Source of the DNA: Candidatus Aminicenantes bacterium JdFR-78
GTDB taxonomy: Bacteria; Acidobacteriota; Aminicenantia; JdFR-78
Direction: 5' to 3'
NCBI GenBank assembly: GCA_002010665.1
Contig: MTON01000005.1
Coordinates: forward strand, 1,116-65,115
DNA length: 64,000 nucleotides
Positions 1 to 64,000 of the stretch are shown one piece after another. Under the pieces are notes generated by a model. It saw only the letters and a program-made list of their open reading frames with translations, was not told where the DNA came from and did not search any database. The position numbers and the translations under genes were made by a program. Within the stretch, counting starts at the first letter, position 1; each line of letters begins with the position of its first letter.

Positions 1-1328
1 CCAGCCATTAACTCAATCGCAATTACTGCCTGAGCATTGTCTATTATCTGTCTTGTCTTCAATGCAGTTGTCATACCCATGCTCACAAAGTCTTCCTGAT
101 CAGCTGCAGCTGGAATTGATCCAATTGCCGCAGGGGTGCTCAGTACTCTGTTTTCGCAAACTAACGCACCTGCCGTATACTGAGCAAGCATCATCCCAGA
201 AAACATCCCAGCTCCCTTAGTTAGGAAGGCAGGAAGCCCCATGCTTAAATTAGGGTTCATCAATCTATTTAATCTTCTCTCTGAGAGAACTGCAACTGTG
301 GTAATTGCTATCCCCAATAATTCAAGAGCAAAAGCCTGAGGAGTGCCTTGAAAATTAGCACCAGTAAGAACTTCGTTATCCTCTGGAAAAAAGGTGGGAT
401 TGTCCGCTGCATTATTCAATTCTGTTTCTATGATGTATCTTGACCATTTAAGTGCATCTCTAGCTGCTCCTACAACTTGGGGTGTGCTACGGAGACTATA
501 GGCATCCTGAACTTTTTTACCTTTCTGAGCTAAAAGTTCACTCCCTTCCACTAATTTTCTGATATTCTCACTGCACTCAATAGCTCCTGGATATCCTCTT
601 ACTTTATGTAATCTTTCATCATAAGCCTTCATATTTGCGTTTAAAACCTCAAGGGTCATTGCAGCTGCTATTTCTGAATGTTTTATCCACTGATGAGCAT
701 CATAAATTTCCAGTGCTCCCATTCCTGTGATAACATTGGAACCATTTATAGTTGCCAGCCCATCCCTCGCTTCATAAACAATGGTTGGAATTCCGGCTTT
801 TTCCATTGCCAATTTTCCTGGAAGTCTTTTCCCCTTGTAAAAAGCCTCTCCTTCACCCATTAGAACTAATGCCATTTGAGCCATGGGCGAGAGATCTCCG
901 CATGCTCCAACTGAACCCCGTTCACATACAACAGGTGTAACACCTCGGTTCAACATTTCTTTAAGAGTTTCTACTACTATAGGTCTCAGCCCGGAGCGTC
1001 CATGACAATGACAGTTTATTCTGCTTAACATAGCTGCCCTTACCACTTCTATTGGGAAAGGTTTGCCATAACCAGCTGCATGACTGTAAATAAGATACCT
1101 CTGAAATTTCTTGACCTGTTCAGGAGTTAAAATAACCTCTGATAATTCACCAATACCTGTATTAATACCATACATAATTTCTCGCGCTCTTATTTTTTGC
1201 TCAACCATTTCACGACACTTTTTTATTCTCTCCATTGCTTCAGGCGAAATTTCGATTTTTTCATTTTCCCGCGCAACTTTTACTACTTTTTCAATTGTTA
1301 AACTGTGACCATCCACTATAATGCTCAT
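1..1328 (-). CDS. hutH: Histidine ammonia-lyase-like MIO enzyme (partial, C-terminus off the window)
   Basis: Aromatic amino acid ammonia-lyase family, cytosolic; the family deaminates histidine (to urocanate), Phe or Tyr. About 442 of the usual ~500 residues are present. The start is the ATG at 1328, preceded by AAGGAGG. Two features favour histidine: the substrate-loop Ser-His (YSHAAG) instead of the His-Leu or Phe-Leu of Tyr/Phe lyases, and the QEDFVSMG segment carrying the Glu typical of HutH. The MIO cofactor normally forms from Ala-Ser-Gly, but here the triad is Ala-Cys-Gly (GACGDLSP), with Cys143 encoded at 900-902. It is the last visible gene of an operon with an MBL hydrolase, a PLP enzyme and homoserine dehydrogenase, with 20 nt to the gene upstream. 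No hutU, hutI or hutG is visible, so histidine as substrate is an inference. Confidence 0.85.
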   Translation of the reverse strand, partial: MSIIVDGHSLTIEKVVKVARENEKIEISPEAMERIKKCREMVEQKIRAREIMYGINTGIGELSEVILTPEQVKKFQRYLIYSHAAGYGKPFPIEVVRAAMLSRINCHCHGRSGLRPIVVETLKEMLNRGVTPVVCERGSVGACGDLSPMAQMALVLMGEGEAFYKGKRLPGKLAMEKAGIPTIVYEARDGLATINGSNVITGMGALEIYDAHQWIKHSEIAAAMTLEVLNANMKAYDERLHKVRGYPGAIECSENIRKLVEGSELLAQKGKKVQDAYSLRSTPQVVGAARDALKWSRYIIETELNNAADNPTFFPEDNEVLTGANFQGTPQAFALELLGIAITTVAVLSERRLNRLMNPNLSMGLPAFLTKGAGMFSGMMLAQYTAGALVCENRVLSTPAAIGSIPAAADQEDFVSMGMTTALKTRQIIDNAQAVIAIELMA

Positions 1329-1348
1329 TTATTGCCTCCTTTTTATGT

Positions 1349-2125
1349 CTAAAATTCAGAGAGATTTATTTGCATGCCATCATTTGCAGAAATTACTTTT
1401 ATACCTAGTTCTTCGCTCAATTGCTGGGCAACTTCCCAAGGTCTTGCTTTAAGTAATGTCATACCAAAATGTGTGAGAATAGCTAATTTTGGTCTTATAT
1501 GTGAAATTATTTTTTTTGCATCCTGCACTGTTAAATGTTGAATATCATATTTTAAATTTGACTTTGATTCAAGGCGAACAGTATTCAGAATCAGAATATC
1601 TCCTCTATAATAATTCTCTAATCCCTCGAAATAAAGGGTATCTGCAATAAGGGAAATCGTTATTCTAGAACTATAGATAATTAATCCATAAGTCTCAACC
1701 GGATGAACATGCTTTACAGGAGTTGAGAATTTTATATTCCCTATTGAATATACCTCACCTTCTACAAGAACCTCTATTTTCTCAACATACTCGCGCACAT
1801 ATTTTAAAATAACTGGATCTTCATTTAGAGCATCAGAGGGAGCAAAAACTGCACCTTTTCTTCTAAAACCACCCTCTGTCATAGCTTCAATCATTATATT
1901 AATATCATTAGAATGATCGAGATGTTTGTGAGTCAATATAATTCCATTTAGATCAAGTGGACTCAATTTTGGTTTACTAGAGAAACACTTTACAAGTGTT
2001 CCAGGCCCAGGGTCAATTAATATATTAGTGCCTTGTAAACTAAGCCACACACCTCCTGATGCTCTTAACTGTTTAGTTACAACTACTCTTGCTCCTGCTG
2101 TTCCTAAAAATTTAATGAAATCCAT
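1349..2125 (-). CDS. Metallo-beta-lactamase-fold hydrolase
   Basis: 258-residue cytosolic MBL-fold protein. The metal-binding THKHLDH motif (T-H-x-H-x-D-H) is at residues 65-71, with later His residues (VKHVHPVE and LTHFG) in the expected ligand positions. The compact length and lack of extra domains resemble RNase Z-like or PhnP-like hydrolases; I cannot assign a substrate. The start codon lies only 2 nt beyond the stop of the PLP-enzyme gene, so translation is probably coupled. Its position between a Cys/Met-type PLP enzyme and an ammonia-lyase suggests a role in amino-acid-derived metabolites, but that is context only. Confidence 0.85.
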   Translation of the reverse strand: MDFIKFLGTAGARVVVTKQLRASGGVWLSLQGTNILIDPGPGTLVKCFSSKPKLSPLDLNGIILTHKHLDHSNDINIMIEAMTEGGFRRKGAVFAPSDALNEDPVILKYVREYVEKIEVLVEGEVYSIGNIKFSTPVKHVHPVETYGLIIYSSRITISLIADTLYFEGLENYYRGDILILNTVRLESKSNLKYDIQHLTVQDAKKIISHIRPKLAILTHFGMTLLKARPWEVAQQLSEELGIKVISANDGMQINLSEF

Positions 2126-2127
2126 TA

Positions 2128-3531
2128 TTAAATTGAATTAAGAGCTTGATCAAGATCCTTAATTAAATCGTCTGGATCTTCACCACCAACGCACAATCTT
2201 ATCATCTGAGGAGGAATATTTGCTTCCTTACGAGCCTCTTCACCCTGCTGTTGATGGGTGGAGATTGCAGGTATTGTAGCAATACTTTTTATCCTCCCAA
2301 GATCAGTCGCCCTAAATATTAATTTGAGATTATCATAAACTTTTCTTGTATCCTCTGCACTGCCAGCTACATTAAAGGACATTAGGTGCCCGTATCTGTT
2401 AACAGGATTACCATTTTCATCCTCGGAATCAACGAGTTTGAAATATTTCTTTGCTAATTTATGAAGAGGATGGGACGGTAAACCTAAATAGTCCACTCTT
2501 TCAACTTTTGGATGGGACTCGAGAAATTGAGCTATTTTCATTGAAGACCTGCTAAAGTGATCCATTTTAATTCTCAATGTTTTTATCTCGCTAATTGTGA
2601 AAATAGCATTTAATGGAGATAAACATGGGCCGTAATCTCTGAAAGGCCACAATTTCACCCACTCACCAAAATTTTCCCGCATTTCATCATTATCAATATT
2701 GGTAACAATATTTTTTCTCGCCACTATTATACCTCCGATTATGTAACCACTTGCAGTAGCAGATTTGGTGAGAGAATGAACCACAATATCAGCACCATGA
2801 ACCAGTGGTCTTAAAAGTGCAGGGGTAGCAATTGTGCTATCCACTATAAGTGGAACTCCATGCTCATGAGCAAGTTTGGCTACTTCCTCAATATCAAATA
2901 TACCGAGTTGAGGATTACTTGGCATTTCTCCGTAAAGAAATCTTGTATTTTCATCTATTTTTTCCTCCCATTCATTTAAATCTGTTGCATCTTTAATCCA
3001 TCGAACTTCAATCCCCCTCTCTTCCATTCTTCGAAGATTGAATAGCTGATAAGTTCCTCCATAACATTGAATTGTTGCCACAAAATTAATTTTTTCATCA
3101 ATTTTTCTTGTTCTTTTAATTAAAAAGGGCTCTGTAGCAAGAAATATAGCTGATAATCCAGATGCAGTGGCACATGCTGAAGCTTCCAAATCAGTTCCAT
3201 ATGTTTCTAATAAAGCAAAAGTTTGTTCAAGATAATAAATGGTTGGATTTGCAATTCTTGTATAAATCCATGCAGGAATTTTGTAAGCTAAAGCAGCTTC
3301 AAGTTCATCCGAGTCCTTAAAACACTGGGATGAACTTAAATAAAGGGGTTCTATTACTGAACCCTGATTTTTATTATAAGCTTCTTCTATAGAGTACAAT
3401 CCATGCACTGCTATTGTGTCAAATTTTGCTTTCTTCATTCTATTCCAGTATTCTTTTCTCTCTTGAATGATTTTTTCAGCCTCCTTAATATATTTCATGA
3501 CTCCGGGACTTAGTTCTTGATTTGATGACAT
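2128..3531 (-). CDS. Cys/Met metabolism PLP-dependent enzyme (gamma-synthase/gamma-lyase family)
   Basis: 467-residue fold-type I PLP enzyme of the trans-sulfuration family (cystathionine gamma-synthase, methionine gamma-lyase, O-acylhomoserine sulfhydrylase). Visible landmarks are the YTRIANPT segment that binds the PLP phosphate of the partner subunit, an Asp in IVDST, and the Schiff-base Lys256 in HSLTKSATASG. It is longer than the usual 380-430 residues because of an N-terminal helix and small insertions. Sitting directly downstream of homoserine dehydrogenase (6 nt gap) favours a homoserine-derived substrate, so sulfur-amino-acid synthesis is plausible; a lyase role cannot be excluded. 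The ATG at 3531 is preceded by AGGAGGT. Confidence 0.88.
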   Translation of the reverse strand: MSSNQELSPGVMKYIKEAEKIIQERKEYWNRMKKAKFDTIAVHGLYSIEEAYNKNQGSVIEPLYLSSSQCFKDSDELEAALAYKIPAWIYTRIANPTIYYLEQTFALLETYGTDLEASACATASGLSAIFLATEPFLIKRTRKIDEKINFVATIQCYGGTYQLFNLRRMEERGIEVRWIKDATDLNEWEEKIDENTRFLYGEMPSNPQLGIFDIEEVAKLAHEHGVPLIVDSTIATPALLRPLVHGADIVVHSLTKSATASGYIIGGIIVARKNIVTNIDNDEMRENFGEWVKLWPFRDYGPCLSPLNAIFTISEIKTLRIKMDHFSRSSMKIAQFLESHPKVERVDYLGLPSHPLHKLAKKYFKLVDSEDENGNPVNRYGHLMSFNVAGSAEDTRKVYDNLKLIFRATDLGRIKSIATIPAISTHQQQGEEARKEANIPPQMIRLCVGGEDPDDLIKDLDQALNSI

Positions 3532-3537
3532 ATTTTA

Positions 3538-4587
3538 TTACCTCCTTTCCTCCTTTAAAATATTAAAATGAATGTTTAAGATGTCGCTTAAAATTGCATA
3601 CCCGGTCTCTTTCCTACCAGCTCCGGGTCCCTGAATTATCACCTCCCCTAACAAATCAAGTTTAAAGCATAAAGCATTAATTATGTCTGTAATATTTGCC
3701 AAAGGCTCTGTTAAAGGGATTCTTTCAGGCTTCACTGATGCAATTATTTCTCCATTCTCTTTTTTCGCAGAAGCAATGAGTTTGTATCTATACCCCATTT
3801 CCTTGGCATTTAAAACATCCTCTTTTGATATACCCGTTATCCCCTCCCTTTCAACTTCCTGAGGTTTTATTTTCCCATCAAACAATACATTGGACAGAAT
3901 TACAATCTTTGCAACTGCATCATACCCCTCAACATCTGCAGTGGGATCAGCCTCTGCATAACCTAATTCCTGTGCCAATTTAAGTGCCTGCTCATATTCT
4001 AGTCCTTCTTCCATCTTCGTTAATATGAAATTTGTTGTTCCATTAAGTATCCCTCTGATTTCAAGAATTTCATTTCCTTTGAAAGAACTTTCAACTAAGT
4101 TAAAAATCGGCGAACCACTCATAACCGTGCCTTCAAATTTAAAATAAACATTATTTTTTTCTGCTAATTTTTTCAACTCGTGATAATGAAGGGCAACTGG
4201 TCCTTTATTTGAGGTCACTACATGACATCCTTTTTGAATCGCTTTTTTAATATAAGCTGTAGCAGGCTCTCCTGTTTGAAGATTAGTATAGGTAACCTCA
4301 ACCATGATGTCAGCTTCCACATTATCAATAAAATATTCTGCCTCAATTTTTCCTGCTTCTTCTTTCCTATAATTCTCAATCCTCTCTCCTCTCTTCAAAA
4401 TATCCAAGAGCTTATCTAAATCAATTCCCTCAGGCTCAATGATTGAACCCTTTAATTTATCGCAAATTCCGACTATTTTGGCTTCAAAATCATAATTCTT
4501 TTTTAGAAATTTTTCCTTTTCATTCAGAATTTCAAGGAAACCCTGCCCAACTGTTCCACACCCTATCAGAGCAATTCTATAAGCCAT
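3538..4587 (-). CDS. hom: Homoserine dehydrogenase
   Basis: Reduces aspartate semialdehyde to homoserine with NAD(P)H, the branch point to threonine and methionine. The 349 residues show an N-terminal Rossmann motif (GCGTVGQG), a TSNKGPVA segment, and the catalytic-domain signature GTTNFILTKM followed by LGYAEADPTADVEGYDA. There is no C-terminal ACT domain, so feedback inhibition by threonine through that domain is not expected; this resembles the short archaeal and Thermotoga type. The start is the ATG at 4587 with AAAGGAGG upstream. It is the first gene of the operon that runs through the PLP enzyme, the MBL hydrolase and the ammonia-lyase. Confidence 0.93.
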   Translation of the reverse strand: MAYRIALIGCGTVGQGFLEILNEKEKFLKKNYDFEAKIVGICDKLKGSIIEPEGIDLDKLLDILKRGERIENYRKEEAGKIEAEYFIDNVEADIMVEVTYTNLQTGEPATAYIKKAIQKGCHVVTSNKGPVALHYHELKKLAEKNNVYFKFEGTVMSGSPIFNLVESSFKGNEILEIRGILNGTTNFILTKMEEGLEYEQALKLAQELGYAEADPTADVEGYDAVAKIVILSNVLFDGKIKPQEVEREGITGISKEDVLNAKEMGYRYKLIASAKKENGEIIASVKPERIPLTEPLANITDIINALCFKLDLLGEVIIQGPGAGRKETGYAILSDILNIHFNILKEERR

Positions 4588-4664
4588 TGAAAACCTCCTT
4601 TTCTAACTTTATAACATAACATGAAAAAATTTAAAATTTTTTATATAATTTTAATCTAAAATCA

Positions 4665-5711
4665 ATGATTACAATAGATGGTTCTTATGGAGAGGGCGGA
4701 GGTCAAATATTAAGAACAAGCCTAAGTCTATCTGTAATTTTAAATAAACCGGTTAAAATAACTAATATAAGAGCAAAAAGACCTAATCCAGGACTTAAAC
4801 CCCAGCACCTCACCTGCATAAAAGCTTTAACAAAGATTTCAAATGCTCGAGTGGAAGGAGATAGATTAAATTCTCAGAATTTAACCTTTATTCCAACCAA
4901 TTGTAGAGGAGGAAACTTTTCTTTTGATGTCGCTGAAGATATGCCAAGTGCAGGAGCTGTTAGCCTGGTGGCACAAGCATTATTCCTGCCTTTATCAAGA
5001 GCGAGAATATCCTCAAAGGTCATTATTAAGGGAGGAACTCATGTAGCATGGAGCCCTCCATATAATTATTTGGATGAAATTTTTATTTATTACATGAGAA
5101 TAATCGGAATTCATGCAAAAACAAATATAAGAAAATGGGGATGGTATCCCAAGGGACAGGGAGAAATTGAAATCGAAATTCAACCATCCAATAAATTTTC
5201 TCCTTTAAATTTGACATATAGGGGAAGTATTAAAAGATTAAAAATTCTCTCAGTGGTATCAAATCTACCTTATTCAATTGCAGAAAGGCAGGCCAAAAGA
5301 GGAGAGAAAATTCTCAGAGAAGAGGGATTCTCCCCTGATATAGAGATCAGAGAAGTAAGCTCAAGGGGAAAGGGGACTTTTTTCTTTTTACGAGCAGATT
5401 TTGAAAATTCAAGAGTTGGATTCTCAAGTTTGGGAGAAATCGGCAAAAGAGCTGAAAAAGTTGCAGAAGAAGCAGTAGAGGAGTTTTTACAGTTTTATAA
5501 ATCGAATATGTGTTTAGACCAGCATATCACTGACCAGCTAATTCCATACCTTGCATTAGCTCAAGGAGAATCCACTATAACAACCTACTGTTTATCAGAA
5601 CATGCTCTCACAAATATATGGGTTGTAGAGAAATTTTTGCCTATTAAATTCCGTATTGAAGGTAGAAAAGGGGAACCAGCTAAAATTTCTGTTAGAGGGA
5701 CAGGTTTTTAA
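4665..5711 (+). CDS. rtcA: RNA 3'-terminal phosphate cyclase
   Basis: Converts RNA 3'-phosphate ends to 2',3'-cyclic phosphates using ATP through a covalent enzyme-AMP intermediate. The 348 residues begin with the family signature GSYGEGGGQILR, contain a PGLKPQH segment, and carry the AMP-accepting His late in the protein (SEHALTN). The length matches bacterial and archaeal RtcA. No rtcB ligase or rtcR regulator is adjacent. The start has no Shine-Dalgarno match, and a TATAAT-like box lies about 15 nt upstream (4644-4649). The 3' end overlaps the convergent mutS gene by 4 nt. Confidence 0.93.
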   Translation: MITIDGSYGEGGGQILRTSLSLSVILNKPVKITNIRAKRPNPGLKPQHLTCIKALTKISNARVEGDRLNSQNLTFIPTNCRGGNFSFDVAEDMPSAGAVSLVAQALFLPLSRARISSKVIIKGGTHVAWSPPYNYLDEIFIYYMRIIGIHAKTNIRKWGWYPKGQGEIEIEIQPSNKFSPLNLTYRGSIKRLKILSVVSNLPYSIAERQAKRGEKILREEGFSPDIEIREVSSRGKGTFFFLRADFENSRVGFSSLGEIGKRAEKVAEEAVEEFLQFYKSNMCLDQHITDQLIPYLALAQGESTITTYCLSEHALTNIWVVEKFLPIKFRIEGRKGEPAKISVRGTGF

Positions 5712-8335
5712 ACTTCCTTTAATTTTTTTTGCAAAGAATTAAGTAAGTTCAGGGCTTCAAGAGGGGTTAAATTTGACAGGTCAAATTTAAGGATCTCCTC
5801 CTTTATTTCTCTTAATAATTCCTCCTCCCTATCTTCCTTAAACAATAAAAGTTGTCTTTTATCCCTTTTCTTTTTTGTTCTATATGCTAATCTGGGTCTT
5901 CCAATATCATCAAATTCTTTTCTTTCCAGATTCAATAGTATTTCCTTTGCTCTTTCAATTACTTCTCTAGGAACACCTGCAAGTTTAGCAACCTGTATAC
6001 CATAACTTTTATCGGATGGACCTTCCAGAATTTTTCTTAAAAATATAATTTCATCCTTCCATTCTTTAACAGAAACATGTAAATTTTTAACCCTCTCTAA
6101 GGTTAAGGCAAGTTCTGTTAGTTCATGATAATGGGTTGCAAATAGTGTTTTTGCATTTAATTTCGGATTTTCATGTATATACTCCACAACAGCCCAGGCA
6201 ATGCTCAATCCATCAAAAGTGCTTGTCCCTCTCCCAATTTCATCGAGTAAAATTAAACTTCGAGGTGTTGCATTATGTAAAATATTAGCTGTTTCTATCA
6301 TCTCAACCATGAAAGTGGACTGCCCTGACGCAAGAAAATCCATTGCCCCTATTCTTGTAAAAATCCTATCAATCACTCCTATTTCAGCCTCTTTAGCTGG
6401 CACAAAAGATCCCATTTGAGCTAAAAGGCATATCAGAGCAACCTGTCTTAGATATGTGGATTTCCCTCCCATGTTGGGTCCAGTAACAATTAGAATTTGA
6501 TTTTTGTGATTATCAAGATAAGTATCATTTGGGATAAAAGGCTCTTCATTATAAATCTCAATTACTGGATGTCTTCCGTCAACAATCTTAATATAATCAG
6601 AAGAGTGAACAACAGGTCTCTTGTAATCCCTATAAACTGCAAGCTCAGCCAATGAGGAGAGAACATCAATAAGGGCGACTAATTGTGACATTTTCTGAAG
6701 CCTCAGAGTCTGCGAAGCAATCTCTTCCCTTATTTTCATGAATATCTGATATTCAAGCTCAGCCATTTTCTGTTCAGCATAAAGAACCTTTTCTTCGTAC
6801 TCTTTCAATTCAGGAGTAATAAATCTTTCAGAATTAACTAAAGTCTGTTTTCTTATATAGTCCTCTGGGATAAGATGAAGATTGGGTTTAGTAACCTCTA
6901 TGTAATAACCAAATATTTTATTATATCCTATTTTTAAAGACTGAATTCCTGTCCTTTCCCTTTCTTTTTTTTCCAATGAAACAATAAAACTCTTTCCTGA
7001 TTTGCTGATTTTTCTTAATTCATCTAATTCCTTATTATAACCATCTTTTATAATACCTCCCTCTGTCAATAAATGAGGCGGTTCCTCAACAATTGCCCTA
7101 TTGATCAAATCAAACACATCACTAAGGTCATCCCATTTAAAATAACATTCCCTTAAGATAGGAGAGGAGAATTTCTCAAGCAAGGATTTAATTTTAGGAA
7201 GTATTAATATAGAGTTTTTTAAAGCAATTAAATCCTTTGGATGAGCAACAGACAAATTTATTTTACTTGTAATTCTTTCTAAGTCATATATATTTTTAAG
7301 TAATTTCCTTATCTCTTTCCTTTCTATATTATTGTTAAAAAATTCCTCAACACCATTAAGCCTTTTATTAATCTCATCAATATTTAAAAGAGGATGTAAA
7401 AGCCATTGTTTTAACAATCTTCCTCCCATAGGAGTTAGCGTGAAATCTATTATTTCAAGGAGAGAACCCTTCCTACTTCCGTCTCTCAAATTAATACAAA
7501 GTTCGAGATTACGAATTGTAGATGAATCCAGTAACATATATTCTCTAGAATAAAAATACGAGATTCTATTTATAAATGATAGACTATCTTTTCTGATCTG
7601 TTGAAGATAATATAAGAGACCTCCTGCAGCACAAATTGCAAGTTCCTTTTCTTTAAATCCAAAACCATCCAAAGTATTTACCTTAAAATGCTTTAACAAA
7701 ATTTTTTCAGCCTGGGTAAAATCGAATACCCAACTATCAACAGGATTTTTCAAAACATCCGTAAAATTTTCATTATTAAAAAAATTTTTAATAAATGACT
7801 CTTTATCTAATGGAAAAATTAATTCTCTTGGAGAGAGTCTAAAAATCTCATCAATAAAATCCTTCTCCTCCTCTTCTGTATATTGCGTTGCCCTGATTTC
7901 ACCTGAAGAAAGGTCAATTAGGGCAAGCCCCCATCTATTTTTTTCAGGATAAACACATATAATATAATTGGACTCCTTTGCTTCATCAATTTCAACTTCT
8001 ACTGCTGTGCCAGGAGTTAAAACTTTTATAACTTCTCTTTTAACAACTCCTTTCGCTAATTTAGGGTCTTCTACCTGTTCACATATTGCTACCTTGTAAC
8101 CCCTCTTTAAAAGTTTTGCAATATATGAATCTGCTGCATGATAGGGTATTCCACACATTGGAGCATTCTGCCTGGATGTCAAAGCAATTTCCAAAATCTT
8201 AGACGCTATTTCCGCATCTTCATAAAACATTTCATAAAAATCTCCGAGTCTAAAAAATAGGATAGCATCAGGATAATTTTGTTTAATTGATTTGTACTGT
8301 TTCATCATTGGAGTAATGGAATTTCTTTCCTTCAT
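5708..8335 (-). CDS. mutS: DNA mismatch repair protein MutS
   Basis: Recognises mismatches and starts methyl-independent mismatch repair. At 875 residues it is full length. The N-terminal mismatch-binding loop has the Phe-x-Glu motif (GDFYEMF, around residue 30). The C-terminal ATPase has a Walker A box GPNMGGKST near residue 620, Walker B (LILLDEIGRGTS) and the ATHYHEL segment. No mutL is in the window. A strong promoter (TTGACT-N17-TATAAT, 8347-8375) ends 11 nt before the ATG, and no Shine-Dalgarno is present, so the mRNA should be nearly leaderless. It is divergent from pgsA. Confidence 0.97.
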   Translation of the reverse strand: MKERNSITPMMKQYKSIKQNYPDAILFFRLGDFYEMFYEDAEIASKILEIALTSRQNAPMCGIPYHAADSYIAKLLKRGYKVAICEQVEDPKLAKGVVKREVIKVLTPGTAVEVEIDEAKESNYIICVYPEKNRWGLALIDLSSGEIRATQYTEEEEKDFIDEIFRLSPRELIFPLDKESFIKNFFNNENFTDVLKNPVDSWVFDFTQAEKILLKHFKVNTLDGFGFKEKELAICAAGGLLYYLQQIRKDSLSFINRISYFYSREYMLLDSSTIRNLELCINLRDGSRKGSLLEIIDFTLTPMGGRLLKQWLLHPLLNIDEINKRLNGVEEFFNNNIERKEIRKLLKNIYDLERITSKINLSVAHPKDLIALKNSILILPKIKSLLEKFSSPILRECYFKWDDLSDVFDLINRAIVEEPPHLLTEGGIIKDGYNKELDELRKISKSGKSFIVSLEKKERERTGIQSLKIGYNKIFGYYIEVTKPNLHLIPEDYIRKQTLVNSERFITPELKEYEEKVLYAEQKMAELEYQIFMKIREEIASQTLRLQKMSQLVALIDVLSSLAELAVYRDYKRPVVHSSDYIKIVDGRHPVIEIYNEEPFIPNDTYLDNHKNQILIVTGPNMGGKSTYLRQVALICLLAQMGSFVPAKEAEIGVIDRIFTRIGAMDFLASGQSTFMVEMIETANILHNATPRSLILLDEIGRGTSTFDGLSIAWAVVEYIHENPKLNAKTLFATHYHELTELALTLERVKNLHVSVKEWKDEIIFLRKILEGPSDKSYGIQVAKLAGVPREVIERAKEILLNLERKEFDDIGRPRLAYRTKKKRDKRQLLLFKEDREEELLREIKEEILKFDLSNLTPLEALNLLNSLQKKLKEV

Positions 8336-8346
8336 TTGTTTTCTAA

Positions 8347-8375
8347 ATTATATTTTTAGCCTTTCTTCAAGTCAA
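8347..8375 (-). promoter_or_regulatory. mutS promoter (-35 TTGACT, -10 TATAAT)
   Basis: On the minus strand, -35 TTGACT (8375-8370), a 17-nt spacer and a perfect -10 TATAAT (8352-8347). The mutS ATG starts 11 nt after the -10 box, predicting a 5' leader of about 4 nt without a ribosome binding site. Confidence 0.8.
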
Positions 8376-8378
8376 TAT

Positions 8379-8407
8379 TTGACATAATTTTCTCTCTATA
8401 GTATACA
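8379..8407 (+). promoter_or_regulatory. pgsA promoter (-35 TTGACA, -10 TATACA)
   Basis: -35 TTGACA (8379-8384), a 17-nt spacer and -10 TATACA (8402-8407). The pgsA ATG at 8418 is 10 nt beyond the -10 box, so the transcript should begin within a few nucleotides of the start codon. Only 3 bp separate its -35 box from the divergent mutS -35 box. Confidence 0.75.
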
Positions 8408-8417
8408 TCATTTTAAC

Positions 8418-8957
8418 ATGAATTTACCTAACTGGCTTACGACTTTAAGAATTTTTTTAGTTCCTCCTCTTGTCGTGGTTCTTTTAACTGAGTTTGAAGG
8501 AAGTGAGCCAATAGCTCTTGCAATTTTTCTGCTTGCAGCTATCACAGATTGGTTTGATGGATATTTAGCAAGAAAGCGCAATCAGATTACACTTCTTGGA
8601 AAATTTCTTGATCCAATAGCTGATAAACTTTTAATTGCATCTGCTTTTATTTCCCTTGTTGAAATGAATGTTGTTCCAGCATGGATGGTTGTGATTATTA
8701 TAGGCAGGGAAATTGCTGTGACTGGTTTCAGAGCAATTGCTGCTTCTCATGGGCATAATATACCAGCAGGACTATCAGGAAAAATTAAAATGGTTATCGA
8801 GGTGATTACAATTACTCTTTTAATTGGCAGAAAATATCTTGGCCCCCTTGTATTTCTCAGCAGAATAGCCCTCTGGATCACACTTGTAGCAGCAATTTTA
8901 TCTGCAGTGGATTATTACCTTAAATTTGGGAAGATTTTCTTACTTAAAAAGACTTGA
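8418..8957 (+). CDS. pgsA: CDP-diacylglycerol-glycerol-3-phosphate 3-phosphatidyltransferase
   Basis: Integral membrane enzyme that makes phosphatidylglycerol phosphate, the first step toward phosphatidylglycerol and cardiolipin. The 179 residues contain the CDP-alcohol phosphotransferase signature D-G-x2-A-R-x8-G-x3-D-x3-D (DGYLARKRN then GKFLDPIADK), with about four to five hydrophobic segments. No Shine-Dalgarno precedes the ATG; the promoter is immediately upstream. The 3' end overlaps the convergent fabD gene by 18 nt. Confidence 0.94.
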   Translation: MNLPNWLTTLRIFLVPPLVVVLLTEFEGSEPIALAIFLLAAITDWFDGYLARKRNQITLLGKFLDPIADKLLIASAFISLVEMNVVPAWMVVIIIGREIAVTGFRAIAASHGHNIPAGLSGKIKMVIEVITITLLIGRKYLGPLVFLSRIALWITLVAAILSAVDYYLKFGKIFLLKKT

Positions 8958-9878
8958 TAAAAATTCCTTTGTTTCTTCAAGAGATGAAACATCCTCAACA
9001 TTCATTATCTTTACTTCCTTTCCCCATTTCTTACTTATCCTTTTTATTAATCCAGATAAGACTTTTCCAGCTCCAACTTCTATAAACACAGTACATCCTA
9101 AATCCCTTAATAGCTCCATCGATTTATACCACAATACAGGTCTGCTTACCTGCCTTTTAAGTGCCTCTTTTGCCTCCTCTCCCTTTGTTATGAGCTTAGC
9201 ATCAACATTAGTAATTATTGGAAAGGATAGATCTCCAAACTCAACCTTATTAAGATCAATGGAAAGCTTCTCTTCAGCAGGTTCCATCAACTTGCAATGA
9301 AAAGGAGCACTTACTGGAAGAAACACTGCCCGAGGTGGTTTTATTAACTCCACCGCCCTCTCAACTGCTTTTTTATCACCAGCAATAACAATCTGTTCCT
9401 CACTATTCCAGTTTGCTATCTCAACAACCCCCTCTTCAATATTATTCAAGACCTCATTTATTCTCTCTCCTGAAACCCCAAGTAAGGCTGCCATTGCACC
9501 ATAACCCACAGGAACTGCTTCCTGCATATACTTTCCTCTTTTATGAACCAATATAAGTGCATCTTCAAACTTTAAGGCTCCTGATGCAGTGAGGGCTGAG
9601 TACTCTCCGAGACTATGACCTGCAGCAAAGTGAGGGAAAAAATTTAGAAGTTTAAATGCAACATAACTAACTGTTAGAAGAGCAGGTTGGGTAAACTGTG
9701 TAAGTTTCAATTTCTCCTCAGGTCCTTCAAAACATAACCTTGAAAGCTTAAAACCCAAAACCTCATCTGCTTTTGAAAAAATCTCACGGGCAATGGCGTA
9801 ATTTTCATGAAAATTTTTTCCCATCCCAACATATTGGGAGCCTTGGCCAGGGAATAGAAAAGCTATTTTTTCACTCAT
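8940..9878 (-). CDS. fabD: Malonyl-CoA-acyl carrier protein transacylase
   Basis: Transfers malonate from CoA to acyl carrier protein for fatty acid synthesis in the cytosol. The 312 residues start with FPGQGSQYVGMG, carry the nucleophilic Ser in GHSLGEYSAL, and have the catalytic His in SAPFHCKLM. It is the last gene of the run BCCP-like, tamB, bamA-like, SurA-N-like, fabD, starting 3 nt after its upstream neighbour. No other fab genes are adjacent, so membrane-lipid precursor supply appears to be co-transcribed with outer-membrane assembly factors. Confidence 0.95.
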   Translation of the reverse strand: MSEKIAFLFPGQGSQYVGMGKNFHENYAIAREIFSKADEVLGFKLSRLCFEGPEEKLKLTQFTQPALLTVSYVAFKLLNFFPHFAAGHSLGEYSALTASGALKFEDALILVHKRGKYMQEAVPVGYGAMAALLGVSGERINEVLNNIEEGVVEIANWNSEEQIVIAGDKKAVERAVELIKPPRAVFLPVSAPFHCKLMEPAEEKLSIDLNKVEFGDLSFPIITNVDAKLITKGEEAKEALKRQVSRPVLWYKSMELLRDLGCTVFIEVGAGKVLSGLIKRISKKWGKEVKIMNVEDVSSLEETKEFLSSLFK

Positions 9879-9881
9879 ATC

Positions 9882-10556
9882 TCACTCCATATCATTGATT
9901 TTTAATTGAGCTAAGATTTCATTAATGTCTTTTATTTTAATTTCTATATTCTCCTCTTTTTTAAGATCCTCAAGCCATTTTGAAATTAAACTCTTTCTTT
10001 TCTGATTTTCAATTATAGATTCAATTTCTGAAGCCACTTCCAGAAGAGACTTGGGATATAAATTCTTTTTTTTCTGTTCAGGAACATATACTTCATTATA
10101 ATACTTTTTTATTTCATCAAGGGTTATTGGGGAAATAAATTTGAATTTATCCTTAATAATCTTTTCATAATAAATTTTTTCCTCTATATATTTCTTTAAA
10201 TCATCCCAAGTCAAATCAAATTTTAAAAGCTCATTGAAAAATCTTTCCTCGGAGCCAAACCATTTTATTAATCTATTCTTTTCCTTTTCAATTTCTTCAT
10301 CTAATGGGAAACTCATTTTAACTTTCCTTTTTACAATTTTTTGATCAATAATTCTTTCTATATATTTTTTTATATACTTTTTTTCTATTTCGGGGTAAAT
10401 ATTAAAATGAATCACTATTTTTAAATCACTTAAAGTTATTGCTTCATCTCCAACAGATGCCAGAACTCTGTCAATAACTTCTTCTGTGTGATTAAAACTG
10501 TAACTTAAAAAAGTAAAAAGTAAAAATATTATTACCTTTTTAATTTTAGATAACAT
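9882..10556 (-). CDS. SurA N-terminal-domain-like periplasmic protein
   Basis: 224 residues with an N-terminal hydrophobic signal segment (IIFLLFTFLS) followed by a SurA-type start (VIDRVLASVGDEAITLSDL), where SurA-like chaperones have an almost identical V-x-A-x-V-G-x-x-I-T-x-x-D-L pattern. The rest is highly charged and helical. I see no parvulin PPIase domain, so it would be a chaperone-only protein. It overlaps the 3' end of the bamA-like gene by 11 nt, which fits a role in delivering outer-membrane proteins to that assembly factor. The family call is from the N-terminal motif only. Confidence 0.75.
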   Translation of the reverse strand: MLSKIKKVIIFLLFTFLSYSFNHTEEVIDRVLASVGDEAITLSDLKIVIHFNIYPEIEKKYIKKYIERIIDQKIVKRKVKMSFPLDEEIEKEKNRLIKWFGSEERFFNELLKFDLTWDDLKKYIEEKIYYEKIIKDKFKFISPITLDEIKKYYNEVYVPEQKKKNLYPKSLLEVASEIESIIENQKRKSLISKWLEDLKKEENIEIKIKDINEILAQLKINDME

Positions 10557-13278
10557 TTCCTATTGTTATATAGGGTATAATTTTCTTTCTTCGGGTAAGG
10601 TCTATTCCAAAATCTATTCTTATAGGTCCAAGTGGAGTCTTATATCTGATACCAAAACCTAAAGCATTTCTTATGTCTCTTAATTTAATTTGTTTTAGCT
10701 CTGGAAACAGATTCCCTGTATCATAAAAAATTGCGCCATATAAATTTTTCAATGTATGAGTTATAGGAAATCTCAGTTCGAAATTGAATAAAATCAATGC
10801 TTTTCCTCCAACTGGCTTTAAAGAAATAGGATCATTTGGCCCAAGTTCATCAAACTTCTCTCCTCTGAAGGAATTTGAACCTCCTGCAAAAAATCTTTCA
10901 CTAATTGGAACTTTCCCCCATGCGAAACCAAATCGTACTGTGGAAGAGAAATTTAATCTTGAACCCAAGGGGACATAATTCTGAAATTGAAAAAAGTTTT
11001 TAAAATACTTTGATTCAGTTCCTAATAATGGGTGCGCCCATTCAGAGGTAAAGCTAGTGAAAAATCCCTTTTCTGGATTAAAGAAATCATCTCTCTTATC
11101 AATGATAATTGTTCCTGCTATAGAAGATGTAGAAAAAGGTCTATGTTCTTTATCAATTTCTGATTCAGATATTTCTAGATTAAAAAGAGTAGTTCTTGTC
11201 CATCTCATTCTATATAGGAGAATAATATCTTCATTAAATCTTTTTATATTAGTCAAGCTAAGGCCCATTTTATTGTAATCAAAACTTTTTCTATCCTCTT
11301 CTTCTATCCATGCATTGATAAAGGATTTAAAAGGGAGACTGAAGAAATAGGGCTGTTCAAATGAAAGTACCCCTCTTTTCTCCCAAGGACCGATCTGTGT
11401 TACAAAAGTAAAAAGAGAAGCAGAGCCGAAAATATTATTTCTCGAAAATTCAAGCGTAACTCTAGGCATAATTTCAAAATTCCACACTGCAGAGGAATAG
11501 GGTTCTCTCTTTGTTAAAAGTCCGAGACCAAATCCTATATAGTTCTGCTTTCCTTCTTTTACTGCAATCATAAGACTTTCTTTATTCCCTCCTAAAGGAA
11601 TTTCCTCAATTTTAATTTCTGTAAAGATTCCAAGGGCTTCCAGCCTTCTCTTTGTCTCTATTATTTTATTCCTATAAGCAAAATCTCCTTCTTTTATCTT
11701 CAATTCCTTCTTAATCACACTTCTCCTTGTTACAAAATTTCCAATTATAATTATTCTCTCTATTTTTATTCTCTCTCCCTCTTTAATTATAAAGTCCAGC
11801 GAGATATTACTTATATCCTTTTTTTTCACCCTTACTTTAATATCTGTTCCTCTAAATCCATTGTTTAAATAGAAAAACTCTAATCTGCTTATATCAGCAC
11901 GAACTAAAGGTTCATAATATGGTCCACCTTCAAAGGACTTTATTTGTTCCAGCAAATGATTTCTTGAAAATGACTTAGCACCTATAAAATTGATCTTTTT
12001 GATTAAGCTCCTTTCTCCTTCATTAATATATATTAAGACATTTAATTTATTTTTTACTTTTTGAAAATTCATTGTGATCTTTACATTTAAAAATCCTTGA
12101 GATTTATAAAAGTCCTCAATCTCTTTCGGTAAGTTAAACAATCTATTTCCATTTATCCAGATTTCTATTGGTTTTGTTCTTAACTTGAATCTATTTCTTA
12201 ACCGAGAAACTGGGAAATGTTTTACTCCATAAAAAATAATTTCTCCGGGCCTGTATTTTTTACCAGGAGTAACTTTGTAAATAATATTTAATTTTGTTCC
12301 TTCTTTTTTAATTTCTGAGACCACTGATGCAAAAACATATCCTCTCTCTCTTAGATAGTAAAGTATCTTTGCCTCTCCTTCCGTAAGTGCCCATTCTTCA
12401 AATACCCTCTCTTTCCAAAGGGGAATAAAAAGAGAAATAGGAATCTTTGCTCCTCTTACAAGAAATTCTATTTTTTCTCCAAGATCCATCCCAATTTTAA
12501 TTATTACGCTTCCCTCTTTAGGATTTATTATTTCCTCTTTTAACTCGATTTTGCAACGATAATATTTTTTCTTCTGAAATAAATTCCGAAGTCTTTCAAT
12601 ATCTTCTTTTAGAATATATGGCTTATATACCCCACCCTCTCGTGTTTTCATGATTTTTTTAAGAGTCTTTTCAGATAATATATTTTGACCTTCAAAGATT
12701 ATTTTTTTCAAAATTAATCTTTTCCCTGGATTTATTCGGAAAAAAATCTTTATTTTTGATTTTTTAATATCTTTTATATAATAATTAACACTGCTGTAAA
12801 AATATCCCCTTTCTCTCAATTTTCCCTTTATTTCCTCACAGGCTCTTTTCAACTTGCTTTCTGAAAAAAATTCTCCTTCTTGAATTGACTTGAGTTTTTT
12901 TTCTATATTTTTTATTTCAGTGGAACCAATTCCTTCAAATTTTATATCACTTATTATGAAATTCTCCTTCAGTAAAAATATGACTTCTATTTCATCATTT
13001 TTCTTTAAATCCTTAATTCTAACTTCGATATCTGAATAAAAACCAGTTTTATATATCAATTTAATGCTATCTCTTACCTTTCTTAAAGAAAAATTATCAC
13101 CTTCCTTTATTAAAATTAACTTTTTTATCTCATCCTCAATCTTAGAATTACCAATTACTAATTCAATTTTTTTAATTTTTTTATAAGTAAAACCATGTGC
13201 ATAAGAGGAAGAAACTAAAAGAGAAAGGAATAAGAACGAAATTAAAATTTTTCTAAAATCTCTTGTGAAACTTAACAT
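10546..13278 (-). CDS. bamA: BamA/Omp85-family outer membrane assembly protein with a long POTRA array
   Basis: Omp85-type protein that inserts beta-barrels into the outer membrane. The start is taken as the ATG at 13278, which gives a clean signal peptide ending SSSYA; the alternative ATG at 13302 adds eight residues and has a poor ribosome site. A periplasmic region of about 550 residues precedes the barrel, enough for about seven POTRA domains of ~78 residues rather than BamA's five. Repeats of the type (K/E)GxxY...I in that region support this. The barrel covers the last ~330 residues and has the FFAGGSNSFRGE loop 6 signature. It overlaps tamB by 26 nt. Because tamB is directly upstream it could instead be a TamA-like partner, although TamA has only three POTRAs. 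Confidence 0.88.
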   Translation of the reverse strand: MLSFTRDFRKILISFLFLSLLVSSSYAHGFTYKKIKKIELVIGNSKIEDEIKKLILIKEGDNFSLRKVRDSIKLIYKTGFYSDIEVRIKDLKKNDEIEVIFLLKENFIISDIKFEGIGSTEIKNIEKKLKSIQEGEFFSESKLKRACEEIKGKLRERGYFYSSVNYYIKDIKKSKIKIFFRINPGKRLILKKIIFEGQNILSEKTLKKIMKTREGGVYKPYILKEDIERLRNLFQKKKYYRCKIELKEEIINPKEGSVIIKIGMDLGEKIEFLVRGAKIPISLFIPLWKERVFEEWALTEGEAKILYYLRERGYVFASVVSEIKKEGTKLNIIYKVTPGKKYRPGEIIFYGVKHFPVSRLRNRFKLRTKPIEIWINGNRLFNLPKEIEDFYKSQGFLNVKITMNFQKVKNKLNVLIYINEGERSLIKKINFIGAKSFSRNHLLEQIKSFEGGPYYEPLVRADISRLEFFYLNNGFRGTDIKVRVKKKDISNISLDFIIKEGERIKIERIIIIGNFVTRRSVIKKELKIKEGDFAYRNKIIETKRRLEALGIFTEIKIEEIPLGGNKESLMIAVKEGKQNYIGFGLGLLTKREPYSSAVWNFEIMPRVTLEFSRNNIFGSASLFTFVTQIGPWEKRGVLSFEQPYFFSLPFKSFINAWIEEEDRKSFDYNKMGLSLTNIKRFNEDIILLYRMRWTRTTLFNLEISESEIDKEHRPFSTSSIAGTIIIDKRDDFFNPEKGFFTSFTSEWAHPLLGTESKYFKNFFQFQNYVPLGSRLNFSSTVRFGFAWGKVPISERFFAGGSNSFRGEKFDELGPNDPISLKPVGGKALILFNFELRFPITHTLKNLYGAIFYDTGNLFPELKQIKLRDIRNALGFGIRYKTPLGPIRIDFGIDLTRRKKIIPYITIGNVI

Positions 13279-16200
13279 CCAATCCAATCCTACCTTCTTC
13301 ATCTCTTATCGCAATTATTGAAATGTCTTTTGCAAATTTCCATTCCAAGAAAAGATAATCTTTTCTGTGGGTGGATAAATTAGTTGAATATAGTATTGTT
13401 ATATCTTCTGTGATTTTTTTCCCAAGGGAAAGTCTTGGAGTGGTTTGAGGAATTGAACCTATTAAAACTGGGCTAATTTTAAACCAGTCTATTCCAAAAA
13501 TCTTTTTTGCTCTATTAGTAATACCTTCGGTAAGTTTAAAAGAGAGAAGAGATGAAATGCTCAATTGAGTGCTCTTATCATAGGAATAGGTTCTCTTAAA
13601 AGCTTCACCTAAGGCAAGAAGAGCAAGTATTTCTTCAGGTGGTAAAGGAGGTGAAGAACTTAATTCTGGCTTGAGATGGTTTACCGGGCCTTTTAAACTA
13701 AACAAGACGCGATAATCTTTAACAAATGTTTCTGCTTTAAAATTAATTTCTGGATTACTTGGATTTAACGGATTAATGAAGTCTATTTTTCCTTCTATAA
13801 GATTAAAAATTCGATCCTGGAAAAAAAGCTTTCCTCTAAGGGCTGTGATTTCTCCTAGCAATGAAGGAGAATTTACATTTCCAAAGATTCTCAAATTAAA
13901 TTTACATTCAATAGTGCCAAATGAGTTATTTATCCAACAGTCCTTTTCAGAACGAATATTAATATCCAGCAAAAGATCCTCCAATAACTTATTTTCTGAC
14001 TCATTCTTTAAAAATGGAGAAGATGAAAAGGTTATTCTATCCCAAAAATTCCTTCTCCATAACATTTGATGTACAAAAATATCTCCTTTCAATAAAAAAA
14101 CTCCTTCGTCTTTAACTAAATTCAATTTGCTATCACAGAGAAATCTTGCACCTTCGAAGGGAGAAAGAAGCATATTTTTCCCATCTAAATGAAGACTCAT
14201 TCTGTCAATGTTTTTTATATTATTGAAACTTATCTCCCCAAATCCATTTATTTTCCCACCACCCAACTTTGCAGTAAAGGATAGAAGTTGCAACTTATTA
14301 TTTTCAAATAATATTAGACCTGAGAAGTCTTCGAATCGATGGGCAAATTTCGGAATTGGAAGCTCTTTCCCTTTAAAATCAGCAATTGCTTTAATTTCTG
14401 GCTTGAGTAAAGAACCCGAAAGTTCAAGCTTACAATTAATTTCTCCCTCTGCTCCTCTCCATGGAAATATCAAACTTAAATTTCTGATTTTTAATTCAGT
14501 CTTACCTTTAATTTTTTTTGAATTTAATGGATAAATAAACTGTGTAAGAAAGCTATTTTCTCCAGGTTCTATTATTCCGGTTAATTCCAAAGAAATGTTA
14601 TTTTCAATCTCCCCAAAAATTATTCTCCCCTTAATTCTTCTTCTTGGAAAAGTAAAATATGAGAAATCATTTAGACTGAAATTTCCAGATATCATGCCTT
14701 TTTCTGCTTTACTATTCCCTTTAACTGAAAAAGAAAGTTTTCCTTTCAATGAAGATGAAAAAGGAGATATATCAATTCCTCTCCCTTTTATATTAACATT
14801 TAATTCTCGTGTTAATGGAGAAAAATACAATTCACCTACTATATCCCCATTATTGAAATTGAATCTAAAGGAAGGTAATGAAATTTCAATATCTGACCAC
14901 CTGAAAGTCCCCTGAAAATTATTGATTGTTCTCTCATATGCTTTGATTTCTTTACTATAAATTGTACCCTCACAGAATAATTTATTATCCATATTTGAAA
15001 GAAACACCTTACCTGAAACTATTCCGTTTAATGGAAGAGATAAATTTAAGCTGGAAAGTATTTTATTTAATTTTCCTTCCTCCAAATTGATATTTAATAA
15101 AAATTTATCGCCATATAAATTGATAGTGGCTATTCCTTTAAAATCATCATCTCTAATTGTAATCTCGCTCAATAGCTCATTCTTATAAATCATTTCTCCT
15201 TCGGCTCTGGAAAAATTAAATCCATAGATTTTTACATTATTTAAGTCAAAAGTGGACAAAATTTTAGGTTTAGTAAAATCACCCTGAATTTTAATATCTA
15301 CCTTTCCCATCCCATTGATATCAGGAAAATCTATGGATAATTTCAACAGAGAATTAACAAAATCAGCTACTTGTTCTAAATTTTTAATTTCACCTTTAAT
15401 TTCAAAGTTAATTTTATCTTGTATTGCTAAAATACCTTCAAGAGAGAAATTTCCAAAGCTGGAAAGCAACTCAGAGGATGAAAGACGCACTAATTTTTCT
15501 CCATTCCATTCTACTATTATTTCCCCGCTTAGAGGAAATCTTTTCTCCAGCGATGGAAAGGATTTATTTATAAATTTAAAATTAGCTTTTAATCTTTTGT
15601 TTTTAATTTCAAAATTCCCCCATGAAGGGGTGTTAACAGGCCATCCAAGGGATAACCAGTTTAGTATTGGAGTTAAATCAAGATTTTTAAAATCTCCTCT
15701 GATATAGTCGGGCAGAATTCTTAAGAATAAAGGACTCCTTTTATTTTTAAACCACAAATTTAAAATTGTTCCCTTTGAATTTGAAAACTTCACTGTACCA
15801 TATACAGGACTTATTTCTGAACCTTCAAAAAACAATTTTTTAGAAGAAATTTCTCCATTAAAAACCAAATATTTGCTTTTTTTCAGAGATCCTTTGCCTT
15901 CAATTCTACCTTGTAGTTTAAAAGGCAAAGAAAAGAAACTACTGATTTTCTGGGCGTTTATATTGAAAAAAGTATTGAAGTTGAAAATAGGATTTAAAGT
16001 ATTGTCTATTTCTCCATTTACATTAAACCAAAATTCATCTCCGTAATATTTCAATTTTTTTATTGTTATTTTTTTGCCCTTTATATTAGCTACAATATCA
16101 ATTTTCCCTTTTAAATCCATCCTTTTCTCTGGGTAAGAGAAATGATAACTTTTAGCTTTATAAATAACAAATAGGCTTTTCTCTTCCTGGATGAAAAAAA

Positions 16201-16627
16201 TGTCTGTTTCAGCAGAATTTATTGCTATATTATTTTTTTTGTATATTAATCTACCTTTATGGATTATTCCCTTTTTAACTATTAATGGTAGAATAAACCT
16301 TGCCCTCTTTTTAGGATTATTTGTAGGAAGTATTTTAATTACAGGTCTTTCAATAAATATTTCAATTTTTTTTTCCTGAAATATAGACTGAATAGGAAGA
16401 TTGATTATCAATTTCTCGGCAGTAAAAAAGAAAGAATCTTTTTTTATGATAGGGTTATTGATTATCAATTTAGGTGGAAGAATATTTAAATCTATATAGG
16501 AATATTTTAAAGTCTGTCCAACCTTAATTTTAAACTTATTGAGAAATATATATTTGAATGTAAAAATACCTCCCACTATAAAAATTAATACTAGTAATAA
16601 AGTAATCAATAATTTTATTTTTTTCAT
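13253..16627 (-). CDS. tamB: TamB/DUF490-family translocation and assembly protein
   Basis: 1,124-residue protein with one N-terminal membrane anchor (LLITLLLVLIFIVGGIFTF) followed by a long periplasmic beta-strand repeat region of the AsmA/TamB type. The C-terminal DUF490 part has the conserved LREIxG-like segment 'LLGEITALRGKLFFQ', a PPLPPEEILALLALG motif and a terminal Phe. TamB-type proteins bridge the inner and outer membranes and are linked to lipid transport and outer-membrane protein assembly. It starts 1 nt after the BCCP-like gene and overlaps the bamA-like gene, so the three are almost certainly co-transcribed. Confidence 0.9.
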   Translation of the reverse strand: MKKIKLLITLLLVLIFIVGGIFTFKYIFLNKFKIKVGQTLKYSYIDLNILPPKLIINNPIIKKDSFFFTAEKLIINLPIQSIFQEKKIEIFIERPVIKILPTNNPKKRARFILPLIVKKGIIHKGRLIYKKNNIAINSAETDIFFIQEEKSLFVIYKAKSYHFSYPEKRMDLKGKIDIVANIKGKKITIKKLKYYGDEFWFNVNGEIDNTLNPIFNFNTFFNINAQKISSFFSLPFKLQGRIEGKGSLKKSKYLVFNGEISSKKLFFEGSEISPVYGTVKFSNSKGTILNLWFKNKRSPLFLRILPDYIRGDFKNLDLTPILNWLSLGWPVNTPSWGNFEIKNKRLKANFKFINKSFPSLEKRFPLSGEIIVEWNGEKLVRLSSSELLSSFGNFSLEGILAIQDKINFEIKGEIKNLEQVADFVNSLLKLSIDFPDINGMGKVDIKIQGDFTKPKILSTFDLNNVKIYGFNFSRAEGEMIYKNELLSEITIRDDDFKGIATINLYGDKFLLNINLEEGKLNKILSSLNLSLPLNGIVSGKVFLSNMDNKLFCEGTIYSKEIKAYERTINNFQGTFRWSDIEISLPSFRFNFNNGDIVGELYFSPLTRELNVNIKGRGIDISPFSSSLKGKLSFSVKGNSKAEKGMISGNFSLNDFSYFTFPRRRIKGRIIFGEIENNISLELTGIIEPGENSFLTQFIYPLNSKKIKGKTELKIRNLSLIFPWRGAEGEINCKLELSGSLLKPEIKAIADFKGKELPIPKFAHRFEDFSGLILFENNKLQLLSFTAKLGGGKINGFGEISFNNIKNIDRMSLHLDGKNMLLSPFEGARFLCDSKLNLVKDEGVFLLKGDIFVHQMLWRRNFWDRITFSSSPFLKNESENKLLEDLLLDINIRSEKDCWINNSFGTIECKFNLRIFGNVNSPSLLGEITALRGKLFFQDRIFNLIEGKIDFINPLNPSNPEINFKAETFVKDYRVLFSLKGPVNHLKPELSSSPPLPPEEILALLALGEAFKRTYSYDKSTQLSISSLLSFKLTEGITNRAKKIFGIDWFKISPVLIGSIPQTTPRLSLGKKITEDITILYSTNLSTHRKDYLFLEWKFAKDISIIAIRDEEGRIGLDVKFHKRF

Positions 16628-16628
16628 T

Positions 16629-17120
16629 TCATTCCACTATGAAGAGAAGATTACCAGCTTCTACAGATCCTCCTTCTGATACCGCAATCCTTGTTATTTT
16701 CCCTGATTTAGGAGATTTAATTTCATTTTCCATTTTCATTGCTTCAAGAACCAATACTCCCTGATTTTCCTTGACTTCATCTCCTTCTTTTGCAAGAATT
16801 CTAACTACTTTTCCAGACATGGAAGCCTTTACCTCCCGCTTTTTTTTCACTAATTTTCCGCTTCTCTCTAGAAATTTAGTGAAGCTCTGCTTCTCGATCT
16901 GGAACAATTTTCCATTTACTGAAACAGAATAATTCTGTTTACTTGGATAAATTATTACATTATAAACCTTCCCATTCATGTTTAACAAAAACTCATTCTC
17001 GTTTATCTTCTCTGCCTCTACCATGTATTTCTCGTTATCTATTGATATTTCTATACCATTTTCTCTTTCCATAACTTTAAGGAAAAATTCTTTTCCATTA
17101 AGATAAAAAGTTAAATTCAT
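16629..17120 (-). CDS. Biotin/lipoyl attachment-domain protein (BCCP-like)
   Basis: 163-residue protein whose C-terminal ~70 residues form a biotinyl domain with the EAMKM motif, where the Lys is biotinylated. The N-terminal part (YLNGKEFFLKVM...) matches carrier subunits of acyl-CoA, oxaloacetate or pyruvate carboxylases. The ATG at 17120 was chosen because AGAGAAGGA lies just upstream; an in-frame extension to 17180 has no support. No carboxylase or carboxyltransferase subunit is adjacent, so the partner enzyme must be encoded elsewhere. It heads the tamB-bamA operon, an unusual place for a biotin carrier. Confidence 0.88.
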   Translation of the reverse strand: MNLTFYLNGKEFFLKVMERENGIEISIDNEKYMVEAEKINENEFLLNMNGKVYNVIIYPSKQNYSVSVNGKLFQIEKQSFTKFLERSGKLVKKKREVKASMSGKVVRILAKEGDEVKENQGVLVLEAMKMENEIKSPKSGKITRIAVSEGGSVEAGNLLFIVE

Positions 17121-17192
17121 TTTTTCCTTCTCTTGACAGAGAAATGATACAATAATATGAAGATTTAAGCAACTTACCAAAACTCTAAATCC

Positions 17193-17229
17193 TTGACTTA
17201 TGAAAAGGGCTTGAGTTTAATATAAACTC
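17193..17229 (+). promoter_or_regulatory. Candidate pgs operon promoter overlapped by a palindrome
   Basis: A -35 TTGACT (17193-17198) is followed after 17 nt by TTTAAT (17216-17221). The -10 region lies inside a perfect inverted repeat, GAGTTTA (17213-17219) and TAAACTC (17223-17229) with a 3-nt centre. An operator covering the -10 would block transcription; this is inference from position. Confidence 0.5.
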
Positions 17230-17273
17230 GTAAAGATTTCATAGGAAAGTAAAATTTATTATGGAGTAAAATC

Positions 17274-18458
17274 ATTAGGGAAATTTATTTAACAGCAGGT
17301 TGTTTTATTCTTTTTATATTTTACCTGTTAGTCGAAAGAATTAAACTCAACAAAGAAATTAGGAAAATTCCTCTTAGAATTTGCATTACAGGGACAAGAG
17401 GAAAATCCACAGTAACAAGACTGATAGCTTACACTCTACAAGAAGCTGGCTATAAAGTTCTTGCTCGAACTACGGGGACAAGGCCTATAATTATATATCC
17501 AGATGGCCAGGAGAAGGAGATTAAAAGAATAGGTATGCCTTCGATTCTAGAAGGGAAAAGAATTCTCAAATTAAGCAAGAATTTAAAAATAGATGCACTG
17601 GTCTTAGAAATAATGAGCATCAGCCCTGAATGTGGATATGTGGAATCAATTCAGATATTCAGACCCAATATTTTACTTATCACGAACATTAAGATTGATC
17701 ATATAGCGCAAATTGGGGAATCAAAAGAAGAAATGGCACATTGTTATGCATCTTACATTCCAAAGAAAAGCACGATTTTTATTCTTGAAAGAGAATTTCA
17801 TAAAATCTTTGAACTATTCGCTCAAAAACAAAATGCGAAATTAATTAAAATTTCTGAACCTTATTCTGCTAATTTAAAATCAATTGAACTGCCATTTTTT
17901 GAATTTGAGGAGAATCTAAAGCTTGCTCTTGCAGTTGCTGATTTTCTTAAAATAAGAAGGGATATTTCCGTGAAAGGAATAAATAAAGCAACTCTTGATT
18001 TCGGGCATTTAAAAATCTGGCTCATCAAGCTGAAATCATCTTATTGTTATGCAGTTAATTGTTTTGCTATTAATGATCCAGAATCCACGAAAGAAGCAAT
18101 ATTTATTCTTAATAAGGCAAAAATTTTTAATGGAAAGACAGTTATTGCAATATTAAATTTTAGAAAGGATAGACCTGATAGAACTGTTCAGTGGTTACGG
18201 GCTCTTTCCAATGGAATGTTTCCAGAAATTTCAAAATTTTATTTTATTGGAGAACACTCTCAGGCTGTGAGAAGAAAATTAAAAAAAATTAAGAATAGAG
18301 TGTTTATTTTGAAAACAAAAAAGCCGAGCGAGATAATGAAAAAAATTTCTGAAAAAGAAAATAAAGATTTTGTTCTCATTGGAATGGGCAATATTGGTGG
18401 AGTTGGAATAGAAATTGTTAATTACTGGGAGAAGATAGGAAAGCGATATGTTTTTTGA
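17274..18458 (+). CDS. pgsB: Poly-gamma-glutamate synthase ligase subunit PgsB (apparent ATT start)
   Basis: Mur-ligase-like ATP-dependent amide ligase that polymerises glutamate in the PGA/capsule synthase. An in-frame region upstream of the first ATG (17535) clearly encodes the family N-terminus: a membrane helix (CFILFIFYLLVERIK), then the P-loop TGTRGKSTVTRL and TTGTRP. The frame is open back to a stop at 17250 and has no ATG, GTG or TTG. The best start is ATT at 17274, 7 nt after a GGAG (17263-17266). The product is about 394 residues, which matches PgsB. Its 3' end overlaps pgsC by 11 nt. Starting at 17535 would delete the ATP site, so that shorter form is rejected. Confidence 0.88.
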   Translation: MREIYLTAGCFILFIFYLLVERIKLNKEIRKIPLRICITGTRGKSTVTRLIAYTLQEAGYKVLARTTGTRPIIIYPDGQEKEIKRIGMPSILEGKRILKLSKNLKIDALVLEIMSISPECGYVESIQIFRPNILLITNIKIDHIAQIGESKEEMAHCYASYIPKKSTIFILEREFHKIFELFAQKQNAKLIKISEPYSANLKSIELPFFEFEENLKLALAVADFLKIRRDISVKGINKATLDFGHLKIWLIKLKSSYCYAVNCFAINDPESTKEAIFILNKAKIFNGKTVIAILNFRKDRPDRTVQWLRALSNGMFPEISKFYFIGEHSQAVRRKLKKIKNRVFILKTKKPSEIMKKISEKENKDFVLIGMGNIGGVGIEIVNYWEKIGKRYVF

Positions 18459-18882
18459 AACCTTTCTAATAGGCATTTTAATTGCTGTTCTGTATATTGA
18501 AATATTTGACATTTATCCTGGAGGCATAATAGTTCCTGCATATATAGCATTATACCTTGAAGAGCCTCTAAGAATTCTCATAACAATTAGCATTGCATTA
18601 TTAAGCCTTCTCACATATAAGTTTCTTTCGAAATTTCTTATTCTTTTTGGAAAGAGAAGATTCGTTATGATTATTCTCCTCGGCACTATCTGGTCTCAGA
18701 TTCTATCACTTCTCTTTCCCTATTTTCACATTAATTCTATTGAACTAAAAGCTATTGGGTGGTTGATTCCAGGACTCTTAGCTAACAATCTTGAAAGACA
18801 GGATATCATTTTGACTTTAGCTTCGATGTTTACTGTTTCAATATTTACCTACTTTCTTGTAAAAATTATTTTCCTATTATGA
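18448..18882 (+). CDS. pgsC: Poly-gamma-glutamate biosynthesis membrane protein PgsC
   Basis: 144-residue polytopic membrane protein with four to five hydrophobic helices, close to the ~149 residues of PgsC/CapC. The N-terminus has the family pattern of a helix ending in YPGGIIVPAYIAL. It is the partner of PgsB in the membrane synthase complex. Its start lies inside the end of pgsB (11-nt overlap) and its stop is 1 nt before pgsW, indicating a tight operon. Confidence 0.9.
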   Translation: MFFETFLIGILIAVLYIEIFDIYPGGIIVPAYIALYLEEPLRILITISIALLSLLTYKFLSKFLILFGKRRFVMIILLGTIWSQILSLLFPYFHINSIELKAIGWLIPGLLANNLERQDIILTLASMFTVSIFTYFLVKIIFLL

Positions 18883-18883
18883 A

Positions 18884-19966
18884 ATGAGAAGAATGTACAG
18901 GAAACCCTTAAAAAATAAAAAAACAATAATTCTACTTTTCTCTTTAAGTCTTATCTTTTTCATTCTTACAAAATATTATTCTTATAGAGAAGGAAGCGAT
19001 TACGACATGATAAAGGCATCTGAGATAATGTTGAGGGCAATGGAAACAATAAAAAACTGCAGGAAAGTGAAAGGAATTCCATTTGATGAAAATGTAGATA
19101 TAAACAAAACAGGCTTAATTGGGATTAAATACTCTTCAATAACCACTTCAATTGGAAATCTTGAAGCAAAAAGAACAACAACAAATCCTAACTTTGCAGG
19201 ATTGATTATTTTTTTATTAAAGCGAATAGGCATAAAAAATGGGGATACAATAGCAGTAGGAGCATCAGGTTCCTTCCCAGCCTTAATTATTGCTGTCCTG
19301 TCTGCTTCAAAAGTTATGAATTTAAAACCTCTTATAATTTTCTCAATCGGGGCATCCCAATGGGGGGCAAATATCCCTGAATTTAATATGCTTGATATTT
19401 TTGATTGTCTTCTAAAAAAGAGAATATTCAATGTAAAACCAATTGCTGTTTCTCTCGGAGGAGAAAAAGATATAGGAGAAAATATGAATCCTAAAATACG
19501 AAATTTGATTTCAGAGAAGATTAAAGAAAAAGATATTTATTTTATTTATGAATCCTGTTTGAGAAAGAATGTAAGGATAAGAATGAATTTATATAAAAAG
19601 ATAGCTGGAGAAAATGAGATAAAGGCTTTTATAAATATTGGAGGGAATTGGGCAAATATGGGTGAAGATTCAGAAATTTTGAAATTGAAACCAGGAATTG
19701 TGAGAATTAAGAAATTCCCTCCAATTGAAAAAAGAGGGATAATCCATGAAGTGGCTTTGAATAAAACTCCAATAATTCATCTCTTAAATATAAAGGGGCT
19801 TGTTGAAAAATATGAACTTCCCTGGGATCCAATTCCTCTTCCTAAACCAGGTGAGGGAAGAATGTATCAAATTGCTAAAATTAGCCGGCCTTCTTTTCTA
19901 ATTATTATTGCAATATATTTATTTTTTATGATTCTTACTTTATTTTTTAGGAATAAAATCAAATAA
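18884..19966 (+). CDS. pgsW: Poly-gamma-glutamate system protein PgsW
   Basis: 360-residue protein with an N-terminal membrane anchor, a long extracytoplasmic domain and a second hydrophobic helix at the C-terminus (FLIIIAIYLFFMILTLFF). The central region (ITTSIGNLEAKRTTTNPNF, then VGASGSFPAL and SIGASQWGAN) matches the family annotated as poly-gamma-glutamate system protein, found next to pgsB and pgsC in several diderm bacteria. Its biochemical role is unknown to me. It may replace the CapA/PgsA component, which is absent here. Confidence 0.82.
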   Translation: MRRMYRKPLKNKKTIILLFSLSLIFFILTKYYSYREGSDYDMIKASEIMLRAMETIKNCRKVKGIPFDENVDINKTGLIGIKYSSITTSIGNLEAKRTTTNPNFAGLIIFLLKRIGIKNGDTIAVGASGSFPALIIAVLSASKVMNLKPLIIFSIGASQWGANIPEFNMLDIFDCLLKKRIFNVKPIAVSLGGEKDIGENMNPKIRNLISEKIKEKDIYFIYESCLRKNVRIRMNLYKKIAGENEIKAFINIGGNWANMGEDSEILKLKPGIVRIKKFPPIEKRGIIHEVALNKTPIIHLLNIKGLVEKYELPWDPIPLPKPGEGRMYQIAKISRPSFLIIIAIYLFFMILTLFFRNKIK

Positions 19967-20022
19967 AATTTTAAAAATTTCCGACATATATATGAAAGGA
20001 ACAAATCAAGGAGAGTCAAAAA

Positions 20023-21264
20023 ATGAAGAATTATCAAAGATTATTACTATTATTATTTATATTGCTTTTAAATGGCTACTTTTTTAAAAGCACATTTGCT
20101 CAGGAAAAAGAAGTTAAATGGAATGGAAAAATAGAATATAAAAATAGAATTAGAATAATCAAAAATCCAAAATGTCCCCTTTTTGGAAAAATCAAGTTTG
20201 ATTTAAAAGAAGATTTGAGCATTGGAGGCAAAGAGGGGGAAAATTTTATGTTTTATAGAGGTGTTAAAATCGGAGTAGATAATGAAGATAATATTTATAT
20301 TCTTGACCTGGGGAACTGCAGGGTTCAGAAATTTGACGAAAAAGGAAATTTTATTAAAACAATTGGAGGGAAAGGACAAGGCCCTGGCGAGTTTGAACAA
20401 CCAACAGACATTTATATAGATAAAAATATTTATATTATGGAGTCTTTCAATAGAAAGCTTCATATATATGATAACAACGGAAATTTCATAGAAACTATTA
20501 AATTCACTAATTATGTTAATTATTTAAGTGAAAAAACTGAAGGCTATTTCATAGCTAAAATTACCTCTTATAAAAAAGAAGGTCGTTTTATTGAGATAGT
20601 TCTTATGAATTCAAACGGGAAAATAAGCAAAGTGATAGCAAGTTTTCCTTTTCCCATAAGAGTAATAAGAAAAAAGGGTGTAGTTTTTGGAACTGTAAAT
20701 CCTTATGAGCCTTATATTTATTTTTCTCCATTGAAAAGCGGTAAAGGAATTTATGGCTATTCCCTAAATTACAAATTATTTGTAATTAATGCAGAGGGAA
20801 AAATTGAATTTATAATAGAAAAAGGTGAATCACCTGTACCGATTACAAAAAAAGAAAAGAATAAAATAATAATGGACAAGTACTTGTCATTACAAGATTT
20901 ACTTCGCAAAAGCAAAAGAAAAGGTATTGAATTATCAAGAAGAGATATAAAGCGCTTGTTATTTTTTCCAAAACATAGACCTTTTTATAGAAAAATTTTA
21001 AGTGATGAATTGGATAATATCTATGTGAAAAGGATTGAATCTGTCCTTAAAAAGCAAAAGTTTATTACTTTTGATTTTTTTAATTCAAAAGGTATTTATC
21101 TCTATGAAATAAAAACCTCAGAGGAGCCTGATATTATTAAAAATGGATATCTTTATAATTATATTCAGGATGATATGGGCTATATTAAAATTAAAAGATA
21201 TAAAATTAAAAACTGGGAAAAAATTAGAAATTATTCTTCCTTTTTACCTAAATCTTACAAATAA
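20023..21264 (+). CDS. Exported 6-bladed beta-propeller (NHL-like) protein
   Basis: 413 residues with a signal peptide ending STFA/QE, then NHL-type repeats: 'DNIYILDLGNCRVQKFDEKGNF' is split here as DNIYILD and RVQKFDEKGNF, followed by GKGQGPGEFEQPTDI, which is the classic propeller-blade linker. The family is abundant in Bacteroidota and candidate phyla such as Aminicenantes and is annotated only by fold; ligand unknown. A good ribosome site (AAGGAGAG) precedes the ATG. It follows pgsW by 56 nt and may be read from the same transcript. Confidence 0.82.
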   Translation: MKNYQRLLLLLFILLLNGYFFKSTFAQEKEVKWNGKIEYKNRIRIIKNPKCPLFGKIKFDLKEDLSIGGKEGENFMFYRGVKIGVDNEDNIYILDLGNCRVQKFDEKGNFIKTIGGKGQGPGEFEQPTDIYIDKNIYIMESFNRKLHIYDNNGNFIETIKFTNYVNYLSEKTEGYFIAKITSYKKEGRFIEIVLMNSNGKISKVIASFPFPIRVIRKKGVVFGTVNPYEPYIYFSPLKSGKGIYGYSLNYKLFVINAEGKIEFIIEKGESPVPITKKEKNKIIMDKYLSLQDLLRKSKRKGIELSRRDIKRLLFFPKHRPFYRKILSDELDNIYVKRIESVLKKQKFITFDFFNSKGIYLYEIKTSEEPDIIKNGYLYNYIQDDMGYIKIKRYKIKNWEKIRNYSSFLPKSYK

Positions 21265-21270
21265 TTTTCA

Positions 21271-22176
21271 TTATTTATTATTAATACTGAAAACAGCTGT
21301 AATGAAGCGATTTATATCTAAAATATTATCAGCTTCAACAAGAATAGTTTTTCCTCCGATTCTCTTTACCCAAGGTAAATAACTGAAAGCTTCCGCATCA
21401 TAGGTATGTTTAAAAGTCAGTTCCATACGAATTGGTGGTTTAATCACATAAGGTTTAAATTCCTTTATTCTCTGAACCGCTTTCTTGCATTTTTCCTTTA
21501 TCTCTTGACAGATTAATTCAGGATGACGGAATTTGGCAGAATAGTAACCAAGGGACTCTTTGGTAATAACTGTTTCAATATTTCCAAATTCAGCCAGTGC
21601 CTCTTTGACTACATTCTGATCTCCAGCAACCATTATAATTGGGACCCCAAAATGTCCAGCGACAGATGCATTAAAAATCGCTTCTGAAACTACCTTTCCA
21701 TTAATTTTTAATTCAGAAAATTTTGAACCCCATATAGTATGTGAGAGATTTGCATTAGGAGTTCCTTCCTTTGCATGATATCCAATGAAAATTACTCCAT
21801 CATAGGAACTGTCAATCCCTTCCATTTGAAGTAGACCCCTTGGAAAGCCTCTTATAAGGAATGCGGATTTATTAAGCTCTTCGGGTATTAAACTCTGTGC
21901 ATTCCCGTGAGAATCAGCAACTACAATTTCTCCTGCACCTGCTTCAAGACAGCCTTCGATTGCAGCATTTACTTCAGCTGTCATAAATTTTCTTCCCCTT
22001 TCATACTCAAATTTACCAGGGCCAAGTTGAGCTGATGTCACAATATCTCCAATTCCTTCCATATCAACTGAAATGTAAATTTTTGGCTTAGTTTTTTCTT
22101 TAGCAGAAAGATTAAATACAAGACAAAATCCCAAAAGCACAAAAATTAAAATCACACGAATCAGTTTTTTATTCAT
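21271..22176 (-). CDS. Exported M55-family (DppA-like) D-aminopeptidase
   Basis: 301-residue metallopeptidase of the DppA family. Zinc-ligand motifs are visible: SVDMEGIGD near the N-terminus, DSHGNAQ around residue 90, and GYHA further on. The reference Bacillus DppA is a cytosolic D-Ala-D-Ala aminopeptidase, whereas this one has a signal peptide (VILIFVLLGFCLVFNLSA), so it should act in the periplasm or outside, perhaps on D-amino-acid peptides from cell wall. GAGGAGGA precedes the ATG. It converges with the propeller gene with only 6 nt between them. Confidence 0.88.
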   Translation of the reverse strand: MNKKLIRVILIFVLLGFCLVFNLSAKEKTKPKIYISVDMEGIGDIVTSAQLGPGKFEYERGRKFMTAEVNAAIEGCLEAGAGEIVVADSHGNAQSLIPEELNKSAFLIRGFPRGLLQMEGIDSSYDGVIFIGYHAKEGTPNANLSHTIWGSKFSELKINGKVVSEAIFNASVAGHFGVPIIMVAGDQNVVKEALAEFGNIETVITKESLGYYSAKFRHPELICQEIKEKCKKAVQRIKEFKPYVIKPPIRMELTFKHTYDAEAFSYLPWVKRIGGKTILVEADNILDINRFITAVFSINNK

Positions 22177-22300
22177 TTCCTATCCTCCTCTCTTTATTCA
22201 ATAATAAACTATTAACACGACTGAAAATTTAAGGTCAATCTATTTTTCAAATTTATCTTTAATTTTAGGGAGGAAATATTTGAACAAAGAATCGGTAATA

Positions 22301-22407
22301 TGTCAAAATGCCGGCTGTCTCAAGGGGGGTGATTTAAGGGTGGGAGCTCTCTCCAGCCGGCACAAGAGAGCCATTAATATGTATAATAAATTTTTGCCAT
22401 TTTGACA
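22301..22407. other. GC-rich nested inverted-repeat element in a 346-nt intergenic region
   Basis: This is the only protein-free stretch above 300 nt apart from the tRNA region. An outer 10-bp inverted repeat, TGTCAAAATG (22301-22310) and CATTTTGACA (22398-22407), encloses a GC-rich core in otherwise AT-rich DNA. In the core, TGCCGGCTG (22309-22317) is complementary to CAGCCGGCA (22354-22362), and GCTCTC (22346-22351) to GAGAGC (22366-22371). The two stems interleave, as in an H-type pseudoknot. It lies upstream of both the dppA-like and lacZ candidate promoters, so it is not in either leader. I match it to no known riboswitch or ribozyme; it could be a small RNA or a DNA regulatory site. Confidence 0.55.
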
Positions 22408-22451
22408 AGAGTAGAGCTTTTTAAAACCTTCGGAATAGAGAGAAATTTTAG

Positions 22452-22480
22452 TTGAATATGGAAAGCTAAATTTATATATT
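22452..22480 (+). promoter_or_regulatory. Candidate lacZ promoter
   Basis: -35 TTGAAT (22452-22457), a 17-nt spacer and -10 TATATT (22475-22480). The leader would be about 36 nt and contains the GGAG ribosome site of lacZ. Confidence 0.55.
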
Positions 22481-22510
22481 TATGCTGAAGATTAAATTGG
22501 ATTTTAATGA

Positions 22511-25705
<3,195 letters not shown>

Positions 25706-25763
25706 ATTGAAAAAATGAAAAGGGTAAATTTAATTTTATAATTAAAATAGAGGGGGTGAGAAA

Positions 25764-26237
25764 ATGAAATTGTTTTTGGTTCAACATGCGGAAGCAAAAC
25801 CCAAAGAGGAAGACCCAGAGAGATCTCTTTCTGAAAAAGGCCGAAATGAGATAAAGAAGGTGGCTACTTTTCTTAAAAAGCAGGGGATTATAAAAGTCAA
25901 TAAAATCATACATAGTAGAAAAACAAGGGCAAAACAAACCGCTGAGATTCTGGCTGAATATCTTAGCCCAACCGCAGATATTGAGGAGGAGGAAAATTTG
26001 GAGCCTCTCGCAGATCCATTGATATGGGCGAAGAAATTGGAAGGGATGAATGAGAATATTATGCTCGTCGGACATTTACCCCATTTAAGTAAACTTTCAG
26101 CCTATTTGTTATGTGGGAATGGGAACAATGAAATTATAAAATTTCAAATGGGCGGGATTGTGTGTCTTGATAGAATAAGCGGAGGAAATTGGGTACTGGA
26201 ATGGATGATAATTCCTGACTTGTTAAAAAATTTTTAA
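25764..26237 (+). CDS. sixA: SixA-like phosphohistidine phosphatase
   Basis: 157-residue histidine-phosphatase-superfamily protein, cytosolic, removing phosphate from phosphohistidine in phosphorelay or PTS proteins. The catalytic His is in LVQHAEAKP at residues 5-13 and the second His in LVGHLPHLS. The usual Arg-His-Gly is Gln-His-Ala here, which also occurs in other SixA-like sequences, but the Arg normally contacts phosphate. A GAGGGGG ribosome site precedes the ATG. It converges with thyX, with 3 nt between stops. Confidence 0.85.
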   Translation: MKLFLVQHAEAKPKEEDPERSLSEKGRNEIKKVATFLKKQGIIKVNKIIHSRKTRAKQTAEILAEYLSPTADIEEEENLEPLADPLIWAKKLEGMNENIMLVGHLPHLSKLSAYLLCGNGNNEIIKFQMGGIVCLDRISGGNWVLEWMIIPDLLKNF

Positions 26238-26240
26238 AAT

Positions 26241-27785
26241 TTATTTTTCGAATAATTTTTTAAATTTTTCTTCAAATTTATCCTTTCCAGTTGCAAGTAT
26301 AAAAATAAGAGGCATCTTTTCTTTTGCTAATTCAATCATTTTTTGAGCCTTTTCCCTTATCTCCCATTGAGCTTCTTTATCAGCTCTAAGTCTTGAAATA
26401 TGATATAATTCTCTTGCATTCACCTTTAATAAAATTCTTCTTTTATGAGAATTAGTTAAAATATAAGGAGCAATTAATGGATTATACTTTTCAATTCTAT
26501 AAAAAACTTCATTTGTTTTTTCAATTAATTCGCAAAAATCTTTTTCTAAACCACAATCCTTTATAGAGGTAGGAATCACAAATCCAAGTTCTGGATTATA
26601 ATCTTGCTTTATAATAGTTGCCATTCTATGTCTTTTTAATTGGGCAAAACATGAAGCACTCATTATCAATTCAAATATCAGATCTACATTTTCAAATTCT
26701 CTCAGCACTGCATCATAACTTTTCATATATTTAAAAGAGGTTTTTATAAACTCCCTTTTTTGTTCCCTACTCATTGTTCTCGCGAGAAAGAGACACTCAT
26801 TCATGGACTTTTGAGTGGAGGAGTGGAGTAAAGAAGCAATTATTATATCTTCACCTTGTTCTGTCCACGAAATAAGTTTAACATCTTCAGAATTTTTAGA
26901 TTTATACTTTAATTCTAAATTTTTGATAATTTCCTGAGCCTTTTCCCTTAGTTCTGGATAGGTTTTTTTGAAGTATTCGGTGGGCTGTGTATATTTAATC
27001 ACAGATGGTGCAATTCCCTGAATTTCCTGGAATATTTTCTCACCCAGTTCTTTTATTTCAGATATTGGACTGGAAAGGAACCTTCTTATCATTAATTCCA
27101 GATTGCGAGCATTAACTGTTGCTCCTAACTGAGTTTGGGTGGCTAAAGAAATGCAGTATCGGGCATCTTCCTTAGCTAAATTTTCAATCTTACTCTTCTC
27201 TTTACTATTCGCTATCTTATCAGAATACTTTTCATAAAAATATTCTTTTAATTTTTTAAAAAAGGTATTATAGGCTCTATTCTGCAATTCTATTGTTTCT
27301 TTAAAAGGCTTAAGAAGAGAACTCCCCTTTAATTCCTCAGGAATTGTATAGTCATTTTCAAATAGAACATATCTTTGGGATTTTTCAGTGAAGGAGCAGA
27401 GACGATATTTTTCTATTTCCTCCACCGCATATCTCGAAACTCCGATTATGTCTAAATTAAAAACAGCATGTTCAGCAATAGATGAATGACCTAAACCAAA
27501 AATAATATTGACATTTGATTTTCTAGCTCTTTCCACTTCTTTTCGAGCAATCTCTCGAAGTTCGTTTACTGGCCGTGGATCTCGACTTATCCGGGCGTAA
27601 GCTGCTGAAATTGTCTCTGGTGTGAGATTTTCTCTGTTAAGAAATTCATTAATTTTTTCCAGCAGATTTTCTTCTTTCTGCGTTCTCTCTCTGTTTTCTA
27701 AATAAGATGCTATCTCCTTTAGTAACCTTTTAATTTCTTCAATATTCTCTCTATCTAAGTTATAACCAGCTAAAATAACTCTCAA
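26241..27785 (-). CDS. thyX: Tandem ThyX-like flavin-dependent thymidylate synthase
   Basis: Flavin-dependent thymidylate synthase family, normally ~220-250 residues; this protein has 514 and carries two ThyX-like halves. The N-half has GHSSIAEH (residues 99-106) and R-x2-S-x-T-E-x-S-x-R-Y (residues 128-139), but the preceding Arg-His of the canonical RHR is Lys-Tyr. The C-half has an intact RHR (LKRHRMAT) but lacks the Ser-x-Asn-Glu-x-Ser that should follow. A similar two-domain form is known in Chlamydia. The start is TTG at 27785, after GGGAG. No thyA is visible in this window. Confidence 0.85.
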   Translation of the reverse strand: MRVILAGYNLDRENIEEIKRLLKEIASYLENRERTQKEENLLEKINEFLNRENLTPETISAAYARISRDPRPVNELREIARKEVERARKSNVNIIFGLGHSSIAEHAVFNLDIIGVSRYAVEEIEKYRLCSFTEKSQRYVLFENDYTIPEELKGSSLLKPFKETIELQNRAYNTFFKKLKEYFYEKYSDKIANSKEKSKIENLAKEDARYCISLATQTQLGATVNARNLELMIRRFLSSPISEIKELGEKIFQEIQGIAPSVIKYTQPTEYFKKTYPELREKAQEIIKNLELKYKSKNSEDVKLISWTEQGEDIIIASLLHSSTQKSMNECLFLARTMSREQKREFIKTSFKYMKSYDAVLREFENVDLIFELIMSASCFAQLKRHRMATIIKQDYNPELGFVIPTSIKDCGLEKDFCELIEKTNEVFYRIEKYNPLIAPYILTNSHKRRILLKVNARELYHISRLRADKEAQWEIREKAQKMIELAKEKMPLIFILATGKDKFEEKFKKLFEK

Positions 27786-27813
27786 ATTAATCTCCCTTTT
27801 TATTTTCCTTCTA

Positions 27814-27842
27814 ATTCTATATAAATATGGTTAAATTGACAA
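27814..27842 (-). promoter_or_regulatory. thyX promoter (-35 TTGTCA, -10 TAGAAT)
   Basis: On the minus strand, TTGTCA (27842-27837), a 17-nt spacer and TAGAAT (27819-27814). Its -35 box overlaps the -35 box of the divergent apgM promoter by five bases, so the two promoters should compete for polymerase. Confidence 0.6.
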
Positions 27843-27864
27843 TATCAAACCATTAATTTATGAT
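27836..27864 (+). promoter_or_regulatory. apgM promoter (-35 TTGACA, -10 TATGAT)
   Basis: TTGACA (27836-27841), a 17-nt spacer and TATGAT (27859-27864). The ATG begins 8 nt after the -10 box, so the start codon should be at or very near +1. Confidence 0.75.
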
Positions 27865-27872
27865 TAAAAGTT

Positions 27873-29075
27873 ATGGAAAGAGAAGAAATATTTAAAGAAA
27901 TAGCAATAAAAACCGATTCAAAAATAATTCTAATTGTTATAGATGGACTCGGAGGTCTTCCATCTAATGGAAAAACAGAGTTAGAGGTAGCAAAAACTCC
28001 AAACCTTGATAGATTAGCTCAGAAAAGTATCTGTGGTCTTTCTGATCCAGTGTTTATGGGAATTACTCCAGGAAGCGGTCCTGCTCACTTAGCTCTTTTT
28101 GGATATGACCCTACAAAATATATTCTCGGGAGAGGAATTCTCGAAGCTCTTGGGATTGGAGTAGAAGTTAGAGAAAAAGATATGGTAGCACGGGGAAATT
28201 TTGCTACTTTTAAAGATGGAATGATTATAGACCGCCGTGCAGGAAGAATCCCCACCGAAAAAAATAAAGAAATCTGTAAGCTTTTAAATCAAAATATAAA
28301 AGAAATCGAAAATATCAAAATTACGCTTTATCCAGGTAAAGAACACAGATTTGTTCTTAAATTAGAAGGAGATAATCTTTCAGATTATTTAACAGATGCT
28401 GATCCTCAAAAAGAAAATTTACCGATTAAATATACAAGCCCATTAAAGAAAGAAGCAGAATTCACTGCAAGAATAGTTAATAAGTTCATGGATAAGGCGA
28501 TGGAAGTCTTAAAAGATAGTTATCCTGCAAATGCTGTTCTTCTAAGGGGATTTTCAAAACTACCAAAAATACCCAATATGCAGGAATTATTTAAATTGAA
28601 TCCATTAGGTCTCGCCAATTATCCAATGTATAAAGGACTCGCTAGGCTTGTGGGAATGAAAGTTCTGGACAGTGGCCAGGATATAGAGAGTGGATTTAAA
28701 ATTTTAAAGGATAATTATCCTGATTATGATTTTTTCTATTTCCATATAAAGAAAACAGATTCATATGGAGAAGATGGCAATTTTAAAGAAAAGGTTAGAT
28801 ATATAGAAAAAATAGATAAATTTATCCCGGATGTGCTTTCACTAAATCCGGATGTTCTTGTCATCACTTCAGATCACTCAACTCCCTCCCTTTTAAAATC
28901 CCATTCCTGGCATCCCAATCCTTTTTTACTTTATTCTAAAAATCTGATCCCTGATAAAGTCCAAAAATTTACAGAATTAGAATGCGCTCAAGGAATGCTT
29001 GGTAGGTTTCAGGCAATAAATGCCCTTCCTCTTATGTTAGCTCATGCCCTTAAATTAAAAAAATTTGGAGCATAA
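27873..29075 (+). CDS. apgM: Archaeal-type 2,3-bisphosphoglycerate-independent phosphoglycerate mutase
   Basis: Interconverts 3- and 2-phosphoglycerate in glycolysis and gluconeogenesis, without a bisphosphoglycerate cofactor. The 400 residues have the alkaline-phosphatase-superfamily metal site at LIVIDGLGGLP, then NLDRLA and the PGSGPAHLALFGYDP segment with the nucleophilic Ser. Late metal ligands are in TSDHSTP and HSWHPNP. The length and motifs match the ApgM family of archaea and some bacteria rather than GpmI (~510 residues). There is no Shine-Dalgarno; the promoter abuts the ATG. Confidence 0.94.
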   Translation: MEREEIFKEIAIKTDSKIILIVIDGLGGLPSNGKTELEVAKTPNLDRLAQKSICGLSDPVFMGITPGSGPAHLALFGYDPTKYILGRGILEALGIGVEVREKDMVARGNFATFKDGMIIDRRAGRIPTEKNKEICKLLNQNIKEIENIKITLYPGKEHRFVLKLEGDNLSDYLTDADPQKENLPIKYTSPLKKEAEFTARIVNKFMDKAMEVLKDSYPANAVLLRGFSKLPKIPNMQELFKLNPLGLANYPMYKGLARLVGMKVLDSGQDIESGFKILKDNYPDYDFFYFHIKKTDSYGEDGNFKEKVRYIEKIDKFIPDVLSLNPDVLVITSDHSTPSLLKSHSWHPNPFLLYSKNLIPDKVQKFTELECAQGMLGRFQAINALPLMLAHALKLKKFGA

Positions 29076-29115
29076 AATTACTGGAGAAATAAATCAATTT
29101 AAAAGGAGTATATTA

Positions 29116-30549
29116 ATGAACAAAAAATTTTTTCACTTTATTTTCTTTCTTTTTCTTATCTCATTATTTTCTCTGTCTTTTGGCCAAGAAAAAATATCTG
29201 CTCAAAGGTATAAAGTGCCTGAAGAAGTAATTAAACTACAGGAAGAATGGATTAAAGTAAAAAGTCCTATTGAAAAATTTGCATTATTGCAAAAATTTAG
29301 AGAAAGATATCCACAATCAGTGATAATTCATCAAATCTATCAGGATTATTTCGAGAGACTGACTAATAGGGATAGAAAGGAGCTTATAGCTGAATATGAT
29401 AAATTAATCAAGAAGAATCCAAAAAGCCCGCTTTTTAATTATTTATATGGTAGAGCACTCAGCAACTCATCCTCTTTAAAATATTTTGAAAAGTCAGTTA
29501 AGCTTGATAAAAATTTCTACTGGGGCTACATTTCTTTAGGTTATTATTATTCCAATATTTCTAAAAAACCAGATTATGACAAGGCAATCAAATATTTCTA
29601 TAAGGCAATTAGAATTGATAACTCTAATCCAGCTGGCTTTTTAAATCTCGCTATTATTTATGAAAAGCAAGGAAATATTGAGAAAGCAGGTGAGATGTAT
29701 GAGCTTTTGGTTATTTGTGACCCTGAAAATAGTTATTACTTTGAAAAATCTCTTGAAAGATATTTTCTGAAAGGAAATTATAAAGAGGCGATCAAACTAC
29801 TCGAAGAGAGAATTAAAAAATATCCTGAGGATAGATTTATTCAACTTCTTGGTCAATTATATTATCAGGAAAAGAATTATGAAAAAAGTATTAAATATTT
29901 AAGTCAAATAACAGCAAAGGAGAAAGAAATAAACTTTACAGCCCATGCAATGCTATGTATCTCCTATGCTCAGATTGGAAAGATAGAAAAGGCTCTCGAT
30001 TCATTTGAAAAAGCACTTCTTTCTCCTGACCTTTATTATGATGAGGAAATCTTTAAGAGGAAAGAATTTGATCCCATTAGAAATGAGCCAAGATTTAAAA
30101 AAGCCTTAAAGGCTCTAAAAGACAAGTATGGAATAGATAAACCTGCTAAGAATTTTTCTCTTAAAACATTGAATGGGGAAAAAATCGAACTTAACAAATT
30201 AAAAGGCAAAGTGATTCTTCTTGATTTCTGGGCAACATGGTGTGAGCCATGTGTCCGCGAAATGCCCGCAATGAAAAAGTTATATCAAGAATTTAAAGAA
30301 CAAGATTTTATACTTATTGGATTAAATTTAGATGAGAAGAAAGAGGATGTAGAAAAGTTTATTAAAGAAAAGGGAATTGAATGGCCCCAAGTATGGCTTG
30401 AACAGGAGTCATCAAAATATATTCTAAGCCTGTATAGAGTTAAGGCACTTCCCTCAACTTTTTTAATTGATAAAAAGGGAATTTTAAGAAAAGTGAATTT
30501 AAGGGGCGAGTCTTTAAGAGAAGCTGTCAAGAATTTAATTAAGGAATAG
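29116..30549 (+). CDS. Exported TPR protein with C-terminal thioredoxin-like (TlpA/ResA) domain
   Basis: 477 residues from the ATG at 29116, which has AAAAGGAG upstream; the in-frame extension to 29065 lacks support. A signal peptide (FFLFLISLFSLSFG) is followed by about five TPR-type helical repeats and then a thioredoxin-fold domain with the redox motif FWATWCEPC (C-x2-C) and a cis-Pro region KALPSTF. Such TlpA/ResA-like proteins reduce disulfides or haem-binding cysteines in the periplasm; the TPR part probably binds a partner protein. It lies 40 nt after apgM. Confidence 0.88.
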   Translation: MNKKFFHFIFFLFLISLFSLSFGQEKISAQRYKVPEEVIKLQEEWIKVKSPIEKFALLQKFRERYPQSVIIHQIYQDYFERLTNRDRKELIAEYDKLIKKNPKSPLFNYLYGRALSNSSSLKYFEKSVKLDKNFYWGYISLGYYYSNISKKPDYDKAIKYFYKAIRIDNSNPAGFLNLAIIYEKQGNIEKAGEMYELLVICDPENSYYFEKSLERYFLKGNYKEAIKLLEERIKKYPEDRFIQLLGQLYYQEKNYEKSIKYLSQITAKEKEINFTAHAMLCISYAQIGKIEKALDSFEKALLSPDLYYDEEIFKRKEFDPIRNEPRFKKALKALKDKYGIDKPAKNFSLKTLNGEKIELNKLKGKVILLDFWATWCEPCVREMPAMKKLYQEFKEQDFILIGLNLDEKKEDVEKFIKEKGIEWPQVWLEQESSKYILSLYRVKALPSTFLIDKKGILRKVNLRGESLREAVKNLIKE

Positions 30550-30550
30550 A

Positions 30551-30572
30551 GGGAGAGCATTTTTGCTCTCCC
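30551..30572. terminator. Hairpin between convergent genes
   Basis: Perfect 8-bp stem GGGAGAGC / GCTCTCCC (30551-30558 and 30565-30572) with loop ATTTTT, located directly between two convergent stop codons. The U-tract after it is weak on both strands, so it may act as a modest bidirectional terminator. Confidence 0.6.
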
Positions 30573-30588
30573 CTGAATTTGTCTAATT

Positions 30589-31533
30589 CTACCTTTTCTT
30601 TAAAATAATATTTCCACTAAAAGAAGATAAATCTATATCTGCTCCTCCACCATTAACACTTCCAGTGATTTTCCTTTTACTTATCTCTCCTGATACAGTG
30701 ATTTCAAACTCACTTTTTATTTTTCCACTAAATGTTGATGCTTCAAGGTCAAATGCAGAATCAGAAGGTATCTCCATTCTAACATTCCCGCTATGACTAT
30801 TCAAAAGGTATTCACCTTTTGGAAGAATTTCTCCTCTATAAGTTATTGAACCACTTATTGTTTTTGCCTTTATCCGCTCAACTTTAGAATTCTCTATTTC
30901 TATATCTCCACTTACACAATCAGCCTCCACTGAGCCCATTACATTCATAACTTCAATATCCCCTGAAATTGTTTTCAGATTAATCTCACCTTCAGTATTT
31001 TTTATTACTACATCACCACTAACTGCTTTACATTCAACCCTCGTCCGTGCTCCCTCAACTATTATATCTCCACTAACTGTTTGAGCTCGTACCTCACCAC
31101 CTGTTTTCTCAAGAGTAATATTCCCGCTAACTGATTTTATTCTTATCTTTACCTTAGATGGAACCATTAAATTGTAATTAACAGACACATTTATAGACCT
31201 AAACACATATTTTGGGTATTCTGTCTCTATTAATAACGTATTATCTTCCTTACTTACTTTAATTTTTACTTCTTCCGCGTTCTCCTTTGCTTTAGAATGG
31301 GTTGAAGCTTTTGAAATTTTTAATGCCTTAATTTTAACCTCTTCTTTATCCCAACTTTTTACATAAATATTTCCAGAAATATTTTTTAGAATAATCTTAC
31401 CATCCTTTGAAAGAGGAATTGTCCTTTCAAATCTCTCTTCGAACTTTACCTTAGCTGACAATTCAAGCGGGTTGAGCACTAAAAATAGAAAAAATGAAAT
31501 TAAAGCCAATAGAATGATTTTTTCTTTTCTCAT
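30589..31533 (-). CDS. DUF4097-family beta-strand repeat protein, exported
   Basis: 314 residues from the ATG at 31533, which follows GGAGGG; the TTG at 31545 is rejected. A signal peptide (IILLALISFFLFLVLNPLELSA) leads into a repetitive right-handed beta region built on units like 'VSGDIxIE' and 'TISGDIEV'. This is the DUF4097/putative adhesin fold, of unknown molecular function. Genes of this type often lie behind an ECF sigma and anti-sigma pair, as here, 15 nt after the anti-sigma gene's stop, suggesting an envelope-stress output. Confidence 0.88.
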   Translation of the reverse strand: MRKEKIILLALISFFLFLVLNPLELSAKVKFEERFERTIPLSKDGKIILKNISGNIYVKSWDKEEVKIKALKISKASTHSKAKENAEEVKIKVSKEDNTLLIETEYPKYVFRSINVSVNYNLMVPSKVKIRIKSVSGNITLEKTGGEVRAQTVSGDIIVEGARTRVECKAVSGDVVIKNTEGEINLKTISGDIEVMNVMGSVEADCVSGDIEIENSKVERIKAKTISGSITYRGEILPKGEYLLNSHSGNVRMEIPSDSAFDLEASTFSGKIKSEFEITVSGEISKRKITGSVNGGGADIDLSSFSGNIILKKR

Positions 31534-31548
31534 TTTACCCTCCAAATT

Positions 31549-32229
31549 CTATAGATTTGAATTAAAATCCTCCGCGGAGGCGAATTTTTCCATTTTTAAT
31601 ATCTCTCTTAAAAAATTTAATTTGTTTTGATATGCAATCAATAAATATATTCTATTATCAATACTATATGGATTCCTGAGTACAGCTTTTTTAGATTCTT
31701 CAATTGATGAATTAATAATTTTCAAATTCATCATAAAATTTTCCATAATTTCCGAGTCCATGTTTCCCTTTACCATGGAAAATGCTTCTTCCAGTGATTT
31801 AATTGCTAATTTATAGTGCCTTTCAGCCTCTTCAAATTTTCTTAAAATATATTCATTTTGAGTGAATACTTTTTCTCCTCTTTCAGAATAAAAGCGGATA
31901 ATTAAAAATACAGCAATAATAAAAACTGCTACACCAATTAATACAAATTTATACGCAGGGATATGGAAAATTTGAAGAGCTTTTTTTAATTCCTTTGCCT
32001 CAGAATAATCACTTCCTTTTAAACTAGTTTCAATCCTGGGCCACAGGTTAGGAGGAGGTGAAATACTCTCCAAATTTTTAGCTTTACTGGCAATGCTTTT
32101 TAGATCCTTAAAGAATTCATAGCATTTAGCACATTCTTTTAAATGCTTCTCGAGAATGAATTTCTGTTCTGCCTTTAGACTGTCATCTATATATTCACTA
32201 ATTAGTTTTCTAGCCTTTTTACACCTCAT
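31549..32229 (-). CDS. Anti-sigma factor with zinc-finger (zf-HC2/ZAS) domain
   Basis: 226 residues. The N-terminal ~45 residues hold the ZAS motif H-x3-C-x2-C (KHLKECAKC), which binds ECF sigma factors. A single membrane helix follows near residues 95-115 (FVLIGVAVFIIAVFLII), and then a helical extracytoplasmic domain of about 110 residues that could be the stress sensor. The ATG overlaps the sigma-factor stop by 4 nt (ATGA), typical for coupled sigma/anti-sigma pairs. Confidence 0.9.
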   Translation of the reverse strand: MRCKKARKLISEYIDDSLKAEQKFILEKHLKECAKCYEFFKDLKSIASKAKNLESISPPPNLWPRIETSLKGSDYSEAKELKKALQIFHIPAYKFVLIGVAVFIIAVFLIIRFYSERGEKVFTQNEYILRKFEEAERHYKLAIKSLEEAFSMVKGNMDSEIMENFMMNLKIINSSIEESKKAVLRNPYSIDNRIYLLIAYQNKLNFLREILKMEKFASAEDFNSNL

Positions 32230-32792
32230 TTCCCAATACCTCCTCTTTTAATTAGATATTCTCTAATTTTTTTTCTTGCTTTAAAAAGTTGAGATTTCGA
32301 TGTCCCTATGGAACATTTTAAAATTCTTGCAATCTCCTCATGTTTGAAACCTTGAACATCATGAAGTAAAAATACTGTTTTCATTTTAAATGGCAAATTA
32401 CTAATTGCAAGTTCAAGAATTTCATTTGTAATAGTATATTCCCCTTTCCCTATTTGAGCCTCTGAAGATGAAATATTTTCTGATTGAATTCTTTTATGTT
32501 TTCGCAAATAATCTAAACATGTATTTACTGCTATGCGAAAAAGCCACTTTTTAAAAGACTTTTCTTCTTCAAGTTTTCTAATATTTGTAAATGCTTTTAT
32601 AAAGATATCATGGACCAAATCCTCTGCAATTACATGATTATTGGTGTAACGATAAGCTAAATTGAAAATTTGTATCTTAAAATACTCATAAATTAATTCA
32701 AAAGCTTTAATATCTCCATTTTTGGATTTTTTAACCCATTCCAACAAGCAATCCTTTTCTCTCACAATTCTATTTTCTATTAATTTACCCAC
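32226..32792 (-). CDS. ECF-type RNA polymerase sigma factor (RpoE-like)
   Basis: 188 residues with sigma region 2 (FELIYEYFKIQIFNLAYRYTNN, seen in parts as AYRYTNNHVIAEDLVHDIF) and region 4 (LPFKMKTVFLLHDVQGFKHEEIARIL), joined by a short linker. There is no region 1 or 3, which defines group IV. The start is uncertain: the GTG at 32792 has no ribosome site and sits only 3 nt from a -10-like box; an in-frame GTG at 32765 would still give a complete region 2. It heads the anti-sigma/DUF4097 operon and probably controls its own promoter. Confidence 0.92.
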   Translation of the reverse strand: MGKLIENRIVREKDCLLEWVKKSKNGDIKAFELIYEYFKIQIFNLAYRYTNNHVIAEDLVHDIFIKAFTNIRKLEEEKSFKKWLFRIAVNTCLDYLRKHKRIQSENISSSEAQIGKGEYTITNEILELAISNLPFKMKTVFLLHDVQGFKHEEIARILKCSIGTSKSQLFKARKKIREYLIKRGGIGK

Positions 32793-32797
32793 ATAAT

Positions 32798-32825
32798 TAT
32801 AGATGATTGATAGGAGTAAAAGGTT
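32798..32825 (-). promoter_or_regulatory. Candidate ECF-type promoter upstream of the sigma gene
   Basis: On the minus strand, AACCTTTT (32825-32818) followed after 14 nt by TCTATA (32803-32798). The AAC-rich -35 resembles group IV sigma promoters and would fit autoregulation. A group-I reading of TATAAT at 32801-32796 has no matching -35. Confidence 0.4.
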
Positions 32826-32857
32826 GTCTGGAAAGGAGAATTAAATTTCGAAATCAA

Positions 32858-33217
32858 TCATTTTTTAAAAAGCTGAACAACCTCATTATTAAAAAGGATT
32901 ACCAATGTGTAAGCGCTTAAAGCAGTTCCTATTGGAAAAACAAAAATGTTCAGAAAAGCAAAAATAAGGATTAAGATCCTTGCCCATTCCTTTTTCTTCA
33001 TTAACCATATACCACCAATTATATTCGGAACTATGAAGAGAAATAATACGGAAAAAATGGAAATTGCAACTGCTCTCAGTATTATGGAGGCTTCCACTTC
33101 AATATCAGGAATAAATGAAATCCCTAAAAATAAAAGAAAGAAAAAAAGAGCAATAAGAAAATTCAATGCGCCATAAGTAATCCATAAAATGCCTACAAGA
33201 TTAACATGCTTTTCCAT
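32858..33217 (-). CDS. Small polytopic membrane protein, unknown function
   Basis: 119 residues with four predicted membrane helices: residues ~8-33, ~45-70, ~78-96 and ~98-110. I recognise no family. The layout resembles small tetraspan proteins such as DUF4064-like proteins, but similarity is only in hydropathy. It ends upstream of the sigma operon on the same strand and follows the YbjQ-like gene by 11 nt, so those two are probably co-transcribed. GGGGGTAAG precedes the ATG. Confidence 0.75.
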   Translation of the reverse strand: MEKHVNLVGILWITYGALNFLIALFFFLLFLGISFIPDIEVEASIILRAVAISIFSVLFLFIVPNIIGGIWLMKKKEWARILILIFAFLNIFVFPIGTALSAYTLVILFNNEVVQLFKK

Positions 33218-33228
33218 GGCTTACCCCC

Positions 33229-33561
33229 TTATTTTTCTTCATAAATAACAGCAGTGCCACTTGCACTTACCATTAACATTCCTCCAGATTTTCCGACTTG
33301 AATGGTTTCATAATCAAGATCCACTCCAATTATTGCATTGCCACCCAGAGACCTTGCTTGTTCTTTCATCTCATCAATTGCAATTTCTTTGGCCTTTCTC
33401 AATTCTCTCTCATAAGCTGCAGACCTTCCTCCTACAATATCTCTAATTCCTGCAAAAAAGTCTTTGAAAATATTCGCGCCAAGAATAGCTTCTCCGCTTA
33501 CAAGCCCAAGATATTTCACAATTTTTTTGCCCTCAATATTTGGAGTGGTAAGAATTAACAT
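33229..33561 (-). CDS. YbjQ-family (DUF74) protein
   Basis: 110 residues covering the complete YbjQ/DUF74 domain: a conserved start ([22 protein letters not shown]), the [17 protein letters not shown] helix, and a glycine-rich end ([14 protein letters not shown]). The family forms ring-like pentamers and is sometimes annotated as heavy-metal binding, but no firm function is known. The sequence contains no cysteine, so thiol metal binding is unlikely. A GGAGGAGAAG ribosome site precedes the ATG. Confidence 0.9.
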
Positions 33562-33689
33562 TTCTTCTCCTCCTGATTTCTATTTATAATTTTAATGGTA
33601 TGGTATATATACCACAGTCAGTGTGTCATGTAAAACACAAAATTTAAATTTCTTGAATTTTAAATTATTTAAAATCAATCACATAAAAT

Positions 33690-33706
33690 TTGGCATAGAA
33701 TTTGCA
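33690..33706 (+). promoter_or_regulatory. Sigma-54-like -24/-12 element before lpxC
   Basis: TTGGCATAGAATTTGCA has GG at 33692-33693 and GC at 33704-33705, exactly 12 nt apart, as in the sigma-54 consensus TGGCAC-N5-TTGCA (one mismatch at the C). The predicted +1 is near 33717, 3 nt before the ATG. No obvious upstream activator site was found. Confidence 0.4.
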
Positions 33707-33719
33707 AAAGAACCTTTGG

Positions 33720-34607
33720 ATGAGGGAAGAACGAACAATACAAAAGGAGATTTTTCTATCTGGAATTGGTATACACAGTGGAAAAAGGATTGATATGCTC
33801 TTAAAACCAGCTACTTCAGGGGGTATAGTTTTCAGAAGAACAGATTTGGATAATTTAGAGTTTAAAGTAAATCCACACATAGCAAGAGCAAATTATTCAA
33901 CAGTCTTAATTAAAGATGGATATCAGATTAGAACAGTTGAACATCTCCTGGCAACTTTATATATTTTTGGAATTGATAATCTAATTATTGAAATGAATGG
34001 TGAAGAAGTCCCTATTATGGATGGAAGTGCAGCTCCTTTTGTTCAAGCTATATTAAAAGCAGGAATAAAACTTTTACCCTCAAAGAAAAAGGCAATTAGA
34101 CTTACAAAACCTTTTATAATCAATGAGAATGGAAATTATATAGAATTCTATCCGGAAAATGAATTTAAAATTACCTATACTATTGAATTTGACCATCCAT
34201 TTATCCAGACTCAAAGTCTTACATTCCCAATAAACATAAAGAACTTTGTTACAGAAATTGCACCGGCAAGGACTTTCGGATTTCTAAAAGATGTAAAGAA
34301 ATTGAGAGCAAAAGGATTAGCTCTTGGAGGAAGTCTTGAAAATGCTCTGGTGTTAGATGACAATTCCCTCATAAATGGCTCACTCCGCTATCCAGATGAA
34401 TTTGTTAGACATAAAATACTGGATCTTATTGGAGATCTCGCTTTACTGGGTCATCCTCTAATAGGGCACTTTAAAGCATTCCGCGCAGGACATTCTTTAC
34501 ATTTAAAAGTAGTAAATTTTTTAATAAATAGTCAGGAATTCTGGAAATATGAAGATAATGAAATAATATATAATTTTTTAAAGACTCTCAATAACAAAAA
34601 TTTATAA
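33720..34607 (+). CDS. lpxC: UDP-3-O-acyl-N-acetylglucosamine deacetylase
   Basis: Zinc enzyme for the committed step of lipid A synthesis, in the cytosol; its presence shows an LPS-type outer membrane. From the ATG at 33720 it has 295 residues. The zinc ligands are the His in TVEHLLATLY and the His/Asp pair in FVRHKILDLIGDL; the catalytic base is in GEEVPIMDGSA, and a second conserved His lies in FRAGHSLH. An upstream TTG at 33702 adds six residues but falls within the promoter-like element, so the ATG is preferred. No Shine-Dalgarno is present. Confidence 0.95.
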   Translation: MREERTIQKEIFLSGIGIHSGKRIDMLLKPATSGGIVFRRTDLDNLEFKVNPHIARANYSTVLIKDGYQIRTVEHLLATLYIFGIDNLIIEMNGEEVPIMDGSAAPFVQAILKAGIKLLPSKKKAIRLTKPFIINENGNYIEFYPENEFKITYTIEFDHPFIQTQSLTFPINIKNFVTEIAPARTFGFLKDVKKLRAKGLALGGSLENALVLDDNSLINGSLRYPDEFVRHKILDLIGDLALLGHPLIGHFKAFRAGHSLHLKVVNFLINSQEFWKYEDNEIIYNFLKTLNNKNL

Positions 34608-34663
34608 TTTGCCAAAATTCCATCCATCAGGTAAAATTAAAAAGCTGAAAGGAGGAAATCTTG

Positions 34664-35173
34664 ATGAGTAAAGAAGGTGCAAAAAGTGAAAAATTAAATG
34701 ATTATCAGAAGGCACTTGAAATTTATTCAAAAGCAATGAGTTATTTTCATAAAAAAGAATATTTGAAAGCAATCGAATTATTTAAGGAAATAATCAATAA
34801 ATATTCTAATGAAAAAGAAGTTGTTGATAGAGCAAATCTTTATCTCTCTATTTGTAAAAATAGGATTGAAGGGGAGAAAATCGAGCTTAAAACTTTTGAT
34901 GATTATTTTTATTATGGTATTTATCACTTAAATTTAGGAAATTATGAAAAAGCAATGGAACTATTGAAAGAGGCTCAGAAAAAGGATCCAAAAGAAGGAA
35001 AAGTGTATTATGCATTAGCAGATGTTTCAGCTCAAATGGGTGATAATAAATTAGCTTTAGATTTTTTAAAAAAAGCTATCGAACTGGATAGCTTTTTTAA
35101 GATCCTGGCTCAAAATGAAGTTGATTTTGAGCCATTAAAAGAAAATAAGGAATTTCAGGAACTGGTAAAATAA
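34664..35173 (+). CDS. TPR-repeat protein
   Basis: 169-residue cytosolic protein without signal peptide. It has two recognisable TPR pairs: a first around residues 15-60 (YSKAMSYFHKKEYLKAIELF) and a second around residues 85-145 (YYGIYHLNLGNYEKAMELL, then YYALADVSAQMGDNKLALDFL). GGAGGA precedes the ATG at 34664. It sits between lpxC and glmU, 2 nt before glmU, so glmU is probably translated by coupling from this gene. A scaffold role in envelope-precursor synthesis is a guess from position. Confidence 0.85.
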   Translation: MSKEGAKSEKLNDYQKALEIYSKAMSYFHKKEYLKAIELFKEIINKYSNEKEVVDRANLYLSICKNRIEGEKIELKTFDDYFYYGIYHLNLGNYEKAMELLKEAQKKDPKEGKVYYALADVSAQMGDNKLALDFLKKAIELDSFFKILAQNEVDFEPLKENKEFQELVK

Positions 35174-35175
35174 AA

Positions 35176-36561
35176 ATGTCTCGCCCTTTTCTGGGAGTAA
35201 TATTAGCAGCAGGCAAAGGAACCAGATTCAAATCAAATCAGATTAAAATATTACATAGTTTACTAAATATACCAATGATTTGCTATGTAGTTAAAGCCCT
35301 TGAAGAAGTTAAGCCCGAGAAAATTTTAGTGGTTGTGGGGCATCAGAAAGAGAAAGTAATGGAAACACTATCTTCCTATAATGTTGAATTTATTGAGCAA
35401 GTTGAGCAAAAAGGTACTGCACATGCATTAATGAGCTGTAAAAAAGTTTTTGAGGAGAATATGGAGAAGGACATTCTTGTGCTATATGGAGATGCTCCAC
35501 TCATTCAATCGGAATTACTCAAAACTTTAATTCACTCTCACCAGAATAGTAATAACATTGTTACTTTGATAACTGCTGAACTCGATTCTCCTGAGGGATA
35601 TGGAAGAATTATTCGAGATGAAAAAGGACATATAATGAAAGTAATTGAGGAAAGAAATGCCAGTGAAGAAGAGAGGAGAATAAAAGAAATTAATACAGGG
35701 ATTTATATGTTTAAAATTTCTGAATTGCTTCCAGCACTTTTCCGAATCTCTCTTGATGAAGTGAAAAAAGAGTATTATTTAACTCAAATAGTAGAAATTT
35801 TTTATAAGATGAAAAAACCCATAGGCGAGGTAAAAACTCGCCAGATTGAGGATATTCTTGGAATAAATACACGCCTGGAATTAGCTCGTGCCATTTCAAT
35901 TTTGAAAGGAAGAAAAATAAAAAAGCTTAGCGAGAATGGGGTTACATTCCTTGATCCGAACAATACTTGGGTTGATTTTACAGTGGAGATTGGGAAGGAA
36001 ACCATTATATATCCACATGTCATCTTAGAAAAAAATACAATAATAGGTGAAGAATGCGTGATTTATCCCTATGTCCATATAATAGACAGTAAAATAGGAA
36101 ACAAAGTAAAAGTGCTTAGCTCTTCTGTGATAGAGGAATCTACGATCGAAGATGAGGCTCGAATCGGTCCTTTCACTCATTTGAGACCGAAAACAGTTAT
36201 AAAAAATAAAGCAAAAGTTGGTAATTTTGTGGAAATGAAAAACACTATTTTTGGAGCCGGATCTAAAGCAGGGCATTTAAGCTATCTTGGTGACAGTGAA
36301 ATTGGCGAAAATGTAAATATCGGAGCAGGAACCATAACTTGTAACTATGATGGGATTAAAAAGCATAAAACTTTGATTGAGGAAGGAGCTTTTATTGGAT
36401 CTGGGACTGAACTTGTTGCTCCTATTAAGATTGGAAAAAAGTCATATATTGGAGCTGGATCTACAATAACAAAGGATACTGAACCCTATTCTTTGACTGT
36501 AGCAAGGGCAAGACAGGTATCCAAACCTGATTGGGTTAAAAGAAAAAGGAAGGAAAAATAA
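35176..36561 (+). CDS. glmU: Bifunctional GlcN-1-P acetyltransferase / GlcNAc-1-P uridyltransferase
   Basis: Makes UDP-GlcNAc, precursor of peptidoglycan and lipid A, in the cytosol. The 461 residues contain an N-terminal pyrophosphorylase domain (ILAAGKGTRFKS, then YGDAPL) and, from about residue 250, a left-handed beta-helix of hexapeptide repeats with the acetyltransferase motifs HLRPKTVIKNKAKVGNFVE and GAGTITCNYDG. It shares the stop/start TAATG with glmS. Confidence 0.96.
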   Translation: MSRPFLGVILAAGKGTRFKSNQIKILHSLLNIPMICYVVKALEEVKPEKILVVVGHQKEKVMETLSSYNVEFIEQVEQKGTAHALMSCKKVFEENMEKDILVLYGDAPLIQSELLKTLIHSHQNSNNIVTLITAELDSPEGYGRIIRDEKGHIMKVIEERNASEEERRIKEINTGIYMFKISELLPALFRISLDEVKKEYYLTQIVEIFYKMKKPIGEVKTRQIEDILGINTRLELARAISILKGRKIKKLSENGVTFLDPNNTWVDFTVEIGKETIIYPHVILEKNTIIGEECVIYPYVHIIDSKIGNKVKVLSSSVIEESTIEDEARIGPFTHLRPKTVIKNKAKVGNFVEMKNTIFGAGSKAGHLSYLGDSEIGENVNIGAGTITCNYDGIKKHKTLIEEGAFIGSGTELVAPIKIGKKSYIGAGSTITKDTEPYSLTVARARQVSKPDWVKRKRKEK

Positions 36562-38390
36562 TGTGTGGAATAATCGGATATTTGGGGCCAAAAAAAATTA
36601 GTTCAATTTTAATCGAAGGATTAAAAAAGCTTGAGTACAGAGGTTATGATTCAGCTGGATTAGCTGTTGTAAATAAAGGGAAATTAGAAATAAGGAGAGT
36701 AAAAGGAAAAATAAGTAATTTAGAAGAAATAATCAGAATGTCTCCTATAGATGGAAATTATGGAATAGGACATACGAGATGGGCTACGCATGGAAGACCA
36801 TCAGAAGAAAATGCTCATCCTCATCGTGATTGTAGTGAGACAATAGTGGTGGTTCATAATGGGATAATTGAAAATTATTTGGATTTAAAAAAAGAATTAT
36901 TAGAAAAAGGACATATTTTTCGTACAGAGACTGATACAGAGGTTATTGCGCACCTGATCGAAGAAAATTTCGAAAAAAATTTAGAGATCGCGGTTCAAAA
37001 AGCTGTTAAAAAATTAGGTGGAGTATTTGCCTTTGCTGTAATCAGTTCAAAGGATCCGGAAAAAATAGTTACTGCTAAAAAGGGTCCACCTGCAATAATA
37101 GGTCTGGGAAGTGATGAATATTTTGTAAGTTCTGATTTAGCTCCTATTCTTGGTCATACCAAGGATGTAATTTTCCTTGATGACGAGGAAATTGCTGTAA
37201 TTGACAAAAATGGTGTCCAATTTATGAATTTCCAAGGTAAAACTTTGAGCAAAAAAATTGATACAATTACCTGGGACCCAATTATGGTTGAAAAAGGTGG
37301 ATTTAAACACTTTATGCTGAAAGAGATATTTGAACAACCCAGAGCATTGAGAGAAACCTTAATGGGACGAATTTCATTAGATACAGGGAAAATATATCTA
37401 GATGAAATAAACCTTTCTCCTGATTTTTTAAGAAAAATTTCAAGAATAAATATTATTGCCTGTGGAACTTCTTACCATGCAGGACTTGTGGGAAAATATT
37501 TTCTTGAAAATTTAACCCACATTCCAGTTGAAGTGGACTATTCCTCAGAATATCGTTATAGAGACTTTATTTTAGAAAAAAATCAATTAAATATTATAAT
37601 AAGTCAGTCTGGTGAGACTGCTGATACATTGGCAGCATTAAGGATAATCAAGAAAAATAAAGGAAAAACTTTAAGTATATGCAATATGAAAGGAAGTACT
37701 GCAACTCGTGAAGCAGATGGAGTGATTTATACACACGCGGGCCCTGAAATTGGAGTTGCTTCCACAAAAACTTTTACCACTCAATTAATGGCTCTGATGC
37801 TTTTCAGTTTATATCTTGCCCAGGTTAAAAACAGATTTAAAAAAAATGAAATATTGACCTATTTTCAAGAACTTCAGAGAATCCCTCATAAAATTGAAAG
37901 TATTCTTTATCAATCCTCAAAAATTGAAAATCTTGCTCAAAAATATTTTCATTACACGGATTTTCTTTATCTGGGAAGATGGGTTAATTTTCCAATTGCT
38001 CTGGAAGGAGCCCTTAAATTAAAAGAAATTTCCTATATTCATGCTGAAGGCTATCCTGCTGGAGAAATGAAACACGGGCCTATTGCTCTAATTGAAGAGA
38101 AAATGCCAACTGTTGCAATTGCACCAAAGGATAGGGTATACGAAAAAATGCTCAGTAATATTTCTGAAGTCAAAACAAGAAATGGAATTGTCCTTGCAGT
38201 TGCATGGGAAGAAGACAAAGAGATCAGAGAAAAGGTTGATGAAATTATTTACATACCTTCATCCCATCCTCTATTTACCCCTTTTTTAACAGTCATTCCT
38301 CTCCAGCTTTTTGCATATTATATTGGTTTAAAAAGAGGTGCAGATGTTGACCAGCCCAGAAATTTAGCGAAAAGCGTCACCGTTGAATAG
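36561..38390 (+). CDS. glmS: Glutamine-fructose-6-phosphate aminotransferase (isomerising)
   Basis: Makes glucosamine-6-phosphate from fructose-6-phosphate and glutamine, the first step toward UDP-GlcNAc. The 609 residues begin MCGIIGYLG with the Ntn-type catalytic Cys2 of the glutaminase domain (GHTRWATHG and VVHNGIIENY also visible). Two SIS domains follow (CGTSYHAG, SQSGETADTL, and LGRWVNFPIALEGALKLKE) and the end is the usual KSVTVE. No glmS ribozyme is seen upstream because the gene is fused tightly behind glmU. Confidence 0.97.
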   Translation: MCGIIGYLGPKKISSILIEGLKKLEYRGYDSAGLAVVNKGKLEIRRVKGKISNLEEIIRMSPIDGNYGIGHTRWATHGRPSEENAHPHRDCSETIVVVHNGIIENYLDLKKELLEKGHIFRTETDTEVIAHLIEENFEKNLEIAVQKAVKKLGGVFAFAVISSKDPEKIVTAKKGPPAIIGLGSDEYFVSSDLAPILGHTKDVIFLDDEEIAVIDKNGVQFMNFQGKTLSKKIDTITWDPIMVEKGGFKHFMLKEIFEQPRALRETLMGRISLDTGKIYLDEINLSPDFLRKISRINIIACGTSYHAGLVGKYFLENLTHIPVEVDYSSEYRYRDFILEKNQLNIIISQSGETADTLAALRIIKKNKGKTLSICNMKGSTATREADGVIYTHAGPEIGVASTKTFTTQLMALMLFSLYLAQVKNRFKKNEILTYFQELQRIPHKIESILYQSSKIENLAQKYFHYTDFLYLGRWVNFPIALEGALKLKEISYIHAEGYPAGEMKHGPIALIEEKMPTVAIAPKDRVYEKMLSNISEVKTRNGIVLAVAWEEDKEIREKVDEIIYIPSSHPLFTPFLTVIPLQLFAYYIGLKRGADVDQPRNLAKSVTVE

Positions 38391-38397
38391 GCTTCCT

Positions 38398-39345
38398 CTA
38401 TTTGGATTGAAAACTTCCGTTTCGAATGAAAAGAATAGCTGCATAGCCCACGACTTTCTTTTTATAGCCTGTTACATCTCCAGAATTGGCATATTTGAGA
38501 ATATAAGCCCTATTTGCTCCAAGTCGTTTGGAAACTTCCATTGTAACTGCAACAGGGCCAAAAGCATCCATCTCACATTTCCTTTTTTCAACAAGCGAGA
38601 GAAGTTTTCTATAATTCATTTGTTGAATTGCTTCCATAGCAACCTTATCCAGTTTTACTGCTTTTTTATACGAATAATAATGAGAATAATCACAGGTGGT
38701 AACGAGCATGACTCGTTTGGTAGTCTCCTCTTTTAAAATGCGTTCCATTACATTTATCATGATTTCAATATTTTCTCGAGTTTGTCCTCCCATAATCACA
38801 GGAACAATTTTTATTTTTGGATATAATATTTGTAAAAATGGTAGTTGCACCTCTAAAGAATGCTCCCAAAAATGAGCAGGCGGAAAATAATGAATTTTTT
38901 TATTTGCAGAAATTAACTTGTTCGCTAAATCACTGTCCACTTCAATTAAACCCAATGGAGTTTGATAGAAACCCTTGGGATAAACAGAAATGGTAGAAAA
39001 ACCAACTCTATGGCTTGGACCCATTAGAATCACAGTATCAACTTTCTTGTGTTCGATCTGTTTATAAGCCATTGCAGCAATTTTTCCTGAATAATCGTAA
39101 CCTGCATGGGGAACAAGAATAGAAACAATCTTTTCCTGCATATTTAATGAATTAATATCTTTAAAATAGTCAAGAATTTTGTTTCGGAGTTCTTCAGGAT
39201 TTGCAGGATAAAACTTCCCTGCAACCACAGGACGACGAATCCTTTTATTGTTCTGTCCTTCTCCCTGAGCAAAATTTCCGCTCACATGTAAAATAATCCA
39301 AAAAATAATTGAAATTAGAAAGAATTTTCTAATTGTATGTTTCAT
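38398..39345 (-). CDS. Exported MEMO-family (AmmeMemoRadiSam system B-like) protein
   Basis: 315 residues. The ATG at 39345 follows AGGAG at 7 nt, whereas the upstream ATG at 39360 has no ribosome site. The mature protein is a MEMO/class III extradiol dioxygenase-like domain: RRPVVAGKFYPA, VPHAGYDYSGKIA, GPSHRVG, SLEVQLPFLQ and TCDYSHYY supply the usual His and Cys-Asp site residues. Most MEMO homologues are cytosolic; this one carries a signal peptide (FFLISIIFWIILHVSGNFA), so it would act in the periplasm. Human MEMO1 has been reported to bind copper, which makes its place at the end of a metal island suggestive. Confidence 0.88.
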   Translation of the reverse strand: MKHTIRKFFLISIIFWIILHVSGNFAQGEGQNNKRIRRPVVAGKFYPANPEELRNKILDYFKDINSLNMQEKIVSILVPHAGYDYSGKIAAMAYKQIEHKKVDTVILMGPSHRVGFSTISVYPKGFYQTPLGLIEVDSDLANKLISANKKIHYFPPAHFWEHSLEVQLPFLQILYPKIKIVPVIMGGQTRENIEIMINVMERILKEETTKRVMLVTTCDYSHYYSYKKAVKLDKVAMEAIQQMNYRKLLSLVEKRKCEMDAFGPVAVTMEVSKRLGANRAYILKYANSGDVTGYKKKVVGYAAILFIRNGSFQSK

Positions 39346-39369
39346 TTTTGCACTCCTCATAGATTATTT

Positions 39370-39711
39370 TTAGAGCGCTTCTTCGCCTCTTTCTCCGGTT
39401 CTAATTCTTACAGCATCATCTACAGTATAAATGAAAATTTTTCCGTCTCCAACATTGCCGGTATGGGCATTCTTCAGAATTATTTCAACTACTTTTTCAA
39501 CTAAATGGTCAGCTACCACAATTTCCAATTTTGTCTTCATTGCATATTCAATACTATCTTCTATTATTTTGTGTTTTGCATTTTCTGCACGGCCCCTTCC
39601 AAAGCCTTTAACAGAAGAAACTGTGATACCAGGAAGCTCTGGAATTTCTCTTAAAGCATCAATTACCTTACTTGCCATAAAAGGCTGAATTATAGCCTTT
39701 ATTTCTTTCAT
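39370..39711 (-). CDS. PII-like signalling protein linked to an RND metal pump
   Basis: 113-residue PII fold with the conserved start KEIKAIIQPF, the VKGFGRG segment before the T-loop, and the C-terminal signature TGNVGDGKIFIYTVDDAVRIRTGERGEEAL (B- and C-loops intact, so ATP/ADP binding is likely). The T-loop Tyr51 that is uridylylated in GlnB is replaced by Glu. It lies 15 nt downstream of the cusA-like gene. A PII subgroup found beside heavy-metal RND pumps (called PII-NG in the literature as I recall) fits better than nitrogen control; no amtB or glnA is near. Confidence 0.9.
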   Translation of the reverse strand: MKEIKAIIQPFMASKVIDALREIPELPGITVSSVKGFGRGRAENAKHKIIEDSIEYAMKTKLEIVVADHLVEKVVEIILKNAHTGNVGDGKIFIYTVDDAVRIRTGERGEEAL

Positions 39712-39726
39712 TTTTACCTCCAGTAT

Positions 39727-42700
39727 TTATAATTCGATATCAGGAGTTTTCTTTTCAAAAATACCATAAAGACATGGTAATACTATTAATGTAAGGGCTG
39801 TTGAAGTAATTAAGCCTCCAATCACAACAGTGGCTAAAGGTCTCTGAATTTCTGAACCCACCCCTGTTGACAGAAGTAAAGGAATAAGACCAAGGCTTGC
39901 CACAGAGGCGGTCATTAAAACTGGTCGGAGTCTGAGAGAAGCTCCTTTAATTATAGCATCTTCCAATGGTAATCCCTCCCTTCGAAGTTGTCTGATATAG
40001 GATACAAGAACCACACCATTTAATACTGCTACCCCGAATAAAGCAATAAATCCAATAGAGGAGGGAACACTCAAATATTGTCGCGATATCAGGAGAGAAA
40101 ATATACCACCAATTAAAGCAAATGGAACATTTAGAATGATAAGCAAGGCATGCCGAACTGAATTAAATGACATGTAAAGTAATAGGAAAATCAGGAAAAT
40201 GGATAGAGGAATAACAATCATTAAAGTCCTCTGTGCTCTTTGCTGATTCTCAAATTGACCTCCCCACTCAATAAAATATCCTGGAGGAAGTTTAACTTTT
40301 TTTTCTACAGCTTCTCTAGCTTCCTGAACAAAACCACCAAGATCTCTTCCCCTGACATTACACTGAATTACAACTCTTCTTTGAGCATTTTCTCTACTTA
40401 TTGTTGGTGGTCCTTCTTCAATTTGAATTTTTGCTAATTGAGCAAGGGGAACCCTAACACCAGAAGGAGATGCAACCAGTAGATTTTTAATTACCTCAAT
40501 ATCATTACGATATTCCTCTTTAAGACGAAGATAAACAGCAAAACGTTTCTGACCTTCTATTACCTCAGTAACTGCTTTTCCTCCAATGGCATGGGATACA
40601 ATTTCCATTACATCTGATACATTTATTCCATATTGAGCAATTGCATCCCTGTCAACCCGTATAACTAACTGGGCTTCTCCGCTTATCTGTTCCATCTGAA
40701 CGTCTTTAGCTCCTTTTATGGTTTTAATTACTGCTTCAATTTCTCTTCCTTTTTTCTCCAGAACTTCTAAATCTTCTCCAAACAATTTTATGGCAATTTG
40801 AGCTCTAACTCCAGAAATCAATTCATCGACACGAGTTGCAATCGGCTGACTAAAATTGAATTTTAATCCAGGTATCTCGGACAGATCTTTCTGTAGTATT
40901 TCTATTAATTCATACCTATTCTTTGCTGTTTTCCACTCGGATTGAGGCTTTAATCCCACATATATTTCATTATTTGAAACTGGTTCAGGGTCTCCTCCAA
41001 GTTCTGCTCTACCAATACGAGAAAGAGCATAAGTCACCTCAGGATATTTCAGAAGTTTTTTCTCTAATTTCTCAGCTATTCTAATAGCTTCCTCCAGAGA
41101 TATACTTGGATTCATGGTAACTCGAATACAAAGTGTCCCTTCCTCAAGTTCTGGTACAAATTCAGTCCCAAGGAAGGGAATTGAAGCCAGTGCTGAAATT
41201 AATAGAATTATTGCTGTGGTAATTACAATTGAACGTCTTCTTAAAGCTGATTTTAAAATTCGAATATATATTCTTTTCAGAAATCTGATCAAGAAGAACT
41301 CTTTCTCAGATAATTTTCCCTTCAATAATATAATGCAGAGGACAGGCACAATTGTTAAAGCAACTATAAGAGAGCCAAGCATCGCATAACTAATTGTAAA
41401 AGCCACAGGAGAAAATAATTTTCCTTCAACTCCTTGGAGTGTAAAAAGAGGTAGGAACACCACAACAATAATTAAAACAGCAAAGAAAACAGGTCGAGCC
41501 ACTTCTCTTGCCGCTTCATGAACAAGATGCACGTGGTCTATACCCTTTTTCCGGCGTTCTACAAGATGCCTGTATATGTTCTCCACCATCACCACAGAAC
41601 CATCCACCATCATTCCAATTCCAATAGCAAGACCACCAAGAGATTGTAAATTAGCTGAAAGACCAGCGCGATTCATCATAATAAATGCAATCATCATTGA
41701 AATTGGAATTGAAAGCACAACAATTATAGATGAACGGACATTTCCTAAAAAGAGAAAGAGAACTATGATTATAAGGACTGCAGCCTCCTTTAATGCATCA
41801 GTAATGGTTTCAATTGCTTTATCAACGAGATCTGCCTGATCATAATAAGGAACAATTCTAACACCAGGTGGCAGGGATTTCTGAATCTCTTTAACCTTCT
41901 TTTTTACCCTTTTTATTACTTCTTTTGTATTTGCCCCTTTCAGCTGTAATACAATACCTGTAACCACTTCACCTTTTCCATCTTTAGTAACAGCGCCCTG
42001 ACGTATTTCTGGCCCATAATTCACTTCAGCAATATCCTTTACATAAATGGGAGTACCCCCTTCTGCTTTCAAAACTATGTTCTCAATATCACGTAATCCT
42101 TCTTCCTCTTTTCTAATCCATCCAACTCCCCTTATAACTAATTGTTCGGGACCAGTAGAAAGATACCATCCTCCCACATTCAAATTACTATTTTTTATTT
42201 TTTCCGCAACCTCTTCCAGAGTCAGGTTATATTTTAGAAGCTCATTAGGATCAACTTTTACCTGAAACTGTCTTACTTCTCCTCCAAAACTCAATACATC
42301 TGTAACACCAGGAACCGTTCGAAGTTGAAATTTTACAATCCAGTCATTAATAGCTCTCAATTCCATTAAAGAATAATTCTCTCCCTCAAGAATATATTGA
42401 TAAATCTGACCGAGTCCAGTTGTAATCGGACCAATTTCGGGCTCTCCTAAACCTTCAGGAATGCGCTCTTTTGCAACCTGAAGCCTTTCAAGAACCAATT
42501 GCCTTGCAAAATATATATCTACATTATCTTTAAATACAATGGTTACAACAGAAAGACCTGTTTTTGAGATGGATCTGACTTCTGTAACATCTGGCAACCC
42601 ATTCATAACAGATTCAATGGGAAAGGTGATGAGTTTCTCAACTTCTTCTGCTGCTAATCCAGGAGCCTCAGTATTAATCACCACCTGAATATTTGTTACA

Positions 42701-42822
42701 TCAGGAAATGCTTCAACCGGAAGTCGCAATGTGGTATAAATACCATATCCGAGAAGAAAAATACCAAGAATTACGATTAAAAATCTATTCCTAATGGCAA
42801 ATTCTAATATTCGGTCAATCAT
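39727..42822 (-). CDS. Heavy-metal efflux RND transporter, CusA/CzcA family
   Basis: 1,031-residue inner-membrane proton-driven pump with 12 membrane helices and two large periplasmic loops; forms a tripartite complex with the next two genes upstream. HME-RND identity is clear from the start (AIRNRFLIVILGIFLLGYG) and VEAFPDVTNIQVVI. In TM4 the sequence is LAIGIGMMVDGSVVMVEN, which keeps the second Asp and the Glu but has Ala-Ile-Gly in place of the Asp-Phe-Gly of Zn/Cd/Co pumps. This is the pattern of Cu/Ag and unassigned HME pumps, so specificity is open. Confidence 0.95.
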   Translation of the reverse strand: MIDRILEFAIRNRFLIVILGIFLLGYGIYTTLRLPVEAFPDVTNIQVVINTEAPGLAAEEVEKLITFPIESVMNGLPDVTEVRSISKTGLSVVTIVFKDNVDIYFARQLVLERLQVAKERIPEGLGEPEIGPITTGLGQIYQYILEGENYSLMELRAINDWIVKFQLRTVPGVTDVLSFGGEVRQFQVKVDPNELLKYNLTLEEVAEKIKNSNLNVGGWYLSTGPEQLVIRGVGWIRKEEEGLRDIENIVLKAEGGTPIYVKDIAEVNYGPEIRQGAVTKDGKGEVVTGIVLQLKGANTKEVIKRVKKKVKEIQKSLPPGVRIVPYYDQADLVDKAIETITDALKEAAVLIIIVLFLFLGNVRSSIIVVLSIPISMMIAFIMMNRAGLSANLQSLGGLAIGIGMMVDGSVVMVENIYRHLVERRKKGIDHVHLVHEAAREVARPVFFAVLIIVVVFLPLFTLQGVEGKLFSPVAFTISYAMLGSLIVALTIVPVLCIILLKGKLSEKEFFLIRFLKRIYIRILKSALRRRSIVITTAIILLISALASIPFLGTEFVPELEEGTLCIRVTMNPSISLEEAIRIAEKLEKKLLKYPEVTYALSRIGRAELGGDPEPVSNNEIYVGLKPQSEWKTAKNRYELIEILQKDLSEIPGLKFNFSQPIATRVDELISGVRAQIAIKLFGEDLEVLEKKGREIEAVIKTIKGAKDVQMEQISGEAQLVIRVDRDAIAQYGINVSDVMEIVSHAIGGKAVTEVIEGQKRFAVYLRLKEEYRNDIEVIKNLLVASPSGVRVPLAQLAKIQIEEGPPTISRENAQRRVVIQCNVRGRDLGGFVQEAREAVEKKVKLPPGYFIEWGGQFENQQRAQRTLMIVIPLSIFLIFLLLYMSFNSVRHALLIILNVPFALIGGIFSLLISRQYLSVPSSIGFIALFGVAVLNGVVLVSYIRQLRREGLPLEDAIIKGASLRLRPVLMTASVASLGLIPLLLSTGVGSEIQRPLATVVIGGLITSTALTLIVLPCLYGIFEKKTPDIEL

Positions 42823-42847
42823 TTATTTACCTCCAAACTTCTAAACA

Positions 42848-44050
42848 CTAATGTCCCTCTTCAAACTTTGACTTTTCAAGTTCTGATAGTAAAAGAAAAT
42901 TTCCCTGAGTGACAACCACCTCTCCTTCCCTTAGTCCATCAATAACTTCAATCCATCCATTGTATTTGAGTCCTGTGATTATCTCTCTGCGATGATATTC
43001 TCCTGGTTTTTTCTCCACGAATACAATTGTTGTATTTGTACGGGATAAAACCGCTTCCTTTGGAACAGCTAAAACATCTCTCCTCTCCATCACTGGAATT
43101 TCTACTCTGGCAAACATTCCTGGTTCAAGGAGTCCTTCTTGATTTGGAACTTCTATATACACTTTAATTGTTCGAGAATTTTTATCCATAATATCTGAAA
43201 TATAAAATATTTTACCGATGAATTCTCTATCTGGATAAGCCTTTACAGATATATGAGCTCTTTTTGCCTTAAAAACTTTCGCAAGATCCTTTTCATATAT
43301 ATCTGCTACAACCCATACCTTGGAGAGATCAGCGATGAGATAAATATCTTTTGTTGATTCCACAAATTCTCCTTTTGCAAGGTGCATCTCCACAATTGTC
43401 CCGGCAATAGGACTTCTAATAGGGAATTGTGTTATCTCAGCCCCGTTTTCACTCTCAATTCTGGATAAATCTTCATCTGTTAACCCCAAGAAATGAAGTC
43501 GTCTTTCAGCCACCATTAATTCAGCTTGAGCTTTTTTATATATTCTCTCAGCCTCTAATAATTCTGTTTCCGTGGTAATTCTCGCTTCCTCAAATAACCG
43601 TTTTTCCCTCTCATAGTTCTTCTTTGCAATCTCCATTTCTTTTTTCGCTTTAAGATACTCTGACTTTGCCTCTCCAAATTCTGTGCTGTCCAGAATGGCT
43701 AATAATTCATTTTTCCGGACAGGGTCTCCAAGAACTTTATAAATTGTCTTAACAATCCCAGAAACAACAGGGACAATATGTGCTACCTGATACTCATTAA
43801 AGGTGACTTCTCCGGTTACCCTAATAGTCTCATAAAGGGTTTGTCTTTTCACGGAAGAGGTGGAAATGCCAGCAGATTTAATCTGCTCTTCTGTTAAAAA
43901 TATGATATTATTTTTGTGTGCCTTGGGAGGATCCTGCTGATTTTCCAGAGATTTATTCTGATTTTTAATTTTTAAAAATTGAATAAAAAGCAGGATTAAA
44001 ATTAAACTTAAAATACCACTCCCAATAATTAAAATTTTTTTCTTTCTCAT
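42848..44050 (-). CDS. RND efflux periplasmic adaptor (CusB/CzcB-like)
   Basis: 400-residue membrane-fusion protein anchored by one N-terminal helix (IIGSGILSLILILLFIQFL). It has the expected lipoyl, alpha-helical hairpin (residues ~150-195, rich in E and K), and beta-barrel domains, with VPKEAVL near the end. No extended His/Met-rich N-terminus, as in some CusB proteins, is present. It overlaps the tolC-like gene by 4 nt and precedes the pump gene by 25 nt. Confidence 0.93.
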   Translation of the reverse strand: MRKKKILIIGSGILSLILILLFIQFLKIKNQNKSLENQQDPPKAHKNNIIFLTEEQIKSAGISTSSVKRQTLYETIRVTGEVTFNEYQVAHIVPVVSGIVKTIYKVLGDPVRKNELLAILDSTEFGEAKSEYLKAKKEMEIAKKNYEREKRLFEEARITTETELLEAERIYKKAQAELMVAERRLHFLGLTDEDLSRIESENGAEITQFPIRSPIAGTIVEMHLAKGEFVESTKDIYLIADLSKVWVVADIYEKDLAKVFKAKRAHISVKAYPDREFIGKIFYISDIMDKNSRTIKVYIEVPNQEGLLEPGMFARVEIPVMERRDVLAVPKEAVLSRTNTTIVFVEKKPGEYHRREIITGLKYNGWIEVIDGLREGEVVVTQGNFLLLSELEKSKFEEGH

Positions 44051-45414
44051 GGGTTCCTCCTATCTTCTCCTATTTCAATTAATGCTCTCCCAATAAGCTT
44101 TTCCAATTCAGCAGCAGAATCATTCAAAGATTCAATGACTTCTATATAAATTTCTTGGGTTTCAGCTAGAGTTCTTTGAGCATCTAATAAGTCGAGATAT
44201 GATAATTTGCCTTGTTCAAAACCCTTTCTTACTAAATCCAATGATTTTTTAGCTTCAGGCAATATAATTTCTTGATATTTTTTTATTTGATTTAAAGTTC
44301 GACTAAAAACAGTTAATTTTTCATCAAGCTCCAGCAGAATATCATTTTCCCTTGCCTTGTAGTCTGTCTCTGCTTTTCTTATATTAAGAAGCGCCTCAAT
44401 AATTTTTCCCTGATTCAAATTAAAAATAGGTATAGGAATTCCAATACTGAATTCCGCTATATCTTCCTTTACAAGAGTATCCTTTCCATAGCCCACACGA
44501 AATTCAATATCTGGTATTCGCTGTACTTTAGCAAGCTTTAATTTTAACTGCGCAAGTTCTTTCTCTTTTTTCTGAGCTAATAGACCCGGATGTGTCTTTA
44601 AAACTATTTTCACTAAGTCTTCTTTCAAAAGCTTAGGAAAAGAATCCCTTAATCTCCCTCTATATTCTTTAATTTTTAATTTTGGTAATCCTATTATTGT
44701 CTTCAACCGTTTTTCTGCAATAGAAAATTTTGCCTTAGCATTAAATAATTTCACTTTTGCTCTCTCTAATTCAATTCGTGCCTTAATAAGCTCTGTTTGA
44801 GGTGCTACACCTGCATCAAATCTCTTTTTTATACTATCGAATAGACTCTGTGCTATCTCAACCGTTCGCCTTGCTACTTCTACTTTTTGTTGAGTTGCCA
44901 GTACCCCATAGAAAGCTTTCTTTATCTCAGCAATAACCTCCCGGAATTTCTCTTCATATTTTAGAGCAACAATTTCCTTCTCTATTTGAGCAACTTTTGT
45001 TCTCAGCGCTATTTTTCCTCCTATTAAAACTTCTTGACTCAGGCTTACTATATTTTTACTTTTTTGAAAGCCGAGATTCTCTCGAGGAATATCTTCAGCT
45101 TCAAACTCTATATGAGGATTTGGCCAGAGTCTTGATTGAATAATTCTTGCCTCTGCAATACCTATTTGTTTTCTGAGTGAAATTAATTCAGGATTAAATT
45201 TCAACGCAAGAGAAATTGCTTCATCGAGTGTGATAGAATCATCCCTACCTTTCTCCTCAATATATTGATAATTAGTATTCTTGGAAATCAATAAATCGAC
45301 TTCAGGTTCTTGTAAATAATTTTTAAAATTTTTTGTATTATAAGAAACACATCCCCAAATGAGGCTAAATATAGATATTCCAACAATCCAGATTAATAGT
45401 TGACATTTCCTCAT
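44047..45414 (-). CDS. TolC-family outer membrane efflux lipoprotein
   Basis: 455 residues forming the outer-membrane exit duct. The signal sequence ends in a lipobox (LIWGC), so the mature protein should be lipidated at Cys22. Two OEP domains each with long coiled helices are visible, e.g. SLALKFNPELISLRKQ and FDAGVAPQTELIKAR in repeat one and FEQGKLSYLDLLDAQRTL in repeat two. It shares ATGA with the adaptor gene. AAGGAG precedes the ATG. Confidence 0.93.
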   Translation of the reverse strand: MRKCQLLIWIVGISIFSLIWGCVSYNTKNFKNYLQEPEVDLLISKNTNYQYIEEKGRDDSITLDEAISLALKFNPELISLRKQIGIAEARIIQSRLWPNPHIEFEAEDIPRENLGFQKSKNIVSLSQEVLIGGKIALRTKVAQIEKEIVALKYEEKFREVIAEIKKAFYGVLATQQKVEVARRTVEIAQSLFDSIKKRFDAGVAPQTELIKARIELERAKVKLFNAKAKFSIAEKRLKTIIGLPKLKIKEYRGRLRDSFPKLLKEDLVKIVLKTHPGLLAQKKEKELAQLKLKLAKVQRIPDIEFRVGYGKDTLVKEDIAEFSIGIPIPIFNLNQGKIIEALLNIRKAETDYKARENDILLELDEKLTVFSRTLNQIKKYQEIILPEAKKSLDLVRKGFEQGKLSYLDLLDAQRTLAETQEIYIEVIESLNDSAAELEKLIGRALIEIGEDRRNP

Positions 45415-45547
45415 TATACACTCCTTTTCAACATATGAATATATCCGAAATTTTCAATATTGTATTTAATTCTTCTTATTTCAGTAATTCTCATATAAAA
45501 CTCCTCTTTATTAATATTTAGAGAACAAAATCAATTATAAAAAGTGA

Positions 45548-45862
45548 TTAGCTTAGGCGAGGGGGGCGAAAAATATCTCTGACATTGCCCCCAAAAATGG
45601 ACCTTTGAATGCTCAGTAGAAGATATGTATGAAGAATTAAACCCGATAATAATATGGGATTAAATATTATAGGAGATGAGTGAAAAATGCATTCACAGCA
45701 GGTGTGGGCATTTGAGCTCTTACAATTTCCAAATCCCTTTTTATAGAAAATCAGGGAATGAAAGGAAAATAAAGCTGGATGAAACTGAGCTAATATAGAA
45801 ATTAAAAGGATAAGGGAAAAAAATCTATTTCTTCTACTCTGCTTTTTTGTAGTGAATAACAT
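45548..45862 (-). CDS. Small Cys-rich secreted or membrane protein in the metal island
   Basis: 104 residues from the ATG at 45862. A hydrophobic N-terminal segment (FFSLILLISILAQFHPALFSF) is followed by a short soluble loop with Cys and His (HTCCECIFH), a second hydrophobic stretch, and a basic end IFRPPRLS. Small proteins of this shape often precede czc/cus pump genes, but I cannot name a family. The ribosome site is weak, and the 3' end can form a GC hairpin (GGGGGC 45562-45567 with GCCCCC 45587-45592), so a structured-RNA reading is a possible alternative. Confidence 0.5.
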   Translation of the reverse strand: MLFTTKKQSRRNRFFSLILLISILAQFHPALFSFHSLIFYKKGFGNCKSSNAHTCCECIFHSSPIIFNPILLSGLILHTYLLLSIQRSIFGGNVRDIFRPPRLS

Positions 45863-45901
45863 CTTTTCCCAGCTCAAATTGGAATATTTTTTATATTATA
45901 A

Positions 45902-46852
45902 CTATTTGAATTTGTCAAACTTAATTTTCTCCAGACTTTCTTTTCCATAAATATCTGATTCTAAAAGAGGAATATACCCTATTATCATTTCTTTGAATTT
46001 AGTCTTTATCTCATCCAGGTTTTTCTTCTGAATTTCTTTTCTTTTGGAAAAAAATTTACTGTTAATTTTAGTCAATATTCTATTAATGATAATTCCATCA
46101 ACTTCTATTCCATGCTTTTTCAATAAAGAAATAGCATCCGCAGTCTCTAATATAGACAATCTCTCAGCATCTAATACAAATATAATACAGCTGTTTTTTT
46201 TATTTTGTAAATAACTTCTGACCAGAAGGAACTTCTCTCTTCTCTTTTTTAATAGTTCAATCAAAGGATCACGCTCTATTTTTTTTCGCAGAGACTCGTC
46301 CACTTTTGACGCCATTTTCATTAAATTTATAACTTGTAATCTCCTTTCAATCAATCTTTCAATCCATGACTCTAACAATTCCGGGAATGTAAAAAGACGA
46401 AGGGTATGACCAGTGGGAGCAGTATCAAAAACAATTTTATCATAGGGATTGCCAATTTTATCCATAATCTCAATGAATTTATCGAAAATAGCAGACTCTT
46501 CCACCCCGGGAGAAAGAAAAGCTGTATCAATCTGTTTTTTAATTTCTTCTACTATAACACTGCTCACAACTTCTTTTATTGATTCTTTTATCTTTTTTAT
46601 ATATTTCCTTGCTTCCTTTTTAGGATCTATTTCAATTGCCCATAAATTTTCCTCTATTTTTATTTCTTTTGAGCCAATTTTTCTTTCAAATATATGAGAA
46701 AGGGAATGAGCTGGATCAGTTGAAACAAGAAGAATTTTAAATCCCTTTCGAGCTAAATTTAGAGCAAAACTTGCACTACAGGTTGTTTTACCTGAACCTC
46801 CTTTTCCAGCAAAAAAAATAAATTTCTTAGTAAGTATCTTTTCATTTGTCAT
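45902..46852 (-). CDS. ArsA/Get3-family ATPase
   Basis: 316-residue cytosolic ATPase of the ArsA/Get3 branch. Motifs: P-loop GKGGSGKTT (residues 16-24), the signature STDPAHS, the switch segment DTAPTGHTLRL, and VLDAER. It has one nucleotide-binding domain, so it should work as a homodimer. It lacks the Cys triad of arsenite-binding ArsA, and no arsB or arsD is near, so arsenite transport is not supported. It lies between the P-type ATPase region and the RND pump, directly after a 94-residue protein ending in Cys-Cys that probably works with it. Confidence 0.88.
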   Translation of the reverse strand: MTNEKILTKKFIFFAGKGGSGKTTCSASFALNLARKGFKILLVSTDPAHSLSHIFERKIGSKEIKIEENLWAIEIDPKKEARKYIKKIKESIKEVVSSVIVEEIKKQIDTAFLSPGVEESAIFDKFIEIMDKIGNPYDKIVFDTAPTGHTLRLFTFPELLESWIERLIERRLQVINLMKMASKVDESLRKKIERDPLIELLKKRREKFLLVRSYLQNKKNSCIIFVLDAERLSILETADAISLLKKHGIEVDGIIINRILTKINSKFFSKRKEIQKKNLDEIKTKFKEMIIGYIPLLESDIYGKESLEKIKFDKFK

Positions 46853-46861
46853 TTTTAAAGA

Positions 46862-47146
46862 CTAACAACAGAAATCATACTGACCAGCTTTTTCAGCAAC
46901 AATGCTTTTTCTTATTGATATTCTCTTCTCCCAGCTTTCAAGCTCTTCTACAAAAAGAGGTAGAAATTCCAGAGCAAAGTAAGAAAAAGGATTTGGTATA
47001 CCAAGAAAATCTCCAAAAAGAAGAAGCATAAAATCATCATTGAGATCAGATGCCTCTTTACGAATAATGCTCGATGCTTTTACTTTAAAAGCTCCTTCCA
47101 GAAAGTCAGATATAACGGCCAATGAATGTTTAAACTTATTTTTCAT
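46862..47146 (-). CDS. 94-residue protein ending in Cys-Cys, linked to ArsA-like ATPase
   Basis: Small soluble alpha-helical protein. It contains a well-formed core (FGDFLGIPNPFSYFALEFLPL) and ends KAGQYDFCC, with Cys-Cys as the last two residues and the only cysteines in the protein. This may be the family NCBI names cory-CC-star, which I recall as adjacent to ArsA-type ATPases; the name needs checking. It sits 1 nt after the P-type ATPase stop and 9 nt before the ArsA-like start. A role handing soft metal ions to or from the ATPase is inference. Confidence 0.8.
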   Translation of the reverse strand: MKNKFKHSLAVISDFLEGAFKVKASSIIRKEASDLNDDFMLLLFGDFLGIPNPFSYFALEFLPLFVEELESWEKRISIRKSIVAEKAGQYDFCC

Positions 47147-47147
47147 T

Positions 47148-49484
47148 TTATCTTTTAAATTTAAATAATCTCATTCCATTAAATATTACCATAAGAGAAG
47201 CTCCCATGTCTGCAAAAACAGCCATCCATAATGTAGCTAATCCTGGTACAGCTAAAGTCAGAAATATCGCTTTAATAAATAAAGCAATAAATATATTTTC
47301 TTTAATAATCCAAAGAGCTTTTCTTCCGAGTCTAATTACAAATGGTATTCCAGATAAATCATCTGACATAAGAGCAATATCCGCTGTTTCTAATGCAGCA
47401 TCTGTTCCAGCTGTTCCCATTGCAATTCCTAAAGTAGAAGCAGCCAAAGCTGGAGCATCATTTACTCCATCTCCTACCATTGCAACCTTATCATATTTTT
47501 TCAAAAAATATTGAATAGCTCCAACCTTATCCTGGGGAAGAAGTTCAGCCTTAAACTCATCAATCCCCAACTCTTTAGCAATCGCCTTTGCAGTTCCTTT
47601 ATTATCACCTGTAAGCATTGCGATTCTCTGAATCCCGATTTTACGAAGTTTATCTAAGGTGGGTTTACAATTTTCTCTTATTGTATCAGATATTACTATA
47701 ATTCCTAATATCTCTTTGGAACTACCTAAAATAACAACAGTTTTACTTTCTTTTTCAAGTTCTTCCATTTTTTCATCTAACTCAGGAGTACAAAATTTGT
47801 TTTCTTCAAAAAGTCGATGACTTCCTATATAAAAATATTCTTCACCAATCTTGGCCATTGCTCCTTTGCCTGTAATAGCCTTAAAATTTATAGGCTCTGG
47901 AATTTCTAATTTCCATTCTTTTGCTTTATTTAAAATAGCCTGGGCTAAATGATGTTCTGAACGAGATTCTATACCTGCAGCTATTTTTAATACTTCTTCT
48001 TTTTTATAATTATTTAAAGGAATTACATCCAATACTTCAGGTTTCCCTTTAGTTAGAGTGCCTGTTTTATCAAAAACCAGAACTTTCAATTTCCCTGCAT
48101 TCTCTAAATGAACTCCACCTTTAATTAATACCCCTTTTCTTGCTGCCTGAGCTAATCCTGCTACAATGGTAACTGGCGTAGATATCACTAAAGCACATGG
48201 ACAGGATATAACCAAAAGAACTAAAGCTCTATAAATCCATACTGTAAAAGGTTGATTAAAAATAAACACAGGGATTATTGCAGTTAACAATGCTCCTGTA
48301 ACTACACTTGGAATATAGTATTTTGCGAATTTGTCAACAAAACTCTGAGAAGGAGCCTTTTGAGCCTGAGCCTCCTCAACCATATGTATAATTCGAGCTA
48401 ATGTAGTATCCTTTGCAGAGTGCGTAACCTTTACTTCTAAAAAGCCATTTTGATTAATGGTCCCTGCAAATACAATGTCACCTTTCTTTTTTTCTATTGG
48501 CATTGACTCACCAGTTATTGGAGCTTGATTAACATATGAATTTCCTTTAATAACCTTACCATCTAAAGGAATTTTTTCTCCAGGTTTAATTACAATTATT
48601 TCTCCAATTTTTACTAAATTAACATCAAGTTCAATTTCTTTTCCATCTCTTTTCACAAGAGCTTTTGGAGGAGAAAGTTCCATTAAAGAGCGGATGGCAT
48701 GCCTCGCTCTATCCATGGAATAATTTTCCAATAATTGCGCTATTGAAAAAAGCACAACTACAACCGAGGCCTCTACCCATTCTCCTATAAAAGCTGCGCC
48801 AATTACTGCTATTGTCATTAAAAAATTCATATCAAGACTGAGGGTGCGAAGAGCAGCTATACCCTTACGTGCTATAAAAAATCCTCCAGTTATAATTGCT
48901 GTGACAAAGACTGGAATAACAATATTTTGACTAATTTCTAATCTTGAAAGGATTATGCCGGTAACAGTTAAAATTCCTGCAATAATAGTTGTAATTAAAT
49001 GTTTCCTTCTTTCCCAAAACGACAATTCCTCTTTTGACTGCCTTTTTATACTCGCTTTCATCCCGGTCTGATTTATCGAATTTATTATTTCAGTGGGCTT
49101 TAGTAGCTTAGAATCATATTTAATTTCTATTTCTTGTGTAACTAAATAAAATTTCATATCTTTTATGCCCTGTAGATTTTTCAACTTTTTCTCTATAATT
49201 TTAGTTTCTTCAGAGCAGTCCATTCCTTCGATGTATAGGCGAAGAGAACTTATTTTTTCTTTATGTTCAACAGAATAACCCAGTTTTTTTATAGCTTTTT
49301 CTACATTTTTTTTATTAAATCGAGAGGAATCAACTTCAATTTTTATAGTGGAATTTATAAACGAGACCTGTGCAGACTTTACACCCTTGATCTTTGAAAC
49401 TGCTTTCTCTATTTTTATAGCACAATCCGCACAATCGATTCCTTTAATTTTTAACTCAATTTCTTTCTTGCCTTTTGTGTTCAT
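47148..49484 (-). CDS. cadA: Zn/Cd/Pb-transporting P-type ATPase (CadA/ZntA type)
   Basis: 778-residue inner-membrane P1B-type ATPase exporting divalent soft metals. There are two N-terminal HMA domains: the first with a full C-x2-C (GIDCADC, Cys18/Cys21), the second with the CadA-like GMDCSEE. The transport motif is SCPCALV, the phosphorylated Asp is in DKTGTLT, and the hinge is GDGVNDAPAL. TM7 Lys (FIKAIFLT) and TM8 Asp (ADMGASL) are the residues that mark the Zn/Cd/Pb subgroup. It follows the ArsR repressor with a SmtB-type operator in the 54-nt gap. Confidence 0.95.
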   Translation of the reverse strand: MNTKGKKEIELKIKGIDCADCAIKIEKAVSKIKGVKSAQVSFINSTIKIEVDSSRFNKKNVEKAIKKLGYSVEHKEKISSLRLYIEGMDCSEETKIIEKKLKNLQGIKDMKFYLVTQEIEIKYDSKLLKPTEIINSINQTGMKASIKRQSKEELSFWERRKHLITTIIAGILTVTGIILSRLEISQNIVIPVFVTAIITGGFFIARKGIAALRTLSLDMNFLMTIAVIGAAFIGEWVEASVVVVLFSIAQLLENYSMDRARHAIRSLMELSPPKALVKRDGKEIELDVNLVKIGEIIVIKPGEKIPLDGKVIKGNSYVNQAPITGESMPIEKKKGDIVFAGTINQNGFLEVKVTHSAKDTTLARIIHMVEEAQAQKAPSQSFVDKFAKYYIPSVVTGALLTAIIPVFIFNQPFTVWIYRALVLLVISCPCALVISTPVTIVAGLAQAARKGVLIKGGVHLENAGKLKVLVFDKTGTLTKGKPEVLDVIPLNNYKKEEVLKIAAGIESRSEHHLAQAILNKAKEWKLEIPEPINFKAITGKGAMAKIGEEYFYIGSHRLFEENKFCTPELDEKMEELEKESKTVVILGSSKEILGIIVISDTIRENCKPTLDKLRKIGIQRIAMLTGDNKGTAKAIAKELGIDEFKAELLPQDKVGAIQYFLKKYDKVAMVGDGVNDAPALAASTLGIAMGTAGTDAALETADIALMSDDLSGIPFVIRLGRKALWIIKENIFIALFIKAIFLTLAVPGLATLWMAVFADMGASLMVIFNGMRLFKFKR

Positions 49485-49503
49485 TTTTCCTTATTTTTAT
49501 AAT

Positions 49504-49517
49504 TGAACAAATATTCA
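49504..49517. promoter_or_regulatory. SmtB/CzrA-type operator before cadA
   Basis: TGAACA-AA-TATTCA, matching the core of the known SmtB/CzrA operators (TGAACA-N2-TATTCA). It lies in the gap between the ArsR-family gene and cadA, 20 nt upstream of the cadA ATG. Confidence 0.75.
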
Positions 49518-49538
49518 AATTTAATTGGAAAAATTTTT

Positions 49539-49940
49539 TCATGGACTTTCCTCCACATGCTCCAATCCTTGATTGAATAAATCCTCAATGTGTTTATCTG
49601 CAAGAGAATAATAAGCAACTTTACCATCTTTTCTATATTTTACTATTTTCAAATTTCTTAAAATTCTTAATTGATGAGAAATAGCAGAACTGCTCACCCC
49701 TATAAGATTTGCTAAATCACAAACGCATAATTCCTCCTTTAACAATGCAAAAATAATTTTAACGCGCGTTGGATCAGATAAAGCACCAAAGATTTCAGCT
49801 AAGCTAGTTATAACCCTTTCAGGTTTCATAATTTTTTTAATTCTATCAACTTTAGCTTTATTTATGGAAACAACTTCACAAACTGCATTACTGGAACTGG
49901 TTTTTTCTTTTGTAAAATTATTATGTGAATAATTGTTCAT
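49539..49940 (-). CDS. ArsR/SmtB-family metal repressor (CadC-like)
   Basis: 133-residue winged-helix repressor released from DNA by Cd, Pb or Zn. It has the alpha3 metal motif ELCVCDL and an N-terminal Cys (SNAVCEV), together matching the alpha3N site of CadC. The recognition helix is in VSSSAISHQLRIL, and C-terminal acidic/His residues (DKHIEDL...EHVEE) could form the alpha5 site. Its first codons lie inside a second SmtB-type operator (49926-49939), implying direct autorepression. It directly precedes cadA. Confidence 0.93.
   Translation of the reverse strand: MNNYSHNNFTKEKTSSSNAVCEVVSINKAKVDRIKKIMKPERVITSLAEIFGALSDPTRVKIIFALLKEELCVCDLANLIGVSSSAISHQLRILRNLKIVKYRKDGKVAYYSLADKHIEDLFNQGLEHVEESP
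49926..49939. promoter_or_regulatory. SmtB/CzrA-type operator overlapping the arsR-family start codon
   Basis: Minus-strand reading TGAACA-AT-TATTCA, where TGA belongs to the ATG start codon plus the next base. Repressor bound here would block both transcription and access to the start codon. It matches the site before cadA in both half-sites. Confidence 0.7.
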
Positions 49941-50005
49941 ATGTTCAATTTAATATAAAATCAGAATTTTGTCAAATTAGTAATTAAAAAAATAAACATA
50001 TCCTT

Positions 50006-52735
50006 TTATTTTTCTGAAATTTTCAGGAGAGAGGCCTTAAATCCTAAATTCTCTATAACTTCAATCAATTGATTAACTGGAACAATATATTTCCAAATTT
50101 TAATTATTGCTTTTCGTTCCTTAAAATTTATTTCAACTGAAATAACTCCTCTAATTTTTTTGAGAATTATTTGCATTGTATTTGCACAATATTGACAATC
50201 TACACCTCTCACTTTTAATATTATTGTCTGCAAAGAAGTTCGCAAAGGAATCGCCTTGTATCCTATTTCCCTTAAAGTTCCAATCAATTGATTAATGATA
50301 ACATTATTTTTCCAGATTTCAACTATTATTTTATCATTTTTCATATTTATCTCAGGAGATATTACTCCTTCAATTTTCTTCAAAGAGGAAAGTACCTTTT
50401 CTACATCCTCTTTTTTTATTTTTTCTTCCAATCTTAGAATTATCATTTCAGTTTTTCTTTTTTCTACTCCTTTAGTCTTTTGTGAATAACCTCCACTTCT
50501 CCATTTCCATCCGATATTAAGACGTACATAAAAATTCCTCCCAGGTTCTGGAATTTGAGCAAGATTCAAATGTTCTCTATAAGCCTTGTTAAAAATATTT
50601 TCGATGCCAAAATTTAATGTTATAAATTTTGAAAACCTGATTCCTCCTTTAAAATCAAAAATAGAAAAACCAGGAGTTACCACCTCTCCTGCACTAATTG
50701 ATATTCTTTTCTGTTCAGTTACGAATCTTCCACTACATTCAGCCCAAAATAATTCTTTTGAATCATTCAATCTCAATGCAAGCCTTGATTCTAATGGAGG
50801 AATCTGGGCTAGTGGTTCACCCGTAATGTCATCCCTTCCCCAATTGTAGAGGAAATTTCCGTATAAAGAAACCAATTTACTTAGAACTATTCCTAACTCA
50901 GATTCTAATCCTCGAACAGTTGCTTTACCAATATTAATGTATCGCTTTACTCCCTTAACTCCTAAAAAAGGAGGGTCTGCTAAAGGGTCAATTTTTGTTG
51001 ATATTAAATCAGTAAGTTTATTTTGAAAAAATGAAATACTCCATTTTAAATTTTTATTTGTACTCCTTATTCCAACTTGGATACTCAAATTCTTCTCTGG
51101 TCTAAGATTTGGGGTGCCAATATAATAGTATCCATCCTTCATAGTAGCAGAAAAATATCTTTCAGTAGGATTAGCTATTTTATATGCTCTTCCAATTGAA
51201 GCCGTGAGATTAATGCTATCCGAAAGTTCATAAAAAAGGCTCAGGTTTCCATTCACAAATTTATCTAACGAATCTGCTTTCTGACTTTTAATTTGAAAAT
51301 CATGGGAGAGCTGAGCATTAGAGTAAGATATATCTATTCTTGCTCCTATTGTGATATTTAATTTAGGAATAATTTCAATCCTATTTTGTCCAAATATACT
51401 AAAATAAGAAATGTAAGAAGTCGGTAAAATTTTTATTAATTCTGTTTTTTTGAAATTTCCATCGTATCTAATTGCTTTCGTTTTCCATAGATTAAAATCT
51501 GTACCTATTGTAAGAATGCTTTTTCTATTTAAAATGAAATCACCCCTGATTAGCAGTCCATATGTATTCGAAAATGCCTCTTCTTCAGGTATAAAGCTTT
51601 TTCTTGAAGATAATGTGATTGCATTATGATACATGTTTTGAGCATATAATTTAACAGAAAGGGATGCAAAAGTCCTGGAGAGATTATTAGCTGAGTAGCT
51701 TAAATTATATAAACTTCTATTTTCTTTCGGAATTATAATAAAATTACTTGGATATCCAATATCTCTACCAAGATATCGATCTATTGTGAATTGAATTTGT
51801 TGTTTGTTGTCTAATCGATATTTTAATTTAAAGTTATAACTCATATCTCTAAATTTACTATTTTTAACTACTCCGCCCGGAATTCTGTAATCTTCATAAT
51901 TGCTTTTTATTATTCCGATTAAGAAATCTATGGATTTATATCTACCGCCAAAATTGAACCCCACCTTTCTTCCATTAGAAACACTATTATAAATTGCATT
52001 TAGATTACCATATATTGAAAGTTTAGCTGTTTTTAAAATCTTAGGCTTTTTAGTAATAATATTTATAATACCTGCAAAGTTTCCAGACCCATATATTACA
52101 GAATGAGGCCCCTTTATTACCTCAATGTATTCAATTTGGGAAGGCTCAATTGTTGCTGTGCACGCATCCATACCCATTGGGCAGGCTTGATTAACCCTAG
52201 CACCATCAATTAGCAAAAGAATTCTGTCATCTTTCATCCCCTGGATCACAACTTTTACTCCCCAGCCTCCTGGCCTGTTTGTAAATATACCGGGTATCAT
52301 TTTTAAAGCCTCTGCTGTAGTAGTAAGATTTGATCTATTTATTTCATTTTTATTTATTGTTGAAGATATAGACGTTAAACTGAAGACTTCTCGTTTAGCT
52401 ATGACCTCTATTTTCTCCTGCGCTTTCAAAATATCCAACAAAAATAATAGTTTAACTTTAATATCAGTTTTTATTGAGACCTTTTTAATAATACTTTTAT
52501 AACCAATATGTTGAACTCTTATTTTATAAATACCAGGTGGAAGACCCTTAATATTAAAATAACCATTAATATCAGTTGTTGTTTTTATCTGTGTTCCTTC
52601 AATAATAATATTCGCATGAGTTAATGGAAGTCCGGTTTGCTTATCCTTTACGTAACCTTCTATTTCTCCTTCATTTTCTGAAAAAACTGGGGTAATTAAG
52701 ATTAGTGAAATAATTATCAATGCAAAGGTACGCAT
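50006..52735 (-). CDS. TonB-dependent receptor with two C-terminal HMA-like domains
   Basis: 909-residue outer-membrane receptor. After a signal peptide, residues ~22-95 form a carboxypeptidase-regulatory-like domain, ~110-230 the plug and ~240-745 the barrel, which ends in the usual aromatic strand (FYVRLNIGWKW). The plug contains C-P-M-G-M-D-A-C (Cys185, Met189, Cys192); C-x3-M matches the copper-binding motif described for the OprC/NosA receptor. After the barrel are two HMA-like ferredoxin folds: the first (from residue ~764) lacks C-x2-C, the second has VDCQYC (Cys847/Cys850). The barrel C-terminus faces the periplasm, so the HMA domains should too. It lies just downstream of the CsoR-like gene. 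Confidence 0.92.
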   Translation of the reverse strand: MRTFALIIISLILITPVFSENEGEIEGYVKDKQTGLPLTHANIIIEGTQIKTTTDINGYFNIKGLPPGIYKIRVQHIGYKSIIKKVSIKTDIKVKLLFLLDILKAQEKIEVIAKREVFSLTSISSTINKNEINRSNLTTTAEALKMIPGIFTNRPGGWGVKVVIQGMKDDRILLLIDGARVNQACPMGMDACTATIEPSQIEYIEVIKGPHSVIYGSGNFAGIINIITKKPKILKTAKLSIYGNLNAIYNSVSNGRKVGFNFGGRYKSIDFLIGIIKSNYEDYRIPGGVVKNSKFRDMSYNFKLKYRLDNKQQIQFTIDRYLGRDIGYPSNFIIIPKENRSLYNLSYSANNLSRTFASLSVKLYAQNMYHNAITLSSRKSFIPEEEAFSNTYGLLIRGDFILNRKSILTIGTDFNLWKTKAIRYDGNFKKTELIKILPTSYISYFSIFGQNRIEIIPKLNITIGARIDISYSNAQLSHDFQIKSQKADSLDKFVNGNLSLFYELSDSINLTASIGRAYKIANPTERYFSATMKDGYYYIGTPNLRPEKNLSIQVGIRSTNKNLKWSISFFQNKLTDLISTKIDPLADPPFLGVKGVKRYINIGKATVRGLESELGIVLSKLVSLYGNFLYNWGRDDITGEPLAQIPPLESRLALRLNDSKELFWAECSGRFVTEQKRISISAGEVVTPGFSIFDFKGGIRFSKFITLNFGIENIFNKAYREHLNLAQIPEPGRNFYVRLNIGWKWRSGGYSQKTKGVEKRKTEMIILRLEEKIKKEDVEKVLSSLKKIEGVISPEINMKNDKIIVEIWKNNVIINQLIGTLREIGYKAIPLRTSLQTIILKVRGVDCQYCANTMQIILKKIRGVISVEINFKERKAIIKIWKYIVPVNQLIEVIENLGFKASLLKISEK

Positions 52736-52773
52736 TTTTTCATTTATTTTTTATATTCACTTTGCTACTTTAC

Positions 52774-53052
52774 TTATTTAGCAAATTTATAAATTACATC
52801 CATTAAATTTTTATAAGTTTCATCAGCTTTTTGAGGGTCCTTTGAGCGAATAGCTTCAGTTACGCATGTCTCAAGATAATTCCTCATAATAACTTTACCA
52901 ACTCCTCTTAAAGCCTCATGAATTGAAGAAATCTGCGTTAAAATTTCAATACAAGGCCTTTCTGACTCAACCATTTTTCTTATCCCTGAAAGTTGCCCTT
53001 CTATTTTATTTAATCGAGAAATGATCTCTTTTCTTCTCTCCTCATTTATCAT
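52774..53052 (-). CDS. CsoR/RcnR/FrmR-family transcriptional repressor
   Basis: 92-residue all-helical repressor that releases DNA on binding metal or a reactive small molecule. Conserved features are the N-terminal RRKEIISRLNKIEGQL helix and RPCIEILTQI. Aligned to CsoR's Cys-His-Cys copper site, Cys34 and Cys63 are kept but the His becomes Tyr59 (RNYLETC); His45 is present nearby. So copper sensing exactly like CsoR is not certain. A palindromic operator lies directly upstream (53071-53093). It is the first gene of the metal island, 38 nt before the receptor gene. Confidence 0.92.
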   Translation of the reverse strand: MINEERRKEIISRLNKIEGQLSGIRKMVESERPCIEILTQISSIHEALRGVGKVIMRNYLETCVTEAIRSKDPQKADETYKNLMDVIYKFAK

Positions 53053-53070
53053 TATTTTCCTCCTTCCATA

Positions 53071-53093
53071 ATAGGGTTACCCCCTAATCCTAT
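53071..53093 (-). promoter_or_regulatory. CsoR/RcnR-type operator, with a promoter overlapping it
   Basis: Inverted arms ATAGG.TTA and TAA.CCTAT flank a central GGGGG, like the G-tract operators of RcnR and FrmR. The site ends 19 nt before the csoR-like ATG. A -35 TTGACA (53115-53110) is 15 nt from TATAGG (53094-53089), so the operator covers the likely -10. Confidence 0.65.
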
Positions 53094-53166
53094 ATTAATT
53101 ATTGTTTTTTGTCAAGAAAAAATAAGAAGTAATGCTTTTATCCCCCGATTCAAGGAATGAAAATAG

Positions 53167-53241
53167 CGCCCCCGACGGGATTTGAACCCGTGTTGCCGCC
53201 TTGAAAGGGCGATGTCCTAGGCCTGGCTAGACGACAGGGGC
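53167..53241 (-). tRNA. tRNA-Glu (anticodon TTC)
   Basis: 75-nt cloverleaf. Acceptor GCCCCTG pairs with CGGGGGC (one G-U), the anticodon loop CTTTCAA reads TTC, and the T arm is ACGGG-TTCAAAT-CCCGT. The discriminator is G and CCA is not encoded. GC-rich stems in AT-rich surroundings suggest growth at raised temperature. Confidence 0.95.
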
Positions 53242-53302
53242 GCCACTACATCTGAAACTTATAAAGTAAAAACTAAAAATTCAAAAATTAAAAATTTGGC
53301 TA

Positions 53303-53374
53303 TGAGCCGTGCTGGACTCGAACCAGCGACACCCGGCTTAAAAGGCCGGTGCTCTCCCTCTGAGCTAACGGCTC
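53303..53374 (-). tRNA. tRNA-Lys (anticodon TTT)
   Basis: 72-nt cloverleaf. Acceptor GAGCCGT pairs with ACGGCTC, the anticodon stem CCGGC/GCCGG holds CTTTTAA (anticodon TTT), and the T arm is CGCTGGTTCGAGTCCAGC. The discriminator is A; CCA is not encoded. It is transcribed first, with tRNA-Glu about 60 nt downstream. Confidence 0.95.
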
Positions 53375-53385
53375 ATCGATTTTTT

Positions 53386-53414
53386 AGGATACCTTAATTA
53401 TTTTTTTTTGTCAA
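53386..53414 (-). promoter_or_regulatory. tRNA-Lys/tRNA-Glu promoter
   Basis: On the minus strand, TTGACA (53414-53409), a 17-nt spacer and TATCCT (53391-53386), 11 nt before the tRNA-Lys 5' end. It implies the two tRNAs form one transcript. Confidence 0.75.
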
Positions 53415-53462
53415 TATGTCGAATTTAGGATAAAAAATAATTTTTTCTTTCAGACAAATTCC

Positions 53463-53491
53463 TTGACATAAAAATTATTATTATTTAATAT
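53463..53491 (+). promoter_or_regulatory. Promoter of the small membrane-gene cluster
   Basis: TTGACA (53463-53468), a 17-nt spacer and TAATAT (53486-53491). The ATG at 53503 is 11 nt after the -10 box, the same short distance as for mutS. Confidence 0.7.
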
Positions 53492-53502
53492 TTTGCCTTA
53501 AA

Positions 53503-53865
53503 ATGAAAAAATTCTGGTATTTCATTGTTGGATGGCTGATTCCAGGAGCAGGACATTTTCTCCTTAAAAAATACTGGAGAGGAGCAATATTTTTTATCTC
53601 TATTATGGCCATGTTTTCCCTGGGACTTATTATGCAGGGAAAATTTTATACTTTTAAAACAGAAAATCCTCTAACTATTCTTGCATTTTTTTCTGATCTT
53701 GGTAATGGCATACTCTATTTACTTTCAAGAGTCTTCCAATTCGGGAATGGGAATCTAAGTAGTATAACTTTCGAATATGGGACAGCATATTTAGCAGGAG
53801 CAGGTCTCCTAAATTATCTTATTGCTCTTGATGCATTAGATATTGCAAGAGGAAAGAAAAAATGA
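53503..53865 (+). CDS. Small membrane protein, TM2/DUF6677-like
   Basis: 120 residues with about three to four membrane helices. The start, VGWLIPGAGHFLLKKYWRGAIFF, has the Pro-Gly-x-G-H plus basic turn seen in TM2-like and DUF6677 proteins, annotated in Acidobacteriota-type genomes; assignment is tentative and no function is known. No Shine-Dalgarno; it probably has a nearly leaderless mRNA. It overlaps the next gene by 4 nt. Confidence 0.75.
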   Translation: MKKFWYFIVGWLIPGAGHFLLKKYWRGAIFFISIMAMFSLGLIMQGKFYTFKTENPLTILAFFSDLGNGILYLLSRVFQFGNGNLSSITFEYGTAYLAGAGLLNYLIALDALDIARGKKK

Positions 53866-54044
53866 TTTTTAAGAGTCATTTTATCTCCATGGTCATTTAC
53901 GCAATCTTTACATCAATTATCTTAGCTTTAATAAGAAAAAATAATCTAAAAGATCAACTAAAATATGGGCTCTTCCTATTTATCATAATGGTCTTAGGTG
54001 CAATCCTTTTTGGATGGCTAATGTATCTCACCTCCTTATTATAA
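53862..54044 (+). CDS. 60-residue double-helix membrane protein
   Basis: Two hydrophobic helices (residues ~8-23 and ~34-56) joined by a basic loop (RKNNLKDQLK). No family recognised. Support for it being real comes from the 4-nt ATGA overlap with the gene upstream and the 5-nt gap to the VanZ-like gene downstream, all on one strand. Confidence 0.65.
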   Translation: MIFKSHFISMVIYAIFTSIILALIRKNNLKDQLKYGLFLFIIMVLGAILFGWLMYLTSLL

Positions 54045-54049
54045 TATAA

Positions 54050-54409
54050 ATGGTATTTATTCTTTGGTGGATTCCTTTCGTTCTATACAATTTTTTAATT
54101 TTTTATCTATCTTCCCTTTCTAAAATATCGGGGAGTGAAAAAGTACCAGATGAAATAAGTCATTTTTTTGAATTTGGATTGCTATCTATTTTATTTTTTC
54201 TTGGCTGGACTCAAGGATTTAAAGAAAAAATTCGGAAAGAACACGTCTTTTTAATAATATTTTTTTCTTTTTTAATTGCAATAAGTGATGAGGTGCATCA
54301 GATTTTCGTTCCAGGGAGGATATTTTCATTAAAGGATTTATCTTTTGATCTATTGGGGATATTATTTTTTTCAATTCTGATATATTTTAAATTAAAAAAA
54401 TCTAAATAA
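54050..54409 (+). CDS. VanZ-family membrane protein
   Basis: 119 residues with four membrane helices. VanZ signature residues are the Asp-Glu-x-x-H-F in PDEISHFFEFGLL and the later SDEVHQIFVPGR, then KDLSFDLLGI. The family confers low-level teicoplanin resistance in some Firmicutes, but in other bacteria its role is unknown. It has no ribosome site, so translation is likely coupled to the gene 5 nt upstream. Confidence 0.88.
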   Translation: MVFILWWIPFVLYNFLIFYLSSLSKISGSEKVPDEISHFFEFGLLSILFFLGWTQGFKEKIRKEHVFLIIFFSFLIAISDEVHQIFVPGRIFSLKDLSFDLLGILFFSILIYFKLKKSK

Positions 54410-54499
54410 AAAACAGCTATTTTTATAAGATTTTAAAGATTTCTATTGACTTTTTAAAATAAAATATGATATTAGAGCAATCTTGCACGAGGGAATGAA

Positions 54500-55687
54500 A
54501 TGCATTATGTAGAGAAGAAAAGAAGTAAAAGTAAGGTTGCAATTGTCAGGGTAGAAAATGGTCGGGTAAAAGAAGCTGTTGTAAAAGCACTTGAATTAAT
54601 TGGAGGCCTTCCAGAGAATCTTGTTCCAGGTAAAAAAGTTCTCATAAAGCCGAATTTCATCCGCTCTGAACCTCCTTCAACTGGAACAACCACGGATTTC
54701 CGTTTAATAAGAGCAATAGTTGAAATACTGAGAGAAAGGGGAATAAAGGATATTATTGTTGGTGAAGCCTCTGGAAATCAATATGACACTGAAGAAATTT
54801 ATCGCTTTCTTAAAATAAGAGACTGGTTTCCTGATGTCGACATCATTGATCTGGACCAAGATGAGATTATAAGTGTTAAAATCGAAGGTGCTAAGGCTCT
54901 AAAAGAGGTCGGTATTGCTCGGAAAGCCCTTGAAGCTGATTTTATAATTAGCCTTCCTATTCTTAAAACCCATAACTCAACCCTTATCACACTTGGCATG
55001 AAAAATATGATGGGAGTTTTACCTCAAAGAGAAAAATGGAAAATGCATTTGAGTGGACTGCATAAAGCCCTTGTGGATTTAAATAGAATTGTTAAACCTC
55101 ATTTAGTTATTGTTGATGGAATTATTGGGCAAGAAGGGCTAGGCCCAACAATGGGAAAACCAGTTGAAATGAATCTTCTAATAGCAGGATACGATGTAGT
55201 GGCTGTAGACTCTGTTGGTTCTGCAGTCATGGATATTCCTCCTGCTAAAATAAAACATCTCGTATGTGCTGAAAAGGAAGGATTAGGCACAAGCAATTTA
55301 GGGAAAATTGAAGTTGTTGGAGAGAGAATTGAGAATGTAAAACGTCATTTCAAAAGACCGTATGGGAAAATAATATTCTATTTAACGGGTATAATTCAGT
55401 ATAAAATCGGGGTTTTTCTTCTTGACAAATTTAATTATGATATTCGACCTTTTTTAAGAGATTTCGCAAGTTTCCATTTGCCAAAACCAAAATTAAAAAA
55501 GAAACTATGTAAAGGTACAAAAAAATGTATTGAAGTATGTCCGGAAAATGCAATTAAATTTAATAAAAATTATCCGAAAATAGATTATAAGAAATGCACT
55601 GGTTGTATGGCTTGCTATGAACAATGTCCTGAACAAGCATTTAAAATTTCAAGATTTCCAAAATGGTGGTTGAGATTGACTACTTAA
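54500..55687 (+). CDS. DUF362 protein with C-terminal 2[4Fe-4S] ferredoxin domain
   Basis: 395 residues. The DUF362 domain spans ~1-300 (KVLIKPNFIRSEPPSTGTTT, VGEASG, ISLPILKTH and GMKNMMGVLP). The C-terminal ~60 residues carry two clusters: one atypical set C-x4-C-x3-C-P (LCKGTKKCIEVCP) and one typical C-x2-C-x2-C-x3-C-P (CTGCMACYEQCP). Function is unknown; an electron-transfer role is likely. A GAGGGA lies 8 nt before the ATG, and a TTGACT at 54446 may be its -35. Confidence 0.88.
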   Translation: MHYVEKKRSKSKVAIVRVENGRVKEAVVKALELIGGLPENLVPGKKVLIKPNFIRSEPPSTGTTTDFRLIRAIVEILRERGIKDIIVGEASGNQYDTEEIYRFLKIRDWFPDVDIIDLDQDEIISVKIEGAKALKEVGIARKALEADFIISLPILKTHNSTLITLGMKNMMGVLPQREKWKMHLSGLHKALVDLNRIVKPHLVIVDGIIGQEGLGPTMGKPVEMNLLIAGYDVVAVDSVGSAVMDIPPAKIKHLVCAEKEGLGTSNLGKIEVVGERIENVKRHFKRPYGKIIFYLTGIIQYKIGVFLLDKFNYDIRPFLRDFASFHLPKPKLKKKLCKGTKKCIEVCPENAIKFNKNYPKIDYKKCTGCMACYEQCPEQAFKISRFPKWWLRLTT

Positions 55688-55714
55688 AATTAAATTTTTA
55701 GGAGGGAGGAAAAA

Positions 55715-56167
55715 ATTCAACTTGGACATATTGGTTTGAGTTTAATAATTGCATCGTATGATTGGCGACCTGATACAATAGCTGTTGCTGTTGGAACCCA
55801 TTTTCTTCCTAATCTTGATGTAGTTCTTATAAAGACAAAATTAGTAAAGGAAGACTTTCATTGCTCAATAACTCATACTTTAGTTTTTGCAATTCTTATA
55901 AGTATGCTTTTTCTTCCCTTTTCCCCCAGATTAGCATTAATTGCTTTTATTAGTCTAATAACTCATTACCTTGCTGATTTAGGTAGCACGATTGGACAAA
56001 AATTATTCTGGCCTATTTCCCAGAAAAAATTTACCTTGGCTCTATGGGAGGATACAGGTTATTGGGGTAAAAAAATGTGGTTTGGATATTATAGACAGAA
56101 AGGCGCATGGATAGCAGAGGGTATAGTATTTGCTTTTTTGATTTATAGATTTATAGTTATATTTTGA
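55715..56167 (+). CDS. Membrane-bound metal-dependent hydrolase-like protein (apparent ATT start)
   Basis: About 150 residues. Metal-ligand-type motifs are His in QLGHIGLS, THFLPNLD and SITHT, followed by LVFAILISMLFLPF and further helices, with THYLADLG; this fits the YdjM/LexA-regulated membrane hydrolase family. The first conventional start (TTG at 55736) would cut off the first His motif and is 26 nt from the only ribosome site. GGAGGGAGGA (55701-55710) places the start at ATT 55715. It starts 28 nt after the DUF362 gene and overlaps the TTG alternative of the next gene. Confidence 0.72.
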   Translation: MQLGHIGLSLIIASYDWRPDTIAVAVGTHFLPNLDVVLIKTKLVKEDFHCSITHTLVFAILISMLFLPFSPRLALIAFISLITHYLADLGSTIGQKLFWPISQKKFTLALWEDTGYWGKKMWFGYYRQKGAWIAEGIVFAFLIYRFIVIF

Positions 56168-56169
56168 TT

Positions 56170-56817
56170 ATGATTTTTCTTTTTAAAAGAAAATGGCTTA
56201 TATTTGAATTCATTTTTTTTATTTGCTGTATAATAAGTCTAATAGCATGGAAATTTTATCCGCCATATAGGGGGCTTGTAAAATACTTTTTTTATACTAT
56301 AATCTCTCACTTGTACATTTCAATCTTTCCTCATGAGCCTGTGCTTTTATATTATGGAAAAATTTATAATTCCTTTACAATAGCATTAATAGGAGGAGTT
56401 GCTGCAACTTTAGCAGGCTTTATAGATTATGAAACAATAAATACTGTTGTAAAACTAAAATCTGTTAAAAAGATTTATTCTGAAGCTAAACTTTATAAGA
56501 AGGCAATCGGTTTTTTTCTAAAAGCTCCTTTTTTAATGATCATCATTGCAGCTTTAACACCGATTCCTTTTTATCCTTTTAAATTCCTTGCTACTTCGAT
56601 TGATTATCCAGAGGATAAATACTTATCTGCTATTTTTATAGGCCGAACACCTCGTTATTTCATTTTAGCTTATACAGGAAAGGTAATTAATATTCCAAAT
56701 TCAATTCTTATAGGAGCTTTCATTTTAATGTTTGTATGGGCTGGTATAAAGAAGTTTCAAGAATTTATGAAAAATAGAAAGAAAGTGCCTTCAGAGGCGC
56801 AGAATCCAAAACATTAA
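56170..56817 (+). CDS. VTT-domain (DedA/SNARE-associated-like) membrane protein
   Basis: 215 residues from the ATG at 56170; a TTG at 56164 would overlap the previous stop. About five to six hydrophobic segments are seen, with the VTT-family elements ISIFPHEPVLLYYG, GGVAATLAGFIDY, and LTPIPFYPFKFLATSIDY followed by GRTPRYFILAYTG. These proteins are lipid scramblases or transporters of undefined substrate. A linked gene pair with the upstream membrane hydrolase is plausible. Confidence 0.85.
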   Translation: MIFLFKRKWLIFEFIFFICCIISLIAWKFYPPYRGLVKYFFYTIISHLYISIFPHEPVLLYYGKIYNSFTIALIGGVAATLAGFIDYETINTVVKLKSVKKIYSEAKLYKKAIGFFLKAPFLMIIIAALTPIPFYPFKFLATSIDYPEDKYLSAIFIGRTPRYFILAYTGKVINIPNSILIGAFILMFVWAGIKKFQEFMKNRKKVPSEAQNPKH

Positions 56818-56837
56818 AATTCAAAAGGGGAAGCTCT

Positions 56838-58406
56838 ATGATAAAGAAAATTTTTATAACCCTGATTATTATAATCCTTTTATTGAGCTGTGTTAAAAAA
56901 ACTTTAAAGGACACGATAATTGAATCAATAAGGTCATTTCCATCTACTTTAAATCCTGTATATGCTTCTGATGAGGTCAGTGCTGGAATTATAGATAAAA
57001 TATTTAGTGGTCTTTTTCGTTTCAATGAAAATGGAGAACCAGTCCCGGACCTTGTAAGGTCTTATGCATTTATAGGAGACAAGGAAATCCTGATCAATTT
57101 AAGGGATAATGTTTACTGGCATGATGGTGCAATTTTCTCTGCAGATGATGTTATCTTTACCTTTAGATTATTAAAAAAGAAGGAGATTGGTTATCCCTAT
57201 CTTTCTGATATAGAACCGATTAAGGATATACAGAAAATAAAATCGCTTAAGATTAAAATAATATATGAAGAACCTTTTGCTCCTGCATTAACTTATTTAA
57301 CCTTTAAAATTCTTCCTTGCCATCTTCTCAAAGACTACCTAGATATACCAGAGAATTTCAAAGCAAGCAATTTCAATTTCTCTCCAGTAGGGACAGGTCC
57401 TTATAAATTGGTAAAAATAATTCCTTACCAAAAAATAATCCTGGAACATTTTGAACATTATTTTCTTGGCAAGCCTAATATAAGAAAATACATAGCTGAA
57501 TTAAATACAGATGCTCTAATTAACCCTCTTAAATTAATAAAAGAAGAGGTTGATTTGGCAGAAATAGAACCGGAGCTACTTGATTCTTTTCTTAAAAATA
57601 GAGATTTTAGAAAGAAAATTAAGATTTTTACTTATAGGAAAAACTCATTTACATATTTGGGTTTTAATTTAAACTATCCAGCATTTAAATCAAAAAGGAT
57701 TAGACAAGCATTAGCACTAGGATTGAACAAAAAAGCAATTGTGCAAAGTATATTAAGAGGCAGAGGGGAAATCTGCTTTTCCCCAATTTCACTCAATTTC
57801 TGGAAAAACAGTAAAATTAAAAAATATTTTTACAATCCCCAATATGCCAAGATGTTATTAAGGGAAGAGGGTTTTGAAGATAAGGATAAAAATGGTTATT
57901 TAGAAAAAAATGGTAGAAATTTTGAAATAACGATTTTAACGAATTCAGAGAGTCTGCTGAGAAGAAACATTGCGCTGTTAACAAAACAAAACTGGGAGAA
58001 TTTAGGGATTAAAGTAAAATTTGAATTTCTTGAATATAGTATCTTCCTTGAAAGATTAATGAAAAAGAATTTTCAGTGTATTATTTCTGGTTTTTTATTA
58101 GACCTTGATCCAAATCAATATGATATATGGCATTCCTTAGGTCAGTTAAATTATTTTAACTATAGCAATCCTTTTGTTGATAGACTACTAGAGCTTGGAA
58201 AAATCACAATTAATAAATTGGAGAGAAAAAAAATATATGATAAATTGCAAGAGATTATTGTTTCAGATTTACCCGTTATCTTCCTCATTTCTCCCAAATA
58301 TATAATAGGAGTGAATAAAAGAATTAAAATTAATAAATATCCTAACATTATTGGTTCAACTAACTCTTTCTCTTCTTTTTTATTTTACTGGAAAATAGAA
58401 CAGTGA
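56838..58406 (+). CDS. Solute-binding lipoprotein, family 5 (peptide/nickel type)
   Basis: 522 residues with a lipobox (ILLLSC, Cys17) and the extracellular solute-binding family 5 fold: FPSTLNPVYASDEVSAGI, YWHDGAIFSADDVIFTFRLL, SPVGTGPYKLV and IRQALALGLNKKAIV. This family feeds ABC importers for peptides, nickel or sugars. No permease or ATPase gene is adjacent, so it is an orphan here. AAAAGGGGAAG precedes the ATG. It converges with the TPR/SLH gene, only 2 nt apart. Confidence 0.9.
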   Translation: MIKKIFITLIIIILLLSCVKKTLKDTIIESIRSFPSTLNPVYASDEVSAGIIDKIFSGLFRFNENGEPVPDLVRSYAFIGDKEILINLRDNVYWHDGAIFSADDVIFTFRLLKKKEIGYPYLSDIEPIKDIQKIKSLKIKIIYEEPFAPALTYLTFKILPCHLLKDYLDIPENFKASNFNFSPVGTGPYKLVKIIPYQKIILEHFEHYFLGKPNIRKYIAELNTDALINPLKLIKEEVDLAEIEPELLDSFLKNRDFRKKIKIFTYRKNSFTYLGFNLNYPAFKSKRIRQALALGLNKKAIVQSILRGRGEICFSPISLNFWKNSKIKKYFYNPQYAKMLLREEGFEDKDKNGYLEKNGRNFEITILTNSESLLRRNIALLTKQNWENLGIKVKFEFLEYSIFLERLMKKNFQCIISGFLLDLDPNQYDIWHSLGQLNYFNYSNPFVDRLLELGKITINKLERKKIYDKLQEIIVSDLPVIFLISPKYIIGVNKRIKINKYPNIIGSTNSFSSFLFYWKIEQ

Positions 58407-58408
58407 TT

Positions 58409-59734
58409 TTATTTTATCAATCTTTCAAGGGTTTCAATTATAGTCTCTGCTTCTTTACCATTTACCTCTAAGAAAGGTTTAAACTCAAAACCAGGAAATA
58501 GGTCCATTAACTGATAACATAAGACCTTGATGATTGGCTGGTAGATAAAATGGTCAGGAGCTACATCACTCAGCTGAATTTCATCAGGTGAAAATTGTTT
58601 ATATAGCTTATATCCTTTTTCTGTAAGAAAATCTATTAATTTACTTAGAACAATTGCCAATTCTCCTCGGGTAAGAGTTTTTTCGGGTTGAAAGGTATGA
58701 TTTGGAAAGACATCCATAATTCCAAGGGAGGTTACTTCAATTATATAATGAGCTGCCCAATGAGTTGCTATATCCACAATAATCGGAGGTTTTCTTTTCT
58801 CTTTTCCTAAAATATTACTAAATTTAACTGCAATTAAGGCTGCTAAATCTGCTCTATTTATGGCCTCCTTTGAAGAAATCTCATAAAATTGCCGGGGGAG
58901 TTCTATAAAAAGAAGTTCATTTTTAATATAATCCAGTCTTTCTCTATATTTTGAATTTTCTGGGTCTATTTTAACCAGTTCTTGATATAAATTATAAGCT
59001 TCTTTATATTTTTTCTTTAATATATAACTTTCTGCCAATTCTTCCTTTATATTTAAATTTTCTGGTTGTAAGGAATGAGCTTTCTCATAATGCTTTAAAG
59101 CTTTTTCATAGTCTCCAAGGTTTTTATAATACTCAGCTAACCTTAGATGAGGTTCGGGCAGTTCAGGGCTATAATAAAGGACTTTTATGTATATTTCAGA
59201 TGCTTTATCAAATTGATTTTGTTTCCAAAAGAAATCAGCTTGCTTTAAAAGCTCTTCTGTCTTATTTTTCTTTATTAACTCCCAATAATATTTCGCCCAC
59301 TCATGATCTGGCTCTTTTTCCCAAACTTTTTTGTACTCAGCAAAAGCCTCCTCTTCTCTGCCCTGATTACGATAAACTTCAGCCAGACCATAGTGAACTA
59401 TTGGCAAATCTGGATAAATTTCTAAAACTTTTTTAAACCACTGTTCACTTATTATGTAATCCCCTTTAAATAGAGCAGTATATGCATATCCTAACCAAGT
59501 AGCAGGTTTATTCTGATCCATTTTCTGCAATATTTTAAGCGCGTCCTTGATTTTCCCTATCCTTAATGAAGCCCAAGCATCTTCTATCGCTATTCTCTCA
59601 TCAAGGGTTAGCTGAATGATCATATCCTGAGGAAGGTCATCAAGATAATAAGTTGGAGTAATTTGCTGAACAGTAACGCATGAGATTGAAAAAACAATTG
59701 TAATAATTAAGGAAAGAATAATTTTTTTCACCAT
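58409..59734 (-). CDS. TPR lipoprotein with C-terminal SLH-type domain
   Basis: 441 residues. Lipobox FSISC (Cys19) is followed by about six TPR repeats, e.g. [20 protein letters not shown] and [20 protein letters not shown]. The C-terminal ~130 residues have SLH-domain features ([14 protein letters not shown], then [24 protein letters not shown]). SLH domains bind peptidoglycan-linked polymers. With a lipid anchor at one end this protein could tie outer membrane or inner membrane to the wall; that is inference. It overlaps hflX by 7 nt. Confidence 0.85.
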
Positions 59735-60990
59735 TTCTTTTCTCCCTTTAAAATGTAAGAGGAAAATTTAAATATATATTGTGGTTTGACACTTATCTTT
59801 AAATCTATAAATCTTGTATTTTCCCTTTTTTCCAATATTATGGACCAGCGAGAAAAAGATTCAACCATTTCAGCCTCTGATTTTGGAATTCTTAAGTAAA
59901 AGATTTTAAAATCTTTGAAGAGCTCCTTTCTTAAAAAATTCTTTAGGTCTTCTACACCTTCGCCTGTTTTAGCAGAGATATAAAATTCACAATTGTCTGT
60001 TCTCTTATTTCTTTCTAGCAATTCTTCTTTATTTGGCAGAAGGTCGATTTTATTTTTTACAATTATTATTTTATCCTGATCTATCCCCATATCATGGAGA
60101 ATTTTATTTACAGCCTGAATTTGCTCTTCATAATTATATGAACTTAGATCAACAACATGAAGGAGTTTATCAGCCTCAATTACCTCCTCTAATGTTGCTC
60201 TGAAAGCTGTTACCAATTCCACTGGAAGCTTTTTAATGAATCCAACAGTATCACTAAGATAAAAATAATGCCCATCCTGAAAAACAACTCTTCTTAAGAC
60301 AGGGTCTAAAGTGGCAAATAGCAAAGACGATGTATAAACATTCTCGGATGTTAAGTAATTAAAGAGAGTTGATTTCCCCGCATTCGTGTATCCAACAAGT
60401 GCAACTGTAGGTATCGGACTTCTTTTTCTGCTTTTTCTCTGTAAAGCTCTTCTCTTTTGAATCTGAGCAATTTCTCTTTTTATTTTTGTAATTCTATTCA
60501 CAATCCGCCTTCTGTCTATTTCGAGTTTCTTTTCACCAGGTCCTCGTGTTCCAATTCCTCCTCCTAATCTTGAAAGGGCAATTCCCTTACCTTTAAGTCG
60601 AGGCAGTAAATATGTTAACTGTGCCAATTCAACCTGAAGCTTACCCTCGTTACTTTTAGCTCTTTGAGAGAAAATATCTAAAATAAGCTGAGTTCTATCT
60701 ATAACTTTGCAATTAATTTTTTCCTCTAAATTGCGCTGTTGTGCAGGTGTTAAATTATTATCGAAGATAACTAAATCAGCTGATAAATCTTCAACCAATC
60801 TTGCAATTTCTTCTACCTTTCCCTCTCCAATATAGTATTTCGGACTTATTTCGCTTCTTAATTGAATTATTCTTTCTAAGACATCCCCTCCAGCTGATCT
60901 TGTTAAAGACTCCAATTCTCTCAGAGATTCTTCTACCTCTATTTTTTCCTTCTTAGAAGTAGCCAATCCTACCAATATTGCTTTTTCCAT
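59728..60990 (-). CDS. hflX: Ribosome-associated GTPase HflX
   Basis: 420 residues. The N-terminal HflX domain ([14 protein letters not shown] and [13 protein letters not shown]) is followed by a glycine-rich [15 protein letters not shown] linker and the GTPase domain with G1 GYTNAGKST (near residue 205), G3 DTVGF and G4 NKIDLL. HflX splits or rescues stalled ribosomes under stress such as heat. It lies 1 nt after miaA, as in the miaA-hflX pairing of many bacteria, but without hfq between. Confidence 0.95.
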
Positions 60991-60991
60991 T

Positions 60992-61915
60992 TTAATTTTT
61001 ATTCAATTCCTTCCTCAAGAAATCAAAAATTTTCTCCTTTTCATATGGAGAAAACCAGTGAATATCCTTTTCTTTTTTAAACCATATTATCTGTCTCTTC
61101 GCATATCTTCTCGTATCCCTTTGCGTCAGTAAAATTGCCTCTTTCTCAGACATTTCCCCTTGTGCAACTAATAGGGCATATTTATAACCGAGTGCTCTAA
61201 AAGGTGGAGACTCAGGGTTTATTCCCTGTTCAAGCAGTTTTTTCACCTCTGAAACCATTCCAGAGGTATACATTCTTTCTACCCTTTCGTTAATTCTCTT
61301 ATAAAGTTCTTTTCTGTCTAAAATCAATCCAATTTTTATCTTATGAAAATCATGGAGCTCTGAATGAGTATTTTTAAAATGTTCACTGATAGGTTTCCCG
61401 GTTAGATAAAAAACTTCCAAAGCTCTTATTATTCTCATTTCATCATTTTTCCCAATAATGCGTGCGTAAACAGGATCTATTCTTTCAAGTTCTTTTCTTA
61501 AATAGGAAATACCCTTTTCCTTTACCTCTTTTTTTAGTTTCGCTCTTAATTCCTCATTTCTTCCAGGCCCTGGAAAAATTCCATTTAATAGAGCCCTTAT
61601 ATAAAGTCCTGTTCCTCCAACAATAATTGGAAGTTTTTCCCTTGATAATATATCACTGATTGTTTTGTTCGCCAAACGAGCAAAATCAGCAGCTGTAAAT
61701 TGTTGGGTATGATCCAAAATATCCAGAAGATGATGTCTCACCTCTTTTCTCAATGCAGGAGGGACTTTATCTGTTCCTATATCAAACCCTTTATACACTT
61801 GCATTGAATCACAATTTATTATCTCACCATTAAACTTTTTAGCTATCTCTATGCCCAAAGCACTTTTACCCGTACAGGTTGGACCAAGAACTACTACAAT
61901 CTTTTTTTTAGCCAT
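60992..61915 (-). CDS. miaA: tRNA dimethylallyltransferase
   Basis: Adds an isopentenyl group to A37 of tRNAs that read codons starting with U. The 307 residues show the P-loop [15 protein letters not shown], then [16 protein letters not shown], the [13 protein letters not shown] segment and QIIWFKKE near the end. The usual Gly-Pro-Thr-Ala/Gly is Gly-Pro-Thr-Cys, a mild change. No Shine-Dalgarno is evident and I could not identify a convincing promoter. It is co-transcribed with hflX. Confidence 0.96.
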
Positions 61916-62109
61916 TATTGAGAAATTTTATGAACATGCGATTTTAAACAAAAGATAAATCATTAAAAAAGTGAGCAATATTAATATAGCTAATATCTGG
62001 CGTTTTTTCAACAATTTCTAACAATTTTTAATTTATTATAAAAGAATTAATTATGTCAACTTTCAAACTACTTCCCCAAACACCCCATATCCCATCATAT
62101 TTAAATCAC

Positions 62110-62138
62110 TTGACAAAAATCGGTTTATTGGGTATATT
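62110..62138 (+). promoter_or_regulatory. rpsU promoter (-35 TTGACA, -10 TATATT)
   Basis: TTGACA (62110-62115), a 17-nt spacer and TATATT (62133-62138). The leader is about 28 nt and includes an AAGGAGGTG ribosome site. The rest of the 61916-62172 gap shows nothing else I can name. Confidence 0.8.
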
Positions 62139-62172
62139 TTTGACTAAAACTAAATGAAGGAGGTGAATATAG

Positions 62173-62379
62173 TTGGCATTTGTAATTGTTGAAGAAGGAG
62201 AATCCTTAGAAAGTGCATTAAAGAGATTTAAAAGAAAAGTTCAGCAGGAAGCAATAATAAAAGAAATCAAAAAACATTCAGTTTATTTGAAACCAGGCGA
62301 AAGAAGAAGATTGAAAAAGGCACAGGCGTTGAAAAGGATAAGGAAAAGAATGAAAAAAGAACAGCAGAGAGAATATTAA
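62173..62379 (+). CDS. rpsU: 30S ribosomal protein S21 (TTG start)
   Basis: 68 residues, full length for S21: FVIVEEGESLESALKRFKRKV followed by the basic C-terminal tail rich in K and R. The start is TTG at 62173, 7 nt after AAGGAGGTG; the codon just before it is a stop (TAG), so no longer form is possible. S21 helps base-pairing at the Shine-Dalgarno during initiation. Confidence 0.93.
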   Translation: MAFVIVEEGESLESALKRFKRKVQQEAIIKEIKKHSVYLKPGERRRLKKAQALKRIRKRMKKEQQREY

Positions 62380-62411
62380 AAGAGGGGGGATTGATTAATT
62401 TTAAAATATGA

Positions 62412-63152
62412 ATGAAATATTTAGTTTTTAGCGATATTCACGGCAATTTAGAGGCATTTGAATCTTTTTTAAAATTTATAAAAAGAAAAAAGATTGATAA
62501 ATACCTATTCCTAGGAGATATTGTGGGTTATGGTGCCTCCCCTAATGAAACAATTCAACAATTAAAAAAACTTAAACCTCTATATGCAGTGCGAGGAAAT
62601 CATGATAAAGCTGTTTGTGGAGAAGAACCGCTGGAGGCTTTCAACCCAGTTGCAGCTAATGCTATACAATGGACAAGAAAAAAAATTTTAAAGGAAAACT
62701 TAAAATACTTGTCTAAGCTGAAAAAAGGCCCAATTGTAGTTGATAAAAATATAACCATTTGTCATGGAGCTCCTTTTGATGAGGATTATTATATTTTTGG
62801 AGATTTTGATGCTGCGGAAGCTTTTTATTATATTAAGACACCGGTCTGTTTTTTTGGGCATACCCATTTCCCATTTGTATATAGATTAAAAAAGAACCTA
62901 ATAGATGGTTTTCTTGTTCAAGGTAAAAGAAAAATAATTAGACTTGAAAAAGATGTGAGATATCTGATAAATCCTGGCTCAATAGGACAGCCACGAGACA
63001 GAAATCCTTTTCTTTCCTTTGCTATTTTTGACTCCAAACTAATGAAAATTAATTTTTATAGAATAGAATATGACATAGAAAAAGCCAAAAAAAGAATAAT
63101 GGAAGCTAATTTACCACCTACCTTGGCCGAAAGATTGTCTTTAGGAATATAA
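62412..63152 (+). CDS. Calcineurin-like metallophosphoesterase
   Basis: 246 residues with the metal site motifs of the YfcE/MJ0936 family: SDIHGN (residues 7-12), GDIVGYG, RGNHDKAV, CHGAPFD and GHTHFPF. Likely a phosphodiesterase of unknown substrate. The start ATG has no nearby ribosome site (the GGGGGGA is about 23 nt upstream). Its stop overlaps the start of the alkyltransferase gene (TAATG). Confidence 0.9.
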   Translation: MKYLVFSDIHGNLEAFESFLKFIKRKKIDKYLFLGDIVGYGASPNETIQQLKKLKPLYAVRGNHDKAVCGEEPLEAFNPVAANAIQWTRKKILKENLKYLSKLKKGPIVVDKNITICHGAPFDEDYYIFGDFDAAEAFYYIKTPVCFFGHTHFPFVYRLKKNLIDGFLVQGKRKIIRLEKDVRYLINPGSIGQPRDRNPFLSFAIFDSKLMKINFYRIEYDIEKAKKRIMEANLPPTLAERLSLGI

Positions 63153-63667
63153 TGGATATCTATTACCATTATATTAATTTCCCATTGGGTTATATTTTCC
63201 TCGCGAAGAAAAAAGAGGGCTTGTTTATATCAAAATTTTTAAATGAAAAGAAACTACCCAAGGAGTATATAAGTGAATTTATTGATTTAAAAAGCTGTAA
63301 ACTTAAACATATACCCGAATTATTTTCTGAAGAGATAAAATTATTTAATGCCTATTTTAACCATAATAAAGTTGATTTTTCTCCAATTAAAATTGACTTA
63401 TCTATAGGCTCCTTGTGGGAAAGGAGAGTGTGGATTGAAACCGCTAAAATTCCTTATGGAGAAGTTCAAACATATAAATCAATTGCTGAAAAACTTAACT
63501 CCAAAGGCTTTCGAGCTGTGGGAAAAGCTCTTTCAAAAAATCCATTATTAATAATTATACCTTGTCACAGAGTTATAAAAACTGATAAAGCCTTAGGAGG
63601 ATTCTCTGCAGGAATTGAGCTAAAGAAATATCTTTTGAAGCTTGAAGGTATTAGCATAAATTTATAA
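63152..63667 (+). CDS. ogt: Methylated-DNA-protein cysteine methyltransferase
   Basis: 171 residues. It removes methyl groups from O6-methylguanine by transferring them to its own Cys in the IIPCHRVIK motif; the helix-turn-helix IPYGEVQTYKSIAEKL and the end FSAGIELKKYLLKLEG are standard. The N-terminal domain is short and poorly conserved, as in Ogt/MGMT single-domain forms. Overlapping TAATG with the phosphoesterase gene suggests one operon with rpsU. Confidence 0.93.
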   Translation: MDIYYHYINFPLGYIFLAKKKEGLFISKFLNEKKLPKEYISEFIDLKSCKLKHIPELFSEEIKLFNAYFNHNKVDFSPIKIDLSIGSLWERRVWIETAKIPYGEVQTYKSIAEKLNSKGFRAVGKALSKNPLLIIIPCHRVIKTDKALGGFSAGIELKKYLLKLEGISINL

Positions 63668-63688
63668 TTTTATTAGGGGAAAGGAGCA

Positions 63689-64000
63689 TTGGTTCGTTTT
63701 TCCTTTCTAGATTGGTTATGGCTTTTCCTGTATATATTATTAATGACAGGATGTGGAATTTTATTTTACAGGCTCGGGAAACGCTCTGAGGCTGATTTCT
63801 TTCTTGCGGGAAGAGGATTACCCTGGTGGATCCCTGGTATAAGTGTTTACGCTACTCATACTGCAACCGACACTCCTATTTGGGTGAGTGGTGTAATCTA
63901 TAAATATGGATTACGAGGAATTTGGTATACCTTTTTTTCTGCTTGGTGTGCTATTGCAGCATTTGTTTCTGCTCGAATATTTCGCAGATCACTTGCTTTT
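63689..64000 (+). CDS. Sodium:solute symporter family protein (partial, runs off the window)
   Basis: The first ~104 residues of an SSS-family transporter: helix 1 (FLDWLWLFLYILLMTGCGILFY), then KRSEADFFLAGRGLPWWIPGISVYAT, the segment that begins TM2 in this family. The start is taken as TTG at 63689 because AAAGGAG is immediately upstream, but the spacing of 2 nt is short and the exact start is uncertain. Substrate cannot be judged from this part. Confidence 0.85.
   Translation, partial: MVRFSFLDWLWLFLYILLMTGCGILFYRLGKRSEADFFLAGRGLPWWIPGISVYATHTATDTPIWVSGVIYKYGLRGIWYTFFSAWCAIAAFVSARIFRRSLAF

Follow-up and report, generated by a model that had tools for sequence, protein, structure and literature searches.

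Why should a protein of fewer than a hundred residues that ends in Cys-Cys, together with an ArsA/Get3-like ATPase, stand in the middle of a metal-efflux operon? The question is raised by a stretch of 64,000 nucleotides (hereafter the window) from the genome of Candidatus Aminicenantes bacterium JdFR-78. It bears on the role of the small partners of the transporter CstA, a question that dates from the finding that pyruvate uptake requires YbdD; with a copy of the module in a metal operon, the function of the CC tail could be read out as metal tolerance. Our analysis suggests that the pair is a reusable helper module.

Results

Gene content and origin of the operon

The genes concerned are listed in Table 1. 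On one strand, an ArsR-type gene and the P-type ATPase gene lie ahead of the pair and the RND efflux set lies behind it. The small gene begins with ATG and is separated from the P-type ATPase gene by 1 nt, and the ArsA-like ATG follows 9 nt past the small-gene stop; the coordinates confirm both gaps as given in the first-pass annotation of this DNA. A terminator scan returned a single terminator-like stem (47190-47208), inside the end of the P-type ATPase gene, fewer than the 2.5 that shuffled sequences give on average. Small gene, ArsA and P-type ATPase are probably co-transcribed.

Table 1. Features of the pair and of the surrounding metal genes in the window (positions counted from its first nucleotide).
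Feature	Position	Strand	Basis
CzcA-like RND efflux pump, 1031 aa	39727..42822	-	ORF; 50% identity to G019 copy
CzcB-like periplasmic adaptor	42848..44050	-	ORF, position, tblastn match to G019 gene order
CzcC-like outer-membrane efflux protein	44047..45414	-	PF02321, 194.5 bits
109-aa orphan with CCEC cluster, between ArsA and CzcC	45548..45877	-	ORF
ArsA/Get3/TRC40-type ATPase, single-domain, 316 aa, P-loop and switch motifs intact	45902..46852	-	PF02374, TIGR00345, AF2, fold match
Small CC-tailed protein, 94 aa; divergent cory-CC-star/CstX relative	46862..47146	-	ORF and NF041419 match
Terminal Cys-Cys codons TGT TGT and stop TAG	46862..46870	-	Sequence
Heavy-metal P-type ATPase, Zn/Cd (CadA/ZntA) type, N-terminal HMA domains	47148..49484	-	TIGR01525, TIGR01512, PF00403
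ArsR/SmtB-family metalloregulator, ELCVCDL motif	49539..49940	-	NF033788, 97.1 bits (cut-off 55)
TonB-dependent receptor, 909 aa	50006-52735	-	PF00593, PF07715, PF00403
CsoR/RcnR-type metal-sensitive repressor	52774-53052	-	PF02583

The P-type ATPase scores above the cut-offs of TIGR01525 (629.5 bits) and TIGR01512 (535.2 bits, cut-off 313.5) and contains CPC and DMGA motifs, which we take to support this assignment. Elsewhere in the same genome, a tandem of a second and a third P-type ATPase signal occupies G000:C5 119085-121388 and the sequence that follows (L271). Upstream of the ArsR gene, the TonB-dependent receptor carries its HMA domains C-terminally, behind the beta-barrel, and is thus an outer-membrane receptor with metal-binding domains; the CsoR/RcnR-type gene heads the same gene run as the metal-efflux operon. 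Profile searches gave no family match for the CCEC orphan. Cys/His-rich proteins of ~100 aa, not demonstrably related to the orphan, occupy the same place behind ArsA at five other loci (L083, L085, L049, L081, L121).

Matches to the P-type ATPase at 1e-100 or better occur in 72 of 141 genomes of the class. In its nearest complete relative (G019, 61%) the genes run ArsR, orphan, CzcC, CzcB, CzcA, a PII-like gene (assigned by eye) and P-type ATPase, with no small gene or ArsA beside the latter; the pair is also missing from the short contig of G432, whose P-type ATPase matches at 63%. Because G019 has the czc genes and ArsR without the pair, the pair was either added in the lineage of the window or lost in G019. 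Among the loci read, the window is the single case in which a P-type ATPase adjoins the pair, at a distance of 1 nt, and the only one in which the pair lies inside a metal-efflux operon; at L104 a P-type ATPase gene lies ~4 kb from the pair on the other strand. The pair's place in a metal-efflux operon looks new.

The small CC-tailed protein

Cysteines occur in the small protein at positions 93 and 94 only, the last two of its 94 residues, just as the first-pass annotation had it. The sole family matched is NF041419 (cory-CC-star; 59.4 bits, E 2.6e-16, profile 3-74 of 80), at a score that falls short of the curated cut-off of 80 bits, and a Pfam scan returned nothing over cut-off, PF04328 included. 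The protein retains the CC, though the preceding stretch has diverged and is five residues longer. Judged by sequence, it is a divergent relative of cory-CC-star. That family, in turn, very probably corresponds to the protein called "CstX" in the literature on CstA-CstX-ArsA operons, an identification made from size, neighbours and tandem cases, with CstX known here by description and not by sequence. An AF2 model of low confidence (pLDDT 75.8, pTM 0.35) has helices at 2-47 and 53-75 followed by a tail that is loose in the model (last block ~51 pLDDT). Hydrophobicity reaches its maximum mid-protein, at 1.23 over 19 residues, which is weak for the single membrane helix that the available text of Castillo and Saier 2010 (PMC2963123) assigns to CstX. 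The small family showed no resemblance to solved structures at E up to 1, and a literature search for "cory-CC-star" found no experiment on any member.

The ArsA-like partner

The ATPase matches PF02374 (287 bits) and TIGR00345 (286.8 bits, cut-off 135 exceeded), and the best fold match of its AF2 model (pLDDT 89.5) is 3zq6, an archaeal TRC40 (Z 32.2, rmsd 3.1, 297 aligned). By profile matches and modelled fold, it belongs to the Get3/TRC40/ArsA superfamily; the ArsA tree has long branches and gives it no firm placement. Comparison with an anti-phage library returned weak P-loop matches only (E 5e-6 and 8e-5). It has a single domain, cysteines at 25 and 222 only and no CxxC, lacks the E. coli triad C113/C172/C422, and scores 157 bits against TIGR04291 (cut-off 650); it does not qualify as an arsenite pump, and the earlier statement that the usual ArsA role does not apply holds. 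According to the accessible part of PMC2963123, absence of the triad is normal in single-domain ArsA homologues. Partner ArsA proteins keep the P-loop and the STDPAH-like and DTAPxGHT motifs. Since 31 of 69 partners are free of cysteine and CxxC is found in 0 of 69, a family-wide relay of metal through ArsA is unlikely.

Distribution of the pair

A scan of a genome collection gave 529 pattern matches and 494 relatives, the best 80 of which were kept; the ranking was by similarity to a query that ends in CC, and the NF041419 profile is likewise of CC type. Within these best 80 of 494, the CC tail is present in 80/80, an ArsA signal lies just behind the small gene in 80/80 (at L063 and L066 the match starts at or within the small-gene end), and CstA is directly upstream in 41/80. 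The second survey comprised 54 CC-type loci of the same phylum as the window, namely 53 from another class, in which 65 of 193 genomes carry a cory gene, plus L041 (G394) from outside the 65-genome list. All 54 have the CC tail and 53 have ArsA beside the small gene, the miss being at a contig end; CstA is beside the small gene in 14, and 40 are not beside it. The suspicion that small protein and ArsA form a real conserved pair is therefore borne out, and their adjacency holds across phyla. The neighbourhood search once proposed for CC proteins and ArsA finds ArsA near universal, but the usual further neighbour is CstA and not a metal gene. Homologues without the terminal cysteines, or without ArsA, had been named as evidence against a metal-carrying partner: the former do exist, yet with ArsA still beside them, and none of the latter turned up where the contig extended far enough to tell.

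Seven of the 142 genomes in the window's own class match: that of the window itself and six others that belong to a single family. These six relatives end in ...EGWA, with ArsA downstream and, in the loci displayed in that direction, CstA upstream. The CC-type small gene is thus found in the window alone among the 142. A second tail-less branch has two tandem small genes ending LHGV, DMEA or DAMF, then ArsA copies, with CstA upstream. At L053, L054 and L055, CstA is followed by two tandem CC-less small genes and two ArsA genes that differ from each other, so that the module seems to be heteromeric there. In the phylum sample, 16 of 396 genomes exceed the NF041419 cut-off, all with CC-ending proteins, and 17 of the 36 matching genomes, window included, are of CC type, the rest being CC-less in the loci read (the weak matches G131, G190 and G246 lie outside this reading). 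From these endings and neighbours, the CC tail marks one large branch and the ArsA link the whole family. ArsA and CstA persist in the CC-less branches, so the module as such can do without the thiols; within its own branch the tail is under strong constraint. A plasmid search with the window protein gave no match. A canonical member retrieved six plasmid records; three were opened, all CstA-linked, and 3/3 regions are annotated with carbon starvation protein A, cory-CC-star protein and ArsA family ATPase, one of them with an additional small gene. Scans that used one window protein at a time as query were negative.

The link to CstA extends beyond direct neighbourhood. CstA is present in 36/36 small-gene genomes of the phylum sample versus 251/392 overall (the two draws differ by four genomes), and in the other class in 61/65 versus 87/128 (Fisher 1.9e-5, with genomes counted as unrelated). 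Among genomes at least 90% complete the figures are 40/40 versus 58/79 (6e-5, kinship ignored), where 40/40 is derived from the tallies and from the four CstA-less exceptions (G538, G539, G549, G591) all being less complete, at most 82%. CC-type pairs outside CstA operons occur, nearly always in CstA-bearing genomes. The genome of the window has a single CstA, on another contig and with no small gene beside it, a single cory-type gene and no PF04328 partner. In G403, a partial CstA match (C127 14967-15218, minus strand) lies ~130 bases away from the small gene in divergent orientation, perhaps the relic of a former CstA link.

A second family of CC-ending CstA partners

The E. coli gene orders are cstA-ybdD and btsT-yjiX-yjiA. 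YbdD and YjiX have a C-terminal RCC and match PF04328, while the KCU-star selenoprotein family (NF033934) remains below cut-off. Homology between YbdD and cory-CC-star was rejected (hhalign of the two alignments, probability 0.7%). As the two families are not detectably related, the shared CC ending looks convergent, and that both partner families have it suggests that the tail is what does the work. In the accessible text of PMC4607533, Campylobacterales members of the KCU-star/YbdD family end in Cys-Sec, so the tail is likely to be reactive. PF04328 proteins over cut-off occur in 8 of 392 phylum-sample genomes, none of the eight with a cory-type gene, which is no proof of exclusion because chance expects fewer than one shared genome; 8/8 end in CC and 8/8 have a CstA match within ~0.5 kb on the same contig. 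CstA has two unrelated CC-ending small partners, and a SIMIBI NTPase adjoins each of them: ArsA in the case of cory, YjiA in that of YbdD/YjiX. This looks new: among sources available in part, a literature search found no paper joining the cory-CC-star/CstX, CstA and KCU-star/DUF466 facts. Pyruvate uptake falls to 13% in a cstA mutant and 20% in a ybdD mutant, as given in the available part of PMC5847655.

Zinc genes near other pairs

Within the best 80 of 494 relatives, ZnuA/ZnuB lie near 4 and ZnuD near 6 of the 39 scan loci not beside CstA, and Znu genes lie near 0 of the 41 CstA-adjacent ones. Striking as 10/39 versus 0/41 is, an enrichment of zinc genes beside pairs was rejected: the positives fall in few lineages, and ZnuAB was found in 5/40 case regions versus 1/40 control regions (p 0.10; the controls come from nearly the same genome set and are often shorter, with similar totals of 486 kb vs 521 kb). 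ZnuD is the best NCBIfam match for the two proteins tested, at 441 and 641 bits and below the cut-off of 950. All six ZnuD loci belong to one lineage, and five have an operator-like site in the spacer from ArsA to the ZnuD region. This conserved, ATGTTAC...GTAAC-like site is located at L132:9213-9560 (ATAAC), L120:9210-9500, L123:1680-1970, L109:9225-9510 and L114:1640-1925, and the same five spacers contain a conserved stretch with CCTCC/GGAGG stem potential. When ten loci were scanned for Zur boxes, there were two hits with 15 matches, in the ArsA-ZnuD spacer of L132 and elsewhere in L121, neither of them upstream of the small gene; the scanned, AT-rich part of the window had five hits just as weak, which were given no weight. 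Rfam searches of three ZnuD loci returned tmRNA only and no match in the ArsA-ZnuD spacer. The wider zinc link is a lead only.

Discussion

The reading we tentatively favour, a little short of an even chance, takes the pair as a divergent CstX (cory-CC-star)/ArsA transporter-accessory module that has here been put to use in metal efflux, where the P-type ATPase or its metal stress is what it most likely serves. A dimer of the Get3-fold ATPase would bind the helical small protein, and the ArsA ATP cycle would load it onto a membrane transporter or strip it from there. On the transporter, the loose C-terminal dithiol could carry out thiol chemistry, either redox exchange or short-lived metal binding, and the module would thereby assemble, protect or gate the transporter. 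In most genomes this transporter would be CstA, much as E. coli CstA needs YbdD, an unrelated and also CC-ending protein; in the window genome, the module would be wired into the metal-efflux operon. A bolder and more doubtful version holds that a CC-tail protein with a SIMIBI NTPase makes up a service module tied to no particular transporter, one that arose at least twice from small proteins of separate origin and can be moved from one transporter to another; its reactive C-terminal dithiol, handled through nucleotide-driven binding, would here set the thiol or metal state of the Zn/Cd pump.

The same facts admit other explanations. The pair could serve the genome's single CstA in trans, its place in the metal operon being regulatory or accidental. 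This is rather unlikely, although the lone CstA without an adjoining small gene, the lack of PF04328 and the single cory-type gene all fit it, as does the survey of the other class, in which 40/54 loci are not beside CstA and yet 61/65 small-gene genomes have one; spacing of only 1 and 9 nt within a metal operon speaks for genes that are expressed and used together, and the same-class relatives with cory beside CstA are of the tail-less type, unlike the window. Slightly less likely still is a relay in which Zn or Cd rides on the CC tail and ArsA brings about its handover to the P-type ATPase, comparable to the feeding of ArsA by ArsD. The vicinal thiols at a loose end and the metal operon invite it, and YjiA, the functional parallel, prefers Zn(II) and is predicted to take it in cells (available text of PMC7895991). 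The Znu genes near non-CstA loci (4/39 and 6/39 versus 0/41, best 80 of 494) point the same way, but controls weaken them (5/40 versus 1/40, p 0.10), and ZnuD comes down to a single lineage of six loci, five of which have an operator-like site separating it from ArsA. The metal-carrying partner of the first-pass annotation thus stays conceivable inside the window, with its metal-efflux surroundings, and fails as a general rule, where the usual neighbour is CstA and 31/69 ArsA proteins are Cys-free. Because those Cys-free partners exclude a general relay, we prefer nucleotide-driven loading of a dithiol-tailed factor.

P-type ATPases hydrolyse their own ATP. On such a pump an ArsA that energises the transporter, with the small protein as linker, would be an extra motor without evident use, and a module on an ATP-using pump argues against this idea, published by Castillo and Saier 2010; the co-evolving trees of CstA, CstX and ArsA, from which the available text of that paper (PMC2963123) argues, speak for it, and we regard it as very unlikely here. 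Hardly credible is the notion of a bacterial Get3 with the small protein as an ordinary tail-anchored client. The ArsA model does best match Get3 structures, but the protein has no hydrophobic C-terminal anchor, its best 19-residue stretch being in mid-protein, and CxxC is absent in 69/69 partner ArsA proteins; the tail client proposed from the sequence alone is not supported by our data. The favoured accessory module can be set beside several known systems.

Comparison with known systems

A CxxC zinc motif is a trait of Get3. The window ArsA has the fold, P-loop and single domain in common with Get3/TRC40, whereas the CxxC is absent from it and from 69/69 partners and no tail-anchored clients were seen for it. 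In the arsenite system ArsD, a protein with vicinal cysteines, feeds ArsA. The window protein is homologous to that ArsA, but it has one domain and no Cys triad, and no adjoining ArsB or ArsD genes were seen. With the cory-CC-star family the window shares a homologous core, the CC tail, a length of ~85-105 aa and an ArsA directly downstream; the SPL...CC linker of the family is replaced by a longer unrelated stretch and the usual neighbour CstA by a metal P-type ATPase. In the available text of Castillo and Saier 2010 (PMC2963123), the CstA-CstX-ArsA operons combine a CstX of ~90 aa with a single-domain ArsA of ~330 aa, like the 94 and 316 aa of the window, and some have paired CstX and paired ArsA, like the tandem type found here. 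According to the same text CstX is never present without CstA and no arsR occurs in these operons, whereas the window has an ArsR-type gene and no CstA. YbdD and YjiX, finally, are small proteins ending in CC or Cys-Sec beside CstA or BtsT, which resembles the tail and the CstA neighbour of cory-CC-star, and in the btsT case YjiX adjoins a SIMIBI NTPase gene as cory adjoins ArsA; YjiA, however, is a COG0523 GTPase with its own CxCC, while ArsA is an ATPase without one.

Follow-up and report, generated by a model that had tools for sequence, protein, structure and literature searches.

The OprC/NosA copper receptors are among the closest known relatives of the protein examined here; OprC holds copper through Cys143 and Met147 in the plug together with His323 and Met325 in the barrel (PMC8610252). 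How soft metals pass the outer membrane, and what receives them in the periplasm, is an open question for nearly every TonB-dependent receptor. HMA domains with a CxxC motif carry Cu(I), Hg(II), or Zn/Cd, and MerTP is an inner-membrane MerT with a MerP-like periplasmic HMA domain at its C terminus. No outer-membrane receptor is named in a review of the mer system, whose figure has diffusion arrows at the outer wall. We analyzed a 64,000-nucleotide stretch of DNA (the window) on contig MTON01000005.1 of Candidatus Aminicenantes bacterium JdFR-78, which encodes a receptor with HMA domains joined to its barrel. When the acceptor is tethered to the receptor, handover becomes testable within a single molecule.

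The receptor gene (52735-50006, minus strand) is a single open frame of 909 aa with no internal stops, and it runs past the barrel into the HMA tail as a sequence-only reading of this DNA had described (Table 1). CarboxypepD_reg-like, Plug, barrel, and HMA domains all score above the curated Pfam cutoffs, and a fold search with the full receptor model returned TonB-dependent receptors, OprC among the top matches. Plug, barrel, and fold all support the receptor identity first assigned by eye. Judged by homology, the window protein is an OprC-like TonB-dependent receptor, for which we infer TonB-energized uptake. In the full-length AlphaFold model the last barrel strand comprises residues 734 to 746, in agreement with a barrel end previously placed near residue 745, and a low-confidence linker follows. 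The model has an overall pLDDT of 62 (7 sequences), and ligand geometry is unreadable from it because plug confidence is low.

Table 1. Features of the window receptor and the surrounding metal locus
Feature	Position	Strand	Basis
CzcA/CusA-family RND pump	39727..42822	minus	TIGR00914 1210 bits, over cutoff; motif AIGIGMMVDGSVVMVEN
CzcB-like adaptor	42848..44050	minus	profile match
CzcC/TolC-like outer-membrane efflux protein	44047..45414	minus	profile match
ArsA/Get3-family ATPase	45902..46852	minus	profile match
cory-CC-star-like protein	46862..47146	minus	NF041419 59 bits, under cutoff 80
P1B-type ATPase, ZntA-like	47148..49484	minus	CPC, DMG, two HMA domains
ArsR/SmtB-family regulator, CadC-like by eye	49539..49940	minus	ELCVCD, SmtB-like D-x-H...H-x2-E helix
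TonB-dependent receptor with two HMA domains	50006..52735	minus	909 aa, P0001
HMA2, residues 834-909, C847-x2-C850	50009..50236	minus	PF00403
HMA1, residues 756-833, degenerate copy of HMA2, no CxxC	50237..50470	minus	alignment, model
Beta-barrel, Pfam residues 309-714	50594..51811	minus	PF00593, 141 bits
Barrel half-site M368-Y-H370-N-A372	51620..51634	minus	alignment to OprC
Plug domain, residues 120-223	52067..52378	minus	PF07715, 80 bits
Plug metal motif C185-P-M-G-M189-D-A-C192	52160..52183	minus	invariant, 7/7 fused receptors
CarboxypepD_reg-like N-terminal domain, residues 25-100	52436..52663	minus	PF13715, 65 bits
CsoR/RcnR-family repressor	52774..53052	minus	PF02583 92 bits; 38 bp upstream of receptor

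Two HMA folds at the C terminus, the second alone bearing CxxC, had been read from the letters, and both domains of the tail were modeled as HMA folds. HMA2 matches the Pfam HMA family over residues 840 to 900 at 36 to 44 bits (cutoff, 24.8), carries Cys847 and Cys850, and has the topology beta-alpha-beta-beta-alpha-beta in the full-length model. HMA1, which has no cysteine, scores 21.3 bits (E = 4e-4), slightly below the same cutoff; modeled alone from an MSA of HMA domains, it takes the identical topology at a mean pLDDT of 92. The two domains are identical at 26 of 48 aligned residues (z = 16 versus shuffles), and the metal loop is gone from HMA1, which reads EEKIKKED where HMA2 reads GVDCQYC. 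From this fold, this identity, and the lost loop we therefore read HMA1 as a degenerate tandem copy of HMA2, one that has probably lost metal binding and acts as a spacer. The termini of TonB-dependent receptor barrels, the C-terminal tail included, are periplasmic by established topology, which supports the periplasmic location claimed earlier; by analogy, the HMA tail of this receptor is on the periplasmic side.

Six relatives, each 33 to 36% identical to the window receptor over the full length including the tail, were found in a scan of 84,980 species (one genome per species); because the scan used six exact peptide patterns, it can have missed more divergent fused receptors. The relatives come from independent metagenome-assembled genomes (MAGs) of Ignavibacteria/Bacteroidota and KSB1-type bacteria: two Ignavibacteria-type MAGs (L045 and L046), a MAG labeled Deferribacteres (L047) that shares its phylum with the KSB1 MAGs, two KSB1 MAGs (L048 and L049, the latter ending at a contig edge inside the HMA domain), and a Bacteroidetes MAG (L050). 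In every relative the barrel is followed by a single HMA domain with GMACxxC, the CxxC being invariant. The tandem is thus real in the window receptor and found only there, whereas the family layout is one HMA domain, and we rejected the tandem as a conserved family architecture.

That a frameshift or chimeric assembly fused a receptor to an HMA gene has nothing in its favor except the rarity of the architecture. The window frame is open without a stop, and the same join with alignable tails recurs on six contigs that stem independently from separate MAG studies; because these six receptors have the barrel-plus-HMA layout, the fusion is not an assembly error, an explanation whose likelihood we put at practically nil and which we consider ruled out.

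The seven fused receptors form one clade (support, 99/97), from which the window receptor branches first. Searches with profile A1 recovered no further fused receptor from 396 genomes belonging to the window's phylum, 346 and 82 from the phyla of L046 and L048, or 242 and 164 from the orders of L050 and L046; these samples overlap partly, amount to ~1,200 genomes altogether, and were drawn evenly so as to cover a minority of species. The next best matches reached at most 462 bits, versus 1,170 to 1,477 for the fused receptors, and end ahead of the HMA domain; the scores of unfused homologues thus stay below half those of the fused proteins. The proposal that the fusion is common in the phylum was rejected on these surveys. 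Only unfused receptors, at 23% identity, were recovered from the plasmids searched, and we found no description of such a fusion in the open-access literature. The architecture holds up as rare in these surveys, and the sequence-only reading had likewise placed it outside the described receptors.

The putative metal site of the plug and barrel aligns in large part with that of OprC. In the profile alignment C185 and M189 fall exactly on Cys143 and Met147, verifying the OprC-type C-x3-M motif picked out in the sequence-only reading, and H370 aligns with His323. The position of Met325 is occupied by Ala372 in the window receptor, leaving it with CxxxM and no HxM, and by Met (HNM or HDM) in all six relatives; the window receptor has a Met two residues ahead of the His. 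The plug motif ACPMGMDAC is invariant across all seven proteins, and its Met187 and Cys192 have no counterpart in OprC or in the phylum's OprC-like receptors. The TIGR01778 TonB-copper model gives the window receptor 177 bits against a cutoff of 472, and the protein, although OprC-like in anatomy, is therefore not filed as OprC. In the two KSB1 genomes, unfused receptors (L058 and L059) retain the barrel HHM and the plug Met, with Gly at the position of the plug Cys.

Nutrient import of Cu(I)/Cu(II) in the manner of OprC/NosA, with the HMA domain as periplasmic copper acceptor and the metal-resistance neighbors reflecting metal islands, is possible but doubtful. OprC is the closest solved structure by sequence and by fold, its CxxxM-HxM ligands are retained in the six relatives, the best matches of HMA2 among solved structures are ATP7A/ATP7B and CopZ type domains, and a CsoR/RcnR-family gene lies just upstream in the window, as CsoR-family genes lie near the receptor in L045, L046, and L050. 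These regulators, however, are without the canonical Cys-His-Cys, the window protein having Cys34, Tyr58, and Cys62 at the corresponding positions, and copper-specific genes are absent beside the window receptor. The low TIGR01778 score, the additional Cys192, and the co-occurrence of MerA with the fused receptors also count against copper. Of the copper reading first proposed, the CxxxM motif stands; the HxM half-site is incomplete, and the genomes of the relatives point to mercury.

MerA, the mercury reductase, is present above its curated cutoff in 6/6 of the other fused genomes versus 8/71 controls (Fisher p = 1.3e-5), a sample in which the six genomes include two pairs of close kin and the controls represent two of the fused genomes' groups and are not matched for the order of L050. 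Comparisons within phylum/order gave 3/3 versus 5/36 and 2/2 versus 3/35, and the MerA frames inspected have a Cys-Cys pair at the end. This genomic link with mercury detoxification, which is not visible from a single window, is the main addition of our analysis. Hg(II) is the favored metal for the family. For the window receptor Hg(II) is an unproven candidate. Two features of the window count against our preferred reading: the equivalent of OprC Met325 is missing, and the genome has no MerA above the cutoff (best match, 337 bits versus 454, dihydrolipoyl-dehydrogenase-like). A MerT search of the window genome gave no match, and its positive control likewise gave none.

The gene neighborhoods of the relatives extend this link. 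In L047 the order is ArsR, MerA, MerTP, a MerR-family gene, a gene for a small membrane protein spread across two frames, the receptor, ArsR, a P-II fragment, and Czc; in L046 ArsR, a secreted HMA protein, MerTP, and MerA lie ~6 kb before the receptor, with a CsoR-family gene immediately upstream. The MerTP genes adjoining the receptor in L046 and L047 score 254 and 267 against a cutoff of 180, and the adjoining MerA genes likewise exceed theirs. In L050 the receptor adjoins a weak MerT homologue and a thioredoxin-like gene. The small membrane protein directly before the L047 receptor (L047:9297-9907) has an FFEPCT motif, appears CcdA-like by eye, and has no Pfam match; it could be a source of reductant for the periplasmic HMA domain. 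Also adjoining the receptor, at L045:3849-5823 and L050:6516-8520, is a trio of genes for an uncharacterized protein (start PPIF[ST]D[ST]P...), a secreted HMA protein (CPFC), and an NHL-repeat protein. The CsoR-family regulators at L045:582-965, L046:9133-9561, and L050 (minus strand) lack the canonical Cys-His-Cys and share CPGNC toward the C terminus.

The metal locus of the window runs, on one strand, through genes for CsoR/RcnR, the receptor, CadC-like ArsR, the ZntA-like ATPase, the cory-CC-star-like protein, the ArsA-family ATPase, CzcC, CzcB, and CzcA. This row of receptor, regulator, and pumps, together with the recurrence of receptor-ArsR-Czc in L047 with a P-II gene, is what a Cd/Zn/Pb resistance-operon device would look like, in which, for instance, Cd(II)/Zn(II) in the periplasm is picked up at the outer membrane by the window HMA tail for the pumps and transport is secondary. 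An importer within an efflux operon is a paradox, however, and the plug site is like a Cu/soft-metal site and unlike ZnuD. Such neighbors are absent from the locus DNA of L045, L046, L048, and L050, and the 65-bp gap between receptor and ArsR makes separate promoters possible; we consider this explanation unlikely. Taken together, MerA in the relatives and the CadC/ZntA/Czc-like neighbors in the window argue that the substrate would therefore be a soft metal.

Several further observations concern this locus. The cory-CC-star-like gene adjoins the ArsA/Get3-family ATPase gene (45902-47146, minus strand). The CzcA/CusA-family pumps of the window (39727-42822) and L047 (L047:18744-21833) both carry AIGIGMMVDGS[VI]VMVEN, unlike the classical CzcA motif, DFG...DGA, and a P-II gene lies near both. 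An inverted-repeat operator search upstream returned AT-rich repeats only. The CsoR-family gene, and with it the metal locus, is immediately preceded upstream by genes for tRNA-Glu and tRNA-Lys (53166-53375, minus strand), a possible integration site.

We regard it as probable that the window protein is a soft-metal receptor with a tethered acceptor, the identity of the metal being left open. With the tail on the periplasmic side, the reading we prefer is binding in the plug followed by a putative handover to the tethered acceptor. A soft metal ion would be bound by C185 and M189, probably with C192/M187, plus H370/M368 of the barrel. TonB would then pull on the plug and release the ion to the periplasmic side; there the HMA domain, attached to the final barrel strand, would capture the ion with its CxxC and hand it onward. 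Among the relatives, the inner-membrane MerTP and then MerA would receive the ion next; with these partners the ion would therefore be Hg(II), and the receptor would do at the outer membrane what MerP does, much as MerTP fusions do at the inner membrane. The window is without MerA; there the same device would stand among CadC/ZntA/Czc-type genes, and its substrate may be Hg, Cd, or Cu. The full chain from plug to tethered HMA domain and onward, with Hg(II) in the relatives, we judge evenly balanced. More tentatively, the fused proteins may be an undescribed family of outer-membrane receptors for Hg(II) or a comparable soft metal, whose MerP-like tail passes the ion from plug to HMA to MerTP, never free. 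The inward direction that we infer would be sensible for a toxic metal only given a cytoplasmic sink. Tethering would also be compatible with a sensor or gate, in which HMA2, once loaded with metal, signals the periplasmic load and shuts the receptor with no handover, and the ligand-free HMA1 could be a regulatory spacer; HMA domains of the MerP, CopZ, and Atx1 type, however, are known as carriers, we found no precedent for such a gate, and we consider it very improbable.

If the preferred reading of a soft-metal receptor with a tethered acceptor holds, the fused clade may represent a step at the outer membrane, so far overlooked, in the handling of mercury or a similar soft metal, and its conserved, MerA-linked members are candidates for a dedicated mercury step in bacteria that are maybe poor in general porins. 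To our knowledge, no HMA tail occurs in the selenoprotein TonB-dependent receptors of the FCYXU/PCPU motif types. Those receptors (NF049945 and NF049947; PMC12013277) share a thiol/selenol motif and give weak plug-region matches, but the window receptor scores far under their cutoffs. OprC/NosA (PMC8610252) share the receptor fold, the plug CxxxM at the same position, and the barrel His (HxM in the relatives), whereas OprC has neither the HMA tail nor Cys192 and Met187, with no CarboxypepD_reg-like domain matched, and the window receptor departs from it in the Ala at the Met325 position and in a TIGR01778 score far under the cutoff. Bacteroidota OprC-like receptors (Bizionia argentinensis G2EC70, PMC11213822; L036, L037, L039, and L044) share CxxxM-HxM but form a separate clade with ACPxxMDP instead of ACPMGMDAC, and they are unfused in the loci read. 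The HMA domains of MerP, CopZ, and ZntA (PF00403) share the fold and the CxxC, whereas those of the window receptor are covalently joined to an outer-membrane receptor and include the ligand-free HMA1. The MerTP fusion (NF033556), which adjoins the receptor in L046 and L047, follows the same logic, a transporter to which a periplasmic HMA domain is tethered, although it is a helical inner-membrane protein unrelated to the barrel.
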